Source: Metallyticus violacea (lineage: Eukaryota > Arthropoda > Insecta > Mantodea > Metallyticidae). Taken from it: a stretch of DNA of 64,000 nt. The DNA lies in NCBI GenBank assembly GCA_030762175.1, contig JAUJEO010000019.1, positions 1,308,001 to 1,372,000 of the forward strand, in the 5' to 3' direction. The translations under genes were made by a program, and so were the position numbers. Shown here piece by piece: positions 1-64,000 of the stretch (positions within the stretch are counted from its first letter, which is position 1; every line of letters begins with the position of its first letter). A model generated the notes under the pieces. The model saw only the letters and a list, made by a program, of their open reading frames with translations, searched no databases and was not told where the DNA came from.

Positions 1-206
1 GATAAACTGGGAAAGGTTTTTTTTATTATTTTTTTTTAAAGGAAACGTTCCAGGCCTAACTTTAGGAACCTCCCTGGCATTTGCTATTTATGAGGACTGA
101 GGAAAACCTGGAAAAAACCTGTCAGGAAGGACGGTTCTGGCAGGAATCTAACCTTAGACCTCCTGCTCATGAGTCTGCACTTATTGACCTCGATCACCCA
201 TGGTGG
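1..206 (-). mobile_element. tRNA-derived SINE, family S1, copy 1 (runs off the window start)
   Basis: Read on the minus strand from 206, the sequence has a tRNA-like head: A-box-like GGTGATCGAGGTCAATAAG and a degraded B box (GGTTAGATTCC). The body GGAAACGTTCCAGGC and TTTATGAGG.CTGAGGAAAACC is shared with the copy at 13848-14126. Confidence 0.75.
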
Positions 207-792
207 TAAGTCAATGGATGTGTGGCCTTACCGTGGTTAAATAAATTATTTTGTTGGGTATCTATATTGTTTTGTGTCCAAAATATACTTGAAATTCAGG
301 AGGCGTGACTGATTTAAAGAATTTAGGCTATATATCAAAATTATAAACAGGTGCAGTGATGATGAGTGAATCACTTCTGTTATGTTTACTTGTTATTCTG
401 TTCATTTTAATATTTTATTGTTAATGATGCTATACCTAAAAATATCAGGAGTCAACACTACTATGTTTATTAGTTAAAATAGATAAAAATTAATGAGCAG
501 AAATGAATAAAATACTGAAATAATCACACAAATGGTCTTTCTGCCTTTGAAAGAGTACACAAACAGTTCCAAATATTGCAGCATTTGTTTGACTGTTCCA
601 GTGTTTCTTCATTACTGCTTCTCTAGTTCTTGTTATTTTACCTATATTGTTCTTTATAAGTTTATTTTTTATTTTAACTGTATATATTTCTTTATTTAAT
701 ATTATATTACTGATTATATATATTAGTAAAGTTTTACAATTGTATTTGGTGTATATGTTGTAAAAGCACATTATTGTTAATTTGTGTTGCAG
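207..792. other. Intron sequence before OGDH exon 793
   Basis: This is AT-rich non-coding sequence ending in the exon's splice acceptor. No further element was recognised. Confidence 0.7.
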
Positions 793-1005
793 TCATGGGA
801 TTCATTTTTCCGCAACAGCACAGCAGGGGCAGCACCTGGCCAGGCATATCAAGCACCTCCTTCTCTTGCCCTTCCAAGGCCAAACGAACTTCCCATCACC
901 AGCATTGCCCCCTACCTTGGAGGTGCTACAGCTCTTGGTGGCCAGGTGAATGAGAAGGTTATCGACGACCATTTGGCTGTTCAGGCCATTATACGATCAT
1001 ACCAG
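793..1005 (+). CDS. OGDH: OGDH exon, N-terminal region (71 codons, phase 0 to 0)
   Basis: The exon follows a TTGCAG acceptor and ends CAG|GTAGTG. It opens with SWDSFFRN, typical of the N-terminal domain of E1 just after the 'WLENP' region, and ends [12 protein letters not shown]. The following residue position (A/I-R-G-H) is supplied by either of two downstream alternative exons. The exon before it is not in the window. Confidence 0.95.
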
Positions 1006-3374
1006 GTAGTGATTTAAACTTTTCTGTAGACTTATGCAAAACCTAATATACTACAGAACATTTTGAAATGGATTCCTCGACAAATAAGTAAAAGAAGATT
1101 ATGTAATTGTAAATTTTCATAATATGGCACAGAGGGCAAAGTGTGTAGTATGTCACAGAACTTGCCATGTTATAATTATTTACAAATGCAAATGAACGTT
1201 TTTCATTTGGAAATATAATTTTTAATTTTTTCTTGTGCTTAGCAATACTGTATTCCTTTTATCATTCTTATTAAAATCTTGAGAAATCATTTATTAAAAT
1301 TTTTTAAAAATTGTAAATCTTTAAAAAAGTTTTCATATGGAACTAACACAGTGAAGCTCATGTGAATTGAATCTGTCGTCTTAACACTCTTCATGCTTCA
1401 CTAACCTTAACAGATTCAATCATTTATTACTTTAAACAGCATAATTTGCTGCTTGGCTTGCAAATATTGGTGCATATAACATTATGTCTTAGCATCATCA
1501 ATGATGCAGCAACACCAAAAAGCCAAGTAGATACATGAATAGTAATTGTGGAAGTCTACAACTTCATATCTTGCTGTGTAGTTTAATGTGAACAGTTCTA
1601 TGCAGTCACTCATTAAAATTTTACTCTTTACTTAATTTTGACCCAAGTATGGTTGAATATATAGAATGCCATGCTAAAATTAAAGTTTTTCTATAGATTA
1701 AAATAGATGTTGAAAAGTTAATGCACATGACATAGGAATTTCTGTGAAGTTAAAGTATATTCATTCTGAGCTCTGCCGTATTTTACCAACTGTTTAAAAT
1801 TTTAATGTATTGTTTTTATTAATTTGCACTGATTTATACTTTTGGAAATCCTACATGAATTTGGATGGAAAATTAGAACAGATGACCTCATATTTTTTTA
1901 ATGTTAATGTATTTTCACACTATTACAATAAATAAAGTTGAATGTTTTTGTGCATTATGGCAGCCTTAGGTCTAATAGTTTTCATAATGCAATTCACCAT
2001 ATTTATTGTATTTTTTTAATACTTTCCTTTTTAATAGAGGCTGTCAAATCCATTAAAATAGAAATCTGAACAATAGCAAGTTTTAAAGCTCACATTTTGC
2101 CAACAATGAGTTATAAAATATAGTATTCAATTTACAGTATTAGAAGAAAATATAATTAAATGTATTTAAACAATTTCCGCACAAGGGCAATTAAAAATTA
2201 AAATAAGGCATTAAGACATATGTAGAAATAGTTCTTTCACACTAGTCATTTGTAGGGCATTAGTTAGAAAGGAAGAATGAGACTTGAAAAACTTGGATCA
2301 CAGCTGGGATATGAATTGCGGATCTTTGGCCTTCAATTCTGGCACTGAAATAAATTGAGCTACAGTGTCCTCCTCCAAGCATGGAACCATATACCTCTCT
2401 CATCTAGAACTGTAACTAGAAGCCTGGATCAAAAGCATTTATAACATTATGAATTGCCTCATAAGGAATGAATCTCTCACAGTAGAGAAAACCTTAGGGA
2501 AGTCTATGAAATATATAGAATGAGATAGTTCATAGCGGGTTGACCAAACCCTAGGTCCAGGGGTGCAAACACAGAGGTCTGTGCCACCCGTGGTATTTTG
2601 CGTTAGGACGGCACCTTGTAACTCTAAACCGACGCGCCATTCGGCTGCAGACGATTGCGTCGCCCAGGCGCGCTAAGTCCCCTTAGCTACCAGATTCTCA
2701 CTGGTGGATAGGTCATACTAGCTTAGACCTCCTCGTATTTAAGAGGCGAGTCACCCCAGCATTAAGGTAGCCTCCATCCTCCCTACAAACAATGGCGATT
2801 CCGGCGCACCGGCCCCCAGGGTACACGCCTGCGGCACTCCCCTGGGACACGCCGCCATCGTAGGTCCTCAATTCCCCGTGAGTGACGGGTCCACTGCCAA
2901 GCCGAGTCCAACCCAAATGAGAGAGGTTCGTGGTTCTGTGTTTGGAGGAGGATATGATAACCAGCATTACTATAGCTGACTTCTCACTTGGCCCACACTA
3001 CCATCATGGACATAACTAACAAGGGCTGAGTGTTCCAAATGTAATTTAAGAAATTATTATTTTATGGGAGTTCTTCATAATGAAACATAAAAATAATATT
3101 GATTCATTTTTTGTGTGAGAGATAGAGAGCAATCATCTACTTTTTTCATAAATTTGCTGAATAAAAAGTTGGTTGGATATGAATTAATTTATTTACGTCG
3201 CTGTTGAAATTTTATTAATATGATACATATATAAAATGTGTGCTCTTAGCTATAATATATATTTTTTTATTATTATTTGTAGCATTAACATTTTGGATCC
3301 AATATGATAAATGTATTCGTTAAACATGAAAGCCACTGAATTTAAAAGAGACTTCAAATAATCATATACCTCTT

Positions 3375-3436
<62 letters not shown>

Positions 3437-6400
3437 ACACACACCCACACACACCCACACACACACACACACACACACCCACACCCCCGCGGGGGGGGGC
3501 AGATTCCTAGAGGAATTTATAATAGAAAATCAGATATATATTCTGAACGAAGACAATGGCTTACCAACCTTCGAAACCACCAGAGGATCTAGCAATATTG
3601 ACTTGACGTTGGGCAATAAACATATTTTGCCACATATAGACAATTGGGAGATTGCCATAGAAGAAAGCAGCTCAGATCATAGAATTATTACCTTTTCCAT
3701 AGGGATACAAACTTACGAGGAGGAGAAGAGGAACTTTTACGGAATAAGGTACATAATTAAAGAGAATAATTTTGAAAAGTACAACGTTAATTACATCGAA
3801 ATGATAAAACATCAATTTGACAAACAAGCAAATCACTCACAGGAGATAGATGAGGAACTGTATAAGATGACAAGGCGACAAACTGACACAGATGATCTAA
3901 TCAACAAATTTCAGCTTGTTGTAACCACAGCCTGCAGGAAATCATTCGGGTTAAGGAAAGGAGCTACGAAAACACATGGTAACAAAACGATCCCCTGGTG
4001 GACAAATGAATTAACAATTATGAGAAAAAGACTCAATGCCTTGAGGAGGTTTCAGAGGACTAAAAATGAAGAACTACGCCAGCAGAGAAAAGTGCAATAT
4101 GAGATAATAAAAAAGCATTATCAAGCAAAAATATGGCGAGAAAAAATTAAATCGTGGAAAGAGTACTGCACCTTAACTACAACAATGAATCCTTGGACAG
4201 CGGCATACCAGCTAGCATCAGGGAATAAGAACAGTAAATACTGACAACGCTCAGGAAAAATAATGGTACACATACAAAGGGCATAACTGAAACAATCAAT
4301 CATATGCTTGATACCTTCATACAAGAAGATGGCAAGGAGGAAGATAATGAATACCTCAAACAATCAGGGCAGAAATAAAGGAACCACCTAAAACAACTAA
4401 TGACAAACCATTCATGAAAGATGAAGTGTGTAGTATCCTGGAAGGCATTAATTACAAAAAAGCTCCAGGAAAAGACGGAATTACAGGTAACATACTATTA
4501 CAAACGTTCAAACAAACACCAAAATTCATGACAGCATTATACAATCACTGCTTAAAGACTGGAAGCTTCCCCAAGTTATGGAAAAGAGCACAGATCATAC
4601 CAATATTGAAACCAGGACAGGAAAATAAAGCAGACGTCACCAAATTTAGACCCATCAGCCTTTTAAATGTTGCCGGGAAAGTGCTTGAAAAACTTGTCAT
4701 AAACAGAATAATGTACTATTTGAACACTAATGACCTGCTAAATAAGATTAATTTGGGTTCACTCCGCAAACCGGAACAACTGACGCAATAATGACAGTGA
4801 AACACTTTATGGAAGAAGCTTTGAGAAACAAGCAACATGTAGCTATGATTAGCTTGGACGTTCAAGATGCTTTTGATGCGGCTTGGTGGCCCAGTATTCT
4901 TAAGTCACTGAAGGATTTTCTATGTCCCAAGAACCTTTACCTATTAACAAAGAGTTATTTTAGTGGGAGAAGAAGCATGCTATCAGCAGGCAGTATAGGA
5001 ATAGAAAGAACCGTGAGCAAAGGATGCCCGCAAGGATCTTGTTGTGGACCTGGGTTGTGGAATATCCACTATGATTCATTATTAAATCTTTGCTACAAAC
5101 ATTGCACAAAGGTGGTTTATTTTGCAAACGATGTTGTTTTGATTAGGGGAGAAAACAAACTAGCAATTGAAAACTACGCCAATATAGAAATGTTAAAGAT
5201 CTCAAAATGGGCTACAAACAACAAAATAATATTCAATGAACAAAAATCGCAGGTTATATACATATCAAGGAGTAAATCCACCACAAGCCAACAGTTAAAC
5301 ATTTACTTAAATAACAGCAAAGTAGTACAAGTTAAAACTATAAAATGCCTCAGAGTGATTTTTGACAATAGGCAGAAATTTAATCAACACACAGACTATG
5401 TAACCGAGAAATGTACCAAACTCATACACTCTCTATCCAGAACTGCCAAAATAAAATGGGGGCTACGATCTGATGTGCTGAGAATAATATACATGGAGCT
5501 ATTCTGCCCCTTCTTTCTTGCGGGGCACCTGTCTGGATAGAAGCTGTACAGCGGACTTACAATGCAAGAAAACTGAGAAGAGTACAAAGAATTATAAACA
5601 TCAAAATTGCCAAGGCGTTTACGACAACATCAAACGAAGCTCTCTGTATTATTACAGGTATAATTCCAGTAACGATAGCACTCAAAGAAATCGCCAAATT
5701 ATACAACTTCACAAGAGGAATCAAGAAAAGACCAATCATAAATGGAGGACAAGCAGTAGACAGTGAAACACTGTACAGGGAATGGCCTCACTCTGCTGAT
5801 ATACCTAAAATAGTGGAGAAACAAAATGACAAAGGGTATACACTGAAGATATACACTGGTGGCAGCAAAAGCGAGGCAGGTGTGGTGGCAGGAATAATAA
5901 TGTATATTAATAATGTACCAGTTCATCAACTACGGTATAAGCTGCACCAAAAATGCTCAAATAATCAAGCCGAGCAGTTCGCCATTTTGAGAGCCCTGGA
6001 ACAGTTGGAAAATATAGACAATGCAACCTTCAACAAACGAACAGCAGCAATCCACACGGATAGTCGAATTACATTAGATTTAATTAACAACCACAGAAAA
6101 CATGGTAACCTATGTGAAAGAATAAGGAAGAAGTTAAAATCACTCCAACAAGAACACTGGGAAATACATTTTACTTGGGTTAAAGCACACATCGGCAATG
6201 AAGGAAATGAAATAGCAGACCGACTCGCTAAAGAAGCAGCAAAAAGCAAGGACCTGCCAGTGGATTATCAACTCATCCTAAAATGTGACGTGAGGAATGA
6301 ATTAAGAGAAGAAAGTCAGCAACTATGGGAAACAGAGTGGCAAATGACAACGAATGGAGCAATCACAAAATCCTATTTTCCAACTGTAGCTAAAAGGCTA

Positions 6401-9400
6401 AAAACCAACATCCTTCTAAGCCCCAATCTTACAGCGATCCTCTCAGGACACGGTAAATTTGGAGCCTATTTTCATCGCTTCAAAATAGCAGAGAATGCAT
6501 CATGTGTATGTCAGCAGGGTATTCAAATGGTGAAACACATTTTGTGGGACTGCAAAATTTTGAAGAAAGAGCGAGAAATATTTCGGAAAGATGTAGCAAA
6601 AGTAACTAGGCGATGGCCAATAGACAGTAGTGAACTTGTTCTAAAATATAATAAACAGTTTAAAACTTTAGTAAACAGTATAAATTTTGACAGTTTTCAA
6701 ATTAACACAAATTGACTAATAGGATAGGAAATGTGGTGACTGAGAATGATAATGTAAAAGTATTCAAATATAACCATTTTAGGCAATCTTCAAATATGAT
6801 TAGGTTAGAATAAGAATGAAACATTGTTCAAAAATAGTATTAAGGATAACATTTAACAATGAAATGATAGCAATGCATGTAGTATTACTAATTATTATAG
6901 TAATGGAGCATGCAGTAAATAAAGAAGATATTAAAAAAAAAAAACACACACACACACACACACACACAAAAACTTTGTTCAAGGCAGTACTAATTTTTGA
7001 AGTTCCTTGGTGTTCGATTTCATATGGATTGACCCCTTCCTTAATCTGAAACCCTGAGATATACTAGAGTTTTAAGTCATATATTTACTTAATTTTATTT
7101 ATAAAGTGCATAAAAATTATACCAACTTGCTGGCCTATGGCATGTTTTAAATGAAAGCACAGCACTCACAGTGTGCAAATGCTTTTCAAGTCAGAAAGTA
7201 AATAGAACATGGATTTTTATTTGTTTACATTAATGTACTACTGGGATATCTACTTTTATATAAAATATGGCATAACTTTGTTATGTGGTGTATAAATATA
7301 TATCACATGATATCAGCTGATCTGTTTTTTTCTCCCTCCCCTGGTTTCCAGGATATTGCTAATGGTATGGTCCTGGAAAAACCAGGTTTTGGCAAGTTTT
7401 GTGCACCACCTCTTTGTAATTTACAGGATGTTAATGAACTACACTGAAATAATTAAGGAAATAGTTCAGTGATATACGGGCAATTTGAGGTAGGATAAGT
7501 ATGATCACAACTAAAAATAGCTTATATCTATGATAAACTGTTGGAATCAAATGCTGATAAGTTGGTGTTAAAGCTAGGTTGGGTGAAAAAATGATTTTGA
7601 ATGTCTTCAAAAGTGCTGCACAAGCATACCGAATTTTAGTAGCTCATTATCATCATTTTCAAAATTTAGTGCTGCAAAAATCTCAAATCTCAGAACTAAT
7701 CATTTGACAGTGCACCACTAAACATCCATGTCGCACTATGTAGGCTCATCTTGAAGCAGGTCTACTTGCTTGTGTGGCATAATACATAATGTGAAAAGCA
7801 GTTCTGAGGGTCACAGGTTTGAGTCTCTTGAGGCAGATAATTTTTGTTATTATTTAACATGAGGTATGGTAGCAGGAAGAAGTGCTGGGATACCCAAAAG
7901 ATATGATTGATTGGTAAGTATAATAATAACTGTTATCATTTCCTTTTTAGAACTCCCTTTGTTAGTATGTTGCAGATTATCTGTGAGGCAAAATACAGTT
8001 AAGCCTTCTCTAAACTTGCAGGTATGCATTTTATTTATGAGAAACAAGAACTAATGGTTGAGCAGCTGCAGAGCTACATGCAAAGATATCCTAATAGATG
8101 ACGGCCACATCACACTACTTTCCAGTCTATTAAATGGCATCTTCAATTATAATTTTCATAACAATAAAATTATGAAATATAAAAGACTATTTAATAATAA
8201 TAGTCAGTGTCATATTGGTGCTAGAAACTTATAGATATAGCTTCAAAATTTAAACAGGCCATGTATTCCTTATCTCAAATTGCTTGTCTAAGACACCCCT
8301 ACACTCTCTGAAATTATTTCTCATTAACACTCTGTATATAATTTACAATAGGGTATGTTTTATTGATGTGTCATACTTAATACCATTTATGGAGAACTTA
8401 GTAGGTTTTGGCTCATATTTGCTTTAAAGATACCCATGAAATTATGGGCATTTGGAAATGTTAACATATTCTTTTTTAAACAGATTGTGAACTGTTAGCA
8501 GACAGCATGCATTGTAACAAGAAGCTAATGAATGTCTAGTTGAATTCTGGATAGAGTAAAGATGTTCACCTGTGATATTCCATAAATCACAATACTATAT
8601 TGGTGTTCAGCAATTATTTGCTTTCTTTTAACTCTATGTTGTATGTAATTTTTGTTTAGCTGTAGTTACTGGAAGAAGTATGTGTGCTTTGAATCCGTTG
8701 AGGAAAATAATAGTTAATAAGAGAGTTATTTTTGGCTGCATCTACAGCTGAATGTAAGCTGTGCAGAGCCCATTTAGCACCAAATGGACTAGTTCCCCTT
8801 ACATTTCTACTTGCACAATTTATCAATATTAGCATGTTTTATTTCATAATGAGTAGTAACCCATTTTATTGAAGCTGTTAAAAGTAGTGTCTGGCTTCAG
8901 TATTACATTTTTAAATTTGCATTCATTTGCAACAGCTCTTCTCCTGTGATTTTTCAAGTTTCTACATTGATTGTTTTCTTAAATACAGTGAGAGCAGTTT
9001 AAAAGTCCTGCAACTTAGATCGGCCCAACAGCAAACCTGTCCTACTCCATATGCCCATTTGGTATGGGCAGCACAATTCTCTCTTAGTTATTTAGGAATG
9101 GAATGTCAACAGAGTTATGCAGTCAGTAGTGACATTTCATTGCAGTAATTGTGCAATTGTGAGGTATTCACTATGTTGTATATATCTGTCTTCAAGGCAT
9201 AAATGAGAAACAGTAAGTGAGACAGCATTTAGGTGTAATTTCCTGGCAGTCTGGTTCCAGCACAAAAAAAAAAAAACATTAAAGTTAGTACAGAAGTTTA
9301 ATGAAATAAAATAAAAATAAAAAACACATGCTCACAGAAGAAAAACTTTATGAAATAAGAGTTCTATTAAAGCCATACCTATTCCCCAGATCTTATGATT

Positions 9401-12400
9401 TGTGATTTTTATCTTTGGGGAAAATTGAAAATTATAGTATATGCAACTATCCCTCACATGCTGAAGGAACTTGTAACAAATATTCAAAACGAAGTTAGAA
9501 TCCTAGTAATGGGGAATTAATATGAGTCAGTGATAATTTTCTAAGGAGATGTGGTATGTGTGGGCAACATCTTTAGCATCTACTGTAAGGAGGGTAAATG
9601 GCAAATTCTGGTATTTAATATATTGTACCTAAGTTTTAAAATCGTAAAGCACACTAGAAAATATGGTAACAACATGGAGTGTAACTGCTGACTGACTGAA
9701 CTATGTATTAGAAATTTTAAACTACTTCACTGTATCTCTACAACAATGATTCTGAGAGTGCAGGTTTGCAAAAGACTTTATAAATAAAACCACCTTATTA
9801 ACATACATTTATTTTGTATTTTTGAAAAATAATGTTGAACATAAAATTAAAAAAAAATGTTTTAAGTGCTTATAAAGTAAAAATAAATTAATTCAATAAT
9901 ATCTGAATTTCAGAAACCTGGGCTAATAAACAATAGGACTATTGTACTGCAATTGGCATGAGTATTTATTTTAATAGAACTATTAGGACATTGATTTTTA
10001 CATATCTGTGATGGCATTCACAGGTTTTGAGTAAAATTGACATTTTTTATTTTACAATTTTTTAATTTTATTTTTTGACTGAGTTTTGCTCAAAAAGGGA
10101 TGTGCTTTCAAAAACGTTGGACACCACTGCTCTACAGTATTATTATTCTTGGTGGCTTTTATGTTCTCTGTTGTGTGGTAACAAAATACAATGAACTACA
10201 TTAAAGTTTACTTCATGCACACTGTAATTAAAACACATCAATACCTATAACAAAAAGACTTTAGTTGTATGGGTCTCTTAACTGCAAATTGAGTTATAAT
10301 AATATAGAGATAGAAATAATGCATGCCCTCTTAACAGCAATGAACTCTTATGTGCATATTCATCAGTTCCCCCCCCCCTTATTTTTTTTTTTTAAATATG
10401 GTGTTTAACGCCCATTTTTACTACCGAGGCACCACAGGCAGCCCATCAATGTGGAAAATCTTATTATTAAGACTGGTGACTGGCATGACCTTAATCAGTG
10501 CATGCTGTATAAGGCTGTTGATGCAGGTCAAAATAACTCTTGGTTTATTTTTTAGATTACTTTTCTATATCTATTAGCAGTAATTGGGGGGGATATTGCT
10601 TTTTTGTGCTTTTTTCATCTAAGTTCCTTCTTATCAAGAAATCTTTTTGTTAAATAAACCTGCAAAAATTGAATAGATTGATCTTCCTAATTATAATCTG
10701 TGCATTAAACATGAGATTATGATTTTTCACTATTTTAGTTCTGCAGATGAGAAAAGCAAAAGTATATTAATTATAGTTTAATAGCACTTAACAGCTTTGC
10801 TGCACCTGCTCAACAGATATATCTTCCATTCGTTTCCTAACAGTTCTAAATTTTCTTTCGGATATTTAAGTTAAACTGGAAATACAAATAGAGAAACCCA
10901 TTAAAATACAAGATTTTACTTGATAAATGTGTGAGTAAAGAATGTAGTTTGGATTTGACATTTAAAAATCCAGCTACATTATGCCATTATTGATTATACA
11001 TATTTATGTAAAGTTAAATATTAATAAATCCAAATTCAAAATTATGCATACTCTGTACGACTGAAAAGCATATACTTTTAAAAACTGTTTTAAACTAATT
11101 TCCATGTTCCATACTATTTTAATACAGAGCTCTCATTTGGATGTTTGGCTTGCTTAATGGGGATTTGCTTGGCACCAGGAAGTATGCTGTTTGCTGGTGG
11201 AGTTGAATATTTATAGCCCCTTAAATTCAAGTGCATAGATTTCTACAGTACACCAACCACCAATTTTTGGTCATACAATGGCATTTTGTGTACAATATTG
11301 GTTTTTTTTGGCACTCCAGTATCTATTTTGTGTTGCTACAGGGCCATGTAAATAAAACTAATCTCTGCCCATAAAGGAATTAAATGCGTGGTCAATAGAG
11401 GGAACATTAACATTATCCAACATCCAATTCCAGAAATCAACACTACTCACATTATCGCATGGTTGCAATTCCTGAACTACAGTTATCTTATAGGGTATTA
11501 ATTTTAAAAGTTTAGTGGCATTCCAAGCCTAAGTTTACGAAATTTCTGATTCCTTTGCAAGCTTTCTTGGAGACTTCTTTGGGCTTAGCTCTAACTTTTT
11601 TATGATACCATCAAATTTTCTTTGGTAAGAACAGGGCATTTTACTTTCAGTTTCTTATCAAGAACACATCTCATTTTCCTAAATCTATTCACAAGATTAC
11701 AAACTGTTTCTCTCTGAGGTGTGCAAACAGCAGGGAAAAAATCCATAAATCATTGCCTCACTTCTGTGCATGAGTTTGTTCTCACATAGAAATCATACAT
11801 GAAAATTCTGTGCGCTAAAGTATACAGGCTTTTACGCATTATAATGGAGCTAACACCCTATAACACTGAAACACATGGTCTCACAATGTTCAACTTCTGT
11901 AAGAAAACAAAGACTTCGGGTCAGCATGTGGAGAGATGGGAAAGTTGAGGGGGGAACAGAACCATTAGAAATAGGGCAGAAAGATCTCCGTTAAGCCAGC
12001 CACATATCCAAATGAAGGCTCTGTAGTTGTGTACAAATTTTCCTTAAATTTATTTGGTGATTATAATATTGATTTTGCAACAGGATACAAATTTGGTTTC
12101 TTGTTTTAACATTGATCATTGTTTTGGCATGTTATTGTGCTATTGATATCTCAGCAAATTCCATGTGCAATATCATTGTGCTATATTTAGGACTGAAATT
12201 TATTATGGATAAAAAGAAAAGCAAGGGTGCTATAGCTTGGTATTATCAGCTCTTGATGGTAACACTGCTTTTATTCTTTTTCAATTTTTTTTGTTATTAC
12301 CTGCTTTAGGCATTTTTTTGGAAGAATTTATGCACTTTTAAATCATCTGAAACTTCAGCTTCAGAAAGCATTTTCTATACATGCTGCATGCTGAGAGGTT

Positions 12401-15400
12401 CACTTATATGATCTGTGAAAAACTATATTCCCAAGCTTAAACAGTTCTTTGTAGTGTACCTTTTTGAAAAGTTCAGCAAGATTTGTTAAACTGGCATAAA
12501 AACATCTTTATTCATGTTTTATGCTGTTAAATATCTTCTGCCAAAGTGTTGTCAAGGAACTGCTGACTGTGGACCATTAAATTGTTGATATCAGGAATTC
12601 CCCACTGTAATTAAATTGAAAATCCTCTTATGCATGAAATTTCTCCAATATTTGTCAAGTGCAAACAATGTTTGTCAAAATATCAGATGATATATTTAAA
12701 TGTAATGTTACCATCAAGCTCTGTTATATTGGAAAAATGTACTTACCTTAGCAATCTCTGCATTGCAAAATCCAAGTTGAGTAGCACAGGTATTTAAATT
12801 AAAAATAACTAAAAATGTAATGAGCTGAGATATTAGAGCTGTGGCAACAATGGTAGTAATTTATTATTCTGAAAGATTTAAAGCATTTTGGGTAATACTT
12901 AATAAAACATCACAGAGAATAATCACTCTGTGGTAAATATCCACCAGCATACCTAAACATATCATTGCTGGTGAAAGCATTTAGTTATTTTCAGTGAATA
13001 AAATGAAATTTGTACTAAGATACATAAATCACAGAGGATCAGGTATCTGTAGACAAAATTAGTTAAATTAATTGTTAGATTAAACAGTATTTATTTTTGA
13101 TGTAAATATCATGTTAAGCTATGCATATGTTGTAATTTTATTTCAGAAATTGTAAAAATCTTGATCTAATTTTATTTAATCGATCTATTCCAGCAAAAAT
13201 CATGAAATATAGAAATTGAAACATTTTTGTAACATTCGGGTATAGCTGCTAGATATTTGTATGTACTATCCGTGCTTTGAAGCTGTATAACTTATTTTGG
13301 ACTTTAATGAAAGGACTGATAGTACGCAAATCATCTAGGATGAATATTTTGCAGGTATTTGTTAATGATTCAAGAGAATACTTTTTTTTAAAGAAAATAG
13401 TATAATTTTAAAACTAGATATTCGTTAGCCTGTAGATCATAGTACTAAAACAGATTTAGAAAAACCTAATGGGTTTCTCTTACCGTTAATACTTTAGTAA
13501 AGTTACTACTGAATTGTCATATGATTCAGGCTCGAGGACATTTAGTTGCTGAGTTGGACCCATTGGGTATTATGTATGCAGACCTCCATGGTGCTTTCAC
13601 CGACCGCAAAGGGGCTCCCCCTGAGCAGGTGGTGCGAAATTATATGCTTGGTAAGGCCATCCAGCACAATAGGTAATCCCATTCTTTGGAAAACAATATT
13701 TCATCCAAACAGCCGACAACTTTATGGGGCATTATGTAGCATAACCAAATTCTACTTAATGTATTTTTCTCTTCCAGATGTATTTTGTGTATTGCTAATA
13801 TTGCACTTAGAAAGAACAGAACAGTTTTAAATCCATGAAACTATAAATGAATAGTGTTTAACGCCTGTTTTTGCTACAGAGGCACCATAGGCGATGGGAT
13901 ACTGGTGATACATGAAATGATATGATATATTGGGAAGGGATTTATTTTTAAGGAAGGAAACGTTCCAGGCATAAGTTTAGGGTACATCCCAGGCATTTGC
14001 CATTTATGAGGGCTGAGGAAAACCTGGATGAAACCTCAGTCACGGAGGACGGTCCTGGCGGGATTCGAACCCCAGACCTCCCGCTCACGAGTCCGCGATT
14101 TAACGACCTCGGCCACCTGTGGCGGTATGAAACTATAAAGGAAACAGTTTATTTACTTGCATTTAATAAAAAAAAGGGGGCCATTGAAATTAGTGCTACA
14201 TGTTAATGAATTTTACGAGGTTTCAATAGAAACTTGCGTAAGGTTAATGAATGATTCTTTTAATATTATTAAAATCAATTGAAGTGTGAAACTAAATATG
14301 TAAGTAAATAACTGGTACAAATCTTTCTAATATAAAGGCTCTCTGAAAGAGTGTTGATTGAAAGGATCATTGTGGTGGCTGTAGGGTTGCTAACCACAAA
14401 CAGGCTTTTGTGTTTTCATGGATTGTGAAACTGTTTGTTCTCAAAAGCAAAGCTTAATTACTTAATGGATTGAGATATCAAGTTGGTATTAGTTAATCAA
14501 ATGTTTTTTGAAGAAGCTCTCTTGCTTAATGTCAGCAAAAAATTTAGAACTCCTATTTACTAATTATTAGTAAAGTTCTTAGAACTTATATAGTTCTTTA
14601 CCTTCACAAATTTCGTTTTGGGTGGTCTCACTCAATCAATTTGCATTATCCAGTTTCATAGCAAAATATATCTATCAGTTATTAAGATAGAAGACCTGTT
14701 GCATTTATTTAAAAGTATGTGTCTTTTGTGTTTTATTATAAAATAGTTAGCTCCATTCTTTAATGCTAGTCATTAAACTTGTGTATTTTTTGTTTTTTAA
14801 ATAACGTGAAAGCTCTAAAGTCTTATTTCCATTTTTCAAATATCTAGCTTGCATTCCTATTATATTAATTTGCATTTAATAAATTTAAATTATGTATCTC
14901 ATGTGATACTTTCCAAATTTTTTATACTTTTAACATACTCTGGTTTGCACTATATTTTTCCCTAATGGGACACCCTCTTTATGTTCAGAATCAGGGTAAT
15001 AAATTTAAGCGCATAATTTCTTCCTCACTACGTAGTTATTAATTTTTTTTTGGGTCTATTTTCTTAAATACAGACACTAAATCATTAACTTAGTACTTTT
15101 AAACAGAACCAGTAAAAAGATTTGAAGAAACATGAGTTTTATTAAAAATAATTGAATAATTATGTTTAATTTATTTTCATACTGCATATGAATTTACCTG
15201 AGACTCTTAATGACAGAATTTTACATATCTATTTGTAGCAGAATGTTGGTGAAAACAGTATAAAGCAAAATGCAAAACATATCTTGCTCTAATGTTAGGT
15301 TTTCACTGTGACCTGGCTGTTTGGAATAAATATTAAAATACTGTTTTCCATATTCTGTAGTCTTTTTGTTTATGTGAAAAGACTTATGCATGCAACAGGC

Positions 15401-18400
15401 TACCCATAACTAACAAAAAATGAGGACTGTGAAGTTTGAAACTTTACGATGAAGAGTGCAAACTGCATTTGTTTGTGTATTTTTACAGCTTTTCTAACTG
15501 ACTTTGAGGTAGAAAGGTATGTATAAGGTAGAACCACTTGTTTAAATTTTTGTACACTGAAGTGCAAAGATAAAATTTATATGCTAAGTACACAAGGATA
15601 ATATTAAGGTAGTAAATGTGAGCTAGCATTAGGAGCAATAGTGTTAATTAGTTGATATTATTATTTTTGCTTTTAGGGAGAGGTATAAGTTCAAGTGCTT
15701 TTGCTACTAATATGTATTTTTTTAAATCTATAATTGCAAGTCAAACTATATTTTCAGTAAAGCTTAGTTCTGTATTATAGTACCTATATTAGCACACACA
15801 GTATTCAATATTTTAAATTTGGAAAGCTTTTAGAAACAGTACTGCTTGTACCTTCAAAGCTGATATGTTTTCTAATATTAGTTAAATGAAAACTCCCTTT
15901 TTTTTCTAACTAGTTTGGTTACACATAGTTGTTAGTAGAGCATGCTTACAACACAATTGGCTGTGCACTGGATCCTGGGTGTATTCTCTGAACATTAAGT
16001 TTAATATATATAAAATCAATAATTATAAATGCAGAACTGCGACTTTTTCTTACTGTTTTATCCTTTTCTGCTTTTATAATTATTGATAACTAGTTACATT
16101 ATTAATAGTGTTACATTATTTCTCTTTTATATATGTAGACTAGAACTCACACATCAAAATAATGTACAATTAACACACAAGACTAAGGTATTCTAATAAA
16201 ATCAAATCAGTTAGCTTTTACTTACTGGAATGAAACCTGTGGGAATCATTGCTGTGGTCTTCTCATAAAATCAACTAATTAACCAGACAGGAAAAAGAAG
16301 GGGAGGAAAAAAAAAACAAACTTATTAGTTTTGCTGAACATGGAGATGACGAGTTCGAAATTATCGTCAGTATTTAGAAGATTTTTATAATCACACTTTT
16401 TTTAAATTAACTTTATAAAACCCATAAATTTCTAAGTAAAAATGTTTGCAGTACTGAGCCTGCTTTAAATTATTATTATTGGTACAGATACTCATTTAGA
16501 ACTTCTAATATGATACTCAGCAATGAAATGTTTGTACATATCTTTTGTCTTCTGGTAAGAACCTGTTGAATGTGGAAAAACTGTGATCCACATTATGAGA
16601 GAGAATTGATGCAACTTTCATGGCAGCAATTTCTCCAAGGATTTCAAGGCAGTGTTTCTTGCCCTTCTCTCCACAAGGAATTTGACCCCCTTTCACCATT
16701 TAATTGGAAATTGAACTGTGCACCGAAACAGCTTCCAGATATTTGACTATGAATATCCTAAATGGTCCAGGAGCAACTTTGTTCCTAATTTCATGGGCTA
16801 TAGTACTCCTTATTTGTGGAAGTACCTTATAGATGGGAAATATTAATCTGCATGTAGCTCAACTCCTGTACAGATTGCCCAGAATGCAGTGCAGACTTTG
16901 TATAAACAATAGTCTCATACATCTAGTAAATCAATGATCTGCATGATAGTCCTAGTGTCCATGTAATACATTGTGGCTTAGGGTCAGTTTCCTACCATGT
17001 TGCTTCAGATTATGGAGATTCAGGTACTGATGGAAGCATTTTCCTGAAAGAAAGGACTCGACATGGTGCTTTAAGGAATATCTTCTTCATTGAAGAAATA
17101 ATATATTTGACTACAGCATACTGTTTCAAACTTTCTTCAGCTATCTGGTGGATTCCATATCCTGGGCAGGTACAAGAACCATGTAAGCTTCACTGTCTTG
17201 TCACCAACAACTGCAATAGCCATGATGAAGTGGTTTCTTTTAGGAAGCTCCCTGCACAGAATTACATTAGTTCCTCAAAAGAACGCATGCCCATTACAAT
17301 GGTGGCCATGTATCTACTGCAGGTATTGATTGTTTCTTGTGTAAATGGTCAACAACGTCCATCGATGTTCTCATCATTGGCCTGTAGGGAATAATTTTCT
17401 CTAAACATGAATTCACCTCATAGTGTTCTGTTCCAAAGTTTTGCTAAAAGGGTTTTAAACTTGAGCTCTGGAGGTTTGTAACGTATATTGGCAGCAGTAA
17501 AAGCAGTACATAGATAGAGATTAAATAGTTCTTGGGTTTGTAACTAGTATATTGGCAGCAGTAAAAGCTCCACATAGATAGAGATTAAATAACTCTTAAG
17601 TTCTGAACCCAAATTTAAACCTAGGAAGCTCCTTCTCTGTTTATATTCCACCTATTATTGGAAAATAAAGAAATGAGGCTATTGAAAGAGGAAGTAACAA
17701 GCAGAGATAGTTTGGGATAAGATGATAAAAGCCCAGAAAAATGTAAGGAAATAAAAAATTATTTAGGGAAAGTGAGAAAGAAATGTTTGAAGGGAATTTA
17801 TAAACAATTTTGGATCACTAGGACAGTCAGGAACTAAATATAGGTAAAATATTAGTAGAGAAATTTATAATTATTAAATACAAAATAGAAGGGTGATGAG
17901 TTTACTTATAATTCTGTATATTGTATTTTACTTTGTATTTATTATATTGAATAAATATTCTAATCTATTATAATTTCTTCCTTCTAACAATAGAACTCAA
18001 ATGGAAATGCTAATCTTTAATTTTTGAAATCTTAGCCTGTGGCATGATAGTTTACTTGGAAAGTGGCAGAGTCAATATATATAGTGTGATTCAGAGGGTT
18101 GCTGATTAGTGCAAGGCATTTTCATAATTGGTGTGTGCACCACTAGTTGCCATTTATGATGGTCAGTCAGTAGCAGTAAAGCACAGACATAAATTGTTAA
18201 AACTTAGAAAATAAAAACACTTGAAAGAATATATATTTACTCATTTTAGGAAAGGAGATGTTGAAACTAACTTCTTACTCGTCAATATATTCTTTGACAT
18301 CTCTGAAGTCCAACCCGATCATCTCCTTGGTCTAGTGGTTAGCTTTGCTGACTGCTGGTCAGGACCCCCGGGTTCGATTTCTGGTACCTATTTAGGAATT

Positions 18401-21400
18401 TTTATAATTTAGAGAGGTCTGGGATGGAATTCATCCAGCCTCTTAAGGACAATTAGAAAGCTGCCAGAAGGAGAGGTGGCATTCTTTAATCATGAAAGTT
18501 GCATGATAGGTGACTGGAGGGGTACAGATATGCTGATCACATGCCCTGCAATACTGCCCTCTATCAATGAAGTCATAAGACAGAGGTAGAGGATGCAGAG
18601 GTTGCCTGGCAGGCTATGGCTCACCCAGGGCTGTAGCACCAAAGGAGGAGGAGGAGGAGGTGGTCTATTTTCAACCATTTCAGTAGACCATGGAGTTTAA
18701 ATGCCCATGCAGCAGATGACCAAAATCCATCACAGCATCAGAAATCTATTTGTGTAAAATAAAATTTTTCTTTCTTTGAATTCCTAAATTTCTGTTCGTT
18801 TTAACAGATTAGAATGGTGTTACATGTTTGGTCCATGTGTTCATTCACTAACCCATCATTCATTAAATCTAAACAAGTCACTAGTAAATTAAAACATAAA
18901 AATCATCATTGAGATCAGCATTACAAAAAGCTGTGTCTTTCATGGTTTTGTTGTCTATTTCACAATAGCTGAGGGACTACCTCCTCATTTTCTAGTTTCC
19001 AATTGTGAAATGTAGATACTCCTGTTCCAGGAGGAGTGGATTTCTTTTGGACATTTGTTTAATTTAATCCAGAAATAATATGATTCAGGTTTCTAATAAA
19101 ATCCTCATAGTGATTTCCTTAAAACAGATGTGAAATAACAAATCACATTTTATGCATATTAATTTTTAAAATAATAAAAATTAGTTCTATGATTATTTTG
19201 TTGCTCGTGGCATGTATACACAAATCTCTCTGTAAAATGGCACCTCATGAAGGAGATTAGTTTTTTTTAACTACAGCTATTTTGTGAATTTACTTAATGA
19301 TGGAGATGAAACCAAGCATTATTCAAGCAGAAAATTGCTTCATCATGTACATTGTTCACATTACACTTAAAAAATATGCCTAAGTTTATGATTACCAAAG
19401 GGGCAGTTTTTGTATTGCAGCTTTAATTTTAACAGAAGAATGCAAAAACCTGTTTTTTTTAAGCATACTGAAGAAGTTTCTATAGTGAAAACTGTATACG
19501 GTAGTAATAGGATTGTTTTAATTTGAATGCTTCCAGTGTTGTGAATTTTTATCACTGTATGCTATGAAACTAGGACATTTTTAATTGTTGTTGAACTTGA
19601 GATGATTATTGATGCATATAAATCATAGATAAATGTTTGCTTTTTATAAGTAACTGATACTGAGCAATAGCATACTTTATGGTTTTAAAACTAATCACCT
19701 TAAAAGGCAAACCACTCACTTAATGCCATGATCTTGCCTGCTTAAGCTATGGTTTATCCTGGTACATGGACGGAATTAATGAGTTTTTCATGAAGGCCAG
19801 ATTTCCTACGAATTATTCAGTATTTATAATTATATTTTGTGGATATCCTTTGCACTAAAAGAAGCAGTACATTTTTGAATTAGGTTTGGCTGTGCAGCAA
19901 AATGTGCATACACTTGGTCTTTTACTAACCTAACCAAGTCTTATATAGTGGATGTTTCAGCAGAGCCAAAGACGAGCCATGCTTGCTAACCTGTGTTTTG
20001 CCCCTCCTACCAAGTATTAATGTGAGTAGGAAGGGAGAATTTGCTTTGTGTGTTTCCATGCTACATTACCAACTGCAACATTTTATTTTGTTACACATGT
20101 GTATTATACAGTTGTGCCCTAATTATTCAACTGCAGTGGTATTTTCTGGCATCAGTAATAAGTGTCAATTGGAGCATAGATTGATTTTAGGATGTATGTG
20201 TATTTCATGACAATCAGTGCAACCATGTCATTTGGCTATCATTGTGTGAATCACATGCAAATTTCCTCCATTCCCCTGGCTATGCTATTTATTATTGCTC
20301 AGTTCCTATGATTGACACACCTGACCTTGAGATGCCTGCCTTAGAGCAAGACATAACACTTGGTATCTGGTATGCAGCCAGTGTTTAGCACAAAAATGTG
20401 GGCTTATGCACCCTAAGATTAGTGTACCTTTCAGTACAAGCTTTGATATCTGATCAAAATGCACCAGTTGAAAAAATTTTGGGGCTACAGCAGCTTGGCA
20501 GTGAGTATAAGTATTGTAAAAGCAAAAGAGTCCATACAAAAAGCAGTTATCTTGTTAGGTACCAAAAGTTTAAGTCCTTATAAATAAGGGTGGTTTTGAA
20601 ATGAGTTTAAATTTCAAAATAATTCCAAAGAAACATTTGTCAAATCATGTAAAGCAGGATTCAGAACTTTTAAATGCTCCAAGTCAGCTAGAAAAATATT
20701 CTTGTATTCATAATAGGCAACATGTAAAGTACAAAATTTCTTACAGAGATGGAATGCACTGCAATTTCTTCAGAAAATCTTTTGCCATATGCAAACTTTT
20801 ACCAAATGTGTTTTTGCAGTTGCTTCAAGATCTAAAAGCTTCATTAAGCATGAACTTGAGGTTGTATATGTATGAAGTGTTTAATCTTTACAATTGAAAA
20901 ATTTGCTAGTAACTGATGTTGGAGTGGGCGAAGAGGTGGTGATCAGTATATTAATACAGCACGTTTTTTTCATTATGTTGTGAATGTTAAATGCCTTTGT
21001 GTTAATGCTATTTTTTTAAATCATGTTTAATGTGTGCTTGCGTGCGCCATCAAAATTCTCTTCTGCCCTGTTCCACCTTCTTCCTAATGAGCTCTCAGTT
21101 CAATTTGACAGATCTTTTGTCATTATCAGAAAAAGCGGTATTGCTGCATAGAACATTTAAGAATCATAAGGTGTATACAAATAAGAGATTTGCTGTATAT
21201 ACCACTAGTTAAAATTTGGTTTATACAATATAATTTTTACACATAATAAACATGCTGAGTTACTGGTTAAAAATAGAAGCAAAAGATGTGCTACATTATA
21301 GGGAAAACATTAAAAAAAAAGCATGTAACTCAAATATTCTCATAGCATTGTGTGAAAATATTTTGTCTTATTTTGCTGCATTGTGGTGTTAACTGTTTTG

Positions 21401-21438
21401 TTAATTGTTCAAAAATATTGCAAAGCTTTTCAGCTAAT

Positions 21439-21480
<42 letters not shown>

Positions 21481-24400
21481 ATTAATTGTTTTTCATTATT
21501 TTACATATTTGGCACAGTTTTTATTATTGAAAAAGGGAGTTGAGATATAAGTTTCCACTTAGGTAGAATTTATATCTTGGCAGACTGAAAAATAGTTGGC
21601 ATATTTGTATCAAAAATAACTTTATTGATAAATAATTATTTTTGTATTGAATTGATCGAAATGATAAATTATGGAAATATATGCCTTAAGCTAGTGTATG
21701 CTGGATAGTTAATATAGAAATATCTGATTAGCTTTGTGTGAGCTTTGCATTGTTTTATGTCAGCTTTTGTGTTTTGATGCATTGTTAACATCTTCCCATA
21801 AGATTGTACCTTTTTTAAGGTGTAAAACAGGACTACACAGAAATGTGAAACATTAACACCCTTAACATGTGTGTGTACCCCGTTGTTACCTTGTTTTTGG
21901 TAGATCCGAGGTCACCACATAGCCAAGCTGGATCCATTGGGAATTTCAAGTGCCGATTTGGATGACAAACACCCACCGGAATTGCTCTATAGTCATTATT
22001 CTTTTGGTAAGAAATACATTGGCAATCTTAAATGGAATGTGCCTGTCTTTACTTGTATAAGATGCTAAATTGCAAACAACGCATATTGAATGTACTTAAT
22101 GTTTTATTTTGATGATATTGTTTTTCTGTGTAAGGTCTTGCAAGCAGAATTGTGTTAGAGATGAATTATTACAGGCATAAGGTGAATGGAAAGTATTTTT
22201 GTGGAAATTTAAATGACTCCATAAGTTTGAGCAGAAAGGCATTACACTGTCAGTCATCACTATGAAAAAGATTACCAAATGTAACTTTGATCAATGAACC
22301 TATTTGTTGAATTAAGTTGTCGTAATTGACTAAATGTGAAAAGAAGATAGTTGTCTTGAGATTGTTTTTTGTTTACTCTTGAGATTGTTTTTTGTTTACT
22401 CTTGAAACCTTATTAATTTCCTTAACAACTAAAAAATAGTCAAACATATTTTCATTTTATGTAGAATCAGGACAAAGGAGAGAAACAGTCCTGAGGGACC
22501 TCCTTAAAGGTACAGAGGAAGACAGTGGAAATCAATGTAATGTGGCAAAGAAGAGCTCTTAAAAATGATATAGGGGTACTTATATCTTGAATTATGTATT
22601 GAAGTAGGTACTATTGCCAATAAAGAGAAAGGATATGAGTCAGTAGCCATAATTTAAACTCATAGATAGAATGGATAGAACTGCATATTATTTAATGCTT
22701 TCTTTTGTAAAATTATAAGACTTGAATGGAAAGGCACAATGATACTTAGAAGTAACTTATTGAGAAATAGGTGCAAATTTAATGGTGCAAAGGCAAAAAC
22801 AAAAGTATATTATTAATTAGCAAATTATAACTTACTATACTCCACTACCCTATGTTGCTTATTTCCTGGGACACGATATACCCATACACTGTGGTTACAG
22901 AGTTATAAGGCTACTATTTCAGTTTAAACCTTCTTAATCTACATTTCTTCGTTGCCTTTCTTACTAATTTATTCAACCATTTTCTCTCACTTTACCAAAA
23001 TAAATGTCAGTTTCCAACATGACTTTTCTTGATTTAACATTCAATATCTGTAATTTCTTTTGGTAAATTGGACCATCTCTGCATTCCCAGCTTCTCCCTA
23101 AGAGACTTAGTTTCCTTGCATTCTAATAATATATGCCAATTATTGTCTTTTTGGCTACACAATGGACATTTATCCAGCTTCACCCTTTCTCTTAAACCCT
23201 TCAATGTTACAACCCCTGTTCTCAAGCATGAAAAGCCTTTTCTTGCTGCTTTATTACATATTTCAACATAATTTTCCTGTTCCAAACTCCTTTCATTCCT
23301 CTTTATACACCCAATGACGTTTTAAAATTAAAACTAGCAAGTATTTTTTGTCTTTCAATGCCTTTGATTCTTAACCTAATTTCTTTCTAGAAACCCCTTC
23401 CTAATGCTCCCCTAGCTTTCCACATGTTGCCAAAACCAATAACAAAACTATAAAGCTTAAATAATAAGTGAAATATACTGGATCTTGTCCTCTTGTCTCT
23501 ACAGGTCTCTGTTGCTCTTATCTATATTGCATCTATAATATGATATATTTAGAAGTCTTAAAAAATGTTTTTTATAGCTTAATTTTTAGTTATATTTCAA
23601 CAGGAAAGAAATGCTTAAATATATACAAATGGGAATTGAAAGTTATACATTAATAACATGCCTTTAGTTTTTAAGTAAACTTCATGTTTTTGTTCTTTTG
23701 CAATTTTGATATTGGGAAACTTCTTTAAATGTGTACTGTTAACTCACATGGGTTACATTTATATAATTGAATAAATAAATTACGTCTTAAATGTAGAAAA
23801 TTATGCTTGCAAGACCAGCATGAGAACTTAAAATTACAATAATTCTGAAATGGTAAACAGGATTACTATGTAGGAAATATAACTATAGGATTTATTGTTT
23901 AGAAACAAAAGTAGTTATTTTCTTTTGGATGTATGCCAGCAACGAAGGTGCATTTCCCTAACCGCTCTCTTATGAAATAAAAATTGGAGGTGCCAATTAG
24001 TAATTTTTGGGATGGATGCTATAACTATTGAATAATTATATTATTGTATTTCCCACTTCTTCTACACTTTTTTTATTATGACTATTTATTTTAGCTTCCT
24101 TATAGATTTGTTAGTAATTTATGAGTAGTTTACCTGTTTAGAGATTAATTGAATATTTGTAGGAGTTTAGAAAAGAAGAATTATGTTAGAAATTACACAA
24201 TTAATCTACAGAACAGTGCATTTTGTGGTGCTTTATATGCTATAGATAATTTTTCAAAATGTAGCATTTAGGCATTAAGCAAGTGTTTCTTATGTGATAT
24301 ATTAATAATTAGTGAAAGATATTCTTCTGAAGATTGAAGTATATATGTTTCCTTCTTGGCCTTATTGAAACAGTTGTATGATGTTCCAGAAACTCATTTA

Positions 24401-27400
24401 TTAATTCTAAGCTCTTTATTTTACTTCTTGTAGTAGCTGATTTCTTCAAAACTAAGCATTAACTGGGGCATGGTTGACAGGATTTTTCATATAACATATG
24501 CTTGATATTGCAACATGATTAATGCAAAATGCATTTGTTTTCCACTAATACTTATTTCGCCTGCATTTCTTTATTATTAGAATATTTAAATTTTCCTGGC
24601 AAAAAGAAGAAGGATACTGTTCTTGCTAGCTTAGGCAAGATTTAGAAAATATGTGTCCCTTTGGTAGTTGTTTTGTCACAAATAATATTAAAGTTAAACA
24701 GCATCACATTTTCCATCACTGGTTTGTATCGTTGCTCAAGAAGCAGTGAATCAAGGCTCACTCTAAGTCATATGAAGTTACTTTTTAGATAGAATGAGAC
24801 TCAAAATTTAGTAACCTAATCATAACTAAAAATTATTGAAAAGCACTGTTTTCACAAGAGGCAAGTTCAAGATGAGAAGCATGCAATGATTTTTTTTTTA
24901 GCTCTTCTCAAGAATCACATCTAAATTGAAAAATATTTTCATGTTTTTTCAAAGTACACCCTATTGACACTTAAATGTTATTTCTCCGGAACACTTGGAA
25001 GACATTAACTGCCAATACAATTTCTCGCATACTGCTTACAACACCAAAACAATCTTCTGTGAATTTCACCATTGGAAGAAAATTCACATTCATGCAGGTT
25101 TCTCCCCATCCCCTTTTTCTTTTTTCCATGAGAATTCAGCAGATGTAGTATTGTCATACCTACTTTGTTCAGTAAGTCTTGTAGCAGTATAGACAGTTGC
25201 ATTGTTGTGGTGCAATATTAAATGGCCCATCTTTGATCTTGACTGATGCTCCCCCAGTGTTTGAAGTTCTCTTGAAGGGACTTGTACCATTCTGTAGTGA
25301 TGGTATGTCCTTTTTTGAGCTACTATCTGAACACCGTTTTTCAATAAAAAAAACAAAAGTTTTATGGCTTGTTTAGTAAATGAATGATTATGGGAAATTT
25401 ACACATAGCCACTATAATGATATAAATGTCCCAAATCAATGGAAAAATAACAGGGACACATAGATGTCAATGCACTGCCATTTACTCAATGTGTAGAGCT
25501 CTCTCTATCTCAAGAAAAAGGCAATTCTCTTGCATTTCCTTCATTATGGCAATTATATTTTGAAGTTTGAGTGTGTTTGACTGTGACTAGTAGGGATGAT
25601 GATGATCTAGAGATTCTTGTCCCCTTTTTAATTCACAGTAACCGCTCTTGACTGTGGTAAGTAAAGGTTCATATACTGAAAGGAATTGACCATTTTAAAA
25701 TCCTAGAAAATAATAGCTCAAGTTGTACTTAGAGAGGCCCATCTTTAACAACAAAGGGAGCAACAAGTGTTCAAATACTTCCTTTCATTAACAATCACAA
25801 ATATACAGCCATAATACATAAACATTGAGCTCTCCAGTACATCTAGTCTAATTTCCATTTTCCTGGTACTAAGAAGTAATGAACATTTTTTGCATGACAC
25901 TTGTACAAATATCATGTCAATTTATTTAATTGGTTATATCACAGCTCATTTGGAACAGAATGTCTGAGAATTATCCAGATAAGTGAAGAAGGAATTAACT
26001 ATAACAATTCAGGTGATTTTATTGAAAGGGAATAACATCTGTCCAAAGCATTTTACTTTGCATTGCATTTACAGCTGCATTTCCAAAATACTAGTAAATG
26101 CTTGGATATTTGCTGTCTGTAGCCCAAACATTAAGAGACTTGTGAAATCTCTTTCCTATTGATGATAGTCAGTAGTACGGCAGATTTATTGTTTTGCAAA
26201 TGTAGATAAATATTAAGTATGATAGCACAGTGTAAAACAAATTATGTAATTCTCACAGTCAGTGAGAGAAACTGTTTATATGCCCAGCAAGATTTTATTG
26301 GTACTTATTTACTGTAGAGTCAAGAGAAGTTTATATAGATAAAATCCCAAATTGTTGGAAAGCAAAGCAACACCTAACATGTGAGCTGCCTTTTCTTATT
26401 GAACTTCCAATTGTCACTTTAAATATTATTTTATAACATTTGGCTTTTATTGAAGATTTTTCACAAATATTAATTGCATTGTATTTAAGGAATGTCAATA
26501 AATTTCATTGAACCAGAGTTGCTTTTTGAATTGGTTAATACATAATTTTTAATCACAATGCTGCTTTTATGTAATTTGGTAGGATGGGCATGATTCTCTT
26601 TTTCCATTTTTTTGTATTTAATGTGCACTGTTTACTAGCTGAGCACTAAATTGAATATAAGTTATTTATTTTTCTATTATGAGAATGTGGCATGCTTTTA
26701 GATGGCACATGATGACTGTGTTACAATATTGTTTGATTTAGGCAGGAGACGCATCACATATTCCCAGAAACTTCAGCAGAAAGTCGCCTCGCTGATGGAA
26801 AGTACGTAAATGTATTTAATTCAAATGGTTAGGGTATAACTTTGGGTATATGTGGTGATGTGAGGTAAGTGGTTATACTGAGGACCCTTGTAGTAATTCT
26901 CCTGTTTAAAAGTTGGCTAGTTTGGCCAACATTTCTCATATTATGCACATAATTGCCTCAATGCAAAACATACCAATGTAAAACAAAGGAATACTAAATA
27001 AAGCAAACAAATTGTATAAAGTAAATCATTAACATATTTTTCAAATAAAAATGAAGTCTGAAATTGTTTCAGTTTTTAGTCAATTTAATTGCATTACTTA
27101 TACAGGAGGCCCACTTAACTTTTTCATCTCTAATGACATTTATGCTGTTGCTGTACATAATACAATATATAGAAATGAAATTATATCTTAAAGGACAGCT
27201 GATATACAATGATATTTTATTTTTTTAAAACAATTTTTCAAGATATGAATTTGACCTAATTTTTTAAATCTTTGCCCAATGGTCATTTAAATATCCCCCT
27301 TGCCACTCCTGGATATCCACTAAATAGAGATGGGCATTTTAATTGGGCAAATATTTAAATATTCGATGTGTAAAAAACAATACTTCTTAGGATTTCATAA

Positions 27401-30400
27401 CTGGTTAAACAGTTAAAATCTTCTGGGCTGTTTCGTAGTGGTCCATGGTTTAATTGCTACTATAACTTTGCCAACTATTTTGATTGGCATCATTCAACTC
27501 CTGACTGCTGGAAGACTATAGCATTGATCCGTCTCTGTCTGGTTTTAGAAGTTTGATGGATATTACTTTTGTGGCAGAAGTGGAGGGGAGGATAGTTGTT
27601 TTCAACTGGTTTCCATGTGCTACTTAAGTCATATCTACTGTCTCTGTTAAAGTTGTTTGGATGTTGTCATATTTCCAATGTCTCCCTCCTGGCTAAATTG
27701 AAAAAGCCTTGTGCTTTTTTGTTTTCTGTTTTATAAAAGTGTATAATATGGCATTCATTTATCGCATATTCTGCTACTGCAGATCGTTCAGGTTGATTAA
27801 GGCAAAGGTATCGCTGATGTTTCTCCAATATGATAGCAATTTAAATCTTGGACCATGACAAAACAGTCCAGAAGATTTTAATTGTAAAAAACAAGTTTTA
27901 AGTAATAGAATAGCAGCCGTGTAATGTTGTGAAATTTTTGATAATATTAATAAAAGTGTTACAGGTTGGATGGTTTTGATCAGGAAAACGTTCAGCAACA
28001 GCTGTATTGCTCATGTGGCATTTTGACAATATTCCCCACAAATTAATAACATATCAACCATATCATTTGTGAAAATCATTTTATATGTCTTTGAATTTTG
28101 GATGCATTAATAAATGATTTCATGTATTCATATATAAATAACTGTTTTACACCAATAAAATTTAGCTTAAATCTCAACAAACCTGATTTTCTAATGAGAT
28201 GTTCTACAATGTCTTATCACTTTCATATCTTTTACACAATTAATAGTCGCAGGTTCAAACCTGGCCAGGATCGATGGATTTTTCGGGCATAAAAATTGTA
28301 ATTATGGCTTCTTTCTGAAGGGAAGTAAAGCCATGACTCACCTGTCGTACATTTACGGCAGAATAAAGAACCTCAAGCCTGAAAGAAGAAGCCTCTGAGC
28401 AAAATTTGTCAGCCGTTTTACACCCGGAATTGAGTGGGATGCTGATGACCTGAGATGTTAAAGAGTGTCCTTTAATAAAATGAACCAAAAAAAAAATCAC
28501 AACTAATAAACTAATGGTTGTAGTGTACTATGTATTCAACCTTCATCTATATGTCAACATTATGAAGTTGAAACTTATGAAAGGGTATGTACTGTGGGAA
28601 GTTCCCTTCCCACAAGGCACAAAGTCAATCAGCAATGTGCTCATTGATGTCTCAGCTTATATTATAGGCATTATTGGAAGATTTTAATAAAATATTAATG
28701 CATTTTAGCAGCAAAGTAAACACCCATTTAAATTGAAAACTGGAAAAAAATCATGTAAATCATAGTACAAATATACAATTCTTGGTTGTGCTTCTGTATC
28801 CTTGCTCCCATATAATGTAGCGCATAAAGCAGCAAAAACACATTATCATTTGTGCATATTGAGTGCAAATGGATCTTGGCATACAATTTCCAGTACATGT
28901 CTATTTCTTTCCTGGTGGCTGAAAGACTTATTGACTAGCTACTGTGATATCTCAAAGCTGTTTGAAATCATCTAACACTTGCGATATCAAACATATTCAG
29001 TTACCATTTTAATTTTTTAATTTCATCTATACATCTGACACATTATTTGCATAAGAAATATTGCATTATTTGGTTCAGATGTTCCCTTCGATATAATTCA
29101 GATTATGTAAAGGTACAAATTAGACATTATTGAAGATGAAAATGTTTAGTGAACCACTCTGTTATAAGTGTAATGCTGATAATCATAATGAGGGAAAGAA
29201 CTACATAGAAGATGGGCAAATTATATGATTTAAAAACATTATCAATGTCTGTAGTAAGTTATTTAATATGAAAAAATGACAGCTGAGGAAGAGAGGAATT
29301 CCAGCATTATTATAGCATATGAGCATTGTTTTTTCTTAGCTTTAGTTCACTTAATAATATTTTTCATGGGTATTTTATTTTTATATAACCAAAATTTATA
29401 ATATGGGCAGAATTTCTAATAACATGTGGCATGGAACTAATCGCAGGGTGCTGCAAAGCATGTAAGTTTGTTCGCTGTTTCTCATTGTTTTGTGGTAGTA
29501 ATTTTTTAAATATCATTCTGTATTTGAGATGTTTAAAACAGGAAAGAAATTTTAAAAAAACTAATTTTTATGTGTCATTTGTATTTTATGTTTGCGCACT
29601 TAATGTCTTGAATGTAAAGCATCATTTTATCTTTATTTTGTGGAATTTGTGTGGGTAAAATCAAGCTTTAGAGTACAGATGCTTTGCAATTGTTGTATTT
29701 AATGGCATCATTTTGCACTGTTGCATAAAAATGGTGTGGTAGGTAGTTGCAAATGCTTTCTTGGATTTGGGAAGCTCTTTCTTATCTACTTTATAAGATG
29801 TCTTGTATGCTTAGAAATTATTTGAGAAACTTAAACTTTTTGGTACAGGCACTATTTATAACCAGATTCTTCTGTTCATGGTATTCAGTACACTTTTTCA
29901 GTAGGCTGGTGGCAAATGTTGTGAAGAACCAATCATTTTACAATAATTGTATAAGGGAAGTTCATTGCAAATTAGGAACTACGAGTTTATTTATTCTTGT
30001 GACAATAACAATATTCTTAAAGCATCCATACACCATAAAATTATATATTTTATGTTTTGATCTTTTGCTTTGCTTGACAAGATCTTGAATTCCCTTCAAC
30101 ATAGAAGGCAATACTTACTCACTCATAAAATATGCTCTTCTGCTTATCTAAAAAAACTGAAGGGTTCAATATTACCACTTAATAAATAAGAGCTTGAGTG
30201 CATTTTGAAACCAGCCTTATTATTCAAGAACTCTTTTCCTATGCTCATACTTTTTAAATATTGTGACTTTTTTTATTAATTAGCCATCTATAAAAGGGGG
30301 GAAAAGCATATATACACAATTGTAGAGCTGCAAAAGCAAAGCTGTTTTTTGTCATAAAATACTTTTGTTATTTTCGTTACTGCTGAATACCAAACATTTA

Positions 30401-33400
30401 CATACATATGTGTAATTAATTTAATTAGTAAAATTTTGTATCTGCGTTAGAATATATTTAAAATGTTATAGGCACTCATTCCAAAAAACAGTTCCAAATT
30501 TTGTAATAGTGACAATAACTTAAATATTTAATTCTGAGACTTGGAGATCTGAGCATTTCAAATAGCATTGTATTTGAAGGACAAAAATGTGCAATCAGTT
30601 AATGCTACAAGATTATGTTAGCTTGGTCAATGAAATATACATTGCATTTTAAGTATATTAGAATGCTTAGTCCTGTTCGATATCATGAACCTGATCAGCT
30701 GCCAGCCTACAGAAGAGTGGTACCTGTTTGTATAATAGCTTTATATAACTTCTACTCTTTAATTCTTTATACTATTCTTATCTTTAACTTTTTGTGCTTT
30801 ATTTCTTTCTATATATTTATAAACTATATAAAAAACCTTTTCTTTTTATATCATAAGCTTTTTTGAAGGGCAGTAAAAAGAGTTTTTCATACAAGAAGCA
30901 GACAAATAATGAAATGTGTTATGTTTCAAACTTCACTTCCCCCTCAAGAGTTCTGATATAATTTAAGGAACAGCTATACTGTGAATGTCCTCTGTTTTGG
31001 ATGTAATTGGGCTTGAATTTGTGTTATTGGAATGGTGAAATATCAGGTACTCCTGTTACATGAAAATATATTTAACATGTTATGTTAAGTGCTAAATATA
31101 GCTTAAAAGTAGTTTTTGAGGTGTTGTATTATTTATGGAATAATAATAAAAAACTTGACTAATTTTGTTTGCTTTAGACTTGTAGTGCATAAAGGCCTAT
31201 GTCATACACATACATTTAAAATAAATTACTAATGCTTCATTTTATTTCACAATTTTTTACCAGTATCGGATGTTAAAACTAACTGATCAGTTGAATAAAC
31301 CTGTTTAAACTGGTGTTCATCATGCGGTTTTAAGAACATTCCTTTGTGACATCAGTCTACTAAATGCAGACATGCATAAAGGTTTTATTGCTAAATTTTC
31401 TAATTGAGAGGCATTCTTATTTGTGATAGAATGAAAAGCTTGCTGTTACAGATTTGAGGTCAATAAATAAACTTGAATGTGTAACATTAGTTTACTTACA
31501 GCATTTAGAAAACAATGTATGCAGAAATGCTTTACTAGCCACAAGCATTGTAGAGCCCATTTATAATGTATTTTCTGTTTATAAATTTAAGTTGGAATTT
31601 CCTACAGTATTTCAAATATATGTTCATAACATAAAATAGAAATGTCTGGTAATTATGCCTTTGAATATAATTTATCATAGACACAATACTTGTTAAAATA
31701 TAAACATAAAGAATTTGCTGAAAAGCATCTTGGAAAATTATGCTAATTCAAATTTTTTTGTGTAGAGGAAACTGATATGGACAGGGTATTTAAGCTACCT
31801 TCAACAACATTCATTGGAGGAAAAGAGAAAGCACTGTCTCTTCGGGAAATACTTCGTCGACTGGAAGCTGCTTATTGTCGACATATTGGATGTGAGTTTA
31901 TGTTCATCAACTCCCTGGAGCAGTGCAACTGGATTCGTCAGAAATTGGAGAGTCCTGGGATAATGGAGATGGACAATGAGGAAAAGCGTCTAATACTTGC
32001 CCGTCTTACAAGGGCCACAGGGTATTGAATTAATCTAGTGCTTAATAATTTCTGAAATTTCTTCATACTATCACATCACTGTTGCATCTTAGTTTCAGAA
32101 AATATTAATTCATAAGAAATAAACTGTCATTGGTGAAAGCATTTTTAGTATGTATACAGCGACAGTTTGTACCTAAAATATATTGTATAGTTCTGTTATT
32201 TTTTTTCCCAATGCCATTACTTCCATTGCTGCCATTTTTATGACAATTAATATTGTATTTTTTCAGCATATTTGTTATTATTGGTAGCATTTTGCATTAC
32301 TTTATCATCTTCGCCACCATGTTATTCATTATAATCATGTTGTTGATGTTATTGTTATTGTTATTATTATTATTGATATTGATATTTGGTGGAATAGGGC
32401 AAATGTGTATATTATAGCTAGGACTAGATTTTCATGCACTAAAATTGCTGAAATGTGCATGAATTTATGCCATTAAAAATTCAAATATGTACAACAAAAT
32501 ATGCATGGTAAAATCAACCTTTGGATAATTTATATACACTTGTGTCTCTGAACCTTTTCTATAGATTCATTGTAATACTGCATCACATAATTTTTATGCA
32601 GAGTCGATTCATCAGACATCTTAAGTAGTGTAAATTTTTAGAGAATTTACATAGAGTTGGGTTAGTTAATTTCTGCAGCAGGAATATCAGCTGATAGGAA
32701 AGCTTTAAAACTTCAATTGTATACAAAATAATATGCCGGTAAAATCAACCTATGGATAATTTATATACCTACATGGATTTCAATAGGTTCGTGGTAATGC
32801 TGCATCACATAATTTTTGTGCACCATCTATTTGTCAGGCATTTTATGTTGCATAAATTTTAAGATAATTTACATTGAGCTGGGTTAGTTAATTTCCACAG
32901 CAGGAATATCAGCTGCTAGGGAAGCTTCAATCAAATAATGGGATAATTTAAAGAAAATTTTTCCTATGCCCATATATTCATAAAAAGTTTCTGAACAGTA
33001 ACACTTTTTGCACATTTCATTATGCTCATGGAGTTGAAATGTTGCATCATTTGGAAGTGATTGTAATTAGCACTTATTTTGGCTCATGCTTGACAATAAA
33101 GCATTTTTCCAATGATCATTAAACATTTCATTTCTGAATTCCTCTTGAAAACTGCATAATTTCTCATTTGCTTTTGCTTTTACTTTAGGCATTTTTGTTA
33201 AAGTATGACAACTGCCTAAAGAGAATAAATTTCACTTTCTCAAGCCAGAGTAAACCACTGCACCGAAAATGCATCAGCCAATTGATATTTGTGGATTGGT
33301 GCAAGAGTGATTTAATATATTCTCATAGTTCATGGTTGTTAGGGCATTGTGGTTCACAATGCTTTGAAAGCTGAGGTTGGATTATAGCAGATGTATAATT

Positions 33401-36400
33401 ATAGTTCTTGTTTCATCCAGCATGAATCTCATTTAAGGTGTGGCATTCAACCTCCTAGCAAATCGAATAAAGTACAGGACAAGCCTTGATGTCTTTTTTC
33501 CTGGAACTGAGATTACAGTTAATTGTTTATTTATGTTGCATTGATATGATATGCATGAGGAATGAGGTGTGTAAGAGTTTGCACAGGAAAACATTATCAG
33601 ATCTCTGAAATTTCTTTCATTACTCTTTAGTGTTAATACAGATCAAATGTTGAAGTGAGAATAATTTATGTATGTATTTTTGCCATTTATTAATTGAGGA
33701 ACCCTCAGATATTTTTAATATGAGAAACAGGAATAGTCAATTTCTATTTAATTTTTTAAGTACAAAAGCAACAGTGACAATGCTGGAAAATTTCTAGGTA
33801 CCTCTATGGAGTGTGTTACCATTTAGATGAAAGTGATAACACATTTGGTACACTAGACATTTGGCAAGGTAATTAAGTCTTGTCCCGCACTTTAATTTCC
33901 ATATGCTGCAATTTAATTCCATTTATAGGTTATAGTTCCAATCTTATTTCTAAATTCAGTTCTGCGAAAGGAAGTAAAGATGCATTATACACTAACAAGT
34001 TATAAAAAAATGGTGCTTTTAATGTTATTAACAAAATATTCCTTTATATGCACCCTAAAATTCTTGCCTAAAATGTAGAGTAGCAAATTACAAAAAAAAT
34101 ATCACCATATGATTTGACCACAGGAGAGAGAGAGAGAGGGGGGAAGGGAGAGAGTATTATATGAAAATCCAGTCACTAGTGATAACAGAGGAATGTATTA
34201 ACTAAAGTTGTTAATTGGATCATTGCAGAGTGAAAGGAAGTAAAGAAGCATTATAAACTAACAGGTTATAGAAAATTTATGCTTTTAATGTTATTAGTAA
34301 AATATTTCTTTATATGCACCCTAAAATTCATGCCTAAAATGTAGCAAATGCTATCAATTACAAAGAAATATCACCATATGATTTGACCACAAGGAAGGGA
34401 AAAAAAAAAAAAAAGACAGAAAGAAGGAAAAAAGTACTGAATGAAATCCAGTCACTAGTGATAACAGAGGAATGTATTAACTAAAATTGTTAATAGGAAC
34501 ATTGCACAGTGAAGGTTGTATTAAGATTGTTGTATGATTGAGTCGAACTAACATGCTTTTGCTCCACTTATGTGCTCCACTCATTTAAAAGGTGTAAAAT
34601 ACTTGTTTTAAACAAGTAAGTGGAGCAAAAGAATGTTAGTTCGACTCAATCGTACAATGCTCTTAATACAAGAATGTATATTTTTCAGTTACATATATGA
34701 AGAGTAGAGGAGAAAATGGAGCTCATCAGCATTTTACTAACTTTTCAGGAGAATCATTCTAAACACTTGGTTTTGTATAGAGACTTTTTTGAACTTATTT
34801 TTAACATTATCTTATAAATATAATCAGTCAAGTAGTAAAGTTGTAGGTATTTTTATTACTGCTTATTATAACTGTAATACAGATATAAGACAATACACAT
34901 CATTACTACATACTTTGGTGGGAAAGAAGGAGCTCATTAAATTGAATTATTTGTCTTATTCGTTGAGCTTGGAGTTGAAGAGATTATGTATTAACTTTAT
35001 TTTAAATATCACTATTATTATTCAACTTATTGTATTTTGTTAAAAGTAGTATGCAGATCTTGAACTTTATGAAATAATACATTGATCCCTTAGATAATGT
35101 ATGGTCCTAACATTTAAATCATAGTACTTTGAAACATGTAAGAAAGAACACTCTTATTTTTACTTCTTTGGAAGGTTAAAGAAGTAATCTTTGGAAGGTT
35201 AAAGAAGTAATCCTTTCTCTTTTCGAAAACTGTTTGCAGGCAAAACAGGCTACAGATATAAATATTCTTAACATCATGTAATTTCAATAGATTAAACTGT
35301 TTCAAAGTCTTGTTTCTTGTCTCTTCTGACACTAACTTAAATCATTACCATTTGCATTTACAGTTATCTTCCATTTCTTGTGATTGTAATTTCAATCTTT
35401 TAATATCTTGCAGGCATCTTGCAATATAACTTACTTTATCCCCCCCCCCCTCCCGTTCCATTACATCTTTCACTCCCAAGTGCTCCATTTTGTGTGGAAA
35501 AACAAAACAATGAAACACCATGTAAATAAAATCTCTCAGATTCACACTTCTTATTGGCTAAAAATACAACATTAATGCAATGTGTATACTTATGTGATAC
35601 TTGGGACCAAGAGGAAGAACAATGCAATCAGCCCCTTCTTTCCCTGAATAGCCTATTTTCTTTAGCCACTTTCTCTGAAATGAGCCTCTTGTTTCACAGT
35701 GGAAAATAGATCATCTTACACTAAAAAGCAACAGATTGTGTTATGATTGCCATTTTTCAAAACAAATATAATGAACCCCTTTTTTCCTTTATATAAAACC
35801 TATTATCAGTTAAAATCTCTTTCCCCTGGGAAGGGTTAAAATTCTAAAATGGTTAAAATGGCTAAAATCCTCAACATTCTTAACCGTTTCACCCATTAAA
35901 CTGTTAAAATTCAGGACATGTTTCGTGACCCATCAGTCACATAGTCAGCTGATGAACCCCTTTTTTCCCTGTACCCTGCATATGATGATAAAGAAATCTG
36001 CATGTGTATTTAATAAAATAATTTAAAAGAATAATGAGAACAGGAACTGCTGTGCTTAAAAGTGCATGTATATGTACTATCTATTATATTCTGAACTTTC
36101 TGTTTTACCTAAGTATGGTTTCTTTAAAGTAACTGAATGTGAGCTACATGAATGAACATTTTGCAATTTTATGAATAGGATCTTAATGTTTCTGTTAAAA
36201 TATGTCACACATTTTCCTATGCATGGAAATGCCTCAGAAAATAACACTCATGATAGTATTCAAGTATGAAAGATTTAAATTGAAAATACTGTTGTGAAAT
36301 ATTTCATAACATGTGTTAGTTTCCTTATAACTGAGAATTACATGTGTACAATGGCAACCTTATCTCTCAAGTACTGAAGTAATAACTCATGGTAAGAATG

Positions 36401-37764
36401 AGTAAAAAAATGTATTCACACTCAAATAGAATCATTCATTAATGTAGTAATAATACACCCTCCTATATGAGCATGCAAGCATATAATAACAAAAATTTAT
36501 ATTTTAAGCAATGTTATGCTTATAGGTTTGAAAGTTTCCTTGCAAAAAAATGGTCCAGTGAGAAGAGATTTGGGCTTGAAGGTTGTGAAATTCTGATCCC
36601 AGCAATGAAGACAGTGATAGATAAGTCCACTGAACTGGGTGTTGAATCCATTGTTATGGGGATGCCTCATCGTGGTCGCTTAAATGTACTGGCTAATGTT
36701 TGTCGCAAGCCTTTGGAGCAGATATTCACACAGTTTGCTGCACTGGAAGCTGCTGATGATGTAAGTTTAGGAACATAAAGTCAATTTTTTTATTTTTAAA
36801 GGGTTCCATATACTCATAGTATTGTAATGTTGGGAATGTTGGCCAAGTGGTTAGATTGTTTGCCTCAGAGCTATGTCTAGGAAGATTATTGCCAGGTTTC
36901 ACTGCCATCCATTCCAGCACTATTCTATTCCACTCTTAATGTTCAACATAATTGGAACTGTCAAAGTAAAGTGGATCAAATTATGAATATGTTGTAATGT
37001 CAAACGTGCAGTTTTCACTGACTTACTTATTTCATAGAACCTTGTTTGGCAGACCCTTGATGAACTTGAAGTGTATATTTTCTTTCTCTGGGGCACTGAA
37101 GTTTATTAGTCAATTTTTATATTTGTGAATATACATTTTTTCCCATGCGTCAGTTCTGTATGCTCTACTGGCTTGCTTTTTGTTATTTCATGATTTTATG
37201 TCAAAAAATGAGGTACCACAGCAGATTTCTGTATATTCTTATACTTATGTTTCTTTGTGCTCTTTCTTGTTTGTTACTTATATCCTTTTTGTTTTTCCAA
37301 TATTGATTTTATTGCATGAGTTATACAATAAATTCCTGACTGCTTTTCTGGTGGTATACTATCTATATGTCTTGTACTATATAAGATTTTTTATCCTAAA
37401 TTCATTTTTTAGTGTAAATGTGATGTTAAATTCTTTAAAGATCTGACATTTCTGTGTAGCCCAAGGATGATACATAAATTATTTAAACCTTTTCTGCACT
37501 GCTGAGCGTGTTAAGATTTCCTGTAGCTTATTAAGTTTCTTGAATTTCTGTAGCTTCTTCCAAACTAATTTCTTAGAAAATCCATTCTTTACTGCTGTTT
37601 TTTCTATTTGATATTCTGTTTTTTTTCCCCAAAGATAAATAAACACACTTGTTAGCGCTATTGATTACAGCATATTTATTTGACTTGGGTTTAGGCTATT
37701 GGCTTTTATGTATTTATGTGTGTCCTGCCTGTCTTTGCTGTGTATTCCAAATTTCAACATTCTG

Positions 37765-37809
<45 letters not shown>

Positions 37810-40800
37810 TTTTTTTAAAGGTCCAGAAATGGTAGCGTATTATCTTCCATTTCACATATAAATACTAAGCTTGGTTCTTATGAGTTTAGTAGTTTTATGT
37901 CATCATTAATATTTCCATTTACAGTTGTGAAAATATCAACATAACATGTATCATATTTTGATTATGTATGGAAAGGATTTTGTAATGAATTGCAATATCC
38001 TGGGGGAAGAAAATATAAACTTAAAGTTCATCAGATATCTACCAGAGCCAAAAAGTATAGCTCCCAAAGACTAGACAATCCTTCTGGTAGTTGATCATTA
38101 GCTGATTATGTGAGCAAAGTTCTGCGAAACTTGTTCTATTAAAAGTTATATAAGTTGCATGAGTGTTTACTTAGACTCATTACAAGGTATTAATAGCTAT
38201 TCTATTCTTATCTCTGCTTTTATCTACTCCAGGGATAGCCTAACATTGATCGTGACCTAGCTGATAATAAAATTGACTTTGGTTGATTGCACACATTTGT
38301 TGCATCCCATTATCAACATAGGGCATTGGGAAGCATATTTCTCGTTATTTTGGTTTTATACTGTTTAACATCTTTGATCATTAGTATCCCATTCAATTTA
38401 AGGCATGAAATGGCTGATACATTTTGTTCAGAAGCCTCTTCATTCAGGCTTGAGGTACTTCTATGTGTCTTAAATATACAACATGGGACCAACGGCTTTA
38501 CTTCTCTTCTGAAGGAAGCTATACTAATGATTTTTACACACCAAAATCCATTGACTCTGGCCGGGTTCAAGGCAACCTTGGGTCTACAGGGCAAGTATGG
38601 GTACACAGTCCTTGTGTCTAGTGGTATGCTAGACCACAAGGATTGACCGAAACATATTTCCTTGAACTGGTTAAAACACATTAGGTATAAATGGATATCA
38701 TTGTATGATTCAGTTGAACTACACACTCTTAAAGCTTCACTTACTTTTCATAAATGTATGGAACCGGTTTCGAGAACATTTTGTTCCCATCTTCAGCCAT
38801 GCTAAGGTTCAACTGTCGGATTATTCGTTGAGCTGTGGGAATGTATATTCTGCTCTGGTGGCGGTGTGATAAACTTGTAGTTTATGTTTTCATCCCTGAC
38901 AATGTCGAAGTTCATTATGCTGTTTTTGTATTTGTAGATGTAGATTTTCTCCCAGGTTGCTAATTCCGTAGGTCCTTGTACTGATTTTAATAATTTTGTT
39001 TTATTTATTATGTCGTGATTTTGTGTCCAAAAATGATATGCTACTGCTGATTTCTCTATTTGCTTGTACTTTATGTTCCTGAAATGTTCCTTTAACCGTG
39101 TGCATAAGGAACATTTCAGGAACATAAAGTACAAGCAAATAGAGAAATCAGCAGTAGCATATCATTTTTGGACACAAAATCACGACATAATAAATAAAAC
39201 AAAATTATTAAAATCAGTACAAGGACCTACGGAATTAGCAACCTGGGAGAAAATCTACATCTACAAATACAAAAACAGCATAATGAACTTCGACATTGTC
39301 GGGGATGAAAACATAAACTACAAGTTTATCACACCGCCACCAGAGCAGAATATACATTCCCACAGCTCAACGAATAATCCGACAGTTGAACCTTAGCATG
39401 GCTGAAGATGGGAACAAAATATTCTCGAAACCGGTTCCATACATTTATGAAAAATAAGTGAAGATTTAAGAGTGTGTAGTTCAACTGAATCATACAATGA
39501 TATCCATTAATATGATTGGCTTCACTGTGTTAAGTTCCAATTTTACACATTAGGTATATTTTGCAACAGGCACTGTAATATGGAATATTGCTGAGTATTG
39601 CACCACATCTCAATCAAAAATGAACTCTCAGCCAGCATGTGAAAAAAAAATCTCTTAATCTGGTGTAAGGGCTATTGAATGAACTGTGAATGGAGCCATT
39701 GTTCTTTAAACAGCCAACTATGAATTGCTTTCATTCATAAACAAATTTTGAGGAATAAGGGGGTTGGATGAATGGAATAAATTGAATTTGGATGAATGGG
39801 AATGAAATAAGTGTGGGTGGGCAGATTCTTCCATGGTCTGTGGTATTGGTACCTTGAAAATCCAGAGAAGGCTGCCACTGATGTTTTGCTCAATAAATTG
39901 TGAGCTGTTCTTGTGTGTTAAGATGGTTCATTCAAAATTTAACTTATATTTGACACTCAAGAAAGATGTATAGCATAAATCCAAGCTGTTCTTGGTGACT
40001 TAGAAATTGGATTCAGTGATTTCTAAAATTAAGGAGATAATTATATAAGAAAATTAAATAAATCAACTGGAATGTGCATATTTATGAAAGCCAGATCATC
40101 AGAAATATTTTTGGGATCATGTTTCTTAGAAAAAATACTCCAGTTAAGTAAATGCTGCCATGTTTGCCCTACATTGCATTTACATATTTATATAAATTAA
40201 CATATTGCTATTGAAAACTAATGAAATGCTGCTTTAATTTAACTGATGAGCAAATTGAAGGCTGTTTGCAATTGGCATTGTCTACATTTGCACTAGCTAT
40301 TCAATCTTCGTGGATGACATGATGGCTGAAACTACATAGTAATTTAACCAAAAATCTTATGTTTACATTTTTATAAAGTTTATGTATGAATATCCGTAAA
40401 ATTGATAAATTTATTGAATTTGTATATTTATCAGAAAAATATGTGTATGATCCTGCAGGTTTGGCTATGTGTGAAAAATTTTGGAAGCACTTTTTGAATT
40501 TGTGATATAGATTGTAAGTGGTCAAGATAAATAATATAGATCTCATTTTTAATAAAATTGGCCATCTGTGAATTAGTAAAATGTAAGCTGCTGAATTAGG
40601 CATATAATTAGGCATATGCAAAAAATTTTGGAGGAACATTTTGAATTTGTGATGGTAGATTGCAAGCAGTCAAAATGAAAGATATAGATCCCATTTTTAA
40701 TAAAATTGGCCATCTGTGAATCAATATAATGTAACCTATGATTCAGAATAATTAGGTATATAAACGGGTTATATGCACCTTCTGCTGCTTAAGTAGTGTT

Positions 40801-43800
40801 CCAAAGGCTTGAATGATAAATTATCAGATATTGAAAATCATAATCATGATGAATAATTTCATTTAGGAGTCATCTATGGACTAATGTCATGTCATGTCAT
40901 GTTGAGTAACAGGGTGTACTTAGAAATTGTGAAACATAAATGAATTATGAAACATTTGTTTAGTAGCTTAAAAGTTAAATGGAAATCTTCTTTTCAATGA
41001 TGTAATAATTGCTTTTTATATGTATCTTTTTAAGATTAAGATTAGAATTTCATATTAAAATACAGAGCTATATAGTTTTCCCATTCTTTTAGGGGTCAGG
41101 TGATGTGAAGTATCATCTTGGGACCTACATTGAGAGATTAAATCGTGTGACCAATAAAAATATTCGATTGGCTGTAGTGGCTAACCCCTCACATTTGGAA
41201 GCTGTGGACCCAGTAGTGCAGGGTAAGACACGGGCAGAACAGTTTTACCGAGGAGATGGTGAGGGCAAAAAGGTATGATGAATAGCTTATATGATAAGTA
41301 TTAATAACTTTAATTGTTTCAAAATATTGATATTAAATGAATTGTTTCCAGGTGATGTCCATCTTGCTTCACGGAGATGCAGCTTTCTGTGGCCAGGGTA
41401 TCGTATATGAGACATTCCACTTGTCAGATTTACCTGACTACACAACCCATGGAACAGTTCATATTGTTGTCAACAATCAAATTGGATTCACTACAGACCC
41501 TCGACACTCTAGATCATCTCCATATTGCACAGGTGGGTGATTTCTGGGTAACAAAATGAAAGAAATCATCTTAATTAACTAACATTCCATGAAAATTAAA
41601 TAAGCAGAAATTACATACATTTTTGGAAAATAAATTTAAAAAGTGGATTTAATAGTAATTGTAATTTTGTGATTAAACCAGCCATCATAAGAACATTTTG
41701 ATTGGTGTTTAATGATGAATGTTTAATGATTTCATGTCTTTAAGATGTTGCACGAGTGGTGAATGCCCCAATTTTCCACGTAAACTCTGATGATCCAGAG
41801 TCTGTGATTCATGTGTGCAAAATTGCAGCAGAATGGCGAGCTACATTTCACAAAGATGTGGTCATTGATATTGTAAGTTTTGGCAGAAAAAAATTATATT
41901 TAAAATAACATGTATAACCTTGAAATAACAAAATGGAAATTTCATATGGTTCTTACCATAGGTGTGCTATCGACGCAATGGTCACAATGAAATTGATGAG
42001 CCCATGTTTACACAACCACTGATGTACAGAAAAATTAGGAAAACTCCTCCAGGGCTGGATAAATACTCTGAAAAGTTGATAAAGGAAGGTGCTGTGACAC
42101 CAGAAGAAGTGAAGGTAAGAGGCTTTAAGATGGTATGAGAACTGTTGTAGAGCATAAATTTTATTGAAAGGAAACAAAATTAGGAGAATTTAATAGTCGT
42201 GAATTATGTCATGTATTTTGTTGCCTGGTTAGAAAATTATTATTTACACAGAAATGGGAAAAATTTGGTACCACATTTACTTATGAATAGGACTTCTTTA
42301 AATCTTAAAACATGTATTTGATTTAATATTGAACCCATTATATTTAATTTTAAAATATTATATCTTATTTTCAAAGACAAGTTTCTCTTGCTAAATTTTC
42401 TGAAAATTTCAAATGCCACATGTAAAGCATTCTAAACAGAATTAGGTTGTGCTCTTTCCCCTATTTATCAAGAGCTTCAAAAGTGCCTGAAACTGAAGTA
42501 TGAAATGAAGTTAATACAGTAAAACCTCACTATTAGGACTCCTAAATATCCTGGACACATGATGGAACTAGGCGCATTCCTATATTTGAACATGTTCAAA
42601 TTACTCAATGTTGAATGCCCTTCTATATGAATGTTTGACATGTCCAATGATACATAACTTGGACATTACATGTGACTGTGCTTTTTCTTTGGGATTGAAT
42701 TCTTGAATTTGGTGCTTTATTCAATTGGTCATTAACAGAATCATTTTAAGAAGGAAGTGAGCCTGCAGTTTGTTTCTCTCAGTCAGTATGAGGGTTATCA
42801 GTTGCTGTTGAACAGTGAAGTGGATAACTTAATTTATATGACCAATGTGAGGTGTAAGTTCATGGACTTAACTATTAAGAAAAAGAAAGGCATTATCAGT
42901 CTAAGTGTAGAGGAGGTTAGGATTTCTGTATCAGTGGTTTCCAAAATAAATGCCAGTGAAACTTCAATTATGAATGCAAAGAAACAAATCTGCAATGCAG
43001 AAAGGAGGAGAATATGCAAAACAGTTAATAAAGAACTAAACATGAAAGATTTTACATTTTTGTCAGCCCAAAATTATTGCAGTAAGTGGGCTGCTTCTGC
43101 AAGAAAAAGCAAAAGAAATTGCTAAGCAGTTGAACATAACCACACTATCAGCCAGCTGTATCTTGAACATTAAAAGCTATAGATCTCCAGGTTAGAAACA
43201 TTTTGCTATGCTGGGAAGTGTTTAAAATGAGTGATTGACACATTTCTTTTAAAACATGTATAAGTAAAAGCACTTGGTATGCTGAAAATATAGCATGAGA
43301 ATACTGTCTCACAGGTTTTCTGTCCAAACAAGACATTACGTACCCTTATGCTATTCCATAATATTACATGCGATTTGTGCTTTTAGATCCCCCTGAAATT
43401 TGAGGCTTAGATGAGGTTAAACTGGGTTTGCTTTTTGAGTAAATGTGATCATATTTATAGCAATTTTATAATCATTTTTAAGTTAAAATGAATTTTTTGA
43501 GCCATACTGTAATTTTTTAAGAATAGTATTTACAAATGATGAACCAAGAAACATTATGGCCAATATTTGCAATGCATGGTAAAACAAAATTTTACACTAA
43601 GAAATTCCAGGAATTGCAGATCATGCAGTATATTAAAATATTGCTATATTATTAAAACTAACTGTCCTAAAAATTGCAAAAGGGCATGAATTAAAACAGC
43701 TGATTTTTAATTTTGTTGATTTTTAATTTTGTTGTACTGTATATGCATACTTTTTTCGGCACACTCTATTACTCATTATGTTCGTAGACTTTTTTATCTA

Positions 43801-46800
43801 CAATTCTCTTCTGGGTTTCTTTTGAATGCTGCGACCTGCAGCCTGCTGCTCCCACAGCACTGGTATATGAATCCATTTGTATAACAACAGCAGGCCAGTC
43901 CACTTTTTCTCCCCTAGATAATGCAATGATGAAAAAAATATGAATATGTTATTACATTACCTTTCATTATAAAAGAGATTTGAAATGATGCTCCTCTATG
44001 TTTATACAAGCCTGGCACCTGTTGAACACATACTGAACACTAAAAAAATTTCTGCAGCCAAAATATTGGAAAATATGTGCCAGATATTGTCTTCTGTTCA
44101 TCCAGCTTATAGGAATTTATTGCATAAACTTTATCTTTAAACATTCCCAACAAATAATCACATGGATGAGAGTGAGCAGGCCAATCAATTATTTTGTCAG
44201 CAAAAATGCTGTATGGCAATTACATTATCTGGCATAAAGTAACCATGGGCATGTTCTGCAGGTGTCATTTTTCTGAAGAAAGGAGTCTGTAAATTATTCA
44301 AAGTAGTTTGTGGTTAAGTGAAAGAAAATGGGCCCAATCATTCTTGTTGCACTGATAGCACTCCACACTGCCATCTTTACATCATGCAGTGGTTTCTGAT
44401 GTAATTGATATAGATTTTCAGGATTCCATGATTAAATAACTTATCATTAGTTATTGGGTGTTATGGAACTAAAAAACATGTGTTTTAAGCACCTAAAAAT
44501 GCACTAAAATTCCTAAAAATATGCAGGAAAAATGTGTTCTCTGAAAGGCATATTTTGTTTACATTATTTTGCTAAAAACTCTTTTATTGTTGCATTTTTA
44601 TACTGCATTCCAAGGAATGAATTTTCATGCAATGCATGGTACATGCCATAGTAAAATTTATTTGGTTTTCCGGAAGAGGAAGGTTTGATTTAACACTGAT
44701 TGTGTAATTGAAAACATTTTATGATATAGTCGAACTACACCCTCTTATGCTTCACTTACTTGCATTATTGTAGACCGGTTTCGAGAACAGGTTGTTCTCA
44801 TCATCAGTTCAAATCTCCGACTGTTGGATAATTCGTTGTGTTGTGGGTATTCTGCTCTGGCAGAGGTGTGATGAACTTAAAGTTTATATTTTCATTGCTG
44901 GAAATGTCAAAATTCATTAAACTGTCTCTGTATTTATAAATGTATATTTTCTCCCATGTTGCTAATTCCCTAGGTCCTTGCACTGATAATAATTTTGCTT
45001 TATTCACTATATCGTGGTTTTCTGTCCAAAAATGAAATGCCACTGCTGATTTCTCAATTTGCTTGTATTTTATGTTCCTAAAATGTTCTTTTAACCGTGT
45101 GCCTATGGTTCTCTTTGTTTTCCCTATGTAGAGTTTTTTCACATTCTTCACAACTTATTTTGTAAATGCCTGATTTTTTTCTCCTGTGGAATACTGTCAT
45201 TAACATTGTCTGTGAGAAGATGTTTAACATTAAACTTGTTAATCGGTGCCAACCTGATATTAAAATTTTTAAGAATTTTCTGAAATTTTTTTGTAGCCCA
45301 TGTGTGAATTTTTTAAAAAAAAATTTTTATCTTTCTTTGCTGAAAGTGTTGTGATTTCTTTTATAAGCTTTTGCCTCTTGAATTTCTATACCTTTTTGTA
45401 TACTAGTTCTTTCTTAAAACCATTTTTAACTGCTGTTTTTTCTATTTGTTTGTATTCTTTAAAGAATTCATCCTTGCTAATTCGTAGGTTAACTAGCCTT
45501 TTTGTTAAACTGTTGATAACTGCATATTTGTGAGAAGTGGGGTTAAAACTGTCAGCTTTTATGTGATTGTCTGCATGTGTATCTTTTCTGTAAATTCCAA
45601 ATTCTAGACTTCCTTGATGTTTCATTATTTTTATGTCCAAGAATGGTAACATGTTATTAGTTTCTGTTTCGTATGTGAACGATATATTTTTTCTTGTAAA
45701 TTCAAAAGTTTTATGGCATCCTCAATGAGCTTATTGTTAACAATGGCAAATATATCATTGACATATCTGTACCATGTTTTAAATATGTATGGGGAAGCTG
45801 TATTGATGTGTGTTTCAAACCTACTTATGAAAAGATTAGCTGAAAATGGAGATAAGGGGCTGCCCATAGTGAGTCCTGTTTCTTGTTTATAAAATTTGTC
45901 CTTGAAAGAAAAATATGGTTGGTTTATGCAAATTTCAGTGAGTTTCATGTATTCTTTTATTTGAGCATCATTATTCCACTTGTTTTTAGCCAATCAAGTA
46001 AATAAATCAGGAGTTTTTCTTTAGGTATGCTTGGGAACAATGATACTACATCGAAAGATATTAATGTGTCTGAAGGTTGCAATTTTATGTCTTTGATTTT
46101 TTCTATTAACTTAAATGAACTGCTTATGCCTCTGCTATAAAATTTTGGTAGTATCTTGAATCTGTGAACTAGCCATTTTGCCAAATAGTATGTAGGAGTA
46201 TTTATATTGTTAATAATTGGTCGCATATCATTTCCAGGTTTGTTAACTTTTGGTAAACCATATATTTTTGCTAATGTAGGGTTGTTTTGTTTAATTTTGT
46301 ATTTTATTTGTTTTGGGATAACTGTACAAGTTTTTAGAGCTTCAGTGACTGAAGTAATGCAATGTTTTAGTGGGTTTGATTCGACCTGAACAAATTCATT
46401 TTTACTTAACAATTCTTGCATTCTAGTATTATAATCTTGTTTATCTAATATAACTATTCTGTTACCTTTTTCAGATTTTGTATAAACCACATCTTTAGCT
46501 TTTAAGGATTTTATTATGTTCCTATGTGTCTTGTTTAATGATGTTTTCGTTTTATTTATTTCTTTTAAGATTTCATTCTATTTCTTTTTCTTTACTGTTT
46601 AGATCTTCAATAGCCACTTCTAGATCTACTAAGTAATCTTCTATTTTATTGGAATAATGCACACACGTTTTTAGGCCCTTATTTAAAAAAGCTAATTCTT
46701 CTTTTTTGAAGCTTTCATTTGATAGATTTTCCACAAAGCTCTGTTTAGGTTCTGGTTGTATGTACATACAACCAGAAACAGCAGCAAACATACTGATTGT

Positions 46801-49435
46801 ATGTTTGCTGCACTAAGATTTACTTCACAGTGAGCAGTACTTATGTGCTGAGATTTCTTTTGCAAAATTTTATCAAGGGATAATACCAGGGGCATTCTAA
46901 AAGTTCTTGGCTTGATCAACAAAGTATTAAGAGATTTCTCCCCCTCCAACTTTTTAATATCTCTGTGAAATAAGATTTGCCTAATTGTGAAAAATAAATT
47001 TCTGTGTCAGCTTCAACCTCATTATGATGTGAATCTTTGCTCGCACATATGTTTCTTCAGGTTTGGAAACAAAATGTAACTGCTGGGAGCCAAGAATATG
47101 GCAGATGTGAAAGCACTTGGAAGCAAAGGTCATGCAGTTTTTACAGCATCAATTCCAAACATGAGTGAAAGTATATTATCATGATGTAAAGGAATTTTTT
47201 TTTTTGCAAGATGTGAATATTTAGCCAGAATAACATCCTTCTAATCCAGTAGTAAAGTTTAATACTCCGCGGTGATGGTTCTGCCCTTCTGGAGCTAGTC
47301 TAAAAGCACCAAGACATGAGAATCCCAGAAAACCATAGCCATGACTTTTATTGCAGATGAAACCATTTTTGCTTTTTTTTCTTGTACTTTCACTTGTTGC
47401 CACCCACTGTTTGGACTATTCCTTCGTCTCTGTTGTGAAATGATGAGGCCACGTTTCATCTACTGTTATGAAATGTCAGAGAAACTCCCTGGAATTGCAT
47501 TTAAATAAGTCTGAACATACTTGCAAAATGTTCATTCGAATGTGTTTTTGGTCCATTGTTAACAAATGCGGCACCCATCCAGCAGGAAGCTTTCTCATAC
47601 CCAATACTTTGTGTAAAATGTGGTGAACATTTGCGAACCTTGAGTAAGGCATTGTGAATTTTTGTCACAATTTCATCAGTTGTAACAGTTTAGTGACACC
47701 CTGAGCGCTCATCATCTTGAATTGATGTAAGACTATGCTTAGTTCACCAGCCCACTTTTTAACCATTGAAAACAAAGGGGGAGAATCCTTTAATGTGGAA
47801 TATAACTCCTTTTGTATTTCTGTTTGGAGTTAAGCCCTTCAAAATGAAATACTTTATAACAGCATATTTCACTTTAATCCATTTTGTAGAAAATGTCAAC
47901 ATTATTTTGTTTACAAGATCATCACAAACAAGTGACTGCACTTAGGCATCTGAAACTTCATAGTGTGCATCTAAAGGATATTAATTAAATGTCATAGTAA
48001 TTTGGCCATCTTCCTGATATATCTGAGTCAGGTTGAGAACATCCCTTGTATTGTACTGTATGTTCAAGTGACCTGATAGATGCAACCAATATTCAGCAGA
48101 AAAATATAGCAGATCAGGATCAACATATCCATCATGCGTAGACTACAGAAGCCGGTTACGTTCCAATTTTGAACTAGTGCCACTTTATATGGCCTTAATT
48201 TTAGTTTCCGAACAGTTTCTTGGCAGGTGAAACTGAAATGCCAAGTGAGGCAGTGATTTACATGGACTTCTTTCCATGACAGCCTCTCTCCTTTTTTTTT
48301 TTCCCCTGGTTAGAACTGATGGTTATCTGTGTGTGTGTGTGTTTTTTTTTTTTCCCCCTAACATAGACCCATTGTGTTTACATCTAACAACCTACAAATG
48401 GTGTATTTGTTAGGAACAATGACATTAGAAAATGTCTTATAAATTAAAGCTGACAAGTCAACATGTGATTCCATATGAGCAAAACCGAACCCAATAAACA
48501 CACACTCTTCTTTATATCCCATGATCTACACACAGTAAACACAATGAACAGACAGCTTCATATAACATCCCTTCTGTATACCATACCAAACAACATTAAA
48601 GACTGAACTGCAAATGCTATTACCCTCTCTAGACATGTGAGCTAGTTTATCATAGAACAAGTTCATTCAACCAAAATTTGAGTTGGGCCGGGAGCTGCCA
48701 TATAAACCATTCAAGATAAACCCAGTATTACCCAATACTTTTGTTTTTAATCCCTTTTTTCAGTTACTTCTAGTCATATACATTATGTAATATTATTTCC
48801 ATTGCTCTTTCAGGTACCAATGAGGACATTAAATAAATAGAACAAAATTTTTAAATGTATAACATTTGCATTACAGTAAGTACAGTCCCTTAAACTGGGA
48901 TAAAAGGAAGCTAAATCTTTGAGCATCCATTTTATATTTGAAATACAGATTTGTGTATTACTTCTGTGAGTTCATTTTAGAGACATGATAAAAATGTATT
49001 TTAACAAAGGGTTAGGTGGTGATATAGCAGAATCGATAGCTTCTAAGTACCAGAGATCGGAAGTATAGGTAAGTAGTTAATTCTGGTAGGCCTTTTGAAA
49101 GGAGTGATTGACACATATCTTTAATAACCAAATTTAATTTAAATGTGCTTGGTATGCTGAAAATATAGTTAATTTGGTTTGTTAAACATTGAATGTTTGG
49201 GTGCAGGATGTCAGAGATAAATATGAGAAGATATGTGAGGAATCTTACACCAATGCTCGCAGAGAGACTCACATAAAATATAAGGATTGGCTTGACTCGC
49301 CTTGGTCTGGTTTCTTTGAGGGCAAAGATCCACTTAAGGTATCTCCCACTGGAGTCAAGGAAGATACATTGGTACACATAGGCAAACGAATGTCATCACC
49401 ACCACCTAATGCTGCAGAGTTTGTCATTCACAAAG
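793..49435 (+). CDS. OGDH: 2-oxoglutarate dehydrogenase E1 (OGDH), internal exons of a gene extending past both window ends
   Basis: This gene encodes the thiamine-diphosphate E1 subunit of the mitochondrial 2-oxoglutarate dehydrogenase complex, which decarboxylates 2-oxoglutarate in the TCA cycle and passes the succinyl group to E2 lipoamide. Recognisable family blocks follow one another across the exons: [56 protein letters not shown] through VVNNQIGF (the Mg/TPP GD...NN pattern), [25 protein letters not shown] and [10 protein letters not shown]. The spliced path without the cassette exon, using exon 21904-22006, is 1678 nt (about 559 codons) with no stop, and every splice phase agrees. Compared with the roughly 1,020-residue human protein this is about residues 85-645. 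The start, mitochondrial presequence and C-terminal third lie outside. Residues resemble insect OGDH. Introns range from 79 bp to over 12 kb and carry many transposons. Confidence 0.95.
2275..2375 (-). mobile_element. Degenerate tRNA-like SINE head
   Basis: On the minus strand a GTAGCTCAATTTATTTCAG stretch resembles a tRNA A box. It is followed about 35 bp later by CGCAATTCATATCCC, resembling a B box. No body or target duplication was recognised. Confidence 0.35.
2530..2990. repeat. GC-rich island of unknown origin
   Basis: About 450 bp is much richer in GC and CpG (for example CCGACGCGCCATTCGGC and GATTCCGGCGCACCGGCCC) than the AT-rich intron around it. A minus-strand open stretch at 2713-2967 has no recognised domain. 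A TE fragment such as a retroelement UTR, or an inserted foreign segment, is possible. No gene function is claimed. Confidence 0.5.
3379..3491. repeat. (CT)n-(CA)n compound microsatellite
   Basis: A perfect CT run of about 50 bp is followed by a CA/CCCACA run and a short C/G run, directly against the 5' end of the LINE copy. Confidence 0.95.
3502..4244 (+). pseudogene. LINE endonuclease C-terminal part and linker
   Basis: From about 3502 an open frame reads [19 protein letters not shown], then [13 protein letters not shown] and [10 protein letters not shown]. The SNIDLTL and SDHR motifs are the last catalytic blocks of apurinic-type endonucleases. The rest of the domain is missing at the 5' end. 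A basic linker follows up to the stop at 4244; the true frame continues in another phase with [14 protein letters not shown]. Confidence 0.85.
4245..5530 (+). pseudogene. LINE reverse transcriptase, frameshifted, catalytic Asp replaced
   Basis: RT blocks are clear: [41 protein letters not shown], then after a frameshift near 4755 [30 protein letters not shown] and YFANDVVLI. The first Asp of the family's F/Y-A-D-D catalytic motif is Asn here (codon AAC at 5127-5129), so even a frame-repaired copy would be expected to be inactive. A further frameshift near 5510 precedes CGAPVW. Confidence 0.9.
5531..6718 (+). pseudogene. LINE C-terminus: RT thumb region, RNase H domain and Cys/His knuckle
   Basis: This is one uninterrupted frame. 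The thumb-like part ([20 protein letters not shown]) leads into RNase H with [42 protein letters not shown] and [20 protein letters not shown]. These carry the expected DEDD-type positions, with the first Asp of the usual TDGS replaced by Gly (TGGS). A C.C...H....C knuckle ([17 protein letters not shown]) is typical of the C-terminus of such LINEs. The stop is at 6713-6715. Confidence 0.9.
6944..6968. repeat. (CA)n microsatellite at the LINE 3' end
   Basis: The repeat begins directly after the LINE A run. It matches the CA repeat at the other end of the element. Confidence 0.95.
7772..7850 (+). mobile_element. Degenerate tRNA-like SINE head
   Basis: GTGGCATAATACATAATGTG resembles an A box and CACAGGTTTGAGTCTC is a good B box about 50 bp later. 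No body was identified. Confidence 0.4.
9744..10129. mobile_element. Possible hAT-type non-autonomous element (MITE)
   Basis: The right end read inward is CAGTGGTGTCCAACG and the left end is CAATGATTCTGAGAG, sharing the hAT-like pattern CA-TG-T. The flanking 8-mers CTCTACAA (9736-9743) and CTCTACAG (10130-10137) match at 7 of 8 positions, the target-duplication length of hAT elements. The interior is AT-rich and non-coding. Confidence 0.35.
10400..10452 (-). mobile_element. 3'-tail fragment of SINE family S1
   Basis: GTGTTTAACGCCCATTTTTA followed by CTACCGAGGCACCACAGGC closely matches the 3' tail of the S1 copy at 13848-14126. The tRNA head is absent. Confidence 0.65.
11150..11960 (-). pseudogene. 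IS630/Tc1-mariner-type transposase relic, N-terminal two thirds
   Basis: Minus-strand translation in shifting frames gives family blocks: [19 protein letters not shown], then [33 protein letters not shown] and [12 protein letters not shown]. In active insect relatives these read [29 protein letters not shown] and Q.NRYWSAENP. Several stops and frameshifts make it non-functional. It is the same kind of transposase as the C-terminal relic at 43965-44430, but a different part of it. Confidence 0.7.
13530..13650 (+). CDS. OGDH: OGDH alternative exon A (121 nt, phase 0 to 1)
   Basis: The acceptor is GATTCAG and the donor is TTG|GTAAGG. It encodes [19 protein letters not shown] and continues with [21 protein letters not shown]. 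It has the same entry and exit phases as exon 21904-22006 and codes for the same protein segment, so inclusion of both in one mRNA would duplicate the RGH..LDPLGI block. Use as a mutually exclusive exon is inferred. Homologous alternative exons are known for vertebrate and fly OGDH genes. Confidence 0.92.
13848..14126 (-). mobile_element. tRNA-derived SINE, family S1, copy 2, with 13-bp target-site duplication
   Basis: It is flanked by identical 13-bp repeats ATGAAACTATAAA at 13835-13847 and 14127-14139. On the minus strand it opens with a tRNA-like head: A box TGGCCGAGGTCGTTAA and B box GGTTCGAATCCC, spaced as in a tRNA with a long variable arm. The body is shared with 1-206 and the tail with 10400-10452. 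It lies 197 bp downstream of OGDH alternative exon A. The intact duplication and promoter boxes suggest a fairly young insertion. Confidence 0.9.
15927..15992 (+). mobile_element. Weak tRNA-like SINE head
   Basis: GTTAGTAGAGCATGCTTACA resembles an A box and CTGGGTGTATTCTC a degenerate B box. No body or duplication was seen. Confidence 0.25.
16517..17390 (-). pseudogene. Unidentified minus-strand coding relic, possibly hAT-like at its 3' end
   Basis: The base composition is less AT-rich than its surroundings, and partial minus-strand frames are interrupted by many stops. The best preserved part (16517-16699) ends [20 protein letters not shown]. The NVD.SFS.F pattern is reminiscent of the C-terminal dimerisation region of some insect hAT transposases, but the match is short. 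Upstream pieces such as [20 protein letters not shown] were not recognised. Confidence 0.35.
17474..17600. repeat. Two-unit tandem duplication, about 62 bp per unit
   Basis: GTTTGTAAC..GTATATTGGCAGCAGTAAAAGC..ACATAGATAGAGATTAAATA occurs twice in direct order with few differences. Confidence 0.85.
18318..18710 (+). mobile_element. tRNA-derived SINE, family S2
   Basis: The head has A box TTGGTCTAGTGGTTAGC and B box CGGGTTCGATTTC, spaced as in a tRNA and close to tRNA-Glu/Asp-like promoters. About 300 bp of non-tRNA body follows, with a GGA-repeat-rich end. A free-standing tRNA gene is excluded because the acceptor and anticodon stems do not pair properly. Confidence 0.75.
21440..21477 (+). repeat. 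A homopolymer run
   Basis: There are about 38 consecutive A. It could be a retroposon tail, but no element body was recognised in front of it. Confidence 0.9.
21904..22006 (+). CDS. OGDH: OGDH alternative exon B (103 nt, phase 0 to 1)
   Basis: The acceptor is TTTGGTAG and the donor is TTTTG|GTAAGA. It encodes [20 protein letters not shown] and then [14 protein letters not shown]. The acidic ADLDD stretch sits where the human LS1 isoform carries the DADLDS motif associated with Ca2+ sensitivity (from memory). Exon A has the less acidic ADLHG at that place. This exon alone is enough to link 793-1005 to 31766-32021. Confidence 0.94.
22356..22405. repeat. 26-bp direct repeat, two copies
   Basis: CTTGAGATTGTTTTTTGTTT followed by ACT is repeated immediately in tandem. 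Confidence 0.9.
22915..23465 (-). pseudogene. 3' end of a degenerate LINE
   Basis: On the minus strand the 23034-23285 frame ends with [20 protein letters not shown] followed by CKETKSL. The C..C...H....C knuckle is typical of LINE ORF2 C-termini. Upstream (toward 23465) pieces such as [17 protein letters not shown] and downstream basic stretches continue the same C-terminal region in broken frames. The RT is not preserved here. Confidence 0.65.
24990..25360 (-). pseudogene. mariner/IS630-type transposase relic
   Basis: The minus-strand frame 25090-25356 contains [18 protein letters not shown], matching the family's catalytic block (LHHDNA..HTA), but with Asp replaced by Asn. The upstream [15 protein letters not shown] and a downstream EFSSNGE (compare RFSS.EE) are in the expected order. 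It is short and degenerate. Confidence 0.55.
26742..26801 (+). CDS. OGDH: OGDH candidate 60-nt cassette exon (20 codons, phase 1 to 1)
   Basis: A short open stretch lies between a TGATTTAG acceptor and a GAAA|GTACGT donor. Its length is exactly 60 nt, so the frame is preserved between exon A or B and exon 31766-32021. When included, the split codon becomes Gly, followed by [19 protein letters not shown] and then a KETDMDR junction in place of EETDMDR. The insert is basic and polar and falls just after the Ca-motif segment. The intact frame, length and good splice sites support it; expression cannot be seen from sequence. Confidence 0.72.
26802..31765. other. OGDH intron between the cassette exon and exon 31766
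   Basis: It contains one S3 SINE at 28245-28495. Elsewhere (26802-28240 and 28500-31765) it is AT-rich with no element or gene that I can support. Open stretches such as 29747-30088 are hydrophobic low-complexity translations of T-rich DNA. Confidence 0.8.
28245..28495 (+). mobile_element. tRNA-derived SINE, family S3, copy 1
   Basis: It starts with a B-box-containing stretch (GCAGGTTCAAACCTGGCCAGG) and has a body AACCTCAAGCCTGAAAG, CTCTGAGCAAAATTTGTCAG and GATGACCTGAGATGTTA, ending in an A run. The same body occurs at 50590-50870 and, inverted, at 38370-38650. Confidence 0.8.
31766..32021 (+). CDS. OGDH: OGDH exon (256 nt, phase 1 to 2)
   Basis: The acceptor is TTTGTGTAG and the donor is ACAGG|GTATTG. 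It encodes [18 protein letters not shown], then [20 protein letters not shown] and [17 protein letters not shown], ending [11 protein letters not shown]. These blocks are diagnostic of OGDH E1 and are close to the insect sequence. Confidence 0.96.
32486..32930. repeat. Diverged tandem duplication, offset about 231 bp
   Basis: Blocks GGTAAAATCAACCT.TGGATA, CTGCATCACATAATTTTT and AGCAGGAATATCAGCTG occur in the same order in both halves. Confidence 0.85.
33966..34515. repeat. Diverged tandem duplication, offset 266 bp, each with a purine-rich microsatellite
   Basis: Both units share GAAAGGAAGTAAAGA, CTTTATATGCACCCTAAAAT, ATCACCATATGATTTGACCA and CAGTCACTAGTGATAACAGA. The first has a GA/GGGG run and the second an A/GAAA run at the same place. 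The unit ends abut the PLE-tail foldback. Confidence 0.9.
34516..34671. repeat. Foldback (inverted repeat) built from PLE family A 3'-terminal sequence
   Basis: Arms of about 55 bp (34516-34570 and 34616-34671) are nearly perfect reverse complements around a 45-bp loop. Each arm carries AAGTAAGTGGAGC..AAG and TTAGTTCGACTCAATC..ACAAT. This matches the terminal part of PLE family A beyond its hammerhead (AAGTAAGTGAAGC..AAG and GTAGTTCGACT at 44722-44765). It contains no ORF and no ribozyme motif. Confidence 0.75.
36526..36760 (+). CDS. OGDH: OGDH exon with the MPHRGRLN motif (235 nt, phase 2 to 0)
   Basis: The acceptor is TTATAG and the donor is GATGAT|GTAAGT. It encodes [19 protein letters not shown], then [36 protein letters not shown] and [16 protein letters not shown]. 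The histidine of HRGRLN is part of the thiamine diphosphate site in this enzyme family (equivalent to E. coli SucA His260, from memory). Confidence 0.97.
36832..36915 (+). mobile_element. tRNA-like SINE head
   Basis: GTTGGCCAAGTGGTTAGAT is a good A box; GCCAGGTTTCACTGCC is a decayed B box. The sequence between is close to a tRNA-type spacing. No body was identified. Confidence 0.45.
37010..37850 (-). pseudogene. Old degenerate PLE relic, family A-like (RT 3' part to GIY-YIG)
   Basis: It aligns colinearly with the family A copy at 44770-45660. Matching blocks include GATGAACTTGAAGTGTATAT, TCAAAAAATGAGGTACCACA, TTTACTGCTGTTTTTTCTAT and GGCTTTTATGTATTTATGTG. All frames are broken. A (TTA)n microsatellite at 37769-37806 interrupts it. 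The hammerhead region is not preserved, although a CTTACTTATTTCATAG segment of the 3' tail remains near 37030. Confidence 0.8.
37769..37806. repeat. (TTA)n microsatellite inside the PLE relic
   Basis: There are about 12 perfect TTA/ATT units. Confidence 0.95.
38370..38650 (-). mobile_element. tRNA-derived SINE, family S3, copy 2
   Basis: On the minus strand CTTGTGGTCTAGCATACC and GCCTTGAACCCGGCCAGAG form the head. Body blocks (TTCCTTCAGAAGAGAAGTAA, CTCAAGCCTGAATGAAGAGG and CTTCTGAACAAAATGTATC) match the copies at 28245 and 50590. Confidence 0.75.
38762..38802 (-). ncRNA. Hammerhead-ribozyme-like motif, PLE family A (left arm)
   Basis: On the minus strand the order is CTGAAGA, T, GGGAAC, loop AAAAT, GTTCTC, GAA, ACCGGT, T. 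Helix II pairs GGGAAC with GTTCTC (one G-U). ACCGGT is self-complementary, as in short-helix-III hammerheads that act as dimers. Position 17 is U rather than C. CCAU after the cleavage position pairs with AUGG before CUGAAGA. Confidence 0.7.
39398..39440 (+). ncRNA. Hammerhead-ribozyme-like motif, PLE family A (right arm)
   Basis: This is the mirror of the left-arm motif: CTGAAGA, T, GGGAAC, loop, ATTCTC, GAA, ACCGGT, T, CCAT. One helix II base differs (ATTCTC instead of GTTCTC), which weakens the closing pair at the loop. Confidence 0.65.
40472..40760. repeat. Diverged tandem duplication, offset about 147 bp
   Basis: GAATTTGTGAT..TAGATTG, TATAGATC.CATTTTTAAT and AAAATTGGCCATCTGTGAAT occur in both units. 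Confidence 0.85.
41093..41272 (+). CDS. OGDH: OGDH exon (180 nt, 60 codons, phase 0)
   Basis: The acceptor is TTCTTTTAG and the donor is AAAAAG|GTATGA. It encodes [20 protein letters not shown], then [19 protein letters not shown] and [18 protein letters not shown]. The NPSHLEA block belongs to the active-site region of E1. Confidence 0.97.
41352..41532 (+). CDS. OGDH: OGDH exon with the TPP/Mg binding pattern (181 nt, phase 0 to 1)
   Basis: The acceptor is TTTCCAG and the donor is ACAG|GTGGGT; the intron before it is only 79 bp. It encodes [20 protein letters not shown], then [20 protein letters not shown] and [16 protein letters not shown]. The GD of HGDAAF and the NN of VVNNQ, about 31 residues apart, form the thiamine diphosphate/Mg signature. 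Confidence 0.97.
41745..41872 (+). CDS. OGDH: OGDH exon (128 nt, phase 1 to 0)
   Basis: The acceptor is TCTTTAAG and the donor is GATATT|GTAAGT. The split codon with the previous exon gives Asp. It encodes [19 protein letters not shown], then [20 protein letters not shown] and IDI, conserved in E1 enzymes. Confidence 0.97.
41962..42114 (+). CDS. OGDH: OGDH exon (153 nt, 51 codons, phase 0)
   Basis: The acceptor is TACCATAG and the donor is GTGAAG|GTAAGA. It encodes [20 protein letters not shown] and [19 protein letters not shown], ending AVTPEEVK. The next exon in the protein, beginning [12 protein letters not shown], is 7.1 kb away. Confidence 0.97.
42780..43195 (+). pseudogene. pogo/Tigger-type transposase N-terminal relic (CENP-B-like DNA-binding region)
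   Basis: The 42757-43125 frame has a basic helix-turn-helix-like stretch ([20 protein letters not shown]) and the region then shifts frame. From about 43065, [20 protein letters not shown] followed by [15 protein letters not shown] matches the second CENP-B-type domain (VSGPLLQEKA...L....F.AS.GWL..F). The DDE catalytic part is absent. Confidence 0.6.
43222..43295. repeat. Short dispersed repeat, copy 1
   Basis: GAGTGATTGACACATTTCTTT and GCACTTGGTATGCTGAAAAT also occur at 49097-49168, just before the OGDH exon at 49207. Confidence 0.7.
43965..44430 (-). pseudogene. IS630/Tc1-mariner-type transposase relic, C-terminal half
   Basis: On the minus strand: [19 protein letters not shown] and PIFF, then [16 protein letters not shown] (compare HGYFMQDNATAHT), then a decayed catalytic block ([19 protein letters not shown] for PRSPDLTPCDFFLWG.LKDK), and finally [15 protein letters not shown] at the C-terminus (compare Q.C.....HFQHLL). 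Stops and frameshifts are present. Confidence 0.7.
44722..46790 (-). pseudogene. PLE family A copy: RT plus GIY-YIG, frameshifted
   Basis: Minus-strand ORF pieces in order are 46573-46791 ([20 protein letters not shown], the PLE N-terminal motif), 45957-46490 ([19 protein letters not shown] and [14 protein letters not shown]), 45631-45993 ([15 protein letters not shown] and [10 protein letters not shown]), 45386-45652 ([20 protein letters not shown]) and 44804-45151 ([20 protein letters not shown] and [13 protein letters not shown]). The RT active-site YVDD is YVND: the Asp codon is AAT, read on the minus strand at 45757-45759. At least four frameshifts or stops are present. The element is 5'-truncated at a pair of small hairpins. 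It inserts into OGDH intronic DNA near a mariner relic. Confidence 0.9.
44770..44815 (-). ncRNA. Hammerhead-ribozyme-like motif, PLE family A (copy at 44.7 kb)
   Basis: On the minus strand: CTGATGA, T, GAGAAC, loop AACCT, GTTCTC, GAA, ACCGGT, C. All core bases agree with the hammerhead consensus except for one extra U between A9 and helix II. Helix II has six Watson-Crick pairs and helix III is the palindrome ACCGGT. The CTGATGA overlaps the ORF stop (AAC TGA). Confidence 0.78.
46751..46811. repeat. Two adjacent small hairpins at the PLE family A 5' junction
   Basis: TCTGGTTGTATGT joined to ACATACAACCAGA is a perfect 26-bp palindrome (46751-46776). GCAGCAAACATAC-TGATT-GTATGTTTGCTGC is a perfect 13-bp-arm hairpin (46781-46811). 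They mark the truncated 5' end of the element. Confidence 0.85.
46888..47960 (-). pseudogene. mariner-type transposase relic
   Basis: Minus-strand blocks in order: [19 protein letters not shown] at the N-terminus, [36 protein letters not shown] (carrying the first catalytic Asp), [35 protein letters not shown], and [16 protein letters not shown] near the C-terminus. These are diagnostic of mariner. Frames shift repeatedly. One end (AGGGGCATTCTAAAAGTTCT, from 46888) looks like a mariner terminal repeat; the opposite terminal repeat was not found. Confidence 0.85.
49097..49168. repeat. Short dispersed repeat, copy 2, next to an OGDH splice acceptor
   Basis: GAGTGATTGACACATATCTTT and GTGCTTGGTATGCTGAAAAT match the repeat at 43222-43295. 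It ends about 40 bp before the exon at 49207. Confidence 0.7.
49207..49435 (+). CDS. OGDH: OGDH exon, last one found in the window (229 nt, phase 0 to 1)
   Basis: The acceptor is TTGGGTGCAG and the donor is CACAAAG|GTCAGT. It encodes [20 protein letters not shown], then [18 protein letters not shown] and [19 protein letters not shown], ending VIHKG. The following family block, expected to begin near LLR and to include SGQDVERGTFSHRH, was not found downstream, so the next intron exceeds 14.5 kb. Confidence 0.96.
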
Positions 49436-50193
49436 GTCAGTAGTATATGCCTAATTATTTGAAAGTAATTTAATGTACTTTGTTATTAATTTACTCCTTT
49501 GCTAGTAAAATTCACTTTCTGTAAACTGAATTGATGCTGAATGCTGTTAATTGTTTTAAGTGTGGAAATAAGTCCATATAAATTGCTTATAAGGTTTGAT
49601 CCTTAAATATGTTATCTTTTCTCATCACCCTTACCAATAAACCCTTATCAAGGGTGCCTGGTATCTTTTTGACAGTAGTCCATGCGAGAAATTTTTTTTC
49701 CCTTTCACCTTGATATAGCAAACCCCGAATTAATTTTGTGTCCTTCAGTCTCTGCATGTATTTGAGCTTTATTAAGTATTATTTGTATCCATAAACTTAT
49801 TTGACATGCCATTAAAAAGATTAATTGTTTTAAAAATACCCTTCATATAATGAAACCTACAGTTTTTCAAAGGAATTGAAGAAATATATATATATATATA
49901 TAAGTATTAGAAATCAGCAAGCAGAAATGCATTAAAAATATAGATAAGACAACTTTCATATATGGTCAATTAACAGTAAAATTGCTGTAATTCATAGGAC
50001 ATAGTTTTGCAAAACCTTTATCTCTTCCAGCGATCTTTTAGAATTAAAATTCAACAATTATCATCACAGCTTGCACCTGGAAAAATGAGCATACACATTT
50101 ATCATACCTCAGCCATGTTTGACACTAGGCTGTTAGTGACTTTCAGCCACCTTGGTGTCTATTAAGATAAACTCATTCATATTTCTCTTACTT

Positions 50194-50206
50194 TTTGTTG
50201 TTGTTG

Positions 50207-50256
<50 letters not shown>

Positions 50257-50289
50257 CCACCACCACCACCACCACCACCACCACCACCA
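50194..50289. repeat. (TTG)n-(TTA)n-(CCA)n compound microsatellite
   Basis: There are consecutive runs of TTG, TTA/ATT and CCA trinucleotides. Confidence 0.95.
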
Positions 50290-50587
50290 TGAATTACCAC
50301 AAAAAGCAGCTGTTGCTACCATCCAACTCATCATTGTCTGCTATTAGAATTGATCTTAGGCCATCACCAAGATGATGTCTACTTTGTCCAGCAAAAGAGG
50401 ATATGAAATGTGGCATGTCAAGCTTTGAAGACAAAGTCATCAACTCCTAGGAAGCAAGCAATGATATAACAGCATTGTAAAATTTCTCCAGAAGTATGTA
50501 CACTAATTCTGAGATCCTTCTCTTTTCTCCATGGTGCTATATAACAAGGGCCTTAAGAAAGGATTTTTTTCTAAGAAATGGAGTCAT

Positions 50588-50868
50588 TCCTGGTGGTGTA
50601 GTGGACCATACTTTCCTTCTAAACCCAAGATTGCGGGTTCAGTCCCAGCCAAGATCGATGGATTTTTTTCGGTATAAAAATACTAAGTGTGGCTTCCTTC
50701 AGAAGGGAAGTAAAGTCATAGATTTGCGGCACAAAAAAGAACCTCAAGCCTGAAAAAGGAGGCTTCTGAGCAAAATTTGTTGACCATTTCACACCCTGAA
50801 TTGAATGGGACGTTAATGACCTGAGAGGTTAGAGAACCCGTAAATAAATCAATGAATAAATAAAATAA
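50588..50868 (+). mobile_element. tRNA-derived SINE, family S3, copy 3
   Basis: The head has CTGGTGGTGTAGTGGACC (A box) and GCGGGTTCAGTCCCAGCC (B box). The body includes GAAGGGAAGTAAAGTCAT, AGAACCTCAAGCCTGAAAAA, CTTCTGAGCAAAATTTGTTG and TAATGACCTGAGAGGTTAGA, and the tail is AAATAAAT-type. This is the best-preserved head of the three S3 copies. Confidence 0.85.
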
Positions 50869-51253
50869 AACTAATGGAAACATTCAGTAATAACCCTTAC
50901 AATCAAACAGGTAAAGAAGAAAGAAAAAAAAATATCAAAGTATCAGTACATTATTTTGTTGAATGCTGGTGAAAATTTTATAGGAAAGTTTATTATAAAC
51001 TGAATCTTCTATTACATGCACACAAGAAACCTCTTCAGTAAAAGGCAAGTCTGATTTATGTCTAAGGCAACATGAATGCTACAGGGATAGTTATTCCATT
51101 CTTATGAGAATGGCTACATGGCTACATTATACTAGTTTAGATGTTCAGGGAACATTTAATGCTGCCAAAAATTTTATTTAAACTGAGCAAAGATCTGTAT
51201 AGACTATCTCAAAATAATTTCCAGAGAAGAACAAATTTATGAGAGTGTATTAA

Positions 51254-51266
51254 CACTGGGCAACAA
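51254..51266 (+). repeat. Left terminal inverted repeat of the TIR element, preceded by TAA
   Basis: CACTGGGCAACAA is the exact reverse complement of 56625-56637. Confidence 0.8.
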
Positions 51267-51486
51267 TGAAAATGTTTCGGGCTTAAAAATAGTGAATTTA
51301 CATGTATTTCCATCTCCTGAATTCAAAAATCACCATAAAAATGATAGATTAGCTCTTGTTTTGAAGATAAAGTGACATTTCATTTTTAGAGTGAAGATTT
51401 TAAATTTGGGGGATTTTTTTTGGGAGTTGGCACACCTGTCAAATTACAAAACACAAATGCTCTTCAGCTGTTTGTAAGTCATAAAC

Positions 51487-51498
51487 ATAGATACTGTT
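51487..51498 (+). repeat. Direct repeat flanking the PLE pair, left copy
   Basis: ATAGATACTGTT occurs here and at 55541-55552. It could be the target duplication of the PLE insertion, with about 41 bp of extra sequence on the right. Confidence 0.5.
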
Positions 51499-53350
51499 AA
51501 CATAACAAATTATTATTGAGGAAATCACTCAAATTTCACTAATTTAGTTCCACTTACTTGGACATGTTTCAAAGGCGATTGCCTTCATCGTCAGCATGAT
51601 CCCAATGTCCGCTTCCCCGCGTGGTATTCAGATGTTGCTCCGTAGATTTTATGAACTTTGTGATAAGGTTGCTATTGTTTGGAAGATCAAAATTAACCAA
51701 ATTTTCTTTGTTTTTATTTATGAATATATTTTCCCACACTGTCAATTCTATTGGTTTTTGAAGAGCTTTTAAGAGTTTTGGTACCTTTTGGAATTCGTGG
51801 TTTTTTTTGCCAGAAATGGTCTGCCACTGCTGATTTTTCCATGTGTTTATATTTTACATGCCTCATGTGTTCCTTAAACCGTATGGAGATATTTCTTTTT
51901 GTTTTGCCTATATATTTCATATTGCAATCTTTGCAAGCAATTTCATAAATGCCTGATTGTTTTTCTGGAGGAATTTTGTCTTTTGTGTTCGTTTTTAGGA
52001 GGTTTTTTAAACTACATTTGTTTACTGGAGCCAAAATGATGTTTGCCTGTTTAAAAATTTTTTGGAATTTTTGGTGTGCCCATGGGTGGAATGTGAATTT
52101 TTTATATATCTGATCCCCTTTGTAGCCTTTTAGTGTGGTGATATCTTTTATTCGTTTTTTCTTTTTGAATTTTTCTATTTTCTTGTTCACCAGATCTGTT
52201 GTGTAACCATTTTTTTGTGCTATCTCTATGATTTTTTGGTACTCCAATTTGTATTCTGTCTTGCTTATTGGAAGGTTTGTTAATCTGAATGTGAGGCTAT
52301 TGATTATGGCATGTTTATGTTGTATTGGGTTGAGGCTGTTGTTTTTTATGTAATTATCTGTGTTGCTATCTTTTCTGAATATGCCAAATTCCAGTATATT
52401 GCCATTTTTTATAATTTTTATGTCCAAGAAAGGAAGAATCGTGTTGTTCTCCAATTCCATTGTAAATTTAACACTGCTGTCTTGCAGGTTGAGCAGTTTT
52501 ATTGCATCCTCTTTCCAATTTTCATTTACTATTGCAAAGACATCATCAACATAACGGTACCAACATTTGTATATATATGGAAAAGCCTCAATTATTTTTA
52601 TTTCTAAAAAACTCATGTAGATATCTGCTAAGAATGGTGATAATGGGTTTCCCATTGCTAGACCCTTATTTTGTGTGTAACTGTTGCCTCCGAATGTGAA
52701 GTAGGTTTGGTTGATGCAAATTTTGGTGAGGTTCACATATTGTTCTATTGCTTCTCTAGGTAGGTTTATTGAGGTTAGCCATTTCTGTATGACCACTATC
52801 AGATTTTCTTTGGGGATGCTAGGAAACATAGAGACCACATCATACGAAACTAGTAGATCCCTATTTTCCAATTTCACATGTCTAATTTTATCTATTAGTT
52901 CTGATGAGTTCTTTATGCTTTGGCTTTTGTATTTCGGCAAGGCATTAAATTTTTTAAAAGGCAATTGGCTAAATTGTATGTGGGTGAATTTATTGTATCT
53001 ACAATAGGTCTCATTTTGTTTCCCGGTTTATGTATTTTTGGTAGGCCATAGATTCTAGGTGTTGTAGGGTTGTCTGGTATGATCTTCTTTTTTTCTTCTT
53101 CACTCAGAATTGTTACTTCTATTAATTGTTTTTTTACTGCACTGATATATTTTTGTGTAGGATCTGTTTGCATTTTTTCATAATCTTGGCTGGTTAGTAA
53201 ATTGTACATACTGTTTTCATAATCTGTCTGATTCATTATCACAATTTTGTTTCCTTTGTCAGCCCTACTGTAAATGACGCCCTTTTCTTTTAAAGACCTG
53301 AGTATCCTGTGATATGTCACTTTTTGGTTATTTTCTTTTTTTATTATTTG
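51499..53350 (-). pseudogene. PLE family B copy B1 (5'-truncated), minus strand
   Basis: This copy is almost identical to B2 and lies head to head with it. The 51714-52964 minus-strand frame covers RT (SYDVVSMFPSIPKEN, GLAMGNPLSPFLADIYMSFL and YRYVDDVFAI) and GIY-YIG (SGIYEIACKDCNMKYIGKT). The upstream part continues in another frame at 52913-53320. A 1-base deletion near 52950 separates the two frames. The 5' end is cut at a point equivalent to about 53650 in B2. It has the same 3' frameshift as B2. Confidence 0.92.
51553..51600 (-). ncRNA. Hammerhead-ribozyme-like motif of PLE B1
   Basis: Its sequence is identical to the motif at 55398-55445, described there. Confidence 0.75.
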
Positions 53351-55499
53351 CCCGAGTAAAACAAAAATGGCAGGCTATAAATAAAAAACTGGACAAACTT
53401 CAAGAGAAACAGCGAAATATTAAAACTAGGAAAGAAATTAAAAGCAACAAAATAGAAAATGTCATAAACAAGTCAAACCAAAACTTTTCGGAAAAAGAAT
53501 TGCAACTATTAAACGTAGGATTAAATTCTTGTATAGATTACTCCAGAAATACAGAAGAATATGTAGCAGATATAGAAATAGCGATTTTTAACAAACCTGA
53601 AGAAGAAAAAAGCATCATAAGATCACAATGTGCAAAAGTACTAAAGCAAATAATAAAAAAAGAAAATAACCAAAAAGTGACATATCACAGGATACTCAGG
53701 TCTTTAAAAGAAAAGGGCGTCATTTACAGTAGGGCTGACAAAGGAAACAAAATTGTGATAATGAATCAGACAGATTATGAAAACAGTATGTACAATTTAC
53801 TAACCAGCCAAGATTATGAAAAAATGCAAACAGATCCTACACAAAAATATATCAGTGCAGTAAAAAAACAATTAATAGAAGTAACAATTCTGAGTGAAGA
53901 AGAAAAAAAGAAGATCATACCAGACAACCCTACAACACCTAGAATCTATGGCCTACCAAAAATACATAAACCGGGAAACAAAATGAGACCTATTGTAGAT
54001 ACAATAAATTCACCCACATACAATTTAGCCAATTGCCTTTTAAAAAAATTTAATGCCTTGCCGAAATACAAAAGCCAAAGCATAAAGAACTCATCAGAAC
54101 TAATAGATAAAATTAGACATGTGAAATTGGAAAATAGGGATCTACTAGTTTCGTATGATGTGGTCTCTATGTTTCCTAGCATCCCCAAAGAAAATCTGAT
54201 AGTGGTCATACAGAAATGGCTAACCTCAATAAACCTACCTAGAGAAGCAATAGAACAATATGTGAACCTCACCAAAATTTGCATCAACCAAACCTACTTC
54301 ACATTCGGAGGCAACAGTTACACACAAAATAAGGGTCTAGCAATGGGAAACCCATTATCACCATTCTTAGCAGATATCTACATGAGTTTTTTAGAAATAA
54401 AAATAATTGAGGCTTTTCCATATATATACAAATGTTGGTACCGTTATGTTGATGATGTCTTTGCAATAGTAAATGAAAATTGGAAAGAGGATGCAATAAA
54501 ACTGCTCAACCTGCAAGACAGCAGTGTTAAATTTACAATGGAATTGGAGAACAACACGATTCTTCCTTTCTTGGACATAAAAATTATAAAAAATGGCAAT
54601 ATACTGGAATTTGGCATATTCAGAAAAGATAGCAACACAGATAATTACATAAAAAACAACAGCCTCAACCCAATACAACATAAACATGCCATAATCAATA
54701 GCCTCACATTCAGATTAACAAACCTTCCAATAAGCAAGACAGAATACAAATTGGAGTACCAAAAAATCATAGAGATAGCACAAAAAAATGGTTACACAAC
54801 AGATCTGGTGAACAAGAAAATAGAAAAATTCAAAAAGAAAAAACGAATAAAAGATATCACCACACTAAAAGGCTACAAAGGGGATCAGATATATAAAAAA
54901 TTCACATTCCACCCATGGGCACACCAAAAATTCCAAAAAAATTTTAAACAGGCAAACATCATTTTGGCTCCAGTAAACAAATGTAGTTTAAAAAACCTCC
55001 TAAAAACGAACACAAAAGACAAAATTCCTCCAGAAAAACAATCAGGCATTTATGAAATTGCTTGCAAAGATTGCAATATGAAATATATAGGCAAAACAAA
55101 AAGAAATATCTCCATACGGTTTAAGGAACACATGAGGCATGTAAAATATAAACACATGGAAAAATCAGCAGTGGCAGACCATTTCTGGCAAAAAAAACCA
55201 CGAATTCCAAAAGGTACCAAAACTCTTAAAAGCTCTTCAAAAACCAATAGAATTGACAGTGTGGGAAAATATATTCATAAATAAAAACAAAGAAAATTTG
55301 GTTAATTTTGATCTTCCAAACAATAGCAACCTTATCACAAAGTTCATAAAATCTACGGAGCAACATCTGAATACCACGCGGGGAAGCGGACATTGGGATC
55401 ATGCTGACGATGAAGGCAATCGCCTTTGAAACATGTCCAAGTAAGTGGAACTAAATTAGTGAAATTTGAGTGATTTCCTCAATAATAATTTGTTATGTT
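53351..55499 (+). mobile_element. PLE family B copy B2: near-complete RT plus GIY-YIG ORF
   Basis: The open frame runs 53314-55284; its first ~13 codons are B1 sequence, and the element's own protein begins near RVKQKWQAINKKL. Using frame residue numbers: NFSEKELQLLNVGLNS (N-terminal PLE motif), YGLPKIHKPGNKMRPIV near 212, SYDVVSMFPSIP near 284, LAMGNPLSPFLADIYMS near 344, the YVDD catalytic motif at 378-381, and GIY at 578-580 with YIG at 591-593 inside CKDCNMKYIGKTKR and H-rich SAVADHF. PLEs prime reverse transcription from nicked DNA. A single extra A in an 8-A run near 55190-55197 shifts the frame, giving a premature stop at 55282; the original frame would continue to the TGA at 55427-55429. 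No 5' pseudo-LTR is present. Confidence 0.93.
55398..55445 (+). ncRNA. Hammerhead-ribozyme-like motif, PLE family B (B2)
   Basis: CTGACGA (55404-55410), T, GAAGGC, loop AATC, GCCTTT, GAA, ACATGT, C (55437). Helix II pairs GAAGGC with GCCTTT (one G-U). Helix III ACATGT is self-complementary but differs from family A's ACCGGT, which supports structural conservation. An extra U precedes helix II, as in the other families. The core overlaps the end of the original ORF (HADDEGNRL, stop). Hammerheads in PLE terminal repeats are established for other animals. Confidence 0.75.
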
Positions 55500-55540
55500 A
55501 TACTATATTTCACTGTGAAAATTCCCGCAATTCAAAAACT

Positions 55541-55552
55541 ATAGATACTGTT
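55541..55552 (+). repeat. Direct repeat flanking the PLE pair, right copy
   Basis: ATAGATACTGTT is identical to 51487-51498. Confidence 0.5.
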
Positions 55553-55641
55553 GCTGTGACTGTGAATTACATGTAGTTTCTACTCAAATTAATGCAAAAT
55601 TTCTGGTTCGCAAGTGCTTTTTTAGTGTAAAATTTGTAAAA

Positions 55642-56328
55642 ATGCCACGAAAATGTGTAAATATGGTGAATAACTTTTGTTATATTTGTGGTGAAATAAC
55701 ATTTTCCTCACAGAAACGCAATCTGACGCCTTTTGTAAAGACTGCCAAGTCTCTTGTGGACCCAAAAGACGTTCTTCTTCCACCCCTGCATATCAAGCTG
55801 GGTTTGATGAAAAACTTTGTCAAAGCTATGAACCGAGAAGGACGGGCCTTTAAGTACATCAGAGAGAAATTTTCGAAATTAAGTGGTGCAAAAGTTAAGG
55901 AAGTAATTTTTGTCGGACCACAAATAAGAGAACTTGTAAAGGATCCTGCATTTGACCAAGTTTTGGAGGGGAAAGAAAAGGAAGCTTGGGAAGCCTTCAA
56001 GGGTGTTGTTCATGGATTTTTAGGCAACAAAAGAGATGACAACTACAAGCATTTGGTGACAGTGCTCCTGCAAAAATACCGTAACCTTGGATGCAACATG
56101 TCCCTTAAGATTCATTTTCTCCACTCCCACCTAGACTTTTTCCCTCCTAGTTGTGGAGCTGTTAGTGATGAACATGGGGAGAGATTCCATCAGGACATTT
56201 CTGTTATGGAACAAAGATATCAGGGTCGTTGGAATGAAGTGATGCTTGTGGATTACTGTTGGTCTTTGTATAGGGATTCTGCGGAACTCCATCACAAGAG
56301 GCAAGCTAAAAGACAACGAAGTCAATAG
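55642..56328 (+). CDS. 228-residue protein of an uncharacterised arthropod family, internally shortened, inside the TIR element (copy 1)
   Basis: The intact ORF starts MPRKCVNMVNNFCYICGEIT, a Cys-rich N-terminus that looks like the first half of a zinc ribbon, and continues PPLHIKLGLMKNFVKAMNR, IFVGPQIREL, then GCNMSLKIHFLHSHLDFFP, VSDEHGERFHQDISVMEQRY and DYCWSLYRD. I recognise these strings from a multi-copy, uncharacterised family in insect and spider genomes whose usual members are several hundred residues long. Here the N-terminal ~35 residues join directly to the C-terminal half, so an internal deletion is inferred. Position within a TIR element suggests a transposase-related origin, but no catalytic triad is assigned. 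An identical copy lies at 60241-60927. The start ATG follows AATTTGTAAAA. Confidence 0.8.
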   Translation: MPRKCVNMVNNFCYICGEITFSSQKRNLTPFVKTAKSLVDPKDVLLPPLHIKLGLMKNFVKAMNREGRAFKYIREKFSKLSGAKVKEVIFVGPQIRELVKDPAFDQVLEGKEKEAWEAFKGVVHGFLGNKRDDNYKHLVTVLLQKYRNLGCNMSLKIHFLHSHLDFFPPSCGAVSDEHGERFHQDISVMEQRYQGRWNEVMLVDYCWSLYRDSAELHHKRQAKRQRSQ

Positions 56329-56624
56329 GCCACCACATGATTCTCTTCAGACACGACTATCTGCGAAGTATTTTTCCAGCAATTTAGAACTCTTAGCATG
56401 TAATTAGCAGTTATAAAAATCAAATGCACTTTCATTGTTGATAGCATGTATGTAATTAAAATGTATCCTTTTCTCTCAATCCGTTAATATGTAATACTTC
56501 CACCTTGTGAATATCATAGAAACTAGAGCTAATAAAAATTTTTCATTGTCATATTTGTTTTTCTCAACCCAAAATTAGTAGGAATTGCCTCATGAAGTGC
56601 TCGAAACATTCAAAAATTATTTTT

Positions 56625-56637
56625 TTGTTGCCCAGTG
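56625..56637 (-). repeat. Right terminal inverted repeat of the TIR element, followed by TAA
   Basis: TTGTTGCCCAGTG is the exact reverse complement of 51254-51266. Confidence 0.8.
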
Positions 56638-56754
56638 TAATCAGTCTGGTAAAAATATGGTAAATACTTTTTTTTTTTTTTTGCAAAAAAATGCATTTGG
56701 TGCAAGAGTCCAATTTTCTATCCTTTTAGAAAAAAATATGTTTGGAACTATGCA

Positions 56755-57770
56755 TAATACTTAGCACAGATAACCTCCTCACTTGATGAAAATTTCTTTC
56801 CTCCAAGCTAATTTTTTAGTTTTGGAAAGTGAAAAAAGTCACATGGGGCCAAATCTAGGCAATAGAGTGGGTGGGGAACTATTTCAAAACCAAGTTCACA
56901 TACTTTTACCATTGCAACAACCGATGTATGACCAGGTGCATTGTCCTAGTGGATGAGCACTTTTTTGCATACCAATCTTGGTCAACTCACAATGCAAACG
57001 GTTTAATAATGTTGCATAAACAGCAAGTTACTGTTTTACACTTCCAATAGTCAATTATGATGATACCATGTGAATCCCACAAAAGATTGTCATCAAGTTT
57101 CCCACTGACTAAATGGTTTTAGTTTTTTAGTACACTTACACCTTTGCTTCCACAACAGTTACCATTTTGTCTCCAGGGTGCAGTGGTGAATCCATGTTTT
57201 GTCTACAGCCACAAAACAATGACAGAAGTCATTTGGATTATGCTGCAACTTTTCCAAACATGATTTTGAAATGCCCTTCCTTGAGCATTTTTGGCAATGG
57301 CATATGTTGCGCACTCAGCGTCGTCATTTAAGAACTTAACGCAGGATTTTATATACACATTCATGTGAAATGCCTACCATCTCGGTAGTCCCCCAAATTG
57401 TAATGAGGTGACTTCTATCATAATTTTATCGACCATTTCTTTGGAAGAGCTCTGTCTGGTATCCAAAACGTGCTGTGCTCATATAGCCATGATTAAATTC
57501 ATTTATCCAATAATAAATGGTCTTAAGTACTAGTGCAGTCTCCATAAACTTCCTTCAGCTCAGTTTTTGTATGGGCCACTTTTTTAAGTAAAAATGTTTT
57601 TCAATACACGATACTGGTCTTTTTTCTATGAAATTTGTTGCACTGATTACTTAAGATAATTGCCAACAAAAACTCTGCATTGCACCTGTTTGAAAATTTG
57701 ATCAAAACCATTACAAGAATCATGCTACCAACAGTCGTGCTGCTTAACAAAATTTCCCACCATTTTGTTC
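56755..57770 (-). pseudogene. mariner-type transposase relic in the palindrome spacer
   Basis: Minus-strand blocks: MVDKIMIEVTSLQFGGLPRW near the N-terminus, QGRAFQNHVWKS, WIHHCTLETKW around the first catalytic Asp, DNAPGHTSVVAMVKVCELGF, and LYCLDLAPCDFFHFPKLKN carrying the last catalytic Asp, then LGGKKFSSSEEVI. Stops and frameshifts disrupt it. It differs from the mariner at 46888-47960. Confidence 0.85.
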
Positions 57771-57990
57771 AAATTTACCAGACTTATCAATCCACCCTGG
57801 TATTCAAATAGAAAAAGAAGTCAAGAAGGGTTGCTTGCAAGGGTCATGCTTTGAATTTGGCTTCAAGAATGTTTTATACAATTCTTTGCATAATTTGGAT
57901 TCTAAACAGCAAACTGAAATAATTGCTTTAGCTGATGATTACATATCATGACAAAAGGTTATAAAGTGCAATATAAGCTGAAAATATGCA

Positions 57991-58478
57991 AATCATGACT
58001 TAAAGAAACTTTAAATTTGTGCAAAAAATAACAAAATTTAGACTTTTCCATGGTTTAGTGGTAGTGTTTGCAACTTAAATCCAGAGGTTCTGAGTTTGAA
58101 TCCTGGTCAGATCAAGCTGCCCCCCTTTTTTGTTTTGTTTTAATTTTTTCTTTCTGAGAAGGTGAATGGTAGATAGCTATAAGATGCCAAATACTTCGAG
58201 CTAATCTTATTTTGATTTAAAGTAAAACAATAAAAATCATGACTTAAAGAAAATTTAAATTTGTGCAAAAAATAACAAAATTTAGACTTTTCCATGGTTT
58301 AGTGGTAGTGTTTGCAACTTAAATCCAGAGGTTCTGAGTTTGAATCCTGGTCAGATCAAGCTGCCCCCCTTTATTGTTTTGTTGTAATTTTTTCTTTCTG
58401 AGAAGGTGAATGCTAGATAGCTTTAAGATGCCAAATACTTCGAGCTAATCTTATTTTGATTTAAAGTAAAACACTAAA
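57991..58478 (+). repeat. Tandem duplication (two 244-bp units), each with tRNA-like promoter boxes
   Basis: Units 57991-58234 and 58235-58478 are nearly identical. Each contains CCATGGTTTAGTGGTAGTG (A-box-like) and GAGTTTGAATCCTGGTC (B-box-like), about 40 bp apart, as in a SINE head or degraded tRNA. A following T-rich stretch (TTTTTTGTTTTG or TTTATTGTTTTG) could act as a pol III terminator. Confidence 0.85.
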
Positions 58479-58489
58479 AATCATGTTGT

Positions 58490-59795
58490 CACATTAAAAC
58501 TCTCTTTAAGTTTCACAAACACACTTATAAAAGTAATTTTGGTACATGTTTCGTGAGGTACATGCCTCACATTGTCAATGAAAACGACGACTGAGGAATC
58601 AATTTCAGCAAAGTATGTATGTTACTATGCTTGCTCTGGTGGTCTGTTAATGAACTTAAACAATATGTTGTCTGCTTCCGGTATATCAAAATTCATAAGT
58701 TTGTATTCATATTTTTTTATGTAAATTTTTTCCCATATATTAAGTTCTTTCGGATGTTGAATTGTTTTTAGTAATGTTATGTCCTTCTCTATTTCATGAT
58801 TCTCATTCCAAAAATGTGCAGCCACTGCTGATTTTTCTACTTTTTTGTGTCTAATATTTCTCCAGTGTTCCTTTAATCTTATCCCCAGATTTCTCTTTGT
58901 TTTTCCTATGTATATTTTGTCACAATCCTTGCAATTAATTCTATATATACCTGAATTTTCTTCTTTCTTCTTTTTTTGTTTAATTTTATTTAGATTTAAT
59001 AGTTTACCAACACTATATCTGTTTATTGGTGCCAGAGTAATGTTATACTTTTTGAAAATTTTTTGGAATTTATGGTTAACATAAGGGTGATATGTGAATT
59101 TTTGATAAGTATTTTCTTTAAGTGAAGACCTGAGTGTAGTGATTAGTTTAATTTCCTTTTTATTTTTAAATCTTTTTATTTTTTTATCTACCATTTGTTT
59201 GTTAAATCCATTTATTTCTGCTGTGTGTATTATATGTGCGTATTCTTCTTTACTGAGTAGTGTATTAACTAGCCTATATGTCATACTATTGAATGCTGCT
59301 TCCTTGTGGGGTCTGGGGTTGAAACCTTTTGCTTTTATGTAATTGTCAGTATGTGTGTCCTTTCTGTATATACCAAATTCTATATTTTTATTCCTTTTTA
59401 TTATCCTTAGGTCCAGAAAAGGTAAAGTATTATTAACCTCAGTTTCCATAGTGAATTTTATGGTTTTTTCTTGCAAGTTCAACAGTTTCAATGAATTTTC
59501 TATGAATCTATCTTCTACAATGGCAAACACATCATCAACATATCTGTACCATGTTTTGAATATGTATGGGAAGGCTTTCGTTATATGTGTTTCAAAGTAG
59601 CTCATGAACAGATCAGCCAAAAATGGAGACAGTGGACTACCCATCCTTAAACCTGATTTTTGTTTATAAAACTTTCCTTCAAACGTGAAGTAAGCTTGGT
59701 CTAAACATAGTTCTGTGAGTTTTACATATTCTTTTGTGTGTGTTTCTGCAATGTTGATAGATAGTAGCCATTTTTTTTTAACAAATTCAGGGTTT
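58490..59795 (-). mobile_element. PLE family C copy: C-terminal RT plus GIY-YIG, open frame
   Basis: The minus-strand frame 58625-59878 is uninterrupted. Its first ~25 codons derive from the GA-rich repeat and the palindrome arm; the PLE part begins near RENPEFVKKKWLLSINIAE. It contains [29 protein letters not shown] with an intact catalytic YVDD, FLDLRIIKRNKNIEFGIYR, and NSGIYRINCKDCDKIYIGKT with SAVAAHFWNENHE. The N-terminal half of RT is lost by 5' truncation. It is clearly different in sequence from families A and B and better preserved than A. Confidence 0.92.
58540..58582 (-). ncRNA. Degenerate hammerhead-like motif, PLE family C
   Basis: On the minus strand: TTGACAA (for CTGANGA), T, GTGAGG, loop CATGTA, CCTCAC, GAA, ACATGT, A. 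Helix II has six perfect pairs with a sequence unlike families A and B, and helix III ACATGT is self-complementary. Two core substitutions suggest it no longer cleaves. Confidence 0.6.
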
Positions 59796-59842
59796 TCTCT
59801 TTTGGAAAGAGAAGAGAAGAGAAGATAGAAGATAGAAGATAG
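59796..59842. repeat. GA-rich microsatellite between PLE C and the inverted arm
   Basis: AGAGAAG and AGATAGA units are repeated several times exactly where the palindrome arm begins. Confidence 0.85.
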
Positions 59843-60240
59843 AAAGGATAGAAAATTGGACTCTTGCACCAAATGCATTTTTTTGCAAAAAAAAAAAAAA
59901 AGTATTTACCATATTTTTACCAGACTGATTACACTGGGCAACAAAAAAATAATTTTTGAATGTTTCGAGCACTTCATGAGGCAATTCCTACTAATTTTGG
60001 GTTGAGAAAAACAAATATGACAATGAAAAATTTTTATTAGCTCTAGTTTCTATGATATTCACAAGGTGGAAGTATTACATATTAACGGATTGAGAGAAAA
60101 GGATACATTTTAATTACATACATGCTATCAACAATGAAAGTGCATTTGATTTTTATAACTGCTAATTACATGCTAAGAGTTCTAAATTGCTGGAAAAATA
60201 CTTCGCAGATAGTCGTGTCTGAAGAGAATCATGTGGTGGC

Positions 60241-60927
60241 CTATTGACTTCGTTGTCTTTTAGCTTGCCTCTTGTGATGGAGTTCCGCAGAATCCCTATA
60301 CAAAGACCAACAGTAATCCACAAGCATCACTTCATTCCAACGACCCTGATATCTTTGTTCCATAACAGAAATGTCCTGATGGAATCTCTCCCCATGTTCA
60401 TCACTAACAGCTCCACAACTAGGAGGGAAAAAGTCTAGGTGGGAGTGGAGAAAATGAATCTTAAGGGACATGTTGCATCCAAGGTTACGGTATTTTTGCA
60501 GGAGCACTGTCACCAAATGCTTGTAGTTGTCATCTCTTTTGTTGCCTAAAAATCCATGAACAACACCCTTGAAGGCTTCCCAAGCTTCCTTTTCTTTCCC
60601 CTCCAAAACTTGGTCAAATGCAGGATCCTTTACAAGTTCTCTTATTTGTGGTCCGACAAAAATTACTTCCTTAACTTTTGCACCACTTAATTTCGAAAAT
60701 TTCTCTCTGATGTACTTAAAGGCCCGTCCTTCTCGGTTCATAGCTTTGACAAAGTTTTTCATCAAACCCAGCTTGATATGCAGGGGTGGAAGAAGAACGT
60801 CTTTTGGGTCCACAAGAGACTTGGCAGTCTTTACAAAAGGCGTCAGATTGCGTTTCTGTGAGGAAAATGTTATTTCACCACAAATATAACAAAAGTTATT
60901 CACCATATTTACACATTTTCGTGGCAT
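60241..60927 (-). CDS. 228-residue uncharacterised arthropod-family protein, mirror copy
   Basis: It has the same translation as 55642-56328, on the opposite strand in the right arm of the inverted duplication. Motifs, the internal shortening and the doubts about function are as described for that copy. Confidence 0.8.
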   Translation of the reverse strand: MPRKCVNMVNNFCYICGEITFSSQKRNLTPFVKTAKSLVDPKDVLLPPLHIKLGLMKNFVKAMNREGRAFKYIREKFSKLSGAKVKEVIFVGPQIRELVKDPAFDQVLEGKEKEAWEAFKGVVHGFLGNKRDDNYKHLVTVLLQKYRNLGCNMSLKIHFLHSHLDFFPPSCGAVSDEHGERFHQDISVMEQRYQGRWNEVMLVDYCWSLYRDSAELHHKRQAKRQRSQ

Positions 60928-61069
60928 TTTTACAAATTTTACACTAAAAAAGCACTTGCGAACCAGAAATTTTGCATTAATTTGAGTAGAAACTACATGT
61001 AATTCACAGTCACAGCAACAGTATCTATAGTTTTTGAATTGCGGGAATTTTCACAGTGAAATATAGTAT

Positions 61070-63218
61070 AACATAACAAATTATTATTGAGGAAATCACT
61101 CAAATTTCACTAATTTAGTTCCACTTACTTGGACATGTTTCAAAGGCGATTGCCTTCATCGTCAGCATGATCCCAATGTCCGCTTCCCCGCGTGGTATTC
61201 AGATGTTGCTCCGTAGATTTTATGAACTTTGTGATAAGGTTGCTATTGTTTGGAAGATCAAAATTAACCAAATTTTCTTTGTTTTTATTTATGAATATAT
61301 TTTCCCACACTGTCAATTCTATTGGTTTTTGAAGAGCTTTTAAGAGTTTTGGTACCTTTTGGAATTCGTGGTTTTTTTTGCCAGAAATGGTCTGCCACTG
61401 CTGATTTTTCCATGTGTTTATATTTTACATGCCTCATGTGTTCCTTAAACCGTATGGAGATATTTCTTTTTGTTTTGCCTATATATTTCATATTGCAATC
61501 TTTGCAAGCAATTTCATAAATGCCTGATTGTTTTTCTGGAGGAATTTTGTCTTTTGTGTTCGTTTTTAGGAGGTTTTTTAAACTACATTTGTTTACTGGA
61601 GCCAAAATGATGTTTGCCTGTTTAAAATTTTTTTGGAATTTTTGGTGTGCCCATGGGTGGAATGTGAATTTTTTATATATCTGATCCCCTTTGTAGCCTT
61701 TTAGTGTGGTGATATCTTTTATTCGTTTTTTCTTTTTGAATTTTTCTATTTTCTTGTTCACCAGATCTGTTGTGTAACCATTTTTTTGTGCTATCTCTAT
61801 GATTTTTTGGTACTCCAATTTGTATTCTGTCTTGCTTATTGGAAGGTTTGTTAATCTGAATGTGAGGCTATTGATTATGGCATGTTTATGTTGTATTGGG
61901 TTGAGGCTGTTGTTTTTTATGTAATTATCTGTGTTGCTATCTTTTCTGAATATGCCAAATTCCAGTATATTGCCATTTTTTATAATTTTTATGTCCAAGA
62001 AAGGAAGAATCGTGTTGTTCTCCAATTCCATTGTAAATTTAACACTGCTGTCTTGCAGGTTGAGCAGTTTTATTGCATCCTCTTTCCAATTTTCATTTAC
62101 TATTGCAAAGACATCATCAACATAACGGTACCAACATTTGTATATATATGGAAAAGCCTCAATTATTTTTATTTCTAAAAAACTCATGTAGATATCTGCT
62201 AAGAATGGTGATAATGGGTTTCCCATTGCTAGACCCTTATTTTGTGTGTAACTGTTGCCTCCGAATGTGAAGTAGGTTTGGTTGATGCAAATTTTGGTGA
62301 GGTTCACATATTGTTCTATTGCTTCTCTAGGTAGGTTTATTGAGGTTAGCCATTTCTGTATGACCACTATCAGATTTTCTTTGGGGATGCTAGGAAACAT
62401 AGAGACCACATCATACGAAACTAGTAGATCCCTATTTTCCAATTTCACATGTCTAATTTTATCTATTAGTTCTGATGAGTTCTTTATGCTTTGGCTTTTG
62501 TATTTCGGCAAGGCATTAAATTTTTTTAAAAGGCAATTGGCTAAATTGTATGTGGGTGAATTTATTGTATCTACAATAGGTCTCATTTTGTTTCCCGGTT
62601 TATGTATTTTTGGTAGGCCATAGATTCTAGGTGTTGTAGGGTTGTCTGGTATGATCTTCTTTTTTTCTTCTTCACTCAGAATTGTTACTTCTATTAATTG
62701 TTTTTTTACTGCACTGATATATTTTTGTGTAGGATCTGTTTGCATTTTTTCATAATCTTGGCTGGTTAGTAAATTGTACATACTGTTTTCATAATCTGTC
62801 TGATTCATTATCACAATTTTGTTTCCTTTGTCAGCCCTACTGTAAATGACGCCCTTTTCTTTTAAAGACCTGAGTATCCTGTGATATGTCACTTTTTGGT
62901 TATTTTCTTTTTTTATTATTTGCTTTAGTACTTTTGCACATTGTGATCTTATGATGCTTTTTTCTTCTTCAGGTTTGTTAAAAATCGCTATTTCTATATC
63001 TGCTACATATTCTTCTGTATTTCTGGAGTAATCTATACAAGAATTTAATCCTACGTTTAATAGTTGCAATTCTTTTTCCGAAAAGTTTTGGTTTGACTTG
63101 TTTATGACATTTTCTATTTTGTTGCTTTTAATTTCTTTCCTAGTTTTAATATTTCGCTGTTTCTCTTGAAGTTTGTCCAGTTTTTTATTTATAGCCTGCC
63201 ATTTTTGTTTTACTCGGG
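61070..63218 (-). mobile_element. PLE family B copy B3 (mirror of B2)
   Basis: The minus-strand frame 61285-63255 has the same 656-residue translation as B2, including YVDD, GIY...YIG and the same late frameshift in the A8 (here T8) run. The head-to-head junction with B4 is at about 63218. Confidence 0.92.
61124..61171 (-). ncRNA. Hammerhead-ribozyme-like motif of PLE B3
   Basis: It is identical to 55398-55445 in inverted orientation. Confidence 0.75.
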
Positions 63219-64000
63219 CAAATAATAAAAAAAGAAAATAACCAAAAAGTGACATATCACAGGATACTCAGGTCTTTAAAAGAAAAGGGCGTCATTTACA
63301 GTAGGGCTGACAAAGGAAACAAAATTGTGATAATGAATCAGACAGATTATGAAAACAGTATGTACAATTTACTAACCAGCCAAGATTATGAAAAAATGCA
63401 AACAGATCCTACACAAAAATATATCAGTGCAGTAAAAAAACAATTAATAGAAGTAACAATTCTGAGTGAAGAAGAAAAAAAGAAGATCATACCAGACAAC
63501 CCTACAACACCTAGAATCTATGGCCTACCAAAAATACATAAACCGGGAAACAAAATGAGACCTATTGTAGATACAATAAATTCACCCACATACAATTTAG
63601 CCAATTGCCTTTTAAAAAAATTTAATGCCTTGCCGAAATACAAAAGCCAAAGCATAAAGAACTCATCAGAACTAATAGATAAAATTAGACATGTGAAATT
63701 GGAAAATAGGGATCTACTAGTTTCGTATGATGTGGTCTCTATGTTTCCTAGCATCCCCAAAGAAAATCTGATAGTGGTCATACAGAAATGGCTAACCTCA
63801 ATAAACCTACCTAGAGAAGCAATAGAACAATATGTGAACCTCACCAAAATTTGCATCAACCAAACCTACTTCACATTCGGAGGCAACAGTTACACACAAA
63901 ATAAGGGTCTAGCAATGGGAAACCCATTATCACCATTCTTAGCAGATATCTACATGAGTTTTTTAGAAATAAAAATAATTGAGGCTTTTCCATATATATA
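63219..64000 (+). mobile_element. PLE family B copy B4 (mirror of B1), cut by the window end
   Basis: It opens GCAAATAATAAAAAAAG and encodes the RT N-terminal part up to GLAMGNPLSPFLADIYMS, running off the end before YVDD. It is partnered head to head with B3. Confidence 0.9.

What the first reader, a model, noticed from the sequence alone, without database searches (positions are those of the whole stretch)
44770..44815. Hammerhead-like ribozymes with covarying helices at the 3' ends of three PLE families
Motifs at 38762-38802, 39398-39440, 44770-44815, 51553-51600, 55398-55445, 58540-58582 and 61124-61171 share the order CUGANGA, U, helix II, GAA and a 6-nt palindrome. Helix II is GGGAAC/GUUCUC or GAGAAC/GUUCUC in family A, GAAGGC/GCCUUU in B and GUGAGG/CCUCAC in C. 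Helix III is ACCGGU in A and ACAUGU in B and C. The sequences change but the pairing is kept. PLE hammerheads are established in other animals. Unusual here are the constant extra U between A9 and helix II and the overlap with the end of the ORF in families A and B.
Basis: partly seen in the sequence, partly recalled or inferred. Interest (0 to 1): 0.85.

Follow-up and report, generated by a model that had tools for sequence, protein, structure and literature searches.

The report
Retrotransposon-borne self-cleaving RNA motifs
The motifs are small hammerhead-type self-cleaving RNA sequences carried at the ends of Penelope-like jumping genes, a known kind that occurs by the thousand in this animal genome, with sequence evidence that they work in pairs and an almost constant extra U next to the catalytic core.

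Summary
The finding is real but belongs to a known kind. Six of the seven listed sites have the full hammerhead (HHR) core, helix II, GAA and a 6-nt palindrome. The seventh (family C, 58540) has lost C3 and G8, so the claim that all share CUGANGA is wrong. A covariance model finds two more decayed copies (35907, 38096). The hosts are Penelope-like elements (PLEs: RT plus GIY-YIG). That supports an intermolecular (dimer) stem III, as already reported for PLE hammerheads. In ACAUGUC motifs the extra U is nearly universal (6,662 of 7,087). The motif sits in the pseudo-LTR, 12-18 nt after a recurrent 5' end (GAC|A[G/T]T) and, in family A, 74 or 115 nt before two 3' ends. The overlap with the ORF end is confirmed in two forms (A3, B). 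Integrated copies show no clear excess of 5' ends at the cleavage site. No cleavage was tested; monomer folds are not unusually stable. New members of a known kind.

The parts
38754..38802 (-). HHR copy A1 (family A), core CUGAAGA-U, helix II GGGAAC/GUUCUC, ACCGGU, U17
   Evidence: 61.3 bits
39396..39444 (+). HHR copy A2 (family A), helix II GGGAAC/AUUCUC (one mismatch), ACCGGU, U17
   Evidence: 61.5 bits
44765..44813 (-). HHR copy A3 (family A, divergent), core CUGAUGA-U, GAGAAC/GUUCUC, ACCGGU, C17; its UGA (44806-44804) is the ORF stop
   Evidence: 58.3 bits
51553..51600 (-). HHR copy B1, core CUGACGA-U, GAAGGC/GCCUUU, ACAUGU, C17
   Evidence: 50.7 bits
55398..55445 (+). HHR copy B2, same sequence as B1; a reading frame passes through the core to a UGA at 55427-55429
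   Evidence: (50.7 bits)
61124..61171 (-). HHR copy B3, same sequence as B1, in a large inverted duplication
   Evidence: 50.7 bits
58535..58584 (-). Family C site: helix II GUGAGG/CCUCAC and ACAUGU kept, core broken (U3, A8; A17)
   Evidence: 48.3 bits; it was one of the model's own rows
35907..35954 (-).
   Evidence: (37.7 bits)
38096..38143 (+). Further decayed HHR-like copy: CUGAUUA (G8 to U), GAAACUUGUU
   Evidence: (27.8 bits)
38690..39545 (.). One PLE insertion of family A: two 5'-truncated copies head to head, one short and one long 3' end; target duplication CACATTAGGTATA at 38677-38689 and 39546-39558
51498..55540 (.). One PLE insertion of family B: two 5'-truncated copies head to head (meeting at about 53358/53359); target duplication ATAGATACTGT at 51487-51497 and 55541-55551
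53302..55284 (+). Family B ORF as listed, reverse transcriptase + GIY-YIG (5'-truncated, 3' frameshift)
58625..59905 (-). Family C ORF as listed, RT (part) + GIY-YIG
44804..46577 (-). Family A3 coding remains in several frames, RT and GIY-YIG pieces

Best explanation
The motifs are minimal type I hammerhead ribozymes in the pseudo-LTRs (pLTRs) of several families of Penelope/Poseidon-type retroelements. Shown by sequence: core, covarying helix II, extra U, palindromic stem III of all four kinds, and position in a unit with a recurrent 5' end 12-18 nt before the core and, in family A, two 3' ends 74 and about 115 nt after the cleavage site. Inferred: the recurrent 5' end is the transcript start, so an RNA of an element with two pLTRs carries one hammerhead near its 5' end and one near its 3' end. 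Two such motifs, in one RNA or in two, pair through the self-complementary stem III (ACNNGU) into a double hammerhead and cleave after C17 or U17, probably helped by the element's protein as shown for the Anolis PLE. Cleavage would cut tandem read-through transcripts into units. Because reverse transcription starts 74 or 115 nt downstream of the 3' motif, cleavage there removes the start site, so intact insertions must come from RNA left uncut (or re-ligated) at that motif; in this view the ribozyme limits or sorts templates rather than making them.
For: Core and helices in the window; model scores 48-61 bits for the listed copies (the model's own rows or identical to one) and 37.7 and 27.8 for two unlisted ones, against a best of 21 bits in 435,310 bases of viral contigs that were fetched with loose hammerhead patterns. 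RT and GIY-YIG domains and relatives with the same domains. Own genome: 3,251 family-A motifs, control 0; 6,662 with ACAUGUC, control 1; 13,290 with ACNNGUC, control 16. Helix II pairing 86% in 77 distinct strings against 73% shuffled (maximum 77%) and 48-62% slid. Stem III centre palindromic in 89 of 100 listed sites: AT 55, TA 19, GC 9, CG 6; these two bases would be an unpaired loop in a monomer. The best monomer folds of A1, A2, A3 and B pair core bases away, while the double hammerhead lies 1.2-2.8 kcal/mol above the best dimer fold. 5' ends: 24 of 100 copies at 17-19 nt before C3; 3' ends: the terminal ATTAA at 73-74 nt after the cut in 53 of 58 short copies, the tail end at 114-116 nt in 28 of 33 long copies. 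In the Anolis PLE, reverse transcription starts inside the RNA, most often 111-118 nt into the ORF, with the HHR cut at +26 and protein-assisted cleavage (PMC11167929, main-text section). Reviews cite PLE hammerheads that cleave as dimers and say that this needs a palindromic stem III loop (PMC7761336, PMC6466107; passages).
Against: No cleavage was measured. The A, B and C elements in the window have broken or truncated ORFs. Rfam 15 gives no hammerhead match for the window at gathering scores, nor at E up to 5 for 38500-64000, nor at E up to 10 for two short stretches. Monomers are not unusually stable: z -1.44, -0.02, -2.50, -1.25, -1.43 for A1, A2, A3, B, C. Helix I is weak: 4 pairs in A1/A2, mismatches in A3 and B, no pair next to the core in C; the best double-hammerhead fold scored for A3, B and C has no helix I at all, and the double hammerhead is not the best dimer fold for A1, A2, A3 or B. 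In vitro the Anolis HHR is dispensable for insertion and no RNA-seq reads ended at its cut site (PMC11167929). Integrated copies show no clear excess of 5' ends at the cut: 34 places against 14 at a control site 12 nt further on, about 105 and 86 after correcting for the different filters. The transcript start is inferred from DNA ends and an initiator-like motif, not from RNA.
Confidence: 0.85

Rival explanations
1. The fold is kept for binding (recognition of the template RNA or dimerisation by the PLE protein) and catalysis is incidental or lost in these families.
For: In the Anolis PLE, core mutants keep insertion activity (PMC11167929). Copies with changed position 8 but a motif otherwise kept are common: 1,105 places against 6,662 with G8. 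Monomer folds of four of five window copies hide the core.
Against: G8 is still G in 86% of these motifs, and the changes in the 100 listed places are scattered over many helix II types and, by eye, mostly to A, as neutral decay after insertion would give. A mere stem would not need the unpaired core bases.
Confidence: 0.25
2. The motif drives RNA circles: cleavage at two pLTRs followed by ligation gives circular templates, as in retrozymes, and so tandem insertions.
For: Animal retrozymes do this (PMC7229834, passages). Direct tandem joins occur: L081 (96 nt apart), L184, L191.
Against: In the 100 listed family-A places, 17 of 19 neighbours within 5 kb are head to head and only 2 are direct. 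The recurrent 5' end lies 53 nt before the cut, whereas a circle joined at the cut has no end there.
Confidence: 0.2
3. Chance similarity or a purely DNA-level inverted repeat.
For: Helix II and the palindrome are inverted repeats that could matter for the joining of DNA ends.
Against: Core plus helix II plus GAA plus palindrome never arose in 60 simulated windows; reversed-pattern controls give 16 against 13,290; the unpaired core is kept as well as the helices.
Confidence: 0.01

Closest known systems
Minimal type I hammerheads of Penelope-like elements (Cervera & De la Pena 2014; Lunse, Weinberg & Breaker 2017; known here from recall and from papers that cite them, not held)
   Same: PLE pseudo-LTR, type I, very short stem III, dimer cleavage, high copy numbers in animal genomes
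   Different: An almost constant U between A9 and helix II and the ORF-end overlap are documented here; whether those papers already show the U could not be checked
Hammerhead of Poseidon from Anolis carolinensis (PAc, PMC11167929)
   Same: RT/GIY-YIG PLE; HHR at the pLTR/ORF boundary; internal reverse-transcription start sites that explain short and tailed genomic ends; main start region 85-92 nt after the cut by its numbers (short and long ends 74 and about 115 nt here)
   Different: There the ribozyme overlaps the ORF start; here it overlaps or follows the ORF end (families A and B). The AUG made by A9, U and the first helix II G opens only a short frame in the family A and B sequences read by eye
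Penelope of the rotifer Adineta vaga (PMC3846280)
   Same: Inverted pLTRs, optional 31-bp tail at one end, target duplications of 8-10 bp, head-to-head junctions most frequent, solo pLTRs, an initiator-like sequence in the pLTR
   Different: The word hammerhead does not occur in that main text; here tail about 41 nt, repeats of 10-15 bp at the ends, and the initiator-like motif lies at the 5' boundary of the unit
Animal retrozymes (PMC7229834)
   Same: Short non-coding units with a type I hammerhead, thought to be moved by PLEs
   Different: Canonical type I hammerheads in tandem repeats with circular RNA; here minimal hammerheads in dispersed or head-to-head pLTRs

Membership tests
Hammerhead ribozyme | Core C3U4G5A6N7G8A9, G12A13A14, A15.1-U16.1, H17 | tested here: met
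   Met by A1-A3 and B1-B3; not met by C (U3, A8) nor by the copies at 35907 and 38096 (U8)
Hammerhead ribozyme | Helix II with compensatory changes | tested here: met
Hammerhead ribozyme | Stable helix I and loop I/II contact | tested here: inconclusive
   Four base pairs in A1/A2, mismatches in A3, B and C; loop contacts not tested
Hammerhead ribozyme | Match to Rfam hammerhead models | tested here: not met
   None in the window at gathering, none at E up to 5 in 38500-64000, none at E up to 10 in 44740-44840 and 55370-55470
Hammerhead ribozyme | Self-cleavage after position 17 | not testable with these tools
   Needs an RNA assay
PLE-type dimeric minimal hammerhead | Short stem III formed from a palindrome | tested here: met
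   89 of 100 listed sites, all four palindromes
Penelope-like element | RT and GIY-YIG endonuclease in one ORF | tested here: met
   PF00078 and PF01541 in B and C; PF01541 in B is 22.4 bits against a cut-off of 22.6
Penelope-like element | pLTR, optional tail, inverted arms, target duplication | tested here: met
   of 17 pairs 15 have one short and one long end and 14 a repeat of 10-15 bp at the two ends
Penelope-like element | Intact autonomous copy in the window | tested here: not met
   The A, B and C copies are 5'-truncated and/or frameshifted
Retrozyme | Circular RNA intermediate | not testable with these tools
   Needs RNA

The most novel reading that the evidence does not exclude
PLE hammerheads here form a distinct structural subclass (eight-base core strand CUGANGAU plus a self-complementary stem III, hence dimers only), and the hammerhead-bearing pLTR is itself the smallest mobile unit: an RNA of about 127 or 168 nt that starts at an initiator-like site 12-18 nt before the ribozyme, ends at one of two reverse-transcription start sites, and is inserted in trans by PLE protein at both ends of a staggered break, giving thousands of solo and head-to-head ribozyme units.
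Probability: 0.3. Interest if true: 0.5.

Novelty: new member of a known kind. Interest (0 to 1): 0.35.

Why it matters
The role of PLE hammerheads is called unknown in a review read in passages (PMC7761336). A genome with more than 13,000 exact motifs in many families gives natural tests: the palindrome result says which structure was selected, and the end-mapping gives no sign that the ribozyme's cut sets the ends of most integrated copies of family A. It also shows that Rfam's hammerhead models miss the copies in this window, and it places the motif against the ends of the element and the stop of its ORF.

Tried and rejected
Viral contigs as a source of relatives: two hammerhead patterns gave 50 loci, with 0 tblastn hits to the B and C proteins and nothing above 21 bits with the model; a protein-alignment scan found none. 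They serve as a negative control only.

A separate position-8 variant family: 1,105 motifs with another base there exist, but the 100 listed are scattered over many helix II types and, by eye, mostly G to A, so I read them as decay.

Cleaved RNA as the usual template: 34 places have foreign or rearranged DNA directly before the first base after the cut. Of the 20 of 34 fetched, 2 (L182, L187) join PLE 5' sequence there (by eye, against L148), 4 (L181, L185, L186, L200) have unrelated flanks, 9 an inverted arm, 2 (L184, L191) a direct tandem, 1 (L190) an internal rearrangement, and 2 (L195, L199) were not informative because the script picked a copy with its hammerhead. A control pattern 12 nt downstream (28 instead of 27 fixed bases, stricter filter) gave 14; corrected for the filters, 105 against 86, so no clear enrichment. 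In 116 tail-reaching copies 5 ends fall within positions 93-100 (cut at 97) against 11 in 101-150: suggestive at most, and the sample was chosen on hammerhead copies.

Pol III A and B boxes: considered for the recurrent 5' end (family A has TAGCCTGGCTGA and GTTCRACT; consensus recalled). Dropped as main reading because I see no B box in the family B tails; the shared feature is GACA[G/T]T, which resembles the arthropod initiator (recalled).

Overlap seen from protein C-termini: 8 of 120 relatives have a loose [ASTP][DE]D within the last 45 residues, and three of these (P0002, P0059, P0070) have ADD within the last eight, as CUGANGAU would encode; too few to count on.

The genome-wide count of copies starting exactly at AGTTGAAC was requested repeatedly and never answered, nor was a search with the ORF leader; the statement on 5' ends rests on the 100-copy sample, chosen by an exact hammerhead match, 98 copies from one contig and 2 from the window.

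Full report
What was checked. The seven listed sites were read, scanned with a structural descriptor and aligned. Six carry the complete hammerhead core followed by a single U, a helix II of 5-6 pairs, GAA and a 6-nt palindrome. The family C site keeps helix II and the palindrome but reads UUGACAA where CUGANGA is needed, with A at position 17. The descriptor (core, helix II, GAA) hits the window seven times, six with the palindrome; the other hit (20773, minus) has none. In 60 simulations it occurs 0.35 times per window and never with the palindrome.

Independent evidence in the window is smaller than seven. B1, B2 and B3 are identical and A1/A2 are two arms of one insertion, so four sequences are independent: A1/A2, A3, B and C. 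Counting the five distinct rows (A1, A2, A3, B, C), helix II pairs in every cell of its outer five pairs, with double-sided changes in four of them; 8 of 11 pairs of the whole structure have double-sided changes against 3.1 in shuffles and at most 3 when slid, while the two stem III pairs never vary. A covariance model from these rows finds two further decayed copies at 35907 and 38096, both with U at position 8. Rfam 15 finds no hammerhead in the window at gathering scores, none at E up to 5 in 38500-64000 and none at E up to 10 in two short stretches; its sub-threshold mir-1468 and MIR2630 matches at 39042-39156 lie on the hairpin made by the head-to-head family A insertion. As single molecules the 48-50-nt motifs are not unusually stable (z from -0.02 to -2.50).

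Host elements. The B and C ORFs carry reverse transcriptase and GIY-YIG domains. Of 7,993 candidates scored, 1,679 proteins reached E of 0.001 or less; 120 are listed, the best about 50% identical. Insertions A (38690-39545) and B (51498-55540) each consist of two 5'-truncated copies head to head, one with a short and one with a long 3' end, inside target duplications of 13 and 11 bp. This is the arrangement described for Penelope in Adineta vaga, with its optional tail (PMC3846280, passages).

The genome. The window lies in a 2.32-Gb genome that the tools hold. Exact motifs with the family A helix II and ACCGGU number 3,251 (reversed control 0). Motifs CUGANGAU...GAAACAUGUC number 6,662 (control 1), and with any central dinucleotide 13,290 (control 16). 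With a base other than U after A9 the ACAUGUC count is 425 (control 3), so U is present in 6,662 of 7,087 (94%); some of the 100 listed exceptions look like a three-base loss in the repeated TGA (for example CTGATGAAGGC against CTGATGATGAAGGC; not counted). With a base other than G at position 8 the count is 1,105 (control 8). The tool notes that its counts of repeats are lower bounds.

Covariation and the palindrome. Among the first 100 listed ACAUGUC motifs 77 strings are distinct; the outer five positions of helix II pair in 86% of cells against 73% in 1,000 shuffles (maximum 77%) and 62, 49 and 48% when slid by 1, 2 and 3. Among the 100 listed motifs the two central bases of stem III are AT 55, TA 19, GC 9, CG 6 and non-palindromic 11. 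In a monomer these bases would lie in a two-base loop with no reason to be self-complementary, so families with all four palindromes point to pairing between two ribozymes. The listed copies are related, so the binomial figure is not a true probability; the weight lies in the four palindromes occurring with different helix II sequences. Folding agrees in part: the best monomer folds of A1, A2, A3 and B pair core bases away, while the double hammerhead lies 1.2 to 2.8 kcal/mol above the best dimer fold in these four and equals it for C; but for A3, B and C the best double hammerhead scored has no helix I. Reviews report the dimer idea (PMC6466107 and PMC7761336, passages, both citing Lunse et al. 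2017, which is not held).

Place in the element. In 100 unique family A copies (98 from one contig of the genome, 2 from the window; all chosen by an exact hammerhead match) 24 have their 5' junction at 17-19 nt before C3, at AGTTGAAC, and 28 at 16-20; 29 other junctions lie elsewhere within 59 nt, three of them (at 46) being the divergent A3 subfamily rather than ends, and 43 copies continue to 60 nt or more (one of these, L059, scored 61 through an alignment slip). A less selected set of 116 copies gives 31 ends at that place (positions 41-46) against 20 in the next 46 positions. Of 20 ACAUGUC-type stretches fetched (22 motifs) three (L166, L173, L180) begin, by eye, at the matching site 12-13 nt before the core. 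In longer copies the site reads GACAGTTG in A and GACATTGG or GACAGTGG in B-type families, like an arthropod initiator (recalled); an initiator-like sequence inside the pLTR is already described for Adineta. At the 3' side 58 copies are short, 33 long and 9 neither. The terminal ATTAA lies 73-74 nt after the cut in 53 of the 58, and the end of the tail 114-116 nt after it in 28 of the 33. These positions come from motif matching, so their exactness rests on the repeats that flank them. Of 19 neighbours closer than 5 kb among the 100 listed places, 17 are head to head, 2 direct and none tail to tail. Of 17 pairs examined 15 have one short and one long end, and 14 show a shared string of 10-15 bp at the two outer ends, consistent with a target duplication.

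So the hammerhead belongs to a pLTR that runs from a recurrent 5' end to one of two 3' ends. The two 3' ends correspond in kind to the internal reverse-transcription start sites measured for the Anolis PLE, where initiation is most common 111-118 nt into the ORF and the ribozyme cut is at +26 (PMC11167929, main-text section read). One junction (L187) shows the pLTR tail followed by about 65 nt whose last part (about 27 nt, by eye) also precedes the ORF start in L148, so a pLTR can lie in front of the ORF.

Overlap with the ORF. In A3 the stop codon is the UGA of CUGA; in A1/A2 it is TAG, ending 6 nt upstream of C3. In B a frame encodes ...HWDHADDEGNRL and stops at the UGA formed by the last helix II base and G12-A13, but the listed B ORF stops earlier after a frameshift. 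In Anolis the ribozyme overlaps the ORF start instead. Coding overlap is what a ribozyme placed at the pLTR/ORF boundary would be expected to show.

How it probably works, and what is open. The likely chain is: transcription from the pLTR; a hammerhead near each end; pairing of two hammerheads through stem III; cleavage with help of the element protein; reverse transcription from the two sites downstream of the 3' motif. Only the sequence steps are shown here. Cleavage at the 3' motif would remove the start sites from the coding RNA, so it should limit full-length insertion. Junctions at the cut are not clearly more frequent than at a control site, and in Anolis the ribozyme is dispensable for insertion in vitro. 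Why the motif is kept in so many families remains unexplained.

Comparison and novelty. By the features tested, apart from the Rfam models and a firm helix I, these are PLE hammerheads of the published minimal, dimeric type. A search of the paper library for hammerhead ribozyme with Penelope-like found 22 papers. In the listings and in the passages I read I saw no statement on a U after A9, but the two key papers are not in that library. I therefore score it as new members of a known kind, with the palindrome series, the near-constant U and the end mapping as useful additions.

Noticed in passing
window 52947-56726 and 59843-63622: A 3.78-kb inverted duplication reported as 100% complementary, holding copies of the family B insertion; either a very recent rearrangement or an assembly artefact.
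   Followed up: no
window 34516-34671: A further head-to-head pair of PLE-like 3' tails (55-nt arms, 91% complementary, 46 nt apart) without a hammerhead; by eye one arm starts near the base after the expected cut. Its tail has GTTCGACTC, like a Pol III B box (recalled).
   Followed up: partly
L083 (own genome C1:21629200-21630300): About ten CAACT repeats at the centre of a head-to-head pair whose arms both begin at or next to AGTTGAAC, as if the template's 5' end had been copied repeatedly by a telomerase-related enzyme, or by later repeat expansion.
   Followed up: no
L182, L187: PLE 5' sequence (ORF start, or tail plus leader) joined exactly to the first base after the hammerhead cut, as a template jump from a cleaved RNA would give.
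   Followed up: partly
L081 (own genome C1:34256000-34259000): Two hammerheads in direct orientation 96 nt apart, a natural tandem in which a dimer could form in one RNA.
   Followed up: partly
proteins P0002, P0059, P0070: C-termini with ADD close to the end, which is what CUGANGAU encodes in one frame; hints that ORF-end overlap occurs in other PLEs.
   Followed up: partly
window 57971-58458: Two tandem copies of a 244-nt unit (95% identical) just beyond the family C 3' end.
   Followed up: no
window 55519-56328 and 60241-61050: A 269-aa ORF next to the family B insertion, duplicated with the inverted repeat; no Pfam match at E 0.01 for the first copy.
   Followed up: no
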